Assembly: GCF_947623445.1 (NCBI RefSeq) | Contig: NC_135241.1 | Location: forward strand, 18,416,501 to 18,480,500 | Direction: 5' to 3' | DNA length: 64,000 nucleotides | Origin: Clavelina lepadiformis | Lineage: Eukaryota; Chordata; Ascidiacea; Aplousobranchia; Clavelinidae | Shown: piece after piece, positions 1 through 64,000 of the stretch | Layout: each line of letters opens with the position of its first letter | How positions within the stretch are numbered: position 1 is the stretch's first letter | Program-made: the position numbers and the translations under genes | Notes under the pieces: model-generated | What the model was told of the DNA's origin: nothing | The model's input: the letters and a program-made list of their open reading frames with translations, nothing else | Database searches by the model: none

Positions 1-3000
1 AAAGTACTCAAGCGTGACGATGACAGAAATTGGCCAGAAATCACCTGTTGTTGCAAATATCATTGGGTTATTAAACTAAACCTTATGCTAATTTTCAGTT
101 TGTTATGATATGGTGTCGCAATCTTTATGCTTGGACTGAGGAAATTCTTTGCACAACTTAGACCCGCAATGATTCTTCACCTCTCTAGCCTCGGTTACCA
201 AGCATGTCTTTGTGCAAGTTCCGATGGACAGACAATTTTTTGCTATATTGTCCAAATTTCACCAGAACCACTAAACAGAAGCAAGTATCGTTTATAACTT
301 TCTCAATGGTAATACAACAGGAGCGCAACTGGGAATCAAACTCCGCTTGTATATTTACGAGCCAGGGAACCTAACCACTTCGGTTAATTGAGAAAACATC
401 AATCAACGCAATCGAGCATTCAATTGTACAGTACGTTCAGTAGTTAAGCACATTTCTAGTATTGTTGAAATGTGTTACAACAGAAAAAATAGTAACCGTG
501 TGATAAATATCATGTTACCCTGATTGTTAAAGTTGTGGCGACTATGCCATCGATGCTCTGCGAAAAAGGATCAAACATGCGATCTTTCTTTCTCATAAGC
601 TCCGGCTTCAGCATATAGCCCGTGCCACCGTTGAATTCAAACAATCCAAAATTTACTTGCATCGGTAAGTCTAAAAATTTCGAAAATCACGATTAGAATG
701 TGACCAGATAGAGAGTGAAACACAGGATACAAATGTAACACTGTATATATCACGGCAGTACAAATGAAACGAAAATGGGCGAGTAAAGTACCGAACAGCA
801 CGAATTACACTTACCCAACATTTGAAAATTCAAAGCCACAAACTGACAACCAGCATTCCAAAACACCTGAGGCATGTAATTTGAAGAATCCATGCGAGCT
901 CCCTTCGGATAAATGCGGCTAGTCTGCCGGCGATTATATCGAACAAATTCAAGCGGATAAAATGTAAGCAAACGAAGTGCAGCAGTTTCAGTGAATGAGG
1001 AAATCTCGTAAGATCGGCTTCGTCTTTCTGATATTTCAAACGACTTGAACCTAAACGAAGCATGAAGTGAAAGTTAACAATAGTGCTTCAGAGTTAGAAA
1101 TATCTCGATTACGTTTTTAAATAAATAGCTTAAAAAAGAGCTGAAGTCATAGGAAACGGCAAATGTCATTGCACACAATGCTGAAAACTCTCATTGAGAA
1201 CGCAGTGAAAAAATTAACTTTACTACGAATAGCATTATCGACGCACTTAATACAAAATTAATGCAACTCGCTCAGTTTATCGGTTGTAAAACACTTAATG
1301 AAAAATGTATAAAAAACACATCAATCACAAGATTTCCTAGCAGGAATTTAAATAAGGTCGTAGATGATCCATGAACGCCCTTCCGGGTATCGTTTGACCC
1401 GATCACTGCAACTCGTGCGATGAATGTTCTAAACGAAAATGACAGTAGCATCGTCGTTTGCCTGTCGCTGAAAATGCACGTCCATGTATTGGGAACATTG
1501 AGTATAAGCTGTTGAAAGAGATTTTGTCACAGAAAATTACATTCTGGAAAATGCCTCATGAATGGTATTAACATTGCTGGGTGAAATATCAACATATCAA
1601 GCATCGACTGCATTTAATTATTTCTAAATGTTTGTAAAGAATTTATTTCTATTGCTACAATGAACGCATTAATGTATTGCCGGAGAAAATGTTTGAAAAA
1701 TTATGATTTTTACAAAGATAGTTTATTATTAAATAGATGACTAGCGACCGCCTTAACCCATGAAAACGGTTGGTTTCTGACGTATCTTATGCAAGAAAGT
1801 GTTTTGTTTACATCATTTCACATACAGTAGAATTATTCAGGTTGCCACCACGACCAGGGTGTCAGAGTCTTTGCAACTGTGCGACTACTTCGCCCGAAGA
1901 CCTCGTTCAACCCTACCTCACTATAAATGGTAATGCCATACAGTAAGTGTGGCTGAGATTCAGACACGTGGATTTTGACATTGAAGCGCTGAAAGTAGAG
2001 AAGGTACAACTGCCGTTACTTCAACAATGGCCGTCAAGTTTTATAAGTTAATATTTAATTTATAATATTTAAAGCTATTGTTTACAGAGACAGTGAACAT
2101 TATGTCTGCAATTAAGCAAAGCCTGCTCATCTTCCAAAAATGCTTTTCAAATGATAATTGAATTTTTACGTCACAACCAGCCGGTCTTCGACCTCAATGC
2201 GATATCAAGCGAAAACATTTTTTAAGGAGTAAAAGCTAGGGTCAGTTCGAGTCCCGTTGTTTCCTTTTTTAAACCCCTGGCTATCGAGCCCAACAAATTC
2301 TGCGCACTATGCCCCAAAAGGTATAAATTACGCAATAAATAATATTAAATACTGTATATGCTTGACTTTGTAATAACTCGTAACGGAGAAAATTTTATCG
2401 AATTCGAAAGACATGAAAGCTTTCAGCTTCTGTACTTTTCGCACGATTTCAGATTAAGTCACCTTAGACCAGAGTTTCCGAAAGTGGGTTCCATAACAAA
2501 ATTTTAGGGGTTCCACAAGTACAGCAATGACGTGTAATTATTAATTATTAACCCAAATTATTAAAGAGCACTAATATTTCTTGGCGGAGGGACGATTATT
2601 GCTGTGGGCAACTGTCAACTGTTTATGTTTATTTGAAGTTTCTGGCGAATTGGGGGTTCCTTGTTAACTTAAATAACCCTGCAGGTTCCGCGGACAAAAA
2701 GGTTTGCGAAACACTGCCTTAGACTGACCCTCAGCCACACGTCATAGGGCCATAGGTCATAGGTCATATTAAACGTCATAGGGTCATAACTTAGCTTATC
2801 ACTTATAACGTCATGATGATGGAAAAGGTTTACCAAGCGAGATATTACAGTTACACGATTGGCGTCATGAAATCATCTTTGCTCCGTAACATGTTTGTCT
2901 TTACTTAGTGAAGTTCTGAAGTAAATTACAAGTAGTGTAATTCGAGTTAAAATGTGTGTACACCGTGCATATCAAAATAAACCAGGCGTTTATATGTTAT

Positions 3001-6000
3001 CATACACGAAGTAACTGTTTTCAAATATTTGTCTAATTAAGTTTCAGGAAAAATTAAAAAGCAAAAATATTTCTCAGAATTATAAAAACACTAGCACGCA
3101 TAACTTTGCTATGACGCCATGATACCTGTGACATCACAATCGAGAGACAGTTTTTCACAATATTCGTCAGATCCTAAGATTCAAAAAACGAAATCTGTTA
3201 CACAAAGATAAGGACCAGCGGCCGTTCAAACGAACAGCCAATAGCAATGAGCTATGGGTGAAAGGGAAGTAATTGAAATTATAAAAACGATTGTCTGCCA
3301 CACACCCGACGCAATAAACATCTTGAACAAAAGGATAGATAATATTTTTCCCGGTTCTGATTTTCCACTAACCGCAAAATACATGTAGCCAATGCAGCGG
3401 TATTTACGTCACTTCATTATGTTATAGTGCAATTGTATGAAATGCAATCTCCCAAAAGAATAATAATTGACCCAAAGAGTTTGGTAAGAATTTCTCAGTC
3501 AGCTAAAGGATTTCAATATTCTGACAGCAGCGAACAAATATGATGCTTAATAATATGTTTAATATAATATAATATGTTTAATATTTGGCAACAGCAATTA
3601 GTATGTTAGCAGCGCGTAAGACAGCATAAGACAGCCATTCTGTTTTTCCCCAAAAGCTTGCAAATAGGGCCAAAATTTTAACTTAAAGTTAGCATTTGCA
3701 GTGGTGAATTTCCCGTAGAGATATATAAAATACACTAACAAACTTCATTTGCCCAGGGCTAACGACCAAAAGCTTTTCGAGTTACTTCCACGTAAAATAC
3801 CGACATTTGCAGTAGAATAACGCTACAATTGTGATCATTCACTCATATGGAAAGGAAGCGCTATAAATAGAACACAAATTTGCTGAAGAAATGAAAGGCC
3901 AATTTTATTACCTATTGCATTATATCTTAAACCCATGCAACACTGTCTGATGTACTAAACACACTGGTGGGCCAAAGTTGCCCTTAAAATGCTTGATAAT
4001 AATAATTAATAATTTACATCCATTCGTTGAATGGCATCAGTACTAACTAAATAGTTTGCAATGAAACTTCGGCTTTCAGGGCATGTCTTGGTGGAATACA
4101 TACTATATAGTATAGGTAAATACTACACAGTACAAAAATGTTCTACCTGACTGGCTGGATATAGTTGACAAGTGATGACATGGCTCCATAAGCTTTCGAC
4201 TCTTTGAGAGCAGTTCCACAATCTTCTGCATTTTCTTTGTAGTCAAGATTTGTGATACTTCCCTCATCTTCATCATCTTCATCGTCGTCATCTTCATCTG
4301 TAGAGGGAAATGTTTGGGATAAAATTTTTGCATAAGCTGTTGCAAGTTTGCCTACAACAAGCTATAACCTTACAAGCCTGAAACTTGTAAAATTCAGATT
4401 AAAAGGGGAAAATTTCGTTTTTGCATTTGAGGATTATGACAATGTCAGGATATAACCTTTGGCTTCTTTCAATGTCTCTGTATCATTTGAATCCGGACTA
4501 TCTTCGTCATTTTGTAATTTGTCATCACCATTGGTCAGGGATGCTTCAGTTTTTTTGGTTGAATCACTGCTCTCTTCTGCAAAAAAAAATTGACAAAACC
4601 TCTTCCACATTTTGGGGAATGATATCTTAAATGTTTTATAATGAAATTTTTCTGCATATCATTCACTTTTTATTAAAAAAGGTATTCTGCACTTGATTGC
4701 TTGGCATAATTAATTTTAATAGATGTACCAGTGCTGTTTTTTCTAGATGTCGGTTCTTCCTTGGTAGTATCTGTATTAGGACAGGCCAGATAAGCAGGTG
4801 AGGAGGTGCTAATTTTCAGTGACATATTTTCAAGTTTCTCTGCAACCTTTTCACAATCCGTAAAGTCTGTGGAGCCTATAATATCTGAAGTAAGATTAAC
4901 ACCGTTTGATCCATTAGTTGAAGGCAAAACTGGTGATGTTGACTTCTTATTGTTTGCCAATTGTGTATTTGTCCGCTTTCCATTTCCAGCAGTGGAATTT
5001 TGATGCAGGCTTTGTGCTTTTGAAAGTAATGCAGTCTCACTCTGAATGGATCCACTTTTGGAGCGATCTTTTTAAAAACAAATTGCACAATAAAGAAGTT
5101 AATCAAAAAAATTGCTGAACAAGAAATATATTGAATACGTAAGGCTAGATTTATGGTGAAGCTGCATAGGGATTGACAAGGATATGAACTGAACCCAATA
5201 GTGTCACAATGATTATGGTATCTAAAAATCCCACGAAAAACTTCTTATTAAAAAAGGCAACAAGCTGTGAACAAAAAGTGGATAGCAAAACGATGACTCC
5301 AAAGAAAGGAAGAAACTTAATGATTTAACGGGAAATTTTATCTTTCAAAAAAATTCTAAACAGGCAGATAAGTCATTGCTTGCGTCATACACTTAGTTTA
5401 GGGATGCACAATGAGGCACTGTTTGCGTTAAAATCCAGTTTCCTTTAGTGTTATGTAGCATATCCATCCTAGACGACAATGTGCACTGAGTCATGATTTG
5501 TGGGCTGTGTAATAGATGCTACAAAGAAAGGTTTTGGTAACATGATGCTTAATAACTTTACTGCGTCTTAGTAAAAAGAAACCTTGCTTAAAAAGCTATT
5601 ACTGTATCAGTGCAATCTGTCTTTTAAATGGATGATTATGTTGATTGCAGCATGCAAGCATTTGCAGTAAATGCCTTCAAAATAGAAAACGCAAAATAAT
5701 TGATGTGAACTATCAGTACTATAAAAATTATTTCAAATGATAGTTTCAAGATCTTGATGCAAGGAATATGAGTGAAATCATGCTGGACCAGGAATGGCCA
5801 CGGTCGACTTACTCGATTCAGACTCTAAAAAAGTGTCAACTGTTGCTATGAAAAATTTAGACTATCAGAATTATTCAACTATTATTCAATTATTAAACTA
5901 TTTAGAAAATCATGGTTAAATTGGTTATTCAACACAAGGAATATCATTAACTTACTTACTTCAACAATTTAAAACAGTTTGATTTGACCATGTTATTAAA

Positions 6001-9000
6001 ATGTTACAACTAAGTAAAATGTCATTATAGTTTACTAACCTTTTGATGTTTCTTCTGTTGACGACTTTGTTACAGTAGATGCTACATTGTAAACGAAATT
6101 ATCAAAATTATATTCCTATATTAACATATCATTTCAATACCATGCTTATTGCCTAAAATTACATAATCATGAACCAGAATACATAAGCACAAGCAATTTA
6201 ACAATTTCCACCACTAAAAAGCTGTTTTGTGTCAGAATTGAAGACATAAAAATTTATGATAAACCAAAGTGTTTGTCAATGAGTGTGGCATTGATACGGC
6301 AAACACATTGAGATAAAAACAATTAAAACACAACCGCATATACATCACATGCATAGTGTTTATCCTATATCTAAGCAATTGCATTAAAAGAAAATCATAC
6401 CATAAAGACGAAACCCTTGTTAAACCAAATTGAAAGAGACACTGATCAAGCTTAAAATACAGTAGCATATCACAGGAAACACCTGAAATCGTCCTATTTC
6501 TGACACTACTAATTATTCCATGTTTGGAATCAAATCATTTAAAATCTTGATCCTATTTAATGTTGTTGATAATTTAATTTGGGGTCTTAAAATTTATGCC
6601 TACCTCCTTTCTTTGGTCTTTGTTTCTTGTTTTTTACAATAATTTTGTAAAGAAGATCCTTTGGTGGAGGCAAAATTTTGTTTGATTCAATCTGCAAACA
6701 AGAAATTAATGTCATATCTATCACTATCTTCACAAAACAAAAAGATTTTGTGCTGGAAAGAATGAACTTAATTATCCTACATCGTAAAGGCACTATATAA
6801 TGGTAGATGTGTGTATTTCAAAATAATTAGGATGCAGTCCACGCCTTTTCAGAACGGCACTGGGGTATACTGTCAATCATCATTTAGTAACTTACAGGGA
6901 ATTCATCCAATGGATCAATCAGTAGTTTCTCTTTGAAAATATCTCTGCAGTATTGCGCCATTTTGGCTTGTTGTTGAGGGCTACAAAGAAATTATGTGAG
7001 AATATTATGACACAAATTCCACAGAATTGCAAAATCCAAATAAATATAACAGGACCTGTAAACAGAGCCTTATGGCTTACAAGACAAATTTATTTCAACC
7101 ATTCTTAATGTGGATACAGAAATTTCTCCTTTTCTAATGGTTATGACAATAGCAAGAACATTGTACTTGTCAACGTGATTTTCAAATGACAAAATCACAG
7201 GGTATGGAGAGGTCTTGAAGGCGCTTTCATTAATCGCTTCAACAACGTCTCGAAACAACACAGGAGTGCACAATGTAAAACCATGATTTATAATAGGCTC
7301 ATCATCACCATCCCAGCAATCTAACTCAACGCAGCGACAGCCCGTGAGCAGAACCTGGCGATACATTTCTGCCGAGGATTTGCTGCGATACTGAGTGCCT
7401 AAAAATGCGAATAAAAGCTTTCAACATACATAATAGGGCTCGATATCAATTTCTGACTTTTGGGTAGTTTTAACAATAACTAATTACCTATAACAAATAT
7501 TTGTTGGGAAGTGTTTGAGATCCTAATAAATATTTTATTGAAAGAAACTGTAAATTACCAGTAAGGTACGTATTGTGAGATGAGTTAATGAAATAATGTG
7601 AAAGAGGCAACGTCATGTCTTGATGCTCAGCATATTTTTCGATACCAACAATATTATTGTCATCAGACTGAAGGTAAGCATCAAAACCTTCTGGAGTTAG
7701 TTGACCTGAAATATTTCTAATCCGATAAATAATGGATCTGTGGAAACTCAATTTTTAATTTCACAACTAGACGAAAGTACTAATTCTGTCTGAATTTCTG
7801 TTGTCTAAAAAGTAGCAGATTTCAATGTGACAATATCCTGAATTTTCCCTATTGTTTGCAATGCCTGTAGCTGCAGCGAGGACTGCATTGTAGAGGATGG
7901 AAGGTAGTAAAGCAATTATCGTCCGAGATTAGGTCTTGCGTCGAATAACATTTTATGAGAAGGAACAGTGAGTGGTCCAAAAACTTTCTAGTTATAGATT
8001 AGTTGAAGTTGACTTGTTACTAGGTGCTAAGAAAAATATGACTAAAATGCAACAAAAAGCAGAAAAACAAGGTTAATGAAGTGTTAATTGAACTTTACCT
8101 CTCTGTGAAAACATGATGTTTGGTTCATATTCCTGGATATAGTCTCCTGCTTGATCATCTGTTGTAAATGGGTAAAGGATTTCATTAAGTTTTGGGTCCC
8201 GTTGCACAGTGTTAACAAAGTCTTTCATCTTTTGCTTGGTTATATACATCCTTTTTGCCCCAAAGCCCCTGCAAAAGTTTTTGATTTAATGAATAAAGTC
8301 CTAAAACCATATCTTTTTACCTTATGGCTCTTCTTTCCTAGCTTTAAGAGAACGGACGACTTTGCGCACAAGAACAATCAGAGTTAAAAGCAAAACTCAC
8401 AATTCAGCAAATACTGAATCCATTTCAGTACGCAGGCAACAAAGCTGGAGTAGCTTCTTGAACCTTGAAAGTTGAAACTCTTCAGGGTCAATAGTAGAAT
8501 TTTTCTGAATAAATATCATCATTGGTATTGAAATTATGGGAAGGAAGGAAAATAATATGGAAACAAAATTATTATTAAAAAATCATCATGAAATTTGGCA
8601 AAGATAAAGTCTCATCTGTATTGTATCCACCTAAACACTATACTGTATTATAATTAACTTAACAATTGCTCATATTCTGCTTACAGATCGTGACAAAACA
8701 ATACCACCTTGAAAGATCAATTATAACATTTTAAATATATGTAACTTGAATAATATTGAAATCCAAAAATGAGTCTACCACCCTGGTAGACTGTAAAAGC
8801 ATAGACCAAGAACTAAGGAAAAATGATTATATTATGATAAATAGTTAAAACCTATGTTAAAAGTTATATGCTTTGTTACACTTAGCAAAATGGTACCGAG
8901 TACAAAATTACAGGTTTGTTAAAGCCCTTTACATTGTGCTTAAGGGCTGATATGTGTTTACTTTTACATGTTTAAACACTTTGAAGAACTTATATTTGGT

Positions 9001-12000
9001 CCATTTACCTTGCTAGTTATCAAGCCCACTGAGTTGAGCACACTCTCAACCCTTTTCCGACCTCCCAGCATCTTATACAATCTGTATGAGCACAATAATG
9101 GTTGGGTTAAACTCGTCTTGAAATTATATACCCTAGTATACAAATGTTATTACAGTATAACATTACCATTACATGGCCGTATAATATAACACAAACCATT
9201 ATGATAAAACATACTTTTTTACAGGAATTTCACCAAACTGATTGGTCTCCAATTTGAGCTTGGTAAAGCTAAAAAGAAATTTTACAGTTCACTGACTTTT
9301 TCCCATGATTTTCTATAAACAACCATTTTAACAACTGACTGACTCGAAAGGCATGCAGTAACTTCAATACCAATCTGTAAGAGAGATTAAATAACAAGGT
9401 TTTCTCATGCTTCTTACGCTTTTTCAATAGATGTTTCCACAGAAATATGACGTGTTGTTGGATGATAAGCTAGCTTCAGCAAGAAATCAGCCCATTCCTT
9501 ACAATAATAAACCTTTTTAATTTTGTGGAATTGTCATTATTTGTAATTTTAACACCGATGGTATGTTCAATTTAACCACTTTTAGAAAATGAATTACGCA
9601 GCTATAACATGTTAATTTCTATTGTACACAAATCTGTTTGGAAAATTTTAAAAATCAAAATGGAATTTTACATAACTTTATCATCAGACACAAAAATTCA
9701 ATATTTAAAAAGAACAAGGGTAGTAATATGTGCTGCACTATATACCATCAGTGTATGGCTCACGAATAAACCAATTATATACTACAGCATTAAAAACCCA
9801 TTGTACCAGTGATATATTCACAGTAGCATTGATAATAGCTAGACATTAATATATAAATACAAATGTCTGTATAGCTCCTTTCCTTATGCAAAATACTTGA
9901 CTCAAAGTCTCAAACACACGACTTTGTTAATACTTGGATCTACTCAATTCAACATCTCTGTTATTGTTATATAATATATAAGTATAATTGTTTTAGCAGA
10001 GAGCAGACTACTTATTAGGTAATTTAGGTTGCAAATGATTTTACATGAGGATTTCAATAATCTAAGGTGCCTGCACTCGAAATGCAAAAGTGGTACTGGT
10101 ACATGAAAGCAGCTCTGCATAATAGTATCACATTAGCAGCAAAAAGGAAAATCAATTGTGGTAAATGCAAACACATTATGAATAACACACTATATTGTTT
10201 AGCGACCTTTACAACTTCTAGGGGATTCTTGTCAACTGATATAAAATTTAGGAAGTTTAGTTCCACAAGTTTCACCCCATACACAATGGTAAAGCATCTT
10301 TCATTCAGTGGTATGGTTGGGTCGCTCACCATTTTACCCAATTGTGGATCCTAAAAAGACATAATGTAAGTTAAGGTTACTTAAAATTTTAATGGAAACA
10401 TTAATAACACATTAATGTTTCATTAATTATTATTAATGATATGTTGATATTAGTTGAAATTACTGACAGTTGACACTAGCAGGCATAACATAGAGTGAGC
10501 TTAGGTAGTCTCTTCAACAAAATTTAAATTCAGACAAATGCATGATGATAATAGTTTAAAGTTTAGTCAAAAAAGTCACCATTAAGGAAAATACCACAAT
10601 GAGCCAATGTGTAACATTGTTAATTACTTTACTTAATTAATTTACCGTTAAAAATTAATAAAAAATGTTTCTTCTTTTACAAGAATATGGCTAATAACAG
10701 CCCAAGCATGTACCCAGGGATAGACTGTGAGCCCATGTCTTAAAGTTGACACCAGCTACTACTAAGTAAAGGTTTCAAAGAGCAATAATAACAAACTTGA
10801 ATAGGTAATAAAACTTGAAAAATTACATTATCTTCCCCAATAGTTCACATACGAGTTGGAAGCATACAGTGATCAAAGACATATGAGCAAGGAAGTGGGT
10901 ATTTATAAAGACAAACACTTTATGATAGCAAATCACCAGGTCTTTTGATTTTATCACTTTCTTTACCTTATGAAGTCTTTTCCACACCGCCACCCATATA
11001 TTAATGCCTTGATCATTATATTGAACAAAAGCTGCAAATATTTACCCTTCCCAGTAAAAACGTTTTTCATCTTATAAGAGAAATGAATAAATAAAGCATC
11101 CTGGCATTAAACTACACTATTAATCTTTAATAAGTCATGAAAATTTATAAACAATCGTTTAAGGGAAACGGATATATTAAAAATAAATACATATCCTACT
11201 TTCTTTACTCATGGTTTCCCTTTCACTGGCCAAAGTCATAAATATTTATTGGCCATCAATATTAAACCACTGAACCACCACTGTTTACATTATGAAATCA
11301 GGGATATATAAATAATTCATGTCCTGGAACTATTAAGGCAGGCTACAATTGTCTCAGCTAAATACAAGCAAGGTAAAGTTGAAACTGAAATAACGGTAGT
11401 TAAGGATCCAATTTTCTTATAAGCTAGATGAAAAAGCAGACACTGTCCCATAGATAGTATAAATGGAATGTTAAAGATGTTTTTTTGTGATATGTAAATA
11501 GGCACAAAACAAATGCAGTAAAAATTACAAAATCAAGGTCATTTCTGGTTGTTGTATAATTACATGAGGTGTTTTTTGCGCTGTACTTTCCGAGCATCAT
11601 GTCATTTGCATACTAATTTGCAAACTGTATGTAAATTTGCAAACATTTGCAAACTGTAAGACAAATCACTATTCACACTGAAGAATGCTGTTGTTGAGTT
11701 GTTGAAAGTTAAAGCTGTTGATGCATACAGCTAACCAAACAGACCATATGCAAAATATAGGTTAAACCGCATGCATACGAGTTACAGAAAATTTTTAGCT
11801 AGAAAAATATTTCCACACCACAGCAGCATGCACGAAGTAAATAGTGTGGTTATTTTTACACATATCTCACCCCAGAAATCATTCTGTCCAGTTTTTCCTG
11901 CTGTAGATTGAAAAAGGAATTAGGCGGCATAATCACAAGCAGAACAATGTCATTAAGTTAACATCAAGCTGAAATAAGTGCGTGAATAACCAATTATGTA

Positions 12001-15000
12001 GTCTGTGGGGTAAACCATAAACTGTATTAGCGACGTTCTAGCAGAGTTGAGCAGAAGCACACTAATTTTTTTATAGCGTCATCATTTTTCTAACAAAGTT
12101 TTGGAACCAGGAGTGTCTTACTTATTTTTCTGGTATCCACCAAATGACCAAACACTTGCTACATCTTCCGGCACAAAAATTGCGAATATTGAAAACATAA
12201 TTATTTATACCACTATCGCTAAGGTTGGCTTGGTCAACAAGTGTGAGACAGGCAAAATGTTTGCTTTTTTCAAAGTACCGAAGGGATTTCCCACAATGGT
12301 GATATGCTTTCAATGTACAGCATATTAATGATCAGACATAAGAAACCTTGTTAGGTTACATAAAATTTTATTTAACAACAACAAATGTCAGTTCGCAAAC
12401 GAAATGCCAGCAAAGTGGTTTTGTATATATCTTAGTAAATCAATGAATATTTTCCTATTGATAAATTTGCATCACATGGCCAACTAAGCTCATGTAGCAT
12501 AAAAATTTTAAACTTAAGTTAAAAAACTTAGCTATAATATATACACCTACTAATAATGCATCTGTGACAATAATAGTGAGCATTCAGCCCACACCGATGC
12601 ATATATTTTGTTCTTTAATTCAAATTTATGAAAGGGCGTTTATTTACAAATATTTGATCGGTGAAGAATGTTCAACAGGAAATCTTTGCTCTCCAGACAT
12701 AAATTTTCAAAAGTTATGTTGCTTTCTTTCTCTGTGCTTAACAGATTGAAATCGTATAACATGTAAAAAAATTACATGGAATTCAACTAAACAATCAAGG
12801 AAAGTTTTCATTTTTCTTTTAAGAAATTGCCAACTTATTACTGGATTTAAACGGAATTGGTTGACCTACAACAGAATTTTCCTTGCAAAAATTCTCAGAA
12901 GATGCAATGCTCCTAACAAAGTAAATGAGCAGTTACACCAAAAAAAAATTTAACAGTTGTTTCACATATGACAAGATAAATTGAACGTCTCCAACTGAGT
13001 AGAAAAACATTATGTTCAGTTACCTTAACCTTCAAAATAATAAACATTTGATTTGGTTGTGTAATATGTAATCATATATACTGAATGTATGTCTGGTCAG
13101 CTTTGCACAAAATTGAAATTACCTTTATATTATTTTAAAGAAATGTATAGGCAGACTGTTGTCATACTGTGCAAAATATATGGCACTTCCTTCTATAATC
13201 ACAGGAAAAATTTAAATAATGACACTTCCCTAAAGCTTAGATAGTACAAGATTTACAACAGAGCTTAAAATAACATTCAAACCTGTTTCAAGATTCGCCT
13301 GATAAAAAATTGAAACGAAGTGAATTGCCCATAACAGCCAGATAAAATGTGAAAATATAATTATAAAGAATATGTTTTAGAAGCACTCTTGCTTTGAACA
13401 ATGATACCAATAAACCTAAGTTACAAACATGCATAATTGAGAACAAATATCACGAAAGGTGTGATCTCCTGGTTTGCAGTATATACTAGATACATGGAAC
13501 TTGATGTAGAGTCAGAGACATACCGATTCAGCAAATGCTTCAGAATCCAGATAATTACATTTGTTTTTCAACAGAGTAAACAAACTATCAACATATTAAC
13601 TAATTACCTTTAAGTAAATTAAGGCAAGCTAATGAATCGAAGCATCCAAATAGAGTCAAACTTTGTGGGAGGTATCAATTACAGGTAAGCAAAGGTCAAA
13701 TAAACAAAACTACATCTGGTATAATGCATACTTTTTGAATACAAACCAGCCAATGCATTTTGCATGTATAATATAGCAACTTAGCAATTGCCAATTTCAA
13801 GTATGAAGTCAGACAGCCATACATACTAAAGTATATTAAACAAATTACTTGACATCATTCATTATGATAATGAAACGCCTGAAGTAAAACACCATATATA
13901 TATGTATATATATGTAAACAGCACACAGATATTTGCAAAAAATTTAGGCAAACATATTTCACACCCCACAAACAATTTTCTAAAAACATTTGTATCATAT
14001 ATATATTAAATGAATCTTTATCTTATAGAAATAAACGTATCACAACTATTAATTACTATTTCATGCAACTTTAGCAAAACACACCACTAACACCAGCATG
14101 GCAGTATCTACTAAATTAAACACATAATTAGCATAAGTGGGTAATTTGGTGCTGTTTTACAAAAGTGGTTTGGGCTTTGTCGGTATTTCTACGACAGTAC
14201 CGACAGTTTTTGTATAGCAGATCCTGCTGCAACTGCGATTGTTTTACTATGGCTCTGCTACAGTTAACCCCACTAGTCCAGGTCAAACCATATGTCACTC
14301 CAGTCCTTGTAACTTCATTAAACATAAATTGTAGATTGAAAAAGAACAAAAAACGCTAAAAATGGCGCTAAACCGCTAACGTTTAAATTAAAAAAACTCT
14401 TGAAAAAAGAAATTCTCAAAACGATGAAATAATCACTTCGAAAAGCATTGAGTACCAGGAGCAGCTAAAATTTCAGTCAGAAAAACAGATTTGAAAAGTT
14501 GTTTAAATCTAAACTGAAGATATTTGGTGATGTCATAGAAAATAAACACAAACAAATCTTTTGAAAATATTTTGGAAGCATTTTTTATTAATGTGAGAAA
14601 TTATATTAGTTTAATCATGGTTCTTTTGGAGAAAAATTAATAATCGCACGTGAATATATGTATGTGTGTGGTAGCTCAAGCTAAAAGCTAAATATATATA
14701 TATATACATTTATATTGATAATAATGAATATCAAATGCAATCAAAATGTAATAATATAATGAAATATAATACCAGCAGTATAAAACTAATTCCTTATGTA
14801 ACATTTTGATGAGCAAAATATCCAGGATAAAAGTAGCCATAAAATACATAAGTGTATAATTATAATGACAACTATGAATATAAAATAAATATTTTGATAC
14901 TTAACCTCTTCTAGATTAAGCCTTTAAGGTTATATATACAGTTCCTTTACCTTGGGCTCTCTGGCATATTTCCCAAATCTGGTATCTCTAATGCTTGAAA

Positions 15001-16684
15001 TTTCAAGGCATTCAGTATCCTGGTAAAATAAACAAAAGTAATAAATCTTATAAAAATTTTATCGATATCACATTGGTTTGGTGACACTTAATCACGCGAC
15101 ACTTAATCACGCGACGCTTAATCACCGACACATAATCACTAGGACATTTAATCACGCGACTCTTAATTACGCGACACATAATCACTAGGACATTTAATCA
15201 CGCGACACCTAATCACTAGGACATTTAATCACGCGACATTTAATCACACATTTACAGTATCGGCTACCGTACACACTAGGTAACAATGTCATGCATGGGA
15301 AATGTAAGCAACTGCACGAAGATAACTAAAATCTCGCTTGACAGATAACGGTCAACTGTGTCAACACGATGACTGTCATCGTGTTGGTGATATTTCTGGC
15401 TAAATATCAAAGAGTTTCTAGCTGGTGGAAGTCAACTTTAAACCAATGTTTTCTGAATTTGACGGTTTAATTTAAATTATCATTAGAATTGTCGCGATGC
15501 CCATCTATGCGTATATGTGGTGTACTTCGCTTTTGCAAAACTTTGTTTTAAGAAAGGTAATAGGTAAAAAGTTTTTTCTTCACGTCAGAACCGTTTTGAT
15601 GGTACTTTGATCAAGAGCTTCGGTGACAATAGAATAATGTTACATATTACATAGGTTATACGTAGCAATGCAAAATGACATGTTATTTCCTGATTGGCTA
15701 ATGTGTTTCTATAAAAACTAAGGTTTGGTTAAAATCTCCCCTTCTTGTCTCTACACATAATATCAGTTTTACCTTCTGGACTGTTCATTACTGAATTGGA
15801 GTTATAGTTTTGTTTAAATGTGAAAAGATGATAAAAATGTTTCTAATGTGATACAACTTACTTCGGACAATATAACAATTTGACTTTATGAAGCTGGTGT
15901 TGATTTAAAGAAACATTATAGAGAAAGCCGGCGCAACGGAGTCAAAGACAATTGTCGGGGAGTTCTAAAAGAAAGACTAATAGCCTTTGGCTTTAGGCCA
16001 ACCTTAAAAGCAATCCACATCGTCATCCCCACAGAGAGATGCACATGAGCTTGAATTACTGAATTTTCCTCACGCTTTTCCGACATCCAAGTGATTATGT
16101 GTCGCGTGATTAAATGTCGCGTGAATAAGTATCCAAGTGGCGTGATTAAATGTCCTAGTGATTATGTGTCGCGTGATTAAATGTCCTAGTGATTATGTGT
16201 CGCGTGATTAAATGTCCTAGTGATTATGTGTCGGTGATTAAGCGTCGCGTGATTAAGTGTCGCGTGATTAAGTGTCGGTACACCATCACATTATATAAAA
16301 CCTTAGTAAAATCCATCTATAAAACTAATGACAATGATGATAATGGTATACTGGTTTATATCACTTAAGAACACTTTCTTACTTTATTTGGTTCATGCCA
16401 GTAAAGTACATAACCCTTAGGATCAACCCGAAGAGTTACTGGTACAGCAACAGAATCCTATAAAATAGTGTCAAATTTTTTAGTGCAAAGTACAACTTGG
16501 CAGGAACAATATTACATTGTACAGATAATCCCATATTTATATCACTGATTGGAAATAATTTGAAGAAACTTACATCTCCATCAGATTTGGGCCATTTTAA
16601 AAATTTGCTTCCTTTGAGGAGTCTTTGTGGGATTTGTGGTTTATCAATGTTAACTTTGTGAACTGCAGCTTCAGCACCTGCCAT
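1..16684 (-). CDS. PLCB: Phospholipase C beta (PLCB1/2/3-like), 5' part; runs off the left edge
   Basis: Hydrolyses PIP2 to IP3 and diacylglycerol at the plasma membrane downstream of Gq. Coding exons, 5' to 3' on the minus strand: 16684-16574, 16457-16383, 15019-14951, 10350-10207, 9497-9418, 9268-9215, 9081-9009, 8504-8401, 8268-8099, 7705-7559, 7398-7167, 6980-6896, 6691-6604, 6081-6040, 5824-5813, 5067-4729, 4576-4457, 4297-4147, 1050-815, 670-519, 44-<1. About 842 residues are visible and all phases join. The first five exons give the PH domain (start [12 protein letters not shown]), the next four the EF-hand region. The X domain holds [12 protein letters not shown] (catalytic His), CVELDCWDG and the second His in NHGF. 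A long Ser/Thr-rich linker ends in an acidic run before LVNYIQPV. The Y domain has [20 protein letters not shown], and the last exon starts C2 with VISGQFLS. The rest of C2 and the C-terminal coiled coil lie beyond base 1. PLCB1-3 fits better than PLCB4 because of the N-terminus. The 12-nt exon, and the 3' end of the 339-nt exon (alternative donor near 4695), are the least certain parts. Confidence 0.95.
1051..4146. other. Long PLC-beta intron between the linker exon and the Y-domain exon
   Basis: No exon-like reading with PLC-beta similarity or splice-bounded open frame was found here. It carries the hAT-type MITE at 2470-2716 and, just after it (about 2740-2790), a few imperfect copies of a short CATAGGTCATA-like unit. 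The rest looks like plain AT-rich intron. Confidence 0.7.
2470..2716. mobile_element. hAT-type MITE with 8-bp target duplication
   Basis: The left end reads CAGAGTTTCCGAAAGT and the right end, reverse-complemented, CAGTGTTTCGCAAACC, so the two ends form imperfect inverted repeats of the common hAT type. Both sides carry the same 8-mer, CCTTAGAC (2462-2469 and 2717-2724). The 247-bp body has no coding potential, so it is non-autonomous. It sits in the large PLC-beta intron. Confidence 0.85.
10351..14950. other. 4.6-kb PLC-beta intron, no gene seen
   Basis: AT-rich intron between the third and fourth PLC-beta exons. It contains short TA/ATATATG microsatellite runs near 13895-13915 (another lies near 14690-14706). 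I find no splice-bounded coding exon, RNA gene or clear transposon end. The short open frames inside it have no recognisable protein character. Confidence 0.6.
15075..16284. mobile_element. 1.2-kb non-autonomous DNA transposon with long, subrepeat-rich inverted ends
   Basis: Both flanks carry ATCACATT (15067-15074 and 16285-16292), an exact 8-bp target duplication. The left end begins GGTTTGGTGACACTTAATC and the reverse complement of the right end begins GGTGTACCGACACTTAATC. The inverted ends reach about 160-200 bp and are built from tandem copies of a roughly 31-bp unit containing ATAATCACTAGGACATTTAA and TCACGCGAC. The middle (about 15260-16080) is unique sequence without a usable open frame. 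The 8-bp duplication points to hAT or a related superfamily. It lies in the second PLC-beta intron, between coding exons that still read well. Confidence 0.85.
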
Positions 16685-19127
16685 TGCTAAAGTCGAATTA
16701 TATCATTTCAACTCCAAAAACACAGCCATACAACTATAATTTTGGCTTCACACTGCGATCTCTAAATAAAAAAGATGGTGTCATATACTTTTCCCCGGCA
16801 GCTTAGATTTCATAAAACTCTGCATGCACTTGATTGCAGCAACCTATATTCTTATGACATCTCACGATTACAAATATTTGCAATATTTTAATACATCAAA
16901 AATTAACATAATTTAACCTAAGCTATTTTTGACTAACACAGAAAAATAACGAAATGTTAAATTTATACAGATTAAATAATTTGCTTATACAATAATTCAT
17001 AAAGTATATTAAGAGTTTCATTAAGAAAGGTGTCACTTATTGCACTTAACAACAAAATGCAGCAGCTTTAATGGAAACAGTTTAACAAATAACTATGCCA
17101 ACACTTGGCTTAAGAAAGTTTACATTAAAAATGTTTTTTTTATTTCATTTGAAAATATAATTAGTGTGTAATATTAAAACCAGGTAGCCAACAAAAAGAC
17201 TAATTGTCATTTCAGACCTTGAGTGAAAATATAATCAAAACACTCCAACAATCTTCAAAATAAATTATTCATTAATTCAACAAAACTTATTGCTTGCATT
17301 TTGACTGGAGTCATTAATAATGCATCTGTTTGGCTTTTGGCTAACCTCTTTGGCATTGGCATAAAATGCATTAGTTGAGTAGTACCTATGCAATTATGTT
17401 TTTAGGCTACACCTCACATATCCAAAAATACTATTCCATAATAAAATACCATCACATATGCACACAAAATATCTATTCGTCTTATGCATGTCAGCTTTCT
17501 AAATTAGCTAAATGTAGCAAATGTAGACTTATGATACAGAATTAAATACCAAAACTAACTGAAAGATCATAAACGATGTTGAAAACTATGCTTTTGGATT
17601 GCCGGATAAATATGCCAACTAATTTAAAGCCAAAGCCTGTGTCATGCCAAAGTATTATATATATACATACATAAAATGTAGAAATTGGGTAAAGCAATAA
17701 ACTGTTCTGGATCGTGCAGATGATGGTTATCACAAACCCTCACATCAAATTACCTTAAGCAAATATCTATAATTCTGCATCCTAGGCTATATTAATTGCA
17801 GTTGTTTTTTCATTATATATCCTTATATATGATCCAACTTTAATGACAAATGCAAGTTTGTTAATATTCACTCAAGTGAAGAAGAAATTTAATTATATAT
17901 GATACCATTTAAGCATTGGTTATGAAACGCATGGCGCACTTCCTATATTATTAGCTACAGTCTGGTATTAAATAACTACATTTTTTTCTAGTGGTATCAT
18001 GTTACTAGATCAGAATGCAAGAAAAGTGTACCGTTTACAAATTACTTTATACTTCTAGTTAACAACAGTAATAAATTTAAAACAGATTAGCTAACATCTT
18101 GCCTTTCTGCAAGTGCCCATAAAACGCACTTTATGGCATCATACTCATTAAGTTTACAGCCAATAAAAACCTAAATAAATAAACTACAGACAAAGGCAAT
18201 ACAAGTTTTCCTCGAGTCTTTAGTGTACATCATTTGGTAAAAAACACCATAATTTGTCTAAATGACAAAGCAACTGTCGAGATACCAGTAGAAACAGGCT
18301 TGGAGAACCCACTTAATACCCATGTCTATCAGGCAATAAATTAAATTATACTTGCAACAAACTATGATTATCATCTAGTCAATGTAGGTGATTCAGTATA
18401 CATCGGTAACAGATTAACAGCAGTAAGATTTGAGTGCTTTGACAATTTAATTTTCTATGCATCGTAGAATCTACATCTACACCATTAAACTTTAACTTAG
18501 TCTACCTGTACCATTAATCATCATTGTCAAAAACGCTCAAACCGTTAGGCTAGCTAGAGCTAAGGTAGTAAAAAACATATTTATTTATTTATTCACTTAT
18601 TAATCAAATGTTTCTGTCGATACTACAGCCTATCAATGCATTCGCAATGAAATTGATAAAACTAAAACTGATGCATCATTTCATCTCAGGCTATGTCTTA
18701 AGGTCACTGTATCGAAGGCCAAGATCTAATGGTATAACTTTGCCTTTGAGTTCGCAAATCATCGCTGTGATTAAAAAGACATTAAAAATACTGCTGTGAT
18801 ATTGCAACGCCGACTACGGTATATTCACAACAATTTATACAGCCTGGCCTAGGTCTCAAAAAATTTGACAAATCGATATTTTTCCTAATGGGTCCTAATG
18901 GCCGTATTAGTTGTAAACTTGTAACCAGCAATTATTACCCAAATTATTTTTCAGCACGTTTTAAGCCTCTTCAGCAATGTCACTTTTTCCCATAAGCGCA
19001 TGCTAATGTAATAATAACTGGCTTGACTTTTTCGAACCGCGCTTTAGACGAAAAATTAAATTCCGTCACTCGGCTATTTTACCGGGAAGAAATCGTCCGT
19101 TCGAAGCTATTTTTGACAGTTTTTGTT

Positions 19128-19325
19128 AACCTAACTTAAAAATCATGCTAAAATGTTACAACATAGAAACTTAAACCCAACCTAAATCAACGATCTAATC
19201 TAAGTCTAACTTTAATTAAACCCTAAATTGCTAAAATCAACTTTTTGCATATCCATTTTCCCAACCTAGCCGGTAATGCTTAACAACGGTCTGCGTGACC
19301 TATTTTTGGTGAAATAGTCACTCTC
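19128..19325. repeat. Dispersed repeat, copy 1
   Basis: This stretch shares ordered blocks with 27765-27965 in the same orientation, for example AACCTAACTTAAA at the start, AACCTAAATC, and near the end AAATCAACTTTTTGCATA followed by CCATT and a C/T-rich tract. The copies are clearly diverged, and neither has obvious inverted ends or target duplications, so I leave the class open. Confidence 0.6.
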
Positions 19326-19929
19326 AAAATAAAATGATTGATTAATTAAACCGCAACAGTTTGCAGTTTCATTTTTATCTCCCCCTTTTCAATTACGACA
19401 TCAACAGACTGCGGTAAGCTGTTATTCCTACCATTAGGACATAAAAGGCTATCCCTTTAATGAGATCGTTGTTAACTAAACAGCGCCACATTACGACAAG
19501 GCAAAACAAAATTACTCAGTTAACATACTGTCAGACCTGGAGCTAGCGCCTTTTTATCACTGATCTCTATAAGGCGGCCTTAAATCCGGACACTCTTTAG
19601 TGCCCACTAGCGGTTTTTAGAATGAGGTATGAACACATTGTCTGTCAAAATGACGTCACACTAGCAATGCCCCACCTTGACGGTGCGAACAAAACCCGCG
19701 GCCCACTTCGAAATCATTAAGCATTAAACAAACGACAATTTCCTTGGTATTCTAATTTGGTCTGCAACAGACTTCTTGTTGCGCTATTTTTCTACTGCTT
19801 TCACTGCTTTATAATTTTCTTCAGCGAATATACGTTCTTATCGTTTCAGACATGTTCTAAATTTTGCAATATCGACCAAGATATAAGGTCTTCAGCTACT
19901 AGCCTAGCGCCCATCATAAAATTCCGGAT

Positions 19930-20010
19930 ATTTGAGCAATTTTTAAAATTCCTCCCGGACGCAAAATTTAACCCTACATTCCGGACATGTCCGGAATTTT
20001 CCGGACGGTA
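19930..20010. repeat. CCGGAC-rich patch with a 14-bp palindrome
   Basis: Several CCGGA/TCCGG motifs cluster within 80 bases, including the perfect palindrome CCGGACATGTCCGG. Subterminal repeats like this occur near the ends of DNA transposons, but no matching left end or target duplication was found. A further CCGGACACT lies near 19587. Confidence 0.4.
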
Positions 20011-21196
20011 TAGCACTCTATCTATCTGTATAAATATGTGTGTATAGAGATCAGTGCTTTTAATGTTTTTAATTTCGAGCATCCGATGCATATATATTAT
20101 ATAAATATCTATAATGAAATAAAAAACAGGATGTAGTTTGGCACTCTGAAGGCTGACTTTAGTTATATTTTTCTACACAAGCTTTCTCAAGCATAAGGTT
20201 GCTTCTTCAGGTCTCCTGCAAACTGATTTCGCATTACGCATTACATTTCGTAGTCCACCTGAAGACCCGCGTTTACCCGCGCCGAGTTTTTAAAGGAAAG
20301 GGCTGAAAGTGGCACGACTGTGTAGCATTTACAGCAACAGTACAATAAGATAGGGCATAGATTTATCGGTAAATCATTCGAGTATTATAATTATCTATTT
20401 ATGGTGCATTCAAAGATATAAAATTCTTCATATCATTGGTGTATTGTACTAATGAAAATTACCAAGTTTTTATAGATTTCTATGGTCTTTGCTACTAAGT
20501 AATAACGTTGTTAGATTTCTATGGCAGTACGCTTGCTCACAAGGAGAGATGTTTTTGTTTGCAGTGTTTTATTAGCAAGAGTTACGTTTGTTTGCGACTT
20601 TGCAAAACTGAAAGTACAAATCTATCAGTCCAAAACAAAACTAAGTTGGAAATAAAAAAGGCTTTGGGCGTAGACGTAGCTTACAAAAAAATAGATAATG
20701 ATTGCGATAATAGATGTGCAAATCAAAATGCACAATATAGATGACATCCAAATAAAAGTAGGCCTAAGTATACTGATGACATTCAAGTAAAAACTGTCTT
20801 GTCTCTGATGGAAGACGTATGTCAAAGAAGAGAAACATGAAATATAGCTGACATCAAAATCATATTTATGTTGTTAAAAATTTACGGCTTATATGCAAAA
20901 AGGAATGTATAGACCTACTGGTTATGCTGTAAATGTTAGCATTATCTTTTTCCCTCCCTACAGTCAATGGAGAAAAATAATGATACAGTTGTTTTTTCAA
21001 AAATAGCGTGCCGGTACTTTCAAATTGGAGGCCCCAATTAGAAAGCTTAGAGTCAATACATAAGGCATTGCAGTATTAAATTAAGCCAAGAAATATATGG
21101 ATTGCATAATGTCTTACTAATTATATTCCTGTGGTATATTTTAACTAGACTCCAATGCAACACCAATAAGCAATCGATTCTACTTAACTTTTTATA

Positions 21197-24100
21197 ATGT
21201 CGAAAACACCTAGAACTCCTCGTGCAAAAAGCAGTGGAATTAGGCCTTTGGGTGCAATTCATTACAATCGGGGTCTACATCATGTCGGTACCTCACCAAA
21301 AGCGTAAGTTTCAATTTAGTTGGTTGTAATACCGATATCATAATTACTAATTTAACCTTAAGTAAAGCTAATTTATGCAAGTTTTTATAACTGATATAAA
21401 TTGATATTATTTTATTGACAGCATGCTACTGTCTAACAGATGTATGTGTAGCAAGTTGTAGTTGTAAAATGTTATTATATTTATTGAAATTTTTATCTTT
21501 GTTTAAGTTATTATAGTATATATCTGTGTTTCTACGAATTTTAGTTGTTTAGAAATGATCCAGCACTTCTCATAAATCAACTTCAAACTAATCCGACTAC
21601 TGTAGTTAATAATGGACGAGATATTGCAAAGGAAAGAGAGTATCAGGTATGTTGATGTAAATCTGAAAACAATTTGTGAAATTGATATAAAAAAAAATGA
21701 CAGGATATTTCACACGAGTTTTGAAACTTCTTCTGATTTCTGTATCAGCTACTGTTTAAGAATTAATTCAAAGAAAGAGTTCCCTTAAAGGCAGTTTATT
21801 ATCACAGCGTTATGATTGAGGATAAATTTATATGCAGTTTGTAGTGGTTGTATAGTACGCACTCCCCAGAATAGCTTTTGAAGGTATATTTTTCATGTAT
21901 GCACATATAAGCTATGATATATATAATTATAAAGTTGAAATCTCAATCTATTACATCAGTTGTTACGAAAGCTCCAATTAGCAAAAGAATATGAGTTGTA
22001 CCAAACAAGAAAAAAAGCAGGAATAGCTCAGGTATTTCAATGTACAGCATTATAAAAAAAATTAGTCTAATCCAAAAGTGAGCAGTAGCTTTAGTTTTCT
22101 ATGACGGAGCTCCTATAGCTAGATGGAGATATATCATGCATGTACCACAATTACAAAATTTCTAATTTTTAGCTTGCTGAGAACTAGTTTATTGGGTTTT
22201 TTAAATTTGTTAAAATTGTGCAAACTATATTTTAAAATGCAATGTTGTAACATAGGAAAACCAATCAATTAACATTGACCAATTATCCAGGTGAAAGAAA
22301 GAAAATTTAAGGACCAAATTACTTCACTGGAAAAACTAATTGCAGAACTACGACAAGAAATAAAAAGAAAGTCAGAAGAATGTCAAGAATTACAAACAAC
22401 TATAAGCAAGCAAGTAAGTTCTGCCATGATAATTTATTCAGCAAATGTGTTTTCCATCGTGCTCCAGCACCAGTTGCATTTGTTTATAGGCTAAAGATTT
22501 TGATATTCGCTTTATGCAATGCCAAGATGAACACAATCAAACCAAAGAAATACTAAGTATAGCTCAAGAAGAAGTCAAGCATGGAAAAAAACGATTGGAA
22601 TCAACTGTTGAAACATATGAGTTTAAAATTAAAAACATCATAGATGATGTAAGTTGCTCATAAATATTCAAGCACTTTGCTTATTTAAGCCAAAGCATTT
22701 TCTTTTATCATAATAGATTCATTTTGTTTCACTGGATGTGCAGTAGTTCCAGCCAGTATCTTTCCAGTTGCAAAATATGCAACACATACACTGTAAATTG
22801 AGCAAGATTCCATTTGAATAAGATACAGATAATGCCGTTTAGGCAAAATCTATAGTATATATCTGAATCCAAAATATTCGTCAAATATTTGACATATTCG
22901 TCAAATATTTCTACCGTCATTGCATACACATTAAGACGAATTGATGGGTGTTGAGAAAAACTCCATATTCTTTCTCTAACCGTAGAGTTATATTTGCACA
23001 GTTACAGAATATATATACTGTACAGTGTACATAAAGCAAATGAACTTTTCTCAGTATGAAAAGAAATTACGTGATCTGCAAGAATCAAAAGAGAGAGAGC
23101 TTGCAGAGAAAGATGAAAAAATGAAACTTTTGAAGCAGAGAATGGCAGAATCTTTGGGAAAAAATTCACAGTATGTTAAATTTCACTATGATGCTATATT
23201 TTGATGGTTAGTCTGGTATTACCATTATTGTATGTAACATGCAAATGCACTTTTATTGTTCTTTGAATTGAAGGGAAAGACAACAGCAACTAGAAGAACT
23301 TAAGAAGGACCTTATAAAGCAAGCACAAGAAGCAAGAAATCTTCAACAAAAACTCAAACATCTCCAGCTGAAACCACCACAGGTTCTAATCTAATTTTCT
23401 GTATAGCTTCTTTTATAGATGTAAAACTCATCTAGGTCATGTATCGCAAGAGACAAAATAAATGACCATTTACAACTCAACTATGATGTCTCATATTGAT
23501 AAATACACTCATCATTTAATTCGATTTGTTTACTATTTTTAGCCTTTTTGTATGTTTGTCAATTGTTGCAGTGTGGTAACTGTGCGAAACTGGAAGATAA
23601 GCTTGAAGAGAAACAACTGCAATTAAGACTAAAAGAAAAAACTATAACTGATTTACAGGGCATTGGGAAGAAAATGCAAATTCAGCTTCACCAGCAGGTT
23701 AGGCTGATTTTTAATTCTTGTCTTGGTAGGTCTAGATTTGCTTGTTACCATATATGATTATTTGTTTAGTTGGTTCAGTGGTAGACTATCTTAATAATAA
23801 GAGTACAGCTATCACAGGGGTAAGTTTCAGGGTTTAGCTCTTAAGTTGGCTGTTGTTAATGAAAAGAGAAAAATTTTGTTACAAAGAAGTATATGCACAC
23901 ACCACTGTTTTATATCTGATTGTTATACAGCAAAGTCTTTCAGTTGTAGAATTGTTACTGATATTTAAATGATTTATGATTGCGTTCTTTATTGCAAGCA
24001 TATGAAAGTTTGAGATCAAGATAGCTTATGCTGTAGCAGCTTGCAATTTTGAAGCTCAAGTTAAGCTTAAGTTATTGTATGTGTAACATAACATGCTCAA

Positions 24101-24706
24101 ACTATCAATTATGTATAAAGAAAGTAATAAAAATAAGGTAAAACATAAAAACAGTAACATAAAAAGGTATGAGAACGAAACACTGAATCCTACCTTAAAG
24201 TTAGACAGTTGTTTCTATTCTACAGCTTGCTGAATTTTGCACATATACAGCAACAGTAATTATAAAATGTCTACTGAAAAGGATGTGAAAGTGTAATTGG
24301 CAGACAGATATGTTATTTTTATGTATAAATACAGATACATATTAGTCTGCGTGTGAATAAACAAGGCTGGCTATTATGCTTAGCATACGTTTTCAGGAAA
24401 AATTAAACTTGGTATGTTAATACAACATGTACCCTTATGGTGTCATGTTTAATAGTACTGTAGTGTATAATCCTTGGTGTAATTAAACAGTATAGTGAAC
24501 ATAGTTGTAGTTTCAGTTCCATATATGGTAAGTTTACAGTTACACCAATGTATCAAAATAAAATAGTAAATGATTTTCTGCAGCATAAATCTGTAGTATT
24601 GAAAGATATCAGAAGAAATGAAACCTTCAGTGAAGTGTGTACAAGATTAGGTTTAAAGCAACCACAAACAAAGATCATATGTGAATATTCTGGTGATCAG
24701 TTGTAG
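21197..24706 (+). CDS. Uncharacterised coiled-coil protein
   Basis: Nine exons join in phase to 342 residues: 21197-21303, 21553-21646, 21960-22031, 22291-22413, 22490-22648, 23055-23170, 23274-23382, 23572-23697, 24584-24706 (stop TAG). The N-terminus is basic and Ser/Thr/Pro-containing (MSKTPRTPRAKSSGIRP). From about residue 65 nearly everything is Lys/Glu/Gln-rich with heptad character, as in LEKLIAELRQEIKRKSEE and LEDKLEEKQLQLRLKEK, so a long coiled coil is expected. A CGNC pair sits near residue 260. The tail, after HKSVVLKDIRRNETF, is less helical. An AATAAA signal lies at 24796-24801. I do not recognise the family. Length and composition would suit a centrosomal, ciliary or scaffold protein, but that is a guess. 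Confidence 0.85.
23766..23835 (+). repeat. tRNA-derived fragment in an intron
   Basis: TGGTTCAGTGGTAGAC (from 23771) matches a tRNA A-box region of the Gly/Val type very closely. The expected B box downstream is degenerate and no acceptor stem pairs, so this is not a functional tRNA gene. It may be the head of an old tRNA-derived SINE inside the last intron of the coiled-coil gene. Confidence 0.4.
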
Positions 24707-25652
24707 ACCAAGTTCATAAGCATATGAAATTGTTTAGTTAAAAATGTTTTTAACCATAGTTATGAAAATCAAGTGAACAGACAAAGGTAATTACAAATAA
24801 AAATTATCAACCCAAAAATTAGTTTGGTTTTTACTATTTTAAAGTAGTTAAAATAGTTTGTTTATAACTGACAGGATGTGATACTGCAAAAATGGGACGA
24901 GCGTGAAAACAGACATTGCTGATATCACTTTTGTTGTTTGCAATCGTGAGGGAAGTATTCCTTTTGTAGCTTTACTCTAGTATCAGGTTACTCCATATAA
25001 TTATTTTTTATATTCATTAAAGCACATAGGATTCCCAGATTAAAGTCGTTTATATTATTTACTAGTGCTAGTTATATATAATTTTCAGTTTATACAAATT
25101 TCTTATTTAATAATTAGGTTTTTACATCCAAAACCTGGTTTTCCCGGCAAAACTATGTCTGTGCTAGAATATGAATGTGTTCACGTTTTAAATATTAGAA
25201 TTCTTCTAATGAAAAAGGATTGAAATTCAAAACATGAAAACTAAACTGTATGTGGATATTAAGATCAAATGTTTGCCAACTGCCAGTACATGGCTTTTTG
25301 CTCGTATATTACACTGTGCTTCGAATGATGTGCACTTTAATGTTTTTTATATGTGTGCATTTTAGTTACTATAACACCTGTGAGTTTCTTTTTGACACTG
25401 TACTTGCACTCACTGTAATATGGTTAGAATAGCATTAAAAGGATTTATTATATTTTGCAAACATTTGCATTATATGACACAATATCGATACTAGTACACA
25501 AATACGCATACTACATTAACTTTAGCTTTGACTCAAAACAAACATTACAATGATACGCCCCAAATGCTGTAAGAGCCAGTAAGCCATTTTACTACTTCGA
25601 GGTAAATTGAAAAACTTCAAACATTTTCGATCTCCAAGAAACTAATGCATTA
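24707..25652. other. Convergent 3' spacer between the coiled-coil gene and TIMM10
   Basis: Holds the 3' ends of two facing genes. AATAAA at 24796-24801 serves the plus-strand gene. TTTATT at 25444-25449 is an AATAAA on the minus strand, about 200 bases past the TIMM10 stop. Nothing else is supported. Confidence 0.6.
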
Positions 25653-27540
25653 TCAAGGAGCCTGCAGAGATGTTTGCGGTATTCCAGGCTGCTGTGCCAT
25701 TTTACCCATCATTTCCTCGTCAGTTTGTGACATTTGCGTAAGTTTCTTTCCAATCTGTTCATGAATATCTAAGTACTTTGCCACACATCGATCAATGCAT
25801 ACAAGTTCACCTTTCTCCAATGTACCCTGACTGTAGTTGCTGCTGACACACTTCTTGTGACAGCTGTTTGTCATTCTGTGATATAAATATATAAGGTTTG
25901 TTTGCAACACTGTGTTTACTCATAAGTCGTAACATTTTACTCGGTAGTGGGGCAGAAAGGGTGCTAGGTTTCAGTGGTGCAAAATTGCAATCCCATGTTC
26001 AATACCCACTGGGGTTATTGTAATGCTCTTGGGCAAGGCATCAATGGCATCGGTTCCTGTTTGGCGGTACTAATGAATAGTTCCAATATGGACATTTCAC
26101 ACAAAACTAGAAATCAATGAAGCACGCATAAAGACCTGATTAAATTGCTGGTAACCAGGCTCTTTGGCAGAGCGGATAACACACCTGGTTCATAAAAATG
26201 CAAATCGGGATCAATTCCCAACTGTGCAGTGGTCTTGATGAACAGTTTTAAGTTCAGGCAATACAAAAAAATGTGACCATCGAAACTTGCACATAAACAA
26301 GCTCATGGTGAGAAGTCATCAAGCAAAACTTCCTCAGTCCAAAGACAAAGATTTGGATGGCCTAATGCAGAGGTTGCACAATATACAACCTCGAGATGCT
26401 TTTGTTTATTAGACTGCTGCTGCCCAAACTGACATCACTTGGTTGTTCACTTCTGCACCCAGTTGGAAGAATATGTCATTTTACGACAATATCTCCAATG
26501 TGAAGAGGCAGTTATGCCAGTGTGGAAAACAGAATGCTGGTGTGCACTATACGAAATCTATAAATTTTAGATTCTTGACTTTCTCACCTATTATAATGTT
26601 CTTTGGGTTAGTGTAAATGATTTTGGGTCTAGGATCCAAAAGTTTTCAATTGGATTAAGTCACGAAGTACCATATTTTGGAGGGTTATTTTAACCAAATT
26701 GCTGTGCCGGTGGACAATTTGTTTTGCACAAAAAAAAATGTCACGCTGTGCACATGTCATGCTCTGCAGTCTGGTTCTGCACTAGATCTTATTTGGTACA
26801 ATACCAACTTAGCTTATCATAGAAGGTTACAAGCTTATACTGTGAAAAGTACAAGTAGAGCCTGGCTACATCCCACTTCAGCATGATTTACAGTCAAGCA
26901 TTGTAAATTCGACTTGACCTAGGCCTGGCACAGAGTAAAAACATGTATTGGCGTAACCATATCAAACCCCAGGCAGCTGCAAATTTATTTTCTTCTTCCG
27001 TTTTTCTCATGTTTAGGTGAAAAAGAACACAGCGTCTCATTTTATTTGTGATTGCAGTGGGCATAGCACATCTTTATCGTACTCAATTTGTACAATAAAC
27101 TGGCCTATGCTGTACGTGTCAGCGTCTATTTTATTACCAATTAGCATGAACGTGAATTGGTTCGGCGTGCACATTGATCGGACCTCAATAAAAGCCTGAA
27201 AGGGCTGAAATGAAAAAAATAGGCCTCTAGTTGGAAAAAACTGCTTTCCATTTCAGCTTTTGGTGTATCCTCGTTGATCAGTCTCACGCATCTGCTACAG
27301 TTGACACTAAGGCTACCATAAACAATATTTACAGTACTTTCGAGTTGTAAGCTTTTCGGGAAATAAAAATTAATTGCACATATAATGGCTATTATTTCGT
27401 TATAATTTCACGTGGGTTGTCTCACTTACAAACCCAAAACTGTCCAGTTAGAACCGTAGCCTAACGTACCTGTTGTACATGTCGGCCATCATTTCCACTT
27501 CCAGCTCAGCGGCAAGTTGTTGTGCTTTTTGCGGATCCAT
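25653..27540 (-). CDS. TIMM10: Mitochondrial import inner membrane translocase subunit Tim10
   Basis: Small intermembrane-space chaperone that, with Tim9, carries hydrophobic carrier proteins to the TIM22 complex. Two exons: 27540-27470 ([18 protein letters not shown]...YNR) and 25875-25653, giving 97 residues, close to the usual 90. The split Arg codon joins in phase. The twin CX3C motifs that form two disulfides after MIA40-dependent import are present as CHKKC and CIDRC, followed by [13 protein letters not shown], a strong family match. The start is the family's own MDP start. The roughly 1.6-kb intron holds SINE-like pieces. COA5 lies upstream on the other strand and is also an intermembrane-space twin-cysteine protein. 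Confidence 0.96.
25941..26060. repeat. tRNA-derived SINE-like piece in the TIMM10 intron
   Basis: An A-box-like stretch (from about 25944) is followed by GTTCAATACCC, which resembles a tRNA B box, and then by CTCTTGGGCAAGGCATCAA. A similar CTTGGCAAGGCACTTAA occurs at about 33484. Ends and target duplications were not resolved. Confidence 0.4.
26158..26232 (+). repeat. Degenerate tRNA-like sequence
   Basis: CTCTTTGGCAGAGCGG resembles an A box with D-arm, and CGGGATCAATTCCC about 35 bases later resembles a B box with T-arm. The acceptor stem and anticodon arm do not fold cleanly, so it is more likely a tRNA pseudogene or SINE head than a working tRNA. Confidence 0.35.
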
Positions 27541-30456
27541 GTTGTATTATTGCCGCAATTTGTTTGTTTACAAACTTGAAAACAAAAGTGTCACCAGATA
27601 CGGTACTAACCTTCCTTAAGAACCTTGCCCTTGCAAAATGCTCTGTTTTGCACCAACCAGAATCACATGGACTTTGCATGCAAGAATGTGCAATGTACTT
27701 GTGGCTGTTGACCAGGTCACATTCCGGTTAAGAAAGTACTGTAAACAAATCAACCGTTTCACATCTAACCTAACTTAAATATTATAATACACTAAATACA
27801 GTAACCTAAAACTAACCTAAATCTTCTTTCTAATCTTAATCTAACTTCATTTAAACCTCAAATAGCTTAAATCAACTTTTTGCATACCCATTCTCCTAAC
27901 GTATGTCTGCCTTGAACCATATGCTTTAACTATGGGTTGCGTCACCTACAAACGTAAAATAATTTCTCGGCTTTGATTTTGCTTCTGCTAAACTTGCACG
28001 AGTTTGAAAAAACAGCTAACTTCCAAAACTTGGTCACGCAACCTGTTGTAAAAAGACAAGCGGTAATAGAAGTAAGAAAAAGTCATAAAAATATACTTTC
28101 GAACGTTCAATTTTCCCCAGTGAAATAGGCTAGTGCCAGCCAAAAAGCTTACACTTTTGAACTAAAATCAGAGTAAAATTAAAGCCAACTAGTGAAAGAC
28201 GTACAAGTGCAGTTACAGGTGAGACGTCAAGAGCCTGGGCTATGTAAAACTGGCCGAATTGTAGGCTACCGCGTACAACTTCGTACCATCGAAACTGCTA
28301 CACTGTAGGTTTACCCTTTTTCAATTTAAGCCTTACCAAACGTATGTTTTTAACATAATTCATTTTTATCCTTTGAAAAATGATCTGGTCTTCCTCATTG
28401 CTTTTTTTGGTCATTCTAAATCAGGGATCTCTTACAAGATGTTCCTTGGGCAAAATTGACTTCAGACATTGCGGGTTTTGTTATTGTAATATGTTATAGT
28501 AGCATAGTTATTGTAATTATTACTGTGTATACGCCATAGTCGGCGTATCCACTATTTATTACAAATATCGTAGTTGAAGGAAATTTATAGGCATGACTTC
28601 CTAATGACACTATCATACTTTTTATTTCATTCGTACTGTCTATCTTTTAGTGCGCTTTTGAGCCTCAATATAATTGTGTGCTCTCTTGGCCACAGAAACG
28701 GGATTCCGGTCCTTTGGATGGAGTTTCTTTTGTGCAGTTTTCTTTAACCATCCATTTAATGTTGTGCACTTAAGATTTTCATTTTAATCTAACCATGTCA
28801 CTTTATATATTTATTTCGGCCATCAATGTAGCCTACGTGTTTTTAATGTTAGGGAACATGCCTTTTACATTTCCCAACAGTGTAGTTGTTTCGTAGTTTG
28901 TGTTATTTTGGCCTTAAATTTGTTAAACTTAGGAATTATTTTGTGAGTTTGGTGACCATGCTTAACCTTCTATCTTACAGCACAAATTTGTATTATTGCT
29001 ATCTTGCATGTTTTAAGCCGTTGGGCTTTACCACTTTTTCCTGCTCGTAAATTGTTCATGAGCATGTGTTTTATTGTGCTATAACTACAACGTTTAGCAT
29101 CGTAATTTTCGCTCCACACAATTCATGGCGAAAAATAAACAATACAATACGATGGGCAAGTTTTTATGCTGACGTATTATACTTGCAAAAAGTCTGACAT
29201 AATAAGCTTTATAGGTCTACTATTCGCCCTGATTTAACTGGGTCAGTCGCCGTTTTCCGAGCCTGTCCAAGACGGATTGGGATATTTCCTCAAAATATTT
29301 TTGTTGTGATTAGCATAACTACATTAGAAATTATTTTTTCCAGTTACCGAAGTTGTGCTTTAATGTTTCTGTAAGCGAATCTTTGGTAACCAAACTTTCT
29401 AAATGCATCTTGGATAACCGAAAATAGTTTTTAAAACTGCGTTTTTTCCGGTTACGCAATAACTTTCAAAACTGATGCTTGGTGAATGCTTTCAGTTGAA
29501 AAAAAATGTTGCCTTTCAAAAAACTGTTGAAATCGTCCTAAAACCGCTCCTGAAGAAGAACAGCATGTATGTCCAGGACGCATTCTACGTGAGCCATGTT
29601 GTTGTTGTGACCTACGGTCGGGTGGCGTCAACCCGGTTTGACCTTGGCGGCACACAGACAAATTCGTGCTACCGAGTCGACTGTTCTCTTCTCCAGTAGT
29701 AATAATCACTTGTGTCGCCTTGCAGGTGTTTTAACGACTGCGGATTTTACGCTAGAAAATATGGTGTACTTGCGGTGCTAGGATTTTGAGCACCCCTGGC
29801 TATATTACCATTAGTCAAGGGTGCTACTACGTACAGTAGCAAGACACGTCTTGCTACTGTTTGTAGGGTATAATTGAAGTTGATTTACGTTACCAAGTTA
29901 TAACAGAGTATGGCACGTTACATACATGCCGAAGTTTTTTTTGTTGCAAAACAGTTTGTTCTTAAATCTAATTTGTAATGAAATGTGACAACGTCAGAGA
30001 ACTTCGTAAGAGTAGCCTATTTGAAACTTTGGCAAGCTCCCAAGTTGCTGATATATATATATAAATAACTGGTATGATGAATTGATGATATATATCAACA
30101 GTTCCTTGTATGGAAAGAAACTGTTTTGCACTGTTATAACATAACATGTGCTTTTAACTATCTTAAACCCTTGTCAAAATATTTTTGATGTATGCAATCT
30201 CAATATTTAAGTGACTTTTTTAATAAAACACAGCATAAACCTTTTATAAGGGTAGAACATTTATCGTTGGCAAAGAAGTGAAAGTACCACCGTTTTGATA
30301 AGGCTTACTTAGGATCCAATCACAATCCTGGTGGTTGAGAGTCGTTGATTTATACAGTATAATTGAGTGTGTGCTTTGTTCTCAAGCTTGTTAAACAAAT
30401 TGTTTTAGGAAAACGCTTAATTTCTTAATGAATTCTACCTAAAGGTAATATAAGTC
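27541..30456. other. Divergent spacer between TIMM10 and COA5
   Basis: Contains the promoters of both genes, one copy of the dispersed repeat (27765-27965), and otherwise AT-rich sequence. The open frames near 29450-29710 on both strands overlap each other, lack family features and look like chance. A short TATATA run lies near 30050-30065. Confidence 0.55.
27765..27965. repeat. Dispersed repeat, copy 2
   Basis: Same-orientation counterpart of 19128-19325. Shared blocks include CTAACCTAACTTAAA, AACCTAAATC and AAATCAACTTTTTGCATA followed by CCCATT. It lies shortly upstream of the TIMM10 start codon, on the promoter side. Confidence 0.6.
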
Positions 30457-30726
30457 ATGTCATCATTTCAACTTGAGTCAGAACCAGATGATGTACCAAT
30501 TGACACAAATCGAGCCTGTTGGAGACTTCGTCATGATTTAAAGAAATGCATGTACGAAAGTGATTGTATTCAAAAGGACAAGAGACCTATTCGTGAGTGC
30601 TTTCTAGATCCTGCTGCCAATGTTCCGGAAGCTTGCCGTAACCTTCAGTACACTTACCAGCAGTGCAGAAGATCCATGCTTGATATGAGAACAAGATTCA
30701 GAGGCCGAAAAGGTGATAATGGTTAG
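30457..30726 (+). CDS. COA5: Cytochrome c oxidase assembly factor 5 (Pet191 family)
   Basis: Single coding exon, 89 residues. Small intermembrane-space protein needed for complex IV assembly. It shows two CX9C motifs (CWRLRHDLKKC and CRNLQYTYQQC) that form a coiled-coil-helix-coiled-coil-helix fold, an extra CIQKDKRPIREC segment, and the family's C-terminal signature near RRSMLDMRTRFRGRKG. It is slightly longer than the roughly 74-residue vertebrate protein, mostly at the N-terminus (MSSFQLESEPDDVP). The first in-frame ATG is used; CTAAAG a few bases upstream could be a 3' splice site for a leader or 5' UTR exon. A polyadenylation signal AATAAA is at 30927-30932. Confidence 0.93.
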   Translation: MSSFQLESEPDDVPIDTNRACWRLRHDLKKCMYESDCIQKDKRPIRECFLDPAANVPEACRNLQYTYQQCRRSMLDMRTRFRGRKGDNG

Positions 30727-32063
30727 CTTTAGGTATCATTTTCTTACCAATGCTGAATGGAAAATGTCTGGACAAGTTTTCCTGACTATTTTGGTATCAT
30801 TTAACAAATGGTGACAGAGGCGGACATACTTAGCTAACAAACAATATGTGGCTAACCATGAACTGAGTGAATACAATGCGTTATTATTACTGTTATATAA
30901 AATGAAGTTATTGGAAACCAACATGTAATAAAACGTTGGTGCAGCTGCTGTTGCTGTGACTACACTGTGATGCATCTTTCGAAGATTTAAAAATTTAGTA
31001 CTGTATTACAAAGCTGTACAAAATTTGTAAAAATCATATAGAAGTTTAATATATTTGCAGAACAGCCAAATTTGCATTTTTTGTCAGTTGTAGCAGAAGT
31101 CTTCCTGAAAAGATGTTTGAAAAGACTTGTAGTATTTAATCATTTGTATTGTTTAGCTATTATATTTTGTAGTTTTATAGCCCACCCATTTACAGAAGTT
31201 GAGTGGTTACTGCTTCATGAAGATTATGCAACACAAATTACTATAGGCTGTTGATAAAGTAATTAAAGTTTTTGTATATTAGGGGTGTGTAAGTGTTGAA
31301 TGCAATATGAATCCAATTGTTACACAAGATCACCAACCAGTTTTGTTTATTGAAAAGCTTAATGCAGGATTCAAATTTTGACCAACTTATTGATATGTAT
31401 GAAGTATGAGAAAAGCAGTAGAATCCCATCTTTAAATCTGGCTCATCCAATGCTAGTAACAAATTTAAGGCTATTTGTTTTTCAAAATATCACACCAGGC
31501 TCTCCACTGGAGGTGCATTCAACTTTTGACATGCCGAAATAATTTGGCCAAATTTTGAAAAAATTTGATTTTTGCATAAATTTCTTTCCGAATTTGGCTG
31601 AAAATTTAACAATATTTACAAAAAAAAAACAAATTCTTACAACAGTGGATATTAATTAGTGTTGTTGCATGTAACAGGAAATCTTAGTGTCATTTAAGTA
31701 CCTTTTCATTGTAAGTTACAACAAAGCACAGAAAAATTTATTTTTTAAATGTATGCCGCGGTTTATAGGTACAGTTTTGCTCACTTTTACACTCGGAATA
31801 CTTTCAATACTAGATTGCATGATTCAGACCCTTGTGGTTTTTTTCAAGCAAACATCAAGTAGTAGAGTTATGAAAATGGTATCTTATGATGAATAGTTTT
31901 GAACACACCACAAACTCCCCTGTTAATAAATAGGAAGGAGTTAAAACATCTGCCACCATGTAAAATCATCAACAAAACTGTATTGCACCCAGGTAACTAA
32001 ATCTGCTATCTCAATGCAACTTCCAAAAGTTATACATGTCTTCGCATCTCAACAAAAACTGTG
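30727..32063. other. 3' spacer between COA5 and UFC1
   Basis: Convergent spacer with the 3' UTRs of COA5 (plus) and UFC1 (minus). AT-rich; no coding exon, RNA gene or clear repeat end is supported. Confidence 0.55.
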
Positions 32064-33046
32064 CTAAGATTCTTTTTCATCTTTGTGTTTAACCAACCCT
32101 TTGTCAATTAAATCTGGGATCTCCACGGCAAGCCATGGTCCAAGCTGGAAACAATATGATAATAGGAACCAACATAAACATACCAAATAGATTACGAGCA
32201 CATCCACACACGTACTGTAACTATGTAGCATTAAAAATATATACTGACTTACTCCCAATGCCATTGCATGAGCAATACCAAATTTTGGAACATTTCTTGC
32301 CCACAGTGGTTTAAAATGATCTGTCAAGCAGATTTTACCACCCCTGTACATTTTTGCTGTTTTTCCATCTAATTCAGGAAGAGCAATTTCTGGTGCAGTT
32401 GCAGGAAAGGTTATTGGAATCTGCAATGTTTGTACAGCGAAAACAAACAGCGTAGTTAAACACGGTTTGTGCTTGGCATCACAAAAAGACATTTATTGTT
32501 ACATTTGAAAAGCCATTATTTCACCTGGACAGGGGTAATTAAATATTACTTACATCAAATTCAACCTTAAATTCATATTTGCGAAGATCTTTAATGTACC
32601 AACATTTGCCAAACCAGCGTGTGCCATCTTTATTCGATTCCAAACGAAACCAATCATTGTCATTTTCTTTGTTGTTTTCCACATACTACAGTGTTTCAAA
32701 ACAAGTCAAATTCAATTATTATATGACAGAATAACATTGAGTCATTTTTGCACAATGTAATAAATCAAACTGTACAGCTAAAATGCCGTAACTATTAATT
32801 TATAAATGTAAAACCTACATGCCTTAATATATTGTCATCAGTGACAGCAGTTGACTGCTGACAAAATTTACTGCAGATCAACATTTGTACAGTATAAATG
32901 TTCAATATGGTTTTCATACTTACAGCAATTAAGGCTTTATATTCTTCCTTTAATCGATTTACCCATTCGTTCTGATCACGAGGACCAGCTTTTGTTTTAA
33001 GAAGTGGAATATTTGATAGAGTTTTCTTGGTGAGATCGTCAACCAT
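32064..33046 (-). CDS. UFC1: Ubiquitin-fold modifier-conjugating enzyme 1
   Basis: E2-like enzyme that takes UFM1 from UBA5 and passes it to targets through UFL1, chiefly at the ER. Four exons (33046-32924, 32685-32554, 32420-32253, 32144-32064) join in phase to 167 residues, the family's normal length. The N-terminus has [22 protein letters not shown]; the second exon carries [20 protein letters not shown]; the third has [13 protein letters not shown] and the catalytic Cys in [16 protein letters not shown]. The last exon gives [15 protein letters not shown]. The start ATG at 33046 matches the family start; an in-frame ATG four codons upstream is possible but unlikely. Confidence 0.97.
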
Positions 33047-33420
33047 GATGACTATCACACAGTTTTATATTTAAAAACATAAAGTTGTAAAATGAGTTAC
33101 AAGTGAATGCAGCAATAAGTGCATTACTAATTTATACCAGCATAACAATGAGGAAAGTGAGAAATTATGGAACATTTTGGAGTCTAATACAGAAGTTCAC
33201 AACCAAATGACATAACAATTTAGACAGTAGGGGTCTAGGATATCTACAAATGCATCTCATTGTTGTGAACATCTGCACTAGACCAACTTCAATAACATAT
33301 TATGATGCATATCAATTTACACCACAATCGATCAAGCAATAATTAACAACAGTTCGCAACCCCAACAAACGCCTAGCTTGCACACTATATTGGCATATAC
33401 ATCACTGTTGTTTTGGTTGT

Positions 33421-33590
33421 GTAGTAGGATAAGTAGTCCGAAAAGTAGTTGATTCGATGCTCACTGAAAAAATATGCCTGTGTCTTGGCAAGGCACTTAA
33501 AGACATAGCTGAATGTGGGTATAAAGATCGGCCTCAGTGACTCATTTCGCAGCTAGGTTCCTGTCAGTGTTGTAACAGTCAACACGACTT
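33421..33590. repeat. SINE-like stretch
   Basis: Contains GTCTTGGCAAGGCACTTAA, a motif of the kind found in the body of several marine-invertebrate SINEs, and related to CTCTTGGGCAAGGCATCAA in the TIMM10 intron. Upstream ATAAGTAGTCCG and GATTCGATGC could be worn A- and B-box remnants. Boundaries are uncertain. Confidence 0.35.
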
Positions 33591-33612
33591 ATGTCAGTTC
33601 ATTCACCCCATG

Positions 33613-33903
33613 CAGACTGCAGAGTATGCCATTTTTCGCTGATCTCTGGTGTGCAGAAACAAAATTGTGGTGTGCAAGGAACCAGCTGGTGTGCACAGCG
33701 AACCGAGGCCCAAGGCTGCCTGGTGTTTGTGCTGGCAAGGATGCAGCGAAATCGAGGGAAAAATTCAGTGGTTGTTTCAGAGAGATCACTTTTTTGACAT
33801 CACAAAAAATAACCTCTTTTTTTGGAGGCACCGGTTTGTTCTGGTGTGCAATGCCGTTTTCTAAAAATATCTCGGTTGTGCTTTTGCCATACTCTGCAGT
33901 CTG
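33613..33903. mobile_element. Candidate MITE with 16-bp inverted ends
   Basis: The left end CAGACTGCAGAGTATG is repeated exactly, inverted, at the right end, which reads CATACTCTGCAGTCTG. The 291-bp body is not coding, although overlapping open frames cross it. I could not find a clean 8-bp target duplication (flanks ...CCATG and ACATG...), so class and exact ends are provisional. Confidence 0.6.
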
Positions 33904-34721
33904 ACATGCAGACAGTGCTACCAGTTGGAAGTTCATTCCAAATAAAACTGAACAGTACAGTATCGCTATAGCATACTAGCCTACAATGCATCTTTTAGTA
34001 TAGTATGGTATTAGGTATTGTATAGTTTCTACTAGGGGTAATCGGCCGATTTGAGGTCATTTTGAACACTTTCGTCCGCAAACGTCAGTAAAAACCGTTT
34101 CAATGGGTGAAAGTGAAACATTTTTTCACTGATTTATTGCAAACTATGACGGTATATTTTTTTGCATTTTCCAAAAAAATTATTCACCTAGATTGTAGAT
34201 ATGAGCAACCTTCTATTTCTGCATGTCGCCGATGCTTGGCTCTTTTGCCATCTGGCTAAACCTCATATGCGGCCAGCGGCTCAAGCATAGATATCTTATA
34301 TATAATAAGAGTCACATAAGATTCATAAATCCTTCTTATTTAATAAAATAAATACAAATGAATCATTTTAATATTATGCATGATAAGAAATGTTTTTTTT
34401 TAATCTTTAAATGTTCATTCAATTTTCCTATGACATGAATTCATTTTACCACATATTGACCGCCATAGCATTACTGACAGCAACGATATAAAGAACATGA
34501 TGGGAAACTACCTCCTCCTCGTTTGTTTCTTTTTTATGAGAAGAGAAGGTTTTGTTTCGCCCGCGTCACGCATGGTTGCGTACACTTACTCGCTCACACT
34601 TCGCCAGTCGTGGCGAAAACTTTTACGCATTTGCATGGTTCGTTTATCGATTACTGAGAAGTGAGGTTGCTGTTTACGTTGTTTTGACGATTCAAACGTG
34701 TGTAGCCTATCAGTTGCCGAC

Positions 34722-35726
34722 ATGTCGTCTGCACCAGCACTTACTGCAGAATATTTAATTGAAATCGTTGTCGACGATGAAGAGTGTAGAATCAAGCCTG
34801 TATCATCTTCTGCTTTGCAAGCTAATGATCTGTTTCAGTAAGTTAAGAATTAAGATAGGCTGAGGCTACAAGCAGAGACCTTTTAAGTATATGGTGCTTA
34901 TAGCTTTATATGATTTAGAAACTCTCTCTCACACCAGGAAAATAGAAGGTTGGATGCATTTAATGAGTTTACTTTTGCATGTTACTGGTTAGGTGTAAAT
35001 ACTGTGATGAAAAATTTAAAAGTCAGCGAGGTTTTGAAGTTCATCAAAAGGTCAAGCATCGTGGTTATTTAGGTAAGTCCTGCTGCCTTAAGGTTTTGTA
35101 TATTTTTATAAGTTTACATGTTTAGCAAGATAAATTTGTGTGTATGCCAAATACAGGATTTTTCACAAGCTAACATTTTTTAAGGCTTTTCCTCTGAGAC
35201 GTGTTCTTGCAAAACAATTAAAAGTATGTGGGTTGAGGTATGTGAATCACCAGATGATTTGACGACAGAAGCCATTGATTACTTTATGAACATTTTCGCC
35301 ACCAAACCAAATGGATCTGAGTTGTTGACAACGTTTAGTATAGATGGCATATCTAGAATTCTTCGTATTTTTGGCCCGAATGCAGATCGATGCAAATCAC
35401 TTGAAGCCACAAGAAAAATGTTTGATCTTTTTCTCAGGTATATATTTTTATGATTCAGCTTAACATTTAATGTGATAAGATATTAATGTTGTATTATACT
35501 GATATTGAATGGTGTGGTAATATGTTCCAACTTTCTGAAATCAATTGCAATAAGTTGGATTGTTTACTCTAGGAAAATACACGCAGAAAATACAACAGAA
35601 TTGCCATCAAGTAACCTCACTCCTGATGAAATTAGTATTCTCGAGTATGTTGGAGGATATATTCTGCGTAAACTGAAACGCAATTTTAATTTGTATGTTA
35701 CACATTTGTACACGTTTCCTCTTTAA
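34722..35726 (+). CDS. C2H2 zinc-finger protein with a transposase-like C-terminal motif
   Basis: Four exons (34722-34837, 34993-35072, 35185-35437, 35573-35726) join in phase to 200 residues. Exon 2 encodes one classical C2H2 finger: CX2C, twelve residues, then HX4H (CKYCDEKF...HQKVKH). Exon 3 has no family I recognise (acidic VCESPDDLTTEAIDYF). Exon 4 ends with ISILEYVGGYILRKLKR, which resembles the YVAGYV-type motif seen in several transposase-derived proteins. The gene may stop at TAA 35724-35726, or splice onward at a GTATGT after 35693. If a transposase is the origin, the catalytic core is missing, so this is either a domesticated fragment or a decaying copy. Function unknown. Confidence 0.6.
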
Positions 35727-38274
35727 ATAAAGGTGGTGAGTCCACCCTAGGTGTGAATTCAAATGCAACAAAATGTTTATGATGTAACAAAGGCTTTGTT
35801 TGACTTGAATGCTGGATGATGTAATAATGCTTGCTATCTAGTTTTGATGGCAGGAGCTAGACTTGTAAACATTCAATTTATTTTCTTATCGCTGTAGTTA
35901 AAAGAAAAGCGATTACACGGTTCGAAAGATGAATGTCCTGCCGTGTCAGAAATGTTTTAGTTGTCAAAATTGACCCATCGTACGTCGAGTAATTGTACAA
36001 ATTTCAGGCTAATTTTAGTACTGGTTTTGCAAGCGTGCATGTGCTTTTTTCCTCGCCTCTCGAATGAATAGTAAATTCGTTGTTACTTTTTTGTTGAATG
36101 GGCGTTTGATAGTCAGTAAGTTGTTCAGGGGGCATAATCGGAAAAAAGTTTGGGAAACACTGGTTTAGACACTCAAAAATAATTTCAAAAAAAATTTCTT
36201 TATATCGTTGCTGACAGTAAAAGGCTAATAATAATAAATGAAATACCAGTAGATGTTAATAATAATGATGGTCGTAGCCATTGCCTTCCCATACCAAGCA
36301 ATATATGTATATATATACATATATATAGTATGACCTTTTTGACCAGTTGATCACCACCAGCAAGTGCCGTTTATTGCATGGCAGTTTTAACCAATTGGTG
36401 TGGTAGTCTCCAAGCTGTTCCAGATGGAAAGTCTGCTGTTTTTTAGGTGAGAAATCCCCTCGCAACAAGACGAAATAATAGCCATCATACAAACAGTTAA
36501 TTTTATTCTCCGAGCACTTGGCAAACTTTCCCATCTTGAAGCTGTTTTGCACCAAAAAAAAATTGCCAGTGAATAAATTCCAAAAATTTTTAAGCTTACA
36601 CCACCATTACATTTTTGCTAATTTCCGGTAGCCTAGAAATCTGGGCCAATATCAGCAAGTAAAACACTTTTTATTGAAGAACATTTAAAACTTCAAGCAA
36701 GTCCGTCAAAAAAAATATTTCCCACAGCTTATCGCCAGAAACATCCTACCATTTGCACAAACTGATATCGTATGGGCGGTTCCACTATCTAGGCTATATT
36801 TAAACGTTAAACACCTTTTAAATACGCAATTGAGCTTTAGGAATAATGCTTAGCATCGTCTGCATCATAAAAACGTCTTTCCATTTTATTACTACTTGCC
36901 AGTCTCACATAATCCTTTCATATGTTCCATTCCACACATATGCGCAAGAGCATTTCTGGTCGCATATGTCGACAAAATGGCAGACGCATACTGGCTTCAC
37001 TTCTAAAGCGCAAGGTAGTTGGATATCTAGTTATTATATATAAGATATCTATGCTGCAACCCCGCCTCTCAATCACCAATCACGTCAGGGTGCTACTCAA
37101 AAACAGCAGGCTGTAATTGATGACGTCACGACCAAATTTTAGCATGTGCGCAATTAAAACTTAAAAGTGCTAGGCTAATTGACTTGTCCTCTGAGGACGC
37201 GTAAAAATCTCAAAATGTCCTTTTCGGCAATAAAATTTTCATACGGGTAATTTTAATAGACTCTTTCCGAGTCACTCTCGGGGTGGCAAGATTTTTCGAG
37301 TTTGCAGGTATCTGCGGTGCGTTGAATGTAATGATGCGGTTTGTATTTACTTATAGTTGATTATTTTAAACTTTGCTTGATATACCAAACAAAGTTAGCC
37401 TGTGTATCTCGCCACAGATTACACGCAAACTCTTACGCATCTTACGTCATATCGGACAAGCCCAGTGCATAGGATTCAAAGCGCTGTAAAATAAGAACTA
37501 GACAACATATTCCCAATTTTTTTTTTATTACGCAAAGGGACTCATATTCAACTCACCTGGGCGAAATCTTTACAATTCAATGCCCAGAGTGTTTGTAATT
37601 CAAAAAACAATTAAACTGGTTCAACAATTTCCATTGGTAAGTAGGCTATAGGCGATTGAAAAAATCTTGCCCCCCAAAGAATGGCGGCGGTTACTCAGAA
37701 AGGGTCTATTGAAAGTGAAGTTTTTTGTCTATGAACGTGAACTGTGTAGACCCATCGGCGAGCAGCAAAACAAATGAAATTTGTAAAAAGTCTAAACGTT
37801 TGTTGGTGACAGTAAACGATTCTTTTTCGTATGACTTAGTTTTACATATATTCTGTAGTAGAAAGTGTGACAACTGCAAGATCGTGGCATACAAAATTCA
37901 TTAACAACCACTTTTATGTCTTCATGCCAATTTATAATACATAAACAAAGAATTGAAGCTTCAATGCACGACCCACACGCCAAAATTCCCTTGGCACGCT
38001 CGGTTTCTCATTGAAAACTACTGTACTTTTCAGTTGGATATATAAAATGACTTGACTTGTGTCTTATTTACCAAATGACTCAACTTGAATCGTTTCTTAT
38101 TTACCAAATAACTCATCTTGACTCAAGTCACTTCTTCCCAAAAACTTGACTTGGCTTGAGTTTGATGTCTTGGTTACGACCCTGCCCCTACTGGAAAGTT
38201 TGTTTTCAGAGCGCTAGATAAATGTGCCAAGATTGTAATGCCAGAATTTGCGCCAAGCCAACGTAGTCCTTATG

Positions 38275-38698
38275 CAGTAGAATCCGCTTTGTATGACCAT
38301 GGATAATATGACCACCTGCTTCGTCTGACCGGTTAGGTACAGTCCCAAATTTTACCATATAAAATTTTCCATTTCTATGGCCAGTCTTTGGATATTATGA
38401 CCAATTTTTTCCATCTTTTACAGATTTTTCTTTCCATTTTCCATGTCAATTATGCAACTTGACAGTGAAAATTGTACCACATGTATTCTCAATTCACCTA
38501 CCGACGTTCACTTTAACGTTGCTCGTTAATGTTACTGAAATAAATAATGAATTCAAAAATTTTTTCGTTTTGTGTCTATATCGATCATTGTGTGGTTAAA
38601 CGGTATTGTAGCTGTTTCGGTTATTGTGACCATTCGTATACTGTATTATGACTAAAATAGTCTGGTCACAAGGTGGTCATACTAAGTGGATTCTCCTG
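38275..38698. mobile_element. pogo/Tigger-like MITE candidate
   Basis: The left end is CAGTAGAATCCGCTTTGTAT followed by GACCA. The right end, reverse-complemented, is CAGGAGAATCCACTTAGTAT followed by GACCA. These are imperfect inverted ends of about 25 bp with a CAG start, as in pogo/Tigger elements. A flanking TA duplication is not clear on either side. TATGACCA-type motifs recur inside. It directly abuts the hAT MITE that follows. Confidence 0.6.
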
Positions 38699-38707
38699 GA
38701 ATATAGA

Positions 38708-39045
38708 CAGGGTTGCCATCAGTCTGGACTCAAAAATAAGGACGAACAGGAAACATAAGACGAATACCACCTTAAACAGTTCACAACAGGAGAAAGCAAC
38801 CAATTTTCCTAAAAACAAACGAGACACTATCTGCATGTTCTTAATTTTTGTATCTCTTTGGTACAAAATGGTATACTAAAGGTATTAAAATGCCCAAAAT
38901 ACGGACCTCTCTAAAAATAAGACGGAAATAAGGACGCAAGTGAAAATAAGGACATTTCTTAGAAAAAAAGGACAAAAATATTTTCTAAGACACGGACCTT
39001 CAAAAAAGGACAAATCTTAGAAATAAGGATGGTATGGCAACCCTG
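38708..39045. mobile_element. hAT-type MITE with 8-bp target duplication
   Basis: Starts CAGGGTTGCCAT and ends with the inverted copy ATGGCAACCCTG. Flanked on both sides by AATATAGA (38700-38707 and 39046-39053), an exact 8-bp duplication. The 338-bp body has repeated ATAAGGAC-like motifs on one strand and no coding potential. Confidence 0.88.
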
Positions 39046-39411
39046 AATATAGAGTATAGGGTAAAATGGCAATTCTGTGCCAGAAAATTGCATCATACAA
39101 ACTTTCCAGTTGAGGACTTTGCTATGTTATGACTTTTTAAAGGAGACATTTGTGTGTGCCAAAGTAACTATTTTGAATCACTTTTTGTGCTGGTCATGTC
39201 TGTTGATGGTGTACATGAACTTGATTACGTCGATTTCTTTCCCTACTGGTAGGCCGCCTCTTCTGGCTTTGTGTCATTAATATTAGTTGCTACCACCAAA
39301 ACTGCTTGCATATGATGGTACTCGCATATATTTCACTTTTCTTATTATTCGTTAGATTGTAATAAATTTTTTTCATTTTTGTGCTTTCAATGTATGAAAT
39401 CAGCATTTAAA

Positions 39412-42400
39412 ATGGCTTCAGCAGAGCTGTTTGAAGACCCTTTTGATCCCGATGAGTATGTTGAAAGACTTGCTTGGCGAACTCATGGTGGTGGAACCAA
39501 GGGTGGAGCACAAGGTTTTAATCCCCAGGTTTGTAACTGTCAGCATTCTTGAATAACATTAAAAATCTAAACAGTGAAATACAATTTGCAGAACCAGGTG
39601 TTGCATAATGACAGATTGCAAACAATGAAATTTTTTGTTTCTAAACCGTAAGTAAACTTTTCAGCAACTACATGATGAGTTTGTGGCACATATAGCAGAG
39701 TTACGGTCACTTGACAGTCGCATCCAGCGAAAAGTTGAACGGTTGGAAACCACTTTGCAGCGTGAAGCTCGCGCACATGCAGATAAAGTTACAGACTTGC
39801 AAAAGAGTAACCAAATGGCATTCACTCATTTTCAAGTACTAATACTGTATTACGAATTTTCTTCTGATCAAATTTTTATTGTGTTTTTATAATATGGGTA
39901 CTTTTTGTTAAGTACATACAAGTATAGTACAAAAATCATTATTTTTAGTCATTAGAGGACCGAATTAACTATGTGGCAACAAAAGTAGTACATCTTGGTG
40001 ATCAGCTTGAAGGTGTAAACACACCACGTGCTCATGCAGCAGAAGCATTGAAACTGATGAAGTATGTTATTGGAATTGTTTTTTTTGTGAAATTTTACAT
40101 TTATTGCTGACATCATTTAAGGGTATTGTAAACTGTAATGTGTAGGTTATGGTATTTTAAAGTTATTTCGAGCTTTTCTTTAACTTTTAATTATGTCTTG
40201 GATGATTTCTTCAGATACTTCGATGAATTTCTCACTGGCAAGTTTACTTCTGAAGTTTTCAAAAATCAATATAAAGTGCGTGAAGCAGCAGACATCGTAC
40301 ATAAGTTGCATCTTATTGCTCAAGAGCTTCCTTATGATAGATTCGCAGCTGTAAGTATTGTTCACTGTAGTTTTTATTTTTTGGTAGAGCTCTTCCTATT
40401 TTTAAAGTTGAGACATGCAGCCAGTGCTCATTTTACTATGAGTTTGATCCACGTTGTACCAACTGAATTTGAGTGAAATAATTGAGCTGCAAGATACATC
40501 TTTAAACTAATAGTAATTGCAATATTGTAAAAAATTTGGTTTGTTGCATGATAGTTTTTATACCAAAGTTTGCATTCAGGTAAAGGGAAGGATTGTCTCT
40601 AAATATCACTCAATAGAACAAGAGCTGCTGAGTGAGTTTACTGAGGCCCATAAAAACAACGATATTGCAAAGATGAAAGATTTAGCATTGACTTTATCAC
40701 ATTTTAAAGGTGATATTTTGTTGATGGTTGTTTTTTTGAAGTAATTTCTTCATTATAATGAAGTATGTAACTTTATTTATTTACTATGTGTCCTATTTGA
40801 ATAAATCAACTGGAGATTGTGCATTGTGCAACTACTGTATAGTAGAACCTTTGTTAATGATCGTCCTTGTAATGCAACCAACCTTGTATCACAATCAGTT
40901 AAATGCGGTCCGGAATATTTTCTATTTTATTGTAATATATAGCATTCTATTAAACGGTAAAACAGCCATTTGACAATGGTCCTATGGATGGTCGACATAC
41001 CAAGGTTCAACTGTCTGTATATGCTTAAAGGAAGTAATATAAAGGAAATTTACAATTTATCCTGCATTATCAAACTTTATTATTATACTCTCTGTGACTG
41101 TGATATTGTTGGCAACTTGTTAACAGGTTACCAGTATTGCATTGATGCTTTTATTGATGAGAGCATTTCAAATGCATTCTACAATCGCAACGAAATTTTT
41201 ACAGAAATCACAACGTTGTGTGCAAAAGTTTATAAAGTATGTACAGGCATCAGGATGATGGTTTTAGCTGTAGTAGTGCATTTTTAATTCTTTGCTGAAT
41301 GTTTTTGTTATAATGTGTGTTTGCATATTTATGCAACATTTGATAATATTTAAACAACAACTAAATTTCAGTTACTGTTGCCATTGGGGGCTAGATAATA
41401 TCTTTTTGTATTAAATTCGTGTTTCAGGTCATTTTGGAAGTGTTTGCTGCACCAGAACAAGTTATGGGAAAGCTGGTTACCAGAATTTATCAATACAAAT
41501 TAAGCGACCATGTCAATAGTAAACTTAAAGAGCATAGAAACACTGACCCTGAAAAGTAAGTCCTAAGAAAAACTTGTCCAACTTTGCTTATGCAATCCAG
41601 TGTCGGAAAGATATTGTAAAGTTATGCAACAAAGCGGTGATACAGTAAAATTTGGATAATACATCCACCTCAGACCAGCAGATTTTCGGATGTTATAAGC
41701 GGTGATTGTAAAAACTAATTTTAAATGCCCATTCTAAACAATGCCACTAAACGACTGCAATGTGCTGCTTCAGCTGATTTCTTTAACTGCAATGACTGCT
41801 GTTCTAACACACTCTGTTTGAATGGATAGGCTATTTTTTCATCACTATATTCCATTTAACGCATTGCTGCTCAAAATAACCCAGTATTTGTACATAGTAA
41901 AGAACAATTGGCCTTCATGGGGAATCGAAAGTTGATGTGTTAAGCGGTGGCTGGATGTATTAACTGAGGCTTTTGTAATTGGAAAAGTACAGAAAAATTC
42001 TGTCCCAAGCAATTTGGATGTAGTAAGCGGTTGGTTGAGTTAACCGTGGATGTATTAGGTGTCTACTGTATATATTATATATACAATAACTCAGAAATAA
42101 AGATTCCTCACTTCTTGAGCCCTACTTATTGTGTGCTCATCTTTGTGCCTGTTGAATCGTTACATGCATTGGATTGTTGGCTAAGACAAGACCAATTGTC
42201 ATTAGTACCTTCCTTAAGAGCACAGCTACATTAGGTTAACACTGTTGAAAGCAAAACAAACTGCAAATAAGTTGACGGTTGTTTTTGACCTTTAAAGTTT
42301 CATTCCTAGGCATTACAAATGTTTGGGTCATTTGAGGTCAACCAAGTACCACATACAGCATTTTGCCCAGCGCACAGAATAAATCAATGTTTGCACTAGG

Positions 42401-45400
42401 ATTTTTCTATTAAACCATTTATTAAACTATATTGGATATTGCATTGATTAACATTTGGCATACTTTTGTCAACACAAACTTCAGTCCTGAAGTGAGTTAT
42501 GTTTCATTTGGTTTAATATCTTAATGCCTGCTATGGAATAATTCACACCACTTGATAGAAACCTAATCATACAATCAAGGTACTTGGTTCTCCGAATAAA
42601 AATAAGTACTTGTGGATTTCTATAGGTAAAAACATTGTAAAACACTCTTTAAAAAGCTTATTAGCGTTTATTTTACAATAAAGTTTAATTCTTTTTATCT
42701 GTTCCAGGTATTTGCAACATTTATATCAACTGTATGGAAAGACAGTGGAGCTTGCAACCCCATTATCACAATATAAGTTGGGATCAGATTCAAATTTTCT
42801 CAACAAAATTACCAAAAACATTTTCAAGGTATCAATACCAGTAGTTTCTAAAGTCTAAACTATAAACAGCTGGTCTCGGCACAACACCAAACCATTATAT
42901 ATATATAACTTAAATGTAAGTATTATTGGTGTTTCTTTTTGTCGAACAGACTTACCTGGATTCTTACATTACTGTAGAAGAGAGCTTTCTGAAAGAGAAA
43001 GCCATGCTTATTTCACAAAGGTTTTATGACTCTAAAAATCACACCAAGAAACAATTACATTCAGGTAGAATATCTTTTATATATATAAAAGCATAACCTT
43101 GATCTTTATTTTGCATTAAAAGTTATGCTTTTATTGCAATATTTTGTGTTTGTAGGCATTCAAGATTTAAAGGCAGTAATAACTGACAAGACCAGCATAC
43201 GTTTCGGTATTAGCAGCAGTTCTGATCAGAATACTGGAGAAACCTACCTTTCTCAAGAGCTGGCTATTAACTTGTTACAGGTGTGTGTCTCATCATCTAA
43301 CACATTGGCATGAAAGCTTCGTTTAATGGTCGCTCATGGAGATCGAAACACACTTCTTTCTGTTTAGGAAACAAAAATGGGCTTTAGGCGATGCAAAACA
43401 CTCTCATCTGTATCTGATTTGCCAGGAAATGCATGTCGCATATTTCACCTCCTGCTGGATTACCTGTGCAAGCAGCACATAGAATATGCTATAGACCTTG
43501 GTCTTCTTGCAATTCCATCATCTGATCCTAAGGTGAGGTTCTTACTATTGTAGTGTGGAGTTGCATTAAAGCGAAATACCATTTAAATATATTTGTCATT
43601 ACAACCGCACTCTTTGGTATATTTCAATGCTTCTTGTTGTACATTCCATGCATAAAATTGATGTCATATTGGCAGAATGAACCTAACATATACTTTCTTG
43701 ATGTTGTCCAACAAACCAACACCATCTTTCACCTGTTTGAAAAACAGTTTAGTGACACCTTGTTGCCACTTGTCAGTTCTTCACCAAGTTACAGGTATTC
43801 ACCCTTATTTTCAGTTTTTTCTTGCAATACTTAAAATGCCAATGCAGAAAATTTAATAGATTTCTTCTTCGGCTTCTGGAGGGAATGATACCAATATTAC
43901 AGAGATTGGTTTCACTAAGTTACGGCTCTTTAAAAATACATTTGGGATTTTGATTACTGCACTGACTGGCAATCATAACATATATTTTAGATGAGGTGTG
44001 AAAAGTAGTTTCCTACTTTGATAGTGTTCCATTTTCATCTTCTGAAATTCGCTGTAATTTATATTTTGTTTGGAAAAATAACTGGTCATTAGAAAGCAAT
44101 AAAGAGCAAACAAATTGTCTGGTGAAGTTCGAAACCACACTCATCATTAGAGACGAATACACTTCTTTTCTTGTAATAGAAAATGACTGATCACTTTGTG
44201 TTAAAGTTCTGTCCATAGGCTCTTTTATGCTAGTTTTACAAATGTGGTATTTACATCTGCTTGTTCACTGACCAAGCGTGGCTAACCCACATGATTCGCT
44301 CCTAGTATGCGCATTGCACAGTGGCTGTATTCCCATCCTTTGTATTTTCCTTTTTCAGTGATTGTTTACAGAAGAAGAAAAAGGTTCGAGAGACGATGGA
44401 AGTTCAACTTGACACTGGTATTGAGAAGTGTCTCCAATCTGCGATAGGTTGGATGCGGCAAATTCTTCGAAGTACTCAAAGGAAATCTGACTTCACTACG
44501 GACCTACCTCCCCAACAACAATACACTAATGCTTGCCAAAATGTAAGCCCTGCTCCTTTTCTATGATCTTGATGTACTTTGTATTCATTGTGCCACTTAA
44601 AGTTCTACATAAATGTATACATATCTTAATAATTGATGTACATATCAATACACATATTTACCATATAATTATATACACATTATTTTAACCATTTTCGTCT
44701 TAGCATATTTACAATTTTGCATATTCGAATGTACGTTTGTGTTTAGATATGCTAATGTTATATTTACATGTTTGTATTTATGTGCATATGCATGTAAAGT
44801 TGTACGATCATTTCTACTTATTTACATATTTAAATTGTCTTGGAAAGTTTATAAGCTATTTACAAAGTTTATTGGGTTACTAATAAGGCTAACTAGCATA
44901 AAATGTTTCGCAGGTATGTAAATATTTTAAAAAAGTCATAGAGGCTATCCGTACTTCACTTGATGGAAATAATGTGGAGGCTGTGTTGAAGGAACTGGGG
45001 CGACACTTCCACAGGTAAATTCTTGTAAAATTAGTGATGTTTGTTGGTTGTGTGAACAGAAGTTTATTGTTTTTGATTTAAAAATTTTTTGCGTTTGTTT
45101 TGGATATCCAGCTATTCTTTAACCGATACTGTTGTTGAATACCCGGGTATTCAAAAACTTATTACACATTTTAGAAATCGTGTTTTGTCCTACAGGTTGA
45201 TTTATGAACATCTGCAACAGTATTCTTTCACTTCAACTGGAGGGATGATGGCAATTTGTGATGTTAACGAATACAGGTGTGGATACAGTCCTAACAGTCA
45301 CTGGCTCACTGCATTTCCTTATACTGCTATTGTACAATATAACTACTCTAATTGTTTTAAGATCGGTTTTATCACTGAATAGTTCTTTTGCTTCCATTCA

Positions 45401-45759
45401 GGATATGTGCACTGCAACTGAAAATTTCTTTTGTTTCTTCTTTGTTCGAAGTCTTGCATTCCCTTTGTAATCTTCTTGTTGTAGCACCAGAGAATCTGAA
45501 ACAGGTTCGTTGTTGGTGAAATAATTTACTCCTGTATGTTTGTCATAAATTCTCAATATGTTAAGGACCAATGGTGTATCCTGCACTGAAGGATTGCCAT
45601 CCAAAGCATTGTTTTTGTTTTTACTTTAATGGAAGTTGCTTTTCTTCTTAGGTTTGTTCTGGAGACCAACTGGCTAATCTTGACCGCACGGTTTTGCACA
45701 CTTTTGTTCAACTTCGTTCTGATTATAAATCAGCAAGGCTTGCCAAGAATTTTGCTTGA
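39412..45759 (+). CDS. EXOC5: Exocyst complex component 5 (Sec10)
   Basis: Exocyst subunit that tethers post-Golgi vesicles to the plasma membrane; also needed for ciliogenesis. Seventeen exons join in phase: 39412-39528, 39665-39835, 39949-40061, 40215-40350, 40580-40709, 41127-41236, 41428-41555, 42708-42828, 42950-43064, 43156-43280, 43368-43532, 43676-43794, 44359-44542, 44914-45014, 45196-45276, 45402-45504, 45652-45759. The product is 708 residues, equal to the vertebrate protein. Strong matches are AELFEDPFDPDEYVERLAWR at the N-terminus, HLGDQLEGVNTPRAHAAEA, FLDVVQQTNTIFHLFEKQF, RLIYEHLQQYSF and the C-terminal SGDQLANLDRTVLHTFVQLR. The N-terminal part is coiled coil, the rest helical-rod CATCHR fold. 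The upstream AATCAG before the ATG may be a splice acceptor. The intron at 41556-42707 holds a Tigger-like MITE. Confidence 0.97.
41643..42068. mobile_element. Tigger/pogo-like MITE with TA target duplication
   Basis: Flanked by TA on both sides (41641-41642 and 42069-42070). The left end is CAGTAAAATTTGGATAATAC followed by ATCCAC; the right end, reverse-complemented, is CAGTAGACACCTAATACATC followed by CAC. Internal motifs such as GGATGTTATAAGCGG and GGATGTAGTAAGCGG recur near the two ends. The 426-bp element has no open frame and lies in an EXOC5 intron. Confidence 0.82.
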
Positions 45760-46963
45760 TTCTTGAGAACAACTCTACAACTGCTGTTTATTTCTGATTC
45801 TGACCGAGTGATTTTCTATTGTCATGTTTGAATTGAAATCTTGTGATAACTTTTCCTTGTCTCAATATTCTGACAAGCTTTTGTTTTGCGTTTATTTTTT
45901 AGATCCATATTTTATCTTAGAGAATTTTTCCTTTCGTTTACAATTTATGGTATTGGAATGTGTGGTGAATATGTGCAATCTTCAAAGCTTAGCTTTAGCA
46001 CATGAGTTGTGCTTTTTTGGATTTTCGTTTAGTAATCAGCTTATAATATATTGTATTATTCATACAGTATGCTGATATGAATTTATTACAGATCTGTTAA
46101 TTTTGTTTGGTATGAGCGTAGTTTACAGTTATTTTTCAAATGTTTACAATGTTTAATCATCACAACTTTTTTGTATGTAAATCGTATTTGATTATGATAC
46201 GTATTTGTTACAAGTGCAATTTGCAAAACTCATATTATACTGTTTGTAAGTAAACTTTGAAACAGATTAGCAAAGATTTGCTTTCTGTAAAGAAAAAAAT
46301 AGTAATTTAACGTTTTGTCGTCTCCACTACAAATGCCATGGCATAACCATAAATAATTGTAATCGTTAGATATGAATCGCAATACCTTGAACTTCTGTTT
46401 AAATTTTGCTGAGCTTTAAGTCAATATTACAACACTAAAGAGCTAATTTCATGGACAACTGCATTTTAAACATATAGGGCAGCTTTTAGTTTTGAAATTT
46501 TAGAAGAAAAACCTAATGTTTCAACTGATCCTAGGTTTATTTTGATTGTCTTGCATACCAACTTATGTATTCTGGTTATTTTTTGAATTATTTTTGCAAT
46601 AACATTTCTCCCATTGCTACATGTGTATCGTTGCTCTTCTGCTAATTCTGATACATTGTAAGTTATTACAATTAATCGTATCTGCAAGAGCAAACAAAAG
46701 TGTTTGCTTAAGGAAATGCCCTTTGATCAGAAAGTAAGATGCAAAGCAACCAAATGCTTTTTGTGGGAGACTTTATATATATAGGAGTTAAAAAGCAACA
46801 GGAAATTTAAGTGATGGATTTTTAAGGAACGATTTTGTAATGCTGTACTGCTACACCATATGACCGTTAATGTTTCATAATTCTTTTTGTATTTGCATAC
46901 TTAGGCTGGTTAAGCTGAACAGCTATTTTGCAAGTTAGCTTGGGATTTGTGATTAAAAAGACC
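45760..46963. other. Spacer between EXOC5 and the membrane-protein gene
   Basis: Contains the EXOC5 3' UTR and the promoter of the next gene on the same strand. AT-rich, with a short TATATATATA run at about 46775-46785. No RNA gene, repeat or coding exon is supported. Confidence 0.55.
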
Positions 46964-49469
46964 ATGGATACTGTGAAAGAATGGCTTGATTGGTTTGTTT
47001 GTATCAACAATCCTACTATTCCAGAAATGTGGGACCAACAGCCTACATTTCTATTAGCTAATTTATTGTATCTTCTGATGGCTGCAATGTCACTTAAATT
47101 TGCAGTGCGCCATGGATGGAACAGTCGGTAAAACATTAGTGTCAATGACAATTTGTTATAACCTTACCCTCAAATCCAGTAAACTCTATTATTTTTTAAT
47201 AACGGAAAAAAGTGTCATTGACCTTGTTTTCTCCAGCTATACATATATGTGGTTTGCTGCGCTCTTCCATGGGATTGTCACGGAAATTGTTTCCTACCAG
47301 TTTCCTGATATAAACAACTTTTGGCATAGTCAAACTCCACTGATATTTGCTGGACGAAGATTTCCGCTTTATATTGTACTTTTTTATCCTGCTACTGTAA
47401 GTATAAATTTGCATTGTTAACTGCTATTTATGTTTATAATAAACTGCATGCTGTTGTGATTTTCTTTGACTGCATTTTCCTGTCAAAACTGTTGGCGTAT
47501 TTTGCTGAATATGGACATTTAAGGATTTGTTTGAAACTTATGGGCGAATGTTTGTTGGAAGTACTTAATGTTCAGATTACTCATGCTTACATTGCTGTTG
47601 AAAACCTGAAACTTCCTGGGTGGGTGGAACCATTTGCAGTTGGACTTTTTGATGTTATCATTGACTTTCCATATGACATCATGGGTATTAAGGTAATCAG
47701 ATGTTCTCTGAAAATTTTAATTTACTCTAGTCTTAGAATAGTTTTCCGAGATGTTTATTTATTTTTTTATGTAAATTATTACACTGATAAATTTTCATCG
47801 AGGATTATGTAATATAACTGGTTTGTAATATAATACATGTCTAAAAAGTGTTGCTAGTAAAATTTAATCATCCAGAGTAGTGGGCTTCAAAAACAAAGAG
47901 TCAGTATAAGTGGACCGAATGTTAAAAAAGCTGAGAAGCACTACATTATACAGTTAAAAGTCATTTATTTAATAACTGAGTCATAAATTAATTGTCAATG
48001 AACTCATTGGCTAGTAACTGGTTAAGTTCCTGTAATTCAATTTCCAGAATTGTAATTTTATGAGATTGTATTTTAACAGCTAATTAGTAATTACTAATTA
48101 ACTAACTACCAGCATTTGAAAATAAACTGACTTATCTTTGCCAGAATATTTTCAGATTACTTGTGTTTCAGCTGCTGTGGTGGACCTGGCATGACACTGA
48201 CCACAACATTGCTGACAGGCACTATTGGGTGCCTTGGACGAGCTATTTCTTCCATATGAGTTTCCACAGGTAGCTATTGTGCGTTCTGTCAGTGGGCAAT
48301 TACTATAATCTGTTTGCTAACATTACCATTTGTTAACACCTTATGGTGGCTAGCTGTGGTGTAACGTTTTGGTGTCAGTACCTTTGTTATCTTGTTCAAG
48401 TGACTGTTGTTAAATTATCGCGTTCAAAATAAAATTCCTGGTCCCATCATGGAATTAATGTGAACTTAATTTGTTGTCTTTTATTTGCAGCACATTTGCA
48501 GCCTTGCTGAATGGTTCGAGGTACCTGCTGACTGGCAGTGCTGACAAGAAGGTTGCATCCGGTGGTTTTGTTCGAGAATCAATTTGCGTTATAATCACCG
48601 CAATGTTTTCCATGGCCTTTGCTGTTATTTTCCAAATGCTTCCAATTTATCACGGGCTCAAGGATGGCTTTGGCTTTCATACCGAAGTGATCATGTTTAT
48701 CGTTTTTGCGCTGTATTTTGGGATAGTCTACTGGTATGACAGGGATCCACCCAATGAGGTAATTATAAGAATGAAGAAAGCATTTTCAACCGTTAATCAA
48801 ATCAATTGTTCAGTATGAAAAACTGCCTATTAATCAACTTAAACTTTACTATTGAAAACTTAGTTACATTTGTCTGAGTCTTGTTCGATGCTCTTTGCTT
48901 AATGGTAAGCTTTGCACTCGTTTTTCAACCTGTGAACATGCTACTATGTACACAGCAAAAACCGTTTGTTATTTCTCCAGGCCAGAGGAAACGTCAACAC
49001 CAAGATGACTTTGTCTCGTTGGTTCAGTAACGAAAGCGCTGCAGTGATGACGATTTACTACATATTCTTCGTCATTCTTGTGGTGTTTGCCAAACCTGAG
49101 AATGAACGATCGTACGGTATGCATGAACCGATTGGACCCGCCGACGAGAAAGTGGAACTTTACGCTATTTCCGGAGCGGTTTACGTGAAGCAGAAATATT
49201 TAGACCCTCTAAATTACGATGAAGGTTATTTCGATTTTCGGTGTAGTGAAATAGGCGGGTTCAAAGGTACCCCTAACCTGACTGCCCACCCGGAGCTGAT
49301 AGGTACTGATTGGTATACTGTTTGTGGCACTCCTTATGAAAATCATGCTGAGTACATAGCAGTAGTATGGGCGTTTTGTGTTCTTGGCCTATATTCCTTC
49401 TTTAACGCTTTTGCCAGATCTGCTGGTCCAAAAAAGCCGAAAGGTAAGCCTAAAAGAAAAAGAGAATGA
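46964..49469 (+). CDS. Uncharacterised multi-pass membrane protein
   Basis: Six exons (46964-47127, 47237-47396, 47576-47692, 48172-48269, 48491-48758, 48981-49469) join in phase to 431 residues. It starts MDTVKEWLDWFVCINNPTIP with no cleaved signal peptide evident. Several hydrophobic helices follow, around LLANLLYLLMAAMSLKFAV, MWFAALFHGIVTEIV, FPLYIVLFY, EPFAVGLFDVIIDFPYDI, ICVIITAMFSMAFAVIF, EVIMFIVFALYFGIVYWY and AAVMTIYYIFFVILVVFA, plus a final one before a basic tail (KPKGKPKRKRE). The loop WWTWHDTDHNIADRHYWVPW is rich in His/Asp/Trp and could bind metal or sit in an active site. A soluble segment before the last helix carries three Cys. It recalls an invertebrate family of unknown function (possibly DUF7802, from memory and unchecked). 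The ATG context ACCATGG is good, and the AAAAAG before it may be a splice acceptor. Confidence 0.88.
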
Positions 49470-50609
49470 ATTAATTCTTTTGTCTCGGCTTTTATATGTC
49501 CATCTTGGCGAGTTAAACGGTGTTTTCCATCAGGTTTTTAATTTATTTTTAAAATTTTAATTTCTTGTTCAAATTGCAACTCAGTTTTTTTTGATTGTGT
49601 TTTGTAATCTCCGTGATTTAGTGAAGTGCTTGTTCAAAACTTGTACGCGTTGACTTAGTCCGGGAATTTTTGCACCTTCAATTGCAATAAATCAAGCAAT
49701 ATATGTCTACAGTGCAAGCCTTGTACCTGGACATGGTAGACCTACCACATTTAATAAAGAACAATAGAATGACGTAGCTGATAATGTGGAGGTCGTGTGA
49801 TGTACTAACTGCGGAAGTCTTCCGTTTAAATTCTTCATTGTTACCTGCGTAAAATTTCACCTACACAAAAAATTATAAAATGCGTCATTGTAATCGGTTG
49901 CCTTAATGTGTAGGAGGGGTGTCGATATACATATGATGTATGAAGATAATGTGATTGAGAGTTACTTCACTAGGAACAAATGGTTATTCTATGATAGAAT
50001 TCCTATACCTGCCCGTTTACGCAGCGTATGGTAGCGATTTCGCAACATATGTTCAATGAGTGCTACTGTAGCCTATAGCCCAGGGGCGGGCAACTTTTTT
50101 GGTCGGCGGGCCTGATATGAGAAAATAAACTACTTTAAATGTAAACTTTAAGTTTTAAGCATAGAGACCGAAAACAGTATTTAATGAATTTATTAACAAA
50201 TATTGTACTTCAATAGCTGCTGAAGTCAAAACTGAACTGCTAAACTGAACTGCTGAACTGTCTGCGGGCCGCTCAAAATCCCGTCGCGGGCCGGGTCCGG
50301 CTCGCGGGCCGTATGTTGCCCACCCCTGCTATAGCCTATTTTGCAGAAAACGTCATTCATTTTTACAGTAACAGTATTTTTAGTGCATCCGTACAAATAT
50401 GGTTAATGTAAGGCTAAGAGAGAAAGAAATTTAGAAAGTTGTCATATTCTTCTAGAAAGCAAGAGAAGTTATAAAATCGCTCGTGAAAAGTTGAATGTGA
50501 AGAGTTCAGACTTCAGAGTAAACTTTCAGCATTTATATCATTTGATGCGTTTTTATGTGACATCAAGGATTAAGCTTGTCCAAATTATAGTGCAGGACAA
50601 TTTAACAAA
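49470..50609. other. Spacer upstream of adhesion GPCR A
   Basis: Holds the 3' end of the membrane-protein gene (AATAAA at about 49686), a hAT-type MITE (50081-50328) and the promoter side of GPCR A. No coding exon is supported. Confidence 0.6.
50081..50328. mobile_element. hAT-type MITE with GC-rich ends and 8-bp target duplication
   Basis: Begins CAGGGGCGGGCAAC and ends GTTGCCCACCCCTG, matching inverted ends. Flanked on both sides by CTATAGCC (50073-50080 and 50329-50336). The 248-bp body is GC-rich near both ends (CGGGCCG repeats) and AT-rich inside, unlike its surroundings. No coding potential. Confidence 0.9.
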
Positions 50610-53600
50610 ATGAACTTTCTCTCGCTGCTGTGCTTTGTTGCATGGCTTTTCTTCTTAACAAATAAAAACGATACCGTGACGGCCAATAGCGCTGGTAAGT
50701 GTGCATTTAGATATCGAATGTTATTTGTTAAAACGTGATTCTGTCTCGAAGGCTTTACCTGGTTAGTTTTGGTTTATATAGTTTTAATGTTCATTCTATT
50801 GCAGTGACATCTGTAAAAGAGTGGCGGTGTACTAACAGCGAGTACGTGATTCTGTGCCTCGATTCGATTCAATCAGCAGAATGCAAAAGTAACGTTGTTC
50901 AAATTTAACCCTTGGACAAGCATGTCGGATATTTTGCGACTAAGTTTTCTGTTTTATTCAAGATTTGTTAAGAGTTGAAATTGGTCAATGTCAGTTAAGT
51001 AAAGGACGTTGTTTAAACAATGGTTTTTCTCTGGGTGGCGAATTTTTAAACACCTCATCCTGTACTGGTGAGCATTATAGGCCACTATATAAACTGTACA
51101 CTGATTATATTAAGCACATAAGATATTGCGAGGCATATACCTATTGGAATAAGCCACTCTGTAAAGCATACTCGTGTTAAAACAGGCACAAGTAATTGCA
51201 ACATATCGGTGCCAACTGCAAAGGCCGACTCGGTTGCACCACGAATTCGATGCAATTGCGCTGAAGGTTACAAATGGTCAAACGGTTCTTGCAAAGGTTT
51301 GAAAACGCACCACGCAGGATAATCGTTCATCCATGATACTCGAATTAACTCATTATACTTAACAAAAGTTGTAACTATTATGCAGATATCAACGAGTGCT
51401 TAGAAAATCGATGCGATCCCAATGCAGAATGTTTTAACTTCCTTGGAAGTTATCGGTGTTCTTGTAAGGCAGGATATGTCGGCGATGGAACGAGTTCCTG
51501 CAGAGCATTTGCTTATATTAATCAACTGGCACGTTTCAAAATACCTTATCGTGTTGATCCACGGTGCATTTTGCTTTTTGTACCATTTCGACTAAAGTAA
51601 TATTTTGCTGTATAGTTCCTAACAGATTTAACATCTGAAGAAATTAGTCAGATTGCAATAGACATCGAAGCTGCAGTGTCTGAGCCAGATAGCTTGCAAA
51701 ACCCAGATGTGATTAAAGAAACTGTCGATTTTGTTCGAAATACTGAAGACTTGGTCAAAAATGGAAAAATTAAAGTAGGTCATTTTATAGCCTACAAGAA
51801 GTCTCCGTGGGGTTTAAATATTAAAGTTTTGCCATGTAAAGAAAAATTATTTGTTTAAAGATGACAAGAACAACATTCGGAAATTTAGTAAACATAACAG
51901 ACAGCATTGGACTCGCAATTCGTTATGACACGGCAAGACAGAAATACAGAGAGCTTAGAATTGGCCTAGCTGCTGCGTTACCTGCTTTAGGACTCGGTGT
52001 AGAATTGGATGAAGGGCATCCGTCGTTTCATACCGAATCAAACTTATTCACATTACACGTAAATTAACTTCCTAGCATTTAACGTTGTTATTTGTATACG
52101 TACGTTTAAAGCAAGTTATATTTTCTGTCAAGTTTTTTGATAACTTTTATTATTGTTGGTTGTTTTCCACAGTTTTGCTATCTGTATTATAAAATTGTGT
52201 TTTTCATCTTACCAGGCTGCCATAGATTTCGGATCCGGCTATCCTCGTCTGTCATTTCAAAGTGGAAATAACGGCGACACCGTTAATGTTGTTGTGCCTG
52301 AAAGCACCGTGCAGAAGGCTTGGGAAACAAATACCAACAGACAACGAAGGGAGGAGTCTGCAAGACGCAGAAGATCTGTTTTTGTCTACTACAAGGATGA
52401 TACATTTTTCTACACTGAAAAAAATGCGACTTCGGTATTCTGGACCGTCTTAACAATAATTGCACTCTTGTCATGTTGTTATAAACTATTGTGTTGTGGG
52501 AATGAACTGCACATAATAAATTCATTAATCTATTGCTTAGGTTATTTCTGTTGATATTGGGGTAAATGTCACTTTACGAAATCTTGTGGAACCCGTTAAA
52601 ATCCAACATCCAAAAACGACCTTGAAATATGGGAAGTTAACAACTCTTTCAGATCCATTTGATGTTAGTTTAACCTATTGTACTCGTATGTATCTAAGTA
52701 TGCAGCCAATTATACCTTTCCAACAAGTTCTAAAAGTTCACGGTGGGGTAACTTACGATAAACAGTTTAAATATATTTTTATAGACACTGAAAACAGAGC
52801 TGCAGTGCAGTTATTGGGACTTTGACAAACAGGACTGGTTAACCGACGGTTGCTGCTTGAATATATCTGCTGAGACTCCCGAGTGCTTATGCAACCATCT
52901 AACAAACTTTGCGTTGATTGTGGTAAGTTTTGGCGGTTAATGCTAAAATTTCTACTAACTCTTGTTTGCCACATTATACCCATATTCTGTGTTCGGTGGC
53001 CGTGTTGACGTTCTATCGTAGAAGAACCATGGTAGCCAACACCCTGCAGCTTTAAGTCTTCAGGACTTCATCGCTTTTTTCCAAGTTTATTGATTATTTG
53101 TGAGCAATGAGCATATTTATTGTTTTATTATGCTACCACAAGTTTAGCACCATGTTTTTGGCAACCCACAGTCAATGGCAAAATAATGTGCGATACAATA
53201 CGATTCTTAACCTGATTTAAATATGCTACTGTTTAATGCACTTTTTGTTGACAAGAAAACCGAAAATGTTCCGGTGGACTTTGCACTGAATTTAGTAAGT
53301 GATGTTGGATGTATTCTTTCCATTGTAGGTCTTGTTATCACCATCATGGTTCATGTTTTAAAAAGGTATGAAACATTCACATATTACGTTGCCGAGATGC
53401 TACAAATATTTCGCAGAAACGTTCCAGAATCTGCTACAATGTGTTGTATTTTTTTTCAGAGAGCTACTACGCAGAAGGCCCGCGAAAATAATTATTTTCA
53501 TAAGCGCAAACCTCTGCGTCTCTTATCTCATATTTATTGTTGGTATTTCTCAAACTGAAAACAAAGTTACCTGTTACGCAATATCAGCACTCTTACATTA

Positions 53601-55037
53601 CTTCCTTCTTGTCACTTGGTGTTGGATGACTGTGTACAGTTATGACATGTATCTTTCGTTGGTGAAGGTGAATCACTGCTAACTTTTAACTAATGGGTGG
53701 GCTGTATATTAACTCTTTAAACTTACCAACATTCAGAGCCAATAACGATATGTGAGTAAAAATTATAATTGTACTATAAGCATGCTAACTGAAAAAAGGT
53801 GTTTATAGCAATTTATTGAAAATTGAAATCAGTCAATAACAAAACGTATAGTATAAGCATACAATTAAAGGTTTTTGGCCGGAATGAAAGCAAGTTTCTC
53901 CGGTGCATGTCGCTTTTTGCCTACGGTGCCCCACTTGTGGTTGTGGCGTTAACTATGGGCACTGCCGTGGGTTATTTCGACAGGAATCAACAAAACTTAC
54001 TTTGTAATGGTGGTGAGCAAGTTGTTTCGATAAAGATTCAACTAAGAGCAAAGAGTATTGACACTTCGCAAGAAAACAAGGAGTCAATTGAAGTAGTTGT
54101 TTCTTTGTTTTTTAGTGCCGGACCCCCTCGCCACTTCTTACTACATAGCTGAGAATTTGTGCTGGTTGAGAGGTTATTCCCTGTATTTAGGTTTTTTGCT
54201 TCCGATGGGCTTACTCCTTCTTTACAATGGAACGATTTTTGTGCTGGTGTTTAGGGAAATCACTGTCAAAAGAGTAGGTACCTTTTATAATGTGATAGTT
54301 TTGGGTTTTCTGCCACCAACTAATCATGCAGACACCAAGTTGGTATTGTATTGCTCTCATCTAAGTGATAAACAGTAGCCAGCTTTAGCAGACAAATGTT
54401 CGTAACGTGCATTTGTAGGGGTTTATCCAATTGAGCCTTGTGTTGTTTTTTATTTATTGTATAGGTGCAGTCATCAGCAAGCAAACAAACTACCAGCCAA
54501 AGACTTACTCTTGCACTTACCATGTCTGTATTTATGGGAGTAACCTGGGTCTTTGGGTATCTAGTTTTGATTTCCAACGATTACCTTTACCTTCGCATTA
54601 CAAGCTGGATCTTTGCCATTTTAAATTCACTACAGGTTGAGGATTTAAATAGAGTTTACTCGCTAATTTCAGTCATCATCTGAAGTTCTAAATTGAAAAA
54701 ATTTAGTTTACGAAAATTTTCTTTTACCTAGAACGATTTATTGAGCTCAAAACAATCCATCTTTAACATTCAGGGCTTCGGACTCTTCATCCTAACTTCA
54801 GTTAGGCGAGCCGAATCCCGCCGCGTCTGGTGGAATCCGATCCAGGACAAGGTAGCGAGCACTTTTTCGGTCTTTCACGGAAAACATCGACGAGACCGGG
54901 GAAGTTATACCGTGAATGACAGAACCAATACCAGCAGATTGACATCGTCAATTAATCTTTCCCGCTCAGCCTCACAACGGCCTGTAAATATCTATGTCAT
55001 CGACGGAGTTGATCAAGACAAAATCAGCAGCATGTAA
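50610..55037 (+). CDS. Adhesion G-protein-coupled receptor A (EGF-GAIN-GPS-7TM)
   Basis: Sixteen exons: 50610-50694, 50805-50888, 50963-51067, 51186-51296, 51386-51552, 51616-51774, 51861-52058, 52216-52434, 52541-52663, 52785-52922, 53256-53365, 53460-53667, 53871-54012, 54116-54273, 54471-54635, 54774-55037; about 811 residues. Signal peptide [18 protein letters not shown]; Cys-rich segments to about residue 128; a calcium-binding-type EGF ([16 protein letters not shown]); then a GAIN domain ending in a GPS at about 425-460 with CSYWDFD and CLCNHLTNF, where self-cleavage falls between L and T. Seven helices follow, with [15 protein letters not shown] in helix 3 and [13 protein letters not shown] in helix 6, and a Ser/Arg-rich cytoplasmic tail. 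LALVKVF-like text after helix 3 leans to the ADGRG group, but subfamily is open. A basic run [13 protein letters not shown] lies inside GAIN. The EGF exon's 3' end is uncertain: donors at 51552 (GT) or 51504 (GC) both keep phase. Confidence 0.9.
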
Positions 55038-55514
55038 AATACCACTGTTATGCCGGATTCATCTGCCTTAATGTATATTCTATTATGATAACGTACATTT
55101 TACAAGCTTGTTGTTAACGTCTGTAAAATGGTATGCTGTTATTTTCAAGATTATCGTATTTAGCCTATATCTGTACGTTATCTTAAAATGCTATTGGCAA
55201 TGTCTTTCAGCATTCACTCCGTAGCGGCGTAGCCTATACTCTGTTGCTTAGTTATAGCATTCAACCTCAGCTAAACACAACACCTATCAATTATCCTAAT
55301 GTTTTATCAAATAATTCCGCTTTATATTCCTAATATATGTCACATATTCAACTCACTGAAACTATTTCATATCTGTCGATATTCCGCAACAAATTGACAG
55401 CTCAGTGACGACTGAAATTTTTAACGATTTAATCTAATCAGTAATCATATTAGTCTTGTCCTGACGGAGCTGTTGTGTACGAAAAGGAAATGTCGTTGCT
55501 CTATTGGTGGTTGC
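55038..55514. other. Short convergent spacer between the two adhesion GPCRs
   Basis: Only 477 bases separate the two stop codons, so both 3' UTRs must lie here and may overlap. No repeat or coding feature is seen. Confidence 0.6.
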
Positions 55515-58500
55515 TTATGAAGTAGACATACGCGGCAAGGCACAAGACGATACTGTTGATTGTGTACGAGGTATACGGAATAATTCCCTGACTTTCAGAA
55601 GACCCAGATTCCGAATCGATGAAATCAGTGCACTTCGCATGTCCGATTTACGTATAGTGAGGATAAAGATGCCCAAACCCTTGAAATAAAAAACATACAA
55701 ATTTATAACTTAATCAAGATTTAAGTGATTTTTGAAGCAAATACAAATATGAAATACTGACATTCAAACTAAGATCCAGTGTTTTATGTGACGCCATACC
55801 TTTTAAACTTTGGAGAAATTTTATTTAAGGCTATTAATAACGTTTAGAAGGCTCATTTTTGCCATCTATAGCTAGGTATAGGTATAACTATATATGTGGT
55901 AAAGGGTTATAGGAATTCAAAGCTTTCACATAAATTGTCAGTCCATTCTACCAAACGTATTATGATTGAATTGAATATTCATAAGCTGCAATTCAACTGC
56001 AAACAAGTGTTATACGTTCAGTTACATTAAAAGGAATATTCAACCTGAAAAGCACTGGATATGGAAAAAAGCCAGCTCGTAATCGTAAGATAAATTTGAT
56101 TTTCTGATATAAGCATTAGATAGCCGAAGACCCACGTGATCCCAAGTGTTGTCGTCATAGATATTGCGATGACGACTGATTGCTTTGTGGTGCGTTTTAA
56201 GTGCGCTTCTTTTCTCTGGATCGTTCATAGATGATTAATGCAGGAATATACAAATAATCACGCCATGTTAAAATGACGACACAGACCCAAATTACTCAAA
56301 GCCATTCCAAGACGTCATTACACTGGTAAAACTTATACATTTGAAATGTGCTTTTGTTTACCTGGCGGTTTTTGGCTATCAGTTCCCGATAAACAATAAA
56401 AAATGTTACGCAGTTATAGGTTAAGCTGATTCCAACTGGAACTAAAAAACCGAAATATAAGGAATATTCCTTCAGCCAACACATATTTTCAGCGAAATAA
56501 TAGGAAGAAACGGGCGTATTTACATCTGAAAAAAAAAATTTTTTCATACCGAAGGTTGATATTACTTTAAACGGATATTTCGCTATAATAAGTTGTTGCA
56601 ACTGTAAACAAACAAAGTTACATCATTTTTTCTCAATTGCAGTAATTTATCTCCATAATGGCAACAACATTTCAAATAACCTGGACCACAGAAGTAGTTT
56701 TCTACGGGTTGCAATTTATCAAAGTAGCCAACAGAGATGCCAATCGTGCTGCCAACTATCACAAGAGGACAGCCGTATACAAAAACGCATGCGTAAGCCA
56801 CGAAATGGCGTCGATTGTCCGCAAATACCTGAAAGTGCATTATCTCTTAATTTTATTAAACAAAAGGCAAGGCTACTTCAAGGGCGCCGGAAAAGGGAGC
56901 GAGGAGGGCAAGGAGGGCAAGGAGGGCAAGGAGGGCAAGGAGGGCAAGGAGGGCAAGGAGGGCAAGGAGGGCAAGGAGGGCAAGGAGGGCAAGGAGGGCA
57001 AGGAGGGCAAGGAGGGCAAGGAGGGCAAGGAGGGCAAGGAGGGCAAGGAGGGCAAGGAGGGCAAGAAGGGCAAGGAGAGCAAGGAGGGCAAAGAGGGCAA
57101 GGAGGGCAAGGAGGTGAAAATAGCCACAAATACGATAACGTGAAAAGGTTGCACGCATGTAATTAAATTAAATGTCAAGCTCTAGTATACGCTGGACGAA
57201 ATCGTTTTATTTGTTTTGGAAAAGTGTTCTACAGTATGAATGATAATAAGCAATCGTAAGCAATTAAACGTAAAAATATATAGAAAAGACTATGAGCAAT
57301 ATATAAACATTTACCTTGACCAAAGTTTTGTACATATCATAGCTGTAAGTGGCCATCCAAAACCAAGTGACTAGAAAAAAGTAGTGCAGCAAAGGCGTGA
57401 TAATTTCACAACTAAACATCCCGTCAACTTGCGAAATGCCAAAAAGAAATATGACGTAACATATACAGAGGTTGGCACAAATAAACATCAAAATCCTCAC
57501 TGGCCGCCTTCCATGTAACTCGCTGCAAATGCAAAAATTGAACAAATTCAAATATTTTATACTTATAGCTTCACAAAATGTTACCAAGTAAGTTTACCGT
57601 CGGATTAAATGGACAAAAATCGTCAAGAATAGACCGGCAATTGACAAGCCACATCCAACGCAACTGGCAACGTTCAGTACAACGTCACCCAGTATCGTAT
57701 CCGATTTCTGTGGGGCACAAAGAGAAGCGTTTGGAGACAAGCGTTGTATCACTGCATGAACTCAGGTATAGTACAAAATCCCATTGTAGAGGCATATTTT
57801 TTCACATAAGCAATCGTTTACTTACTATAAGAACAGCAAAATTGGTGAGGTGGTTGCAGAGGCATTCGGGAGGGTCTAATGTCACGTCCAAACAGCAGCC
57901 ATCAAATGCCCAATCCCTTCGTTCGAAATCCCAATAAGCGCACCTATAGCTGGTCCTTCGCATCTAAACAGAAGAGCACACATTAGCCAATCAGTGACTA
58001 AGTAATTGTGCTTTGATAATTATAATTAATGATCATCAAAATAGCCAGAAAAATGTTTTTAGAAGAAAACTAAATGTCTTTTACTATGCTTCACATACTT
58101 ACGATTTAGCTAACCTGCCTTTGTCCACTATCCAGTCTTATGACCGTCTTAGCTTAACCGGTTTCAAAAATGCGTTATTTGAGACAGTCAGGTTTTAAGA
58201 CAATATTGAAAGGAAAGGCATTGGCGGTAGGCGTACTGTCTTACCATCAGAGAGTCATCCCCGAGTGGACTGTTTTCGTAGCTGAAATTAAATCGTAGTG
58301 GTTGAATGCGGATGGGCTCACTTAGATTTGATAAATTATCGAAAATGCCAACATCGACGGATACGACCTGAAAGTAAGAAATTATTACATTGTAGCCGTT
58401 CTGAGTAGTCCTTTTTGTTTTATCGGTATTTGAAAACTCGTTGCGGTGTTCTGCAAAACTGACAACAAACATTAGTGCTGCTTCAAGCTTACCCATAAAG

Positions 58501-61500
58501 TTTTTTTGTCAGAATAAAACAGGTTGTCATTTTTGTAAAAAATAAAAGTTGAACGTCGTTCCACGTCAATTTCGGTAGCATTCCACGCTCTTCTTACGAC
58601 ACTACTCGGCAAAATAACACGAACGGATGACGTAATTGTGTCAGATATGTTCGGTTGAAAATGTAATGAAGAAAACTCCGTGTCGAAATCCTTGCTCGCC
58701 TAAATATTGAGTTAATGGGTCATTAAGACTGTAAAACTATAAAGAAGCATATACCCGACAAACTGACGCATAGGCCTATACACCTGTGTACCTGCATAAT
58801 AAACGAGTTTGTTGTGACGCTCAAATAGTTGTCATTTTCGGTCAACGCCACAGCATTTGCAAAAGACCACAACGAAAGTATAACGTCCTGTTTTTGTTGC
58901 CTTGTTTCCTCCGTGTTGTCCAACGTGTTGACGACCTCGGTCACGTGGCTTACAACTTGAGCGACTTGGCGCATGGTGTCGGTGAAAACCTTTAGAAAAG
59001 CATTATACTCTGTGTCTGTACTCGATACAGAAGAGTTTTTCAAAATACACACGGTCAATACAAATACAATACACGGTCATTCCGAATAGACCAAAACAGC
59101 AACTGCTGTGCTAATAACCTATATTGTCGATATATCCTGTGCTGATGTGAGCCTGTAGTATTAACTCACGTCAATATTACGTTGTTTCGCACGTTTGCCA
59201 ACGTTTCTCAAAAATTCGAGAAGATGTCCAACTTCGCTGGCATGAAACAACGTCGCATTTGATGTGAGCGTTTGTAGCTGAAAGGTGACGGCACGTAACT
59301 GACTTCCTGTGATTGACCCATCGCTAAACTACAACGAAACCCCACATTCAGACATCTCAATCATTAGTAGCCAAGGAAAATGTACGAGTTAAAAATTCTT
59401 AAAACTACATCGTCATATATAGGTTTTTACTTTGTATAACTATCTAATTTTCAAGAAATGATGGAAAATTTGTTTATATAGTTATGTTCAAACGCTCTCA
59501 GTGTACCTCATTTACGAGACTGTTTACTGTAGCATGGCAATCAAATATAAATACACTCGGTTCGTGGGATATAGCTTGAGACGAAGTAGAGTTGAACTGG
59601 CTTGAATTTAACTTTTTCATGCAGAGCAGCAAACCACGAGGTAAGCCTTTGTACAAGAAATGACATAAATGAACTTTGAAAGGCAAACGATCGATTCAGG
59701 CAAATATTTTGTTGACATTTAGTGCATTGTATATAGGCCTATGTTATCCGTTTTAATGCTTTACCTGGATTGTTTGGGCATGTTTCAACGGAAACCGCCG
59801 TTTCATTTTCGAAAGTTGATGGGAATGTTAAATTTTTTGTGGACAGTTTTGAACAAGATGCTGCAAAAGTAAATGTTATTGTAATGTACCACCGGAGAAG
59901 TAACATTTCAGTAACAAACGACTATATAAAGCCTACAATTTTTGCAGCAGGATCACCTCAAAATAACTACGTTGTTGTGTAATACCAAGCGAGAAAATTT
60001 GTTGACTTTTGTATAAGACAGAACACATCTATGTCAGAAAGTATAATCCCGGCTTATCGTTAAGTGTAGAAACCACTTCTTGAAATTTATGATATTACTG
60101 GATTCAATATTGCTGCTAATAAAACTGCCGTATGCCAACAATATACGGCTGCTAACAAAACTTCCTAATAAGCTTTATTGGAGCAAACCTACGTTGGCAG
60201 GACGAACTCTTCTGATGTCTCTCATAACCCTGCATGCATTGACATATTACCATATCGAAAACTGTCATGCAAGTTTCATGATGATCACATGACAAATGTT
60301 GGCATCGGTCGGTGTCTGTTATACAACATAAAATATATTTCTTCAGAACCTGAAGCCTAATGAATTGAACTCTAAAATTACCTAACGCTTCAACTTTAAT
60401 CGACATTTCTTCAGTCATGAAAACAGCATTGCCTATGTAGCAATAGAAAATACGAGATACATCTTACAAAGCCGTGGTGTGTCCTTCAGACAGCGTCTTC
60501 CGGTTATCTTTCCTTCCAAATTTTCGAACATTTCTAGGGATGATGATATGTAAAGAGTATACCTGCATGCAATTTATTATTACCACACTTTACTAAAGTT
60601 GCTTATTTTTACGTAATTATGGCAATACCTGTTATCATAATAAGCTGGTATAGCATTGTTGTTGTACACATGTATGCAATATAAGTGAACTTTTATTGGC
60701 TTAGATTTTACTGTAAAATCATTGCAACAATTAACGATTGGCACCAAAACATATAGGTTACGTACCTGACAACATCCTGATAGTTAAAAACATCCTCAAA
60801 AATGTCGTTCACCTCAACGTGCATAATAACGTCTTTTAAATTCTGTCGATTGCTGTTTAGCTCTGCTTTGATTAGGGACCGATTTCGGCAGTTAAGAACT
60901 TGGTCAAATTTCAAAGGGACTGTGTAAATAAAATCGTGAATGCATAAATCTTATACAGTTTGTATAATTTAAAACGATCCCAGCTGCTCCATTTCAATAG
61001 ATTTTTAAACTAAATGTTCCCTGTTGTACAGTAGCTCATTTTATTTCACCAGATATCTACAGAAACAAATATCAAAAAATTACTCATATTGATAAAAATA
61101 TATGCTATGTTTTCAAATTAGTAGATTGTGTGTGTTTATATATATTCTCTACAGAGTGCAATGCGCAGTAAACCAACTTTTACCAGGCGGTCACTGATCA
61201 GTGATCACAATATGACTAAACAAAACAGTGATTTCATATTCAAATCTACAGTCTTACGCAAAAACTGTAGTGTATTGCAGCGTATATCGCTTACAACATT
61301 TCGGCGTCATTTTTGAATATCTTTCAGCAAACGAACAATTATAAATGCAAGCATGATGCTATATTGTGCAGACCGTCATGAAAGTAAATTAGAAGAACCT
61401 CAATTCAGTAAGTCCGCAAGTCAGTAACCATTCATTAAGTTCTTAATTTAAATGTTTCAAAAGAGTAAAGACTTACTTGCACAATTAGCGGAACCGGTAA

Positions 61501-61940
61501 TATTTGACGAACATAAGCATAAAAACGACCCGAATGTATTTTTACACTTGCACCCAGGACACGTACTTGAGTCACATTCCTGGCTGATATCCGGATTGCT
61601 GTCATTGCATTCATCTTTATCTGTTTAATTTCGTCGTTAACCACTTTTGGAATACACTCGAACATGCTGTTATTTATAACTGTTTGTTATATGTTTTTAA
61701 TATACCTGAGCAATTTAACGTTGTTGTAGAAATATTCATATCAATGAAACCATCGGCGCAAACGCATTTATTTGATGATAATTCAAGTATTTCGTTCGTT
61801 CCGCACTGCGTTTGAGCATTGCATGCAGTACCTTCGTCGTATAAAGACAGAGTTAGCAACAAAAACAATGCCTGTGTAAAGTATGACGACTAACCTGATA
61901 AAATGATACAAAGCAGACAAGCAAGAACATTTTGCAACAT
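55515..61940 (-). CDS. Adhesion G-protein-coupled receptor B (EGF, SEA-like, EGF, GAIN-GPS-7TM)
   Basis: Exons on the minus strand: 61940-61895 (signal peptide MLQNVLACLLCIILS), 61831-61706 (Cys-rich), 61620-61477 (EGF-like, DKDEC), 60919-60766, 60462-60382, 60315-60193 (EGF), 59646-59507, 59328-59170, 58989-58792, 58699-58493, 58367-58245, 57963-57826 (GPS), 57707-57598, 57522-57315, 56828-56681, 56525-56362, 56215-56045, 55679-55515. The pair 60919-60766 and 60462-60382 reads like a SEA-type fold (DVIMHVEVNDIFEDV...AVFMTEEMSIKVEAL); their phases do not join directly, so an exon is missing or misplaced there. GPS: CAYWDFERRDW and [13 protein letters not shown]. Helix 3 has LVTWFWMATYSYDMY; helix 6 has LGITWVFGYLMLISE. 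Tail is shorter than in receptor A. From the exon at 59328 on, exon sizes match receptor A almost one for one. The start was chosen for its signal peptide and in-phase join. Confidence 0.87.
56900..57112. repeat. 9-bp G-rich minisatellite in a GPCR B intron
   Basis: About 23 tandem copies of GGAGGGCAA, nearly perfect, with a few changed units towards the right end (AGAAGGGCA, AGAGCAAGG, AAGAGGGCA). It lies in the intron between the helix 2-3 and helix 4 exons. Because 9 is a multiple of three, it stays open in five of the six frames; the resulting EGK, GQG, LLA, LPS and PPC repeat proteins are artefacts. Regular GGG tracts on the plus strand could form G-quadruplexes. Confidence 0.97.
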
Positions 61941-64000
61941 GCTTTTCTAAAGTTTGTGAGGTTATTGGCATAGGAAGGGTCGACAGTTCAGATTATTCCT
62001 TATTCATCAAACAACTTTAGAGTTGTTTACTTTTGCTTTGATAATTTCTTTTGTTTGCATATGAACAACTATTTACAATTCAATAAAATCTCGATTAAAC
62101 TTCAACCAGAGCGTAACTTTTTTTACTGTGCTTATGGTACATAAGCCTAAAACGCTATACGTTTTAGCTGAGAATTTAAAGCTTTCTGTCAAATTTTCTA
62201 TTCTTTATTTTATTCTCAGTTTTCTGTTCAAACACTATAACCTGTAGAGCTACGGATATCTTAGAAGAAAACATTACCACGTATATAGATGCAAGTTAGG
62301 ATATGACATCATATGCAACTACTTAAACAGTTGCATTTATCATACACCAAAATAACCCTGTGATTCAGATACTTGTTACCGGAATCTTCATTCATTTAAG
62401 TAGAAGTGCTGCGCATTTGTTCAGCGTTTTAAGACAAAGGAATCTAATTATTATGACACAGCTCTTAACCAATTGTTAATAAGTGTTGTTCGTAGCATCG
62501 TTATGTAACCTGTAGGCTACGTTCTTTTGCTGGACGACACACAGAGTTGTAAAAACGGACCCATACGTAAACAAGATGATCCTTTAATGACTCATAACAA
62601 AATTTTCCTCTCTGACTTATGGCAGATAAAGACTTCGTACCACCTACAGTAGCTTATTCAAGTAAAGTAAACACATTGACACAACAAGCATAAACTTTCA
62701 TTCAGGCGTATATTAGGGACGTAATTTTACTACAGCGTGCACGCACAAAATTCCCCATCTGAAACAAATATAACTATTGGCCTCTGAGTGCGGAATGCTC
62801 CACAAAACAAAACAAAGGTCTGATATCGGGCAAAAAAGTGGAATCAATAAAAATACAGTATAGTCGGTGACGTTCACAAGTCAACCATTACCAACAAGAA
62901 TACAGATTTCAAGAAAAATTCAAGTAAATTATGTTAAGATTTCTATGTCTCGACCGAAATTTATATGTAGGCCGCGGGTACGCCATACATGGCAGCCGAT
63001 GGTCTTTGAGTGGCTGAACGCAGGCAAATATGTTTAAAAGTAATACTGGGCCACGCGTGGATGGCCGACCAAAACACGCGCGATATTCAAATGTGCGCCC
63101 TATATAAGCCAGACTAAACATAACCCTCCCAAAATTCTAATTTTACAACCAAAAATTTGCCACTACATAAAATCTGCTTACCCGTTTGCTATTTCTTTAC
63201 CTTCAATATGAAACAGCGCTGATTTGACTTTACCAAATGTTAGTAACAATAAACATTTTTAATAACGCAAAGAAAATTTCATGTAATGCAATAAGTTGTA
63301 CAAAAACAGATAAACACAAAACATTTGTTAAGGCATGAAAGGAAAACATTTTTCGATTAAATCGTCTATACTGTCATTCATGTGTTTAAAATTTAAACAC
63401 AATTTTACTTTTTTAAACATGTTAAAGTGTTTAATTATGTGTTTAAGTGTATAAATTTTGTTAATTTGACAAAATTTAAACACTTTATGGGTTAAACACC
63501 ACAATCCATGACACGTTTAATAATGATTTATGCCTATTCTACACTTTTTCCACGCTTTAGGCGTTTAAATGTTAAACACATAACACAAAGATTACAAAAT
63601 GTGTCAAACAAAAAGGTGTTTAGGAGGAATGTGTTTATTTTGATGAGTTTTATTGAATTACATCTTATACTTTAAGTTGCTTTAGAAAGAATCTATCAAA
63701 AACAGTTCGGTACTATATGCTTTAGACTTGTTCGCATTACCCAATTACACGAGCTATTGTTCAGTATAAATTTGTATCTCGGACTCAATGCTTAGGTTTA
63801 AAGTTGGCAACTTGAAGTCGTTTTAAAAATTTTCCTGTATGGAGTGGCTGAACACTAAATTGTATTGTTCAGGCCTTACTGTAGGCTATATTTCAAAGAG
63901 GTGAAAGGGGCCTTGGCCACCCCGCCCCCATATTTTGTGTCTATAGGTTTCTACATCGAGTGGCGGTGTCTTAAAACTAACAATTTGTATTGTTCTCTTT
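61941..64000. other. Region upstream of GPCR B, no gene seen
   Basis: Should include the GPCR B promoter near 61941-62300. No exon with family similarity was found. 63375-63645 is unusually rich in GTGTTTA/TAAACAC motifs and is listed separately. Confidence 0.5.
63375..63645. repeat. Cluster of GTGTTTA/TAAACAC motifs
   Basis: At least eight copies of GTGTTTA or its complement TAAACAC occur in about 270 bases, in both orientations, including the near-palindrome GTGTTTAAAATTTAAACAC at its left side. This could be a MITE built of short inverted repeats, or a cluster of forkhead-type sites (RTAAAYA). No target duplication was recognised. Confidence 0.5.

Follow-up and report, generated by a model that had tools for sequence, protein, structure and literature searches.

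In the vertebrate EGF-TM7 receptors (ADGRE/CD97), an EGF and a calcium-binding EGF module are followed by GAIN/GPS and the 7TM domain, and a GPS of the type CNHLTNFA is the usual sequence for autoproteolysis and for the tethered agonist. The closest described ascidian receptors are those of Ciona. According to the published description, 24 of the 30 adhesion GPCRs of Ciona are without a clear vertebrate ortholog and are unclassified, two of these 24 have EGF repeats, and pairs among the Ciona adhesion GPCRs have 57% and 52% TM identity (PMC2396169). The open full text that was searched, a scope lying outside most subscription journals and bioRxiv, yielded no paper on Clavelina adhesion GPCRs or on inverted duplication of adhesion GPCRs, and the available part of PMC13197933 contains nothing on the conservation of the exon frame.

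Here, we analysed a stretch of 64,000 nucleotides from chromosome 2 of Clavelina lepadiformis (C2:18416501-18480500; the window), which contains two convergent, i.e. tail-to-tail, adhesion-GPCR genes. We refer to these as PLUS (+ strand, window positions 50610-55037) and MINUS (- strand, 61940-55515). They resemble the unclassified Ciona set in having GPS and 7TM and in being diverged paralogs without clear vertebrate orthologs; they differ from it in the species, the convergent layout and the exon frame, and they are likened to it from the published description (PMC2396169). Within the unclassified adhesion-GPCR repertoire that is already known to be expanded in ascidians, PLUS and MINUS are ordinary members.

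Results

Gene models and domains

The features of the locus, in window positions, are as follows.

50610-50694, 50805-50888, 51186-51296 and 51386-51504, + strand: 5' exons of PLUS, open reading, GT-AG except for the last donor, which is uncertain; over 50610..51504 they cover a signal peptide and a segment containing Cys, together with one EGF-like and one calcium-binding EGF exon
51616..52922, + strand: GAIN and GPS exons of PLUS of 159 (or 149), 198, 219, 123 and 138 nt (Pfam GPS, 6.4e-10)
53256..55037, + strand: 7TM exons of PLUS of 110, 208, 142, 158 and 171 nt, and a terminal exon of 264 nt with the stop codon (Pfam 7tm_2)
55038..55514, no strand: 477-base interval between the two stop codons
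55515..57707, - strand: 7TM exons of MINUS of 110, 208, 148, 164 and 171 nt, and a terminal exon of 165 nt with the stop codon (Pfam 7tm_2)
56902..57114, no strand: 9-bp minisatellite with 23.7 copies of AGGAGGGCA, located in the intron of MINUS that separates its 208-nt exon from its 148-nt exon
57826..59328, - strand: GAIN and GPS exons of MINUS of 159, 198, 207, 123 and 138 nt (Pfam GPS, 1.8e-10)
59507..61940, - strand: eight 5' exons of MINUS, which encode a signal peptide, modules of Cys-rich and EGF-like type, and linkers that match no Pfam family

With splice sites read by hand, PLUS comprises 15 exons encoding an open protein of 762 aa, and MINUS comprises 19 exons encoding an open protein of 902 aa. 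In both proteins, Pfam 7tm_2 is matched over profile positions 3-248 of 250 (E 8.3e-28 for PLUS, 3.3e-29 for MINUS), and the GPS match lies directly upstream. Thus, the two tail-to-tail adhesion GPCRs of the original prediction, with stop codons 477 bases apart, were confirmed.

The GPS motif ...CNHLTNFA, with an intact HLT, is present in both translations. A Pfam search of both proteins gave no GAIN match in either; the GAIN domain is predicted in both from its position and from the alignment between the two genes and their paralogs. PLUS has Pfam cEGF, EGF_CA and EGF_3 matches above cut-off, whereas the EGF matches of MINUS are all below the Pfam cut-offs. Moreover, the region 5' of GAIN has four exons in PLUS versus eight in MINUS, and the module content differs as well.

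PLUS resembles ADGRE/CD97 in its layout, with EGF and calcium-binding EGF ahead of GAIN/GPS and 7TM last; however, in sequence searches of the PDB, ADGRG2, ADGRG6 and ADGRL3 scored above ADGRE5 for both genes, with ADGRG2 as the top match for PLUS and ADGRL3 as the top match for MINUS. Because these three receptors outrank ADGRE5, we regard the EGF-TM7-like layout of PLUS as a likeness rather than as membership, and the sub-threshold EGF matches of MINUS are a further difference from ADGRE/CD97.

The exon series of the pair

From the 198-nt exon onwards, the exons were recovered alike by spliced alignment of each protein against the DNA of its partner. The series is, for PLUS and MINUS, respectively, 198/198, 219/207, 123/123, 138/138, 110/110, 208/208, 142/148, 158/164 and 171/171 nt with matching phases, followed by the terminal exons of unequal length. 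The matching series and phases that had been predicted therefore stand from 198 nt on, with two amendments. The penultimate exon, which had been given as 165/171 nt, is 171 nt in both genes, 165 nt in PLUS being obtained only with the acceptor before 54471; and the equality of the 159-nt exon at the start of GAIN is uncertain in PLUS. Spliced alignment split the penultimate PLUS exon, unlike the manual model.

The GAIN-start exon of MINUS is clear (159 nt, 59328-59170, phase 0). In PLUS, the calcium-binding EGF exon that precedes the GAIN start is without a good GT donor: a GAIN start of 159 nt (phase 0, from 51616) requires a weak GC or GT donor, and one of 149 nt (phase 1, from 51626) requires a weak GT or a non-canonical donor. 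The 137-nt exon with which the paralog L070 begins its GAIN part is in phase 1, and this speaks for 149 nt in PLUS.

The exon frame recurs across the genome

We searched a copy of the genome with 95 contigs and 209,060,895 bases, slightly smaller than the published assembly of 102 scaffolds and 210,089,204 bases (PMC10884593), with each 7TM region, which gave 75 and 62 exon matches, those of the window included. The exons of other loci were modelled from DNA, and 30 other loci entered the main junction comparison. Equivalents of the junctions at PLUS residues 326.0, 367.0, 413.0, 449.2, 519.0, ~566.1, ~619.0 and 676.0, exact or at most 3 residues off, were present in nine of these 30 loci, all on chromosomes 2 and 3 (C2_864m, C2_902p, C2_274m, C3_6732p, C3_6737m, C3_6772m, C3_5803p, C3_5767p and C3_299p); C2_274m has seven of the eight junctions, and its model begins at the first one. 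Among the nine, the sizes 138, 110, 208 and 171 nt are near-constant. Several further loci share the junctions in part, e.g. C2_4584p and C7_13764m.

Distant loci were off-frame or poorly modelled (C5_829m, the C8 genes at 18-19 Mb, C2_1454p, the C1 genes and single-exon genes), and the very divergent rows with unreliable exon ends (C1, C8 at 18-19 Mb and single-exon C2/C3 genes) were kept out of the exon argument. Outside the 30-locus comparison, the modelled exons of C2_4286m are 120, 138, 110, 208, 148, 140 and 171 nt, and the model of C2_4319p is partly irregular.

Over the nine exons from 198 through 171 nt, PLUS and MINUS have six equal sizes (198, 123, 138, 110, 208 and 171); PLUS and C2_902p, which is 17.6 Mb away, also have six (123, 138, 110, 208, 158 and 171). 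Exon sizes as proof of the pairing of PLUS with MINUS were rejected on this basis. A frame specific to the pair was not found, the junctions being common to the nine other loci; because junctions and phases recur in these, the exon frame is a character of the clade and says little about PLUS and MINUS as a pair.

PLUS and MINUS are probably sisters

The two proteins, aligned as had been proposed, match with 442 bits and 224 of 571 identical residues (39%) in blastp. In GPS+7TM, they are 51.4% identical, and among 28 other loci of the same genome the next best match reaches 47.6% for PLUS and 46.8% for MINUS, i.e. each gene has its partner as its best match. Over GAIN+7TM columns, PLUS is 44.4% identical to C2_4286m, which covers these columns only in part (381 columns), versus 43.6% to MINUS (475 columns).

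Three trees were built, all with Clavelina as the one tunicate and with ADGRG2, ADGRG6 and ADGRL3, not ADGRE, as the human rows. Tree 1 (GPS+7TM, 33 sequences) contains both genes, these three human receptors and 28 other Clavelina loci, namely 27 of the 32 other loci from the 7TM search together with C2:1454k, the one locus to enter the trees from the further 7tm_2 loci (arrays on C1, C4 and others). The 7TM-search loci C5:4106k, C2:5988k, C4:4332k, C8:19192k and C8:18303k are in no tree. For tree 2, ten divergent rows were dropped (C7_14391p, C2_17325p, C2_14799p, C5_829m, C8_18327m, C8_18315m, C8_19181m, C2_1454p, C3_6717m and C8_13052p). For tree 3, GAIN was added and C5_13126m and C2_4685p were also left out, giving 21 sequences and 487 columns.

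The split uniting PLUS and MINUS had SH-aLRT/UFBoot values of 91.9/93 in tree 1, 95.2/98 in tree 2 and 97.8/99 in tree 3; reading it as sisterhood assumes a root outside the pair, and the human rows lie elsewhere in each tree. In AU tests on tree 2, placing PLUS with the 864/902 pair of C2 was not rejected (p 0.073), and the other five alternatives tested were rejected (p 0.0008-0.021). On tree 3, each of the four alternatives tested was rejected by AU, namely a grouping of PLUS or of MINUS with 864/902 (p 0.025 and 0.034) or with the 4319/4286 pair (p 0.005 and 0.00005); by the more conservative SH test, neither 864/902 alternative was rejected (p 0.071 and 0.083). Altogether, PLUS and MINUS are probably sisters to the exclusion of the other sampled genes of the genome, as judged from these alignments.

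The probable duplication is old

At fourfold sites, PLUS and MINUS are identical at 23 of 76 positions (30%) versus 25% expected from composition, i.e. these sites are near-saturated. Together with the 39% protein identity, this indicates that the duplication is old. A search of 48000-64000 for a DNA-level inverted repeat gave one 28-nt pair, 75% complementary, with neither arm in an exon, and a recent inverted repeat joining the genes was rejected on this basis. Given an old duplication, the lack of a clear DNA-level inverted repeat in this interval is accounted for.

Orientation of other pairs and 3' ends

In tree 1, three of the four sister pairs within 50 kb are on opposite strands, a count too small for a test and one that leaves out the arrays on C4, C1 and C8, most of whose listed matches share a strand. 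These three are PLUS/MINUS, which is tail to tail, and C2 864m/902p and C2 4286m/4319p, which are head to head; in the fourth, C3 5767p/5803p, both genes have the same orientation. The two head-to-head pairs are similar to PLUS/MINUS in being sister adhesion GPCRs on opposite strands with similar exon series, but their members are tens of kb apart, and divergence is much smaller within the 864/902 pair (branches of 0.085 and 0.038 in tree 1). C3 6732p and 6737m are convergent, have the same exon series and belong to one clade, yet they are not sisters in tree 1.

The 477-base gap and its surroundings were searched for twelve hexamers of the poly(A) type. On the + strand of 55038-55514, AATAAA and ATTAAA are absent; this strand carries the variant AATATA at 55332, and AATAAA first follows at 55685, which falls in the last MINUS intron, beyond the MINUS terminal exon. 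On the - strand, the gap contains ATTAAA at 55433 as well as several variants. From the density in the window, 1.24 AATAAA/ATTAAA are expected by chance per strand per 477 bases; because of this expectation, the absence of these hexamers is weak evidence that neither shows nor excludes an overlap of the transcripts.

Discussion

The best explanation of the pair is that a single ascidian adhesion-GPCR gene was duplicated locally long ago, leaving two convergent genes that are mutual closest relatives among the sampled genes; we assign this reading a probability of about 85%. Both copies would have retained the GAIN-7TM exon frame of the clade, while their sequences and N-terminal modules diverged strongly. 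The duplication appears to have occurred in place rather than as a duplication followed by a separate inversion. Each copy is most likely an ordinary adhesion GPCR in which GAIN would cleave itself between HL and T of the HLT, and the freed stretch from TNFA on would serve as the tethered agonist of the 7TM domain and, presumably, elicit signalling.

The inverted duplication that the original prediction had concluded is in this way supported, by the three trees and by the AU test with GAIN; the matching exons, which had been put forward as strong evidence for it, do not carry this weight, since the junctions occur in nine other loci and C2_902p ties with the partner. The clade-wide frame also fits a history in which two non-sister members of one ascidian clade were brought tail to tail by rearrangement, with the shared exons as their ancestral frame. 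C3 6732p/6737m is another convergent pair of non-sisters with this frame, and the placement of PLUS with the 864/902 pair withstood the AU test on GPS+7TM and the SH test with GAIN; however, the sister split recurred with UFBoot of 93, 98 and 99, and all four alternatives were rejected by AU once GAIN was included, making this history unlikely. That PLUS and MINUS come from different ancient adhesion-GPCR subfamilies and acquired their exon structure by convergence would agree with their different N-terminal modules and with their slightly different top PDB matches. This reading is largely refuted and hardly credible: GPS+7TM identity is 51.4%, and in all three trees the two genes are together and apart from human ADGRG2, ADGRG6 and ADGRL3, the only receptors against which a placement in different subfamilies was assessed. 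Moreover, the latrophilin-like Clavelina gene C5_13126m groups with ADGRL3 (100/100 in trees 1 and 2), and because of this we consider the trees able to separate subfamilies.

The convergent layout could in itself be functional, with an antisense overlap between the 3' ends of the transcripts and mutual regulation of the two. The short gap and the lack of AATAAA/ATTAAA for PLUS until 55685 are consistent with this, but missing hexamers say little when about 1.2 are expected per strand, and AATATA at 55332 (+) and ATTAAA at 55433 (-) would permit ends that do not overlap; we regard such regulation as doubtful. A preference for inverted adhesion-GPCR duplicates in this ascidian lineage, with the tightest pair later turning into a convergent unit coupled by antisense, is very unlikely.

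For adhesion GPCRs of this kind, agreement in the sizes and phases of exons must not be taken as evidence of a pair-specific duplication. The frame is clade-wide here, and a tree with genome-wide paralogs alone decides the pairing. The analysis also contributes gene models to a receptor family that is expanded in ascidians and draws attention to further inverted local pairs in this family.

Neighbouring genes and an intronic minisatellite

Besides the convergent receptors, the window contains the following features.

7073-7420, minus strand: phosphoinositide-specific phospholipase C exon, matching PI-PLC-X (3e-33)
32067-32492, minus strand: exon of the ubiquitin-fold-modifier conjugating enzyme UFC1 (2e-38)
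48459-49466, plus strand: DUF7802 gene (exons match Pfam DUF7802, 1e-30 and 9e-9)
56902-57114: minisatellite (9-bp unit AGGAGGGCA, 23.7 copies, 97% matches)

The DUF7802 gene, which belongs to a Pfam family of unknown function, lies upstream of the plus-strand receptor and ends ~1.1 kb from it. The minisatellite is inside an intron of the minus-strand receptor gene, and the long antisense frames that span it (220 aa, 56504-57163; 165 aa, 56646-57140) are probably artefacts.

Related receptors elsewhere in the genome

On chromosome C4 of the same genome (G000), a large array of 7tm_2 matches with similar scores occupies ~0.49-3.24 Mb; among the matches listed, most are on the minus strand.

Two further pairs of adhesion GPCR loci were examined.

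C3:6725500-6744000: L070 and L071, second convergent pair, with EGF exons
C2:861500-871400: L068, same clade as the window pair
C2:895000-904900: L069, same clade as the window pair

By exon modelling, L070 and L071 have the same exon frame as the window pair; in the GPS+7TM tree of 33 sequences, they were not sisters. L068 and L069 are inverted, head-to-head and closely similar, and their short branches and 100/100 support in the tree mark them as a more recent inverted duplicate.
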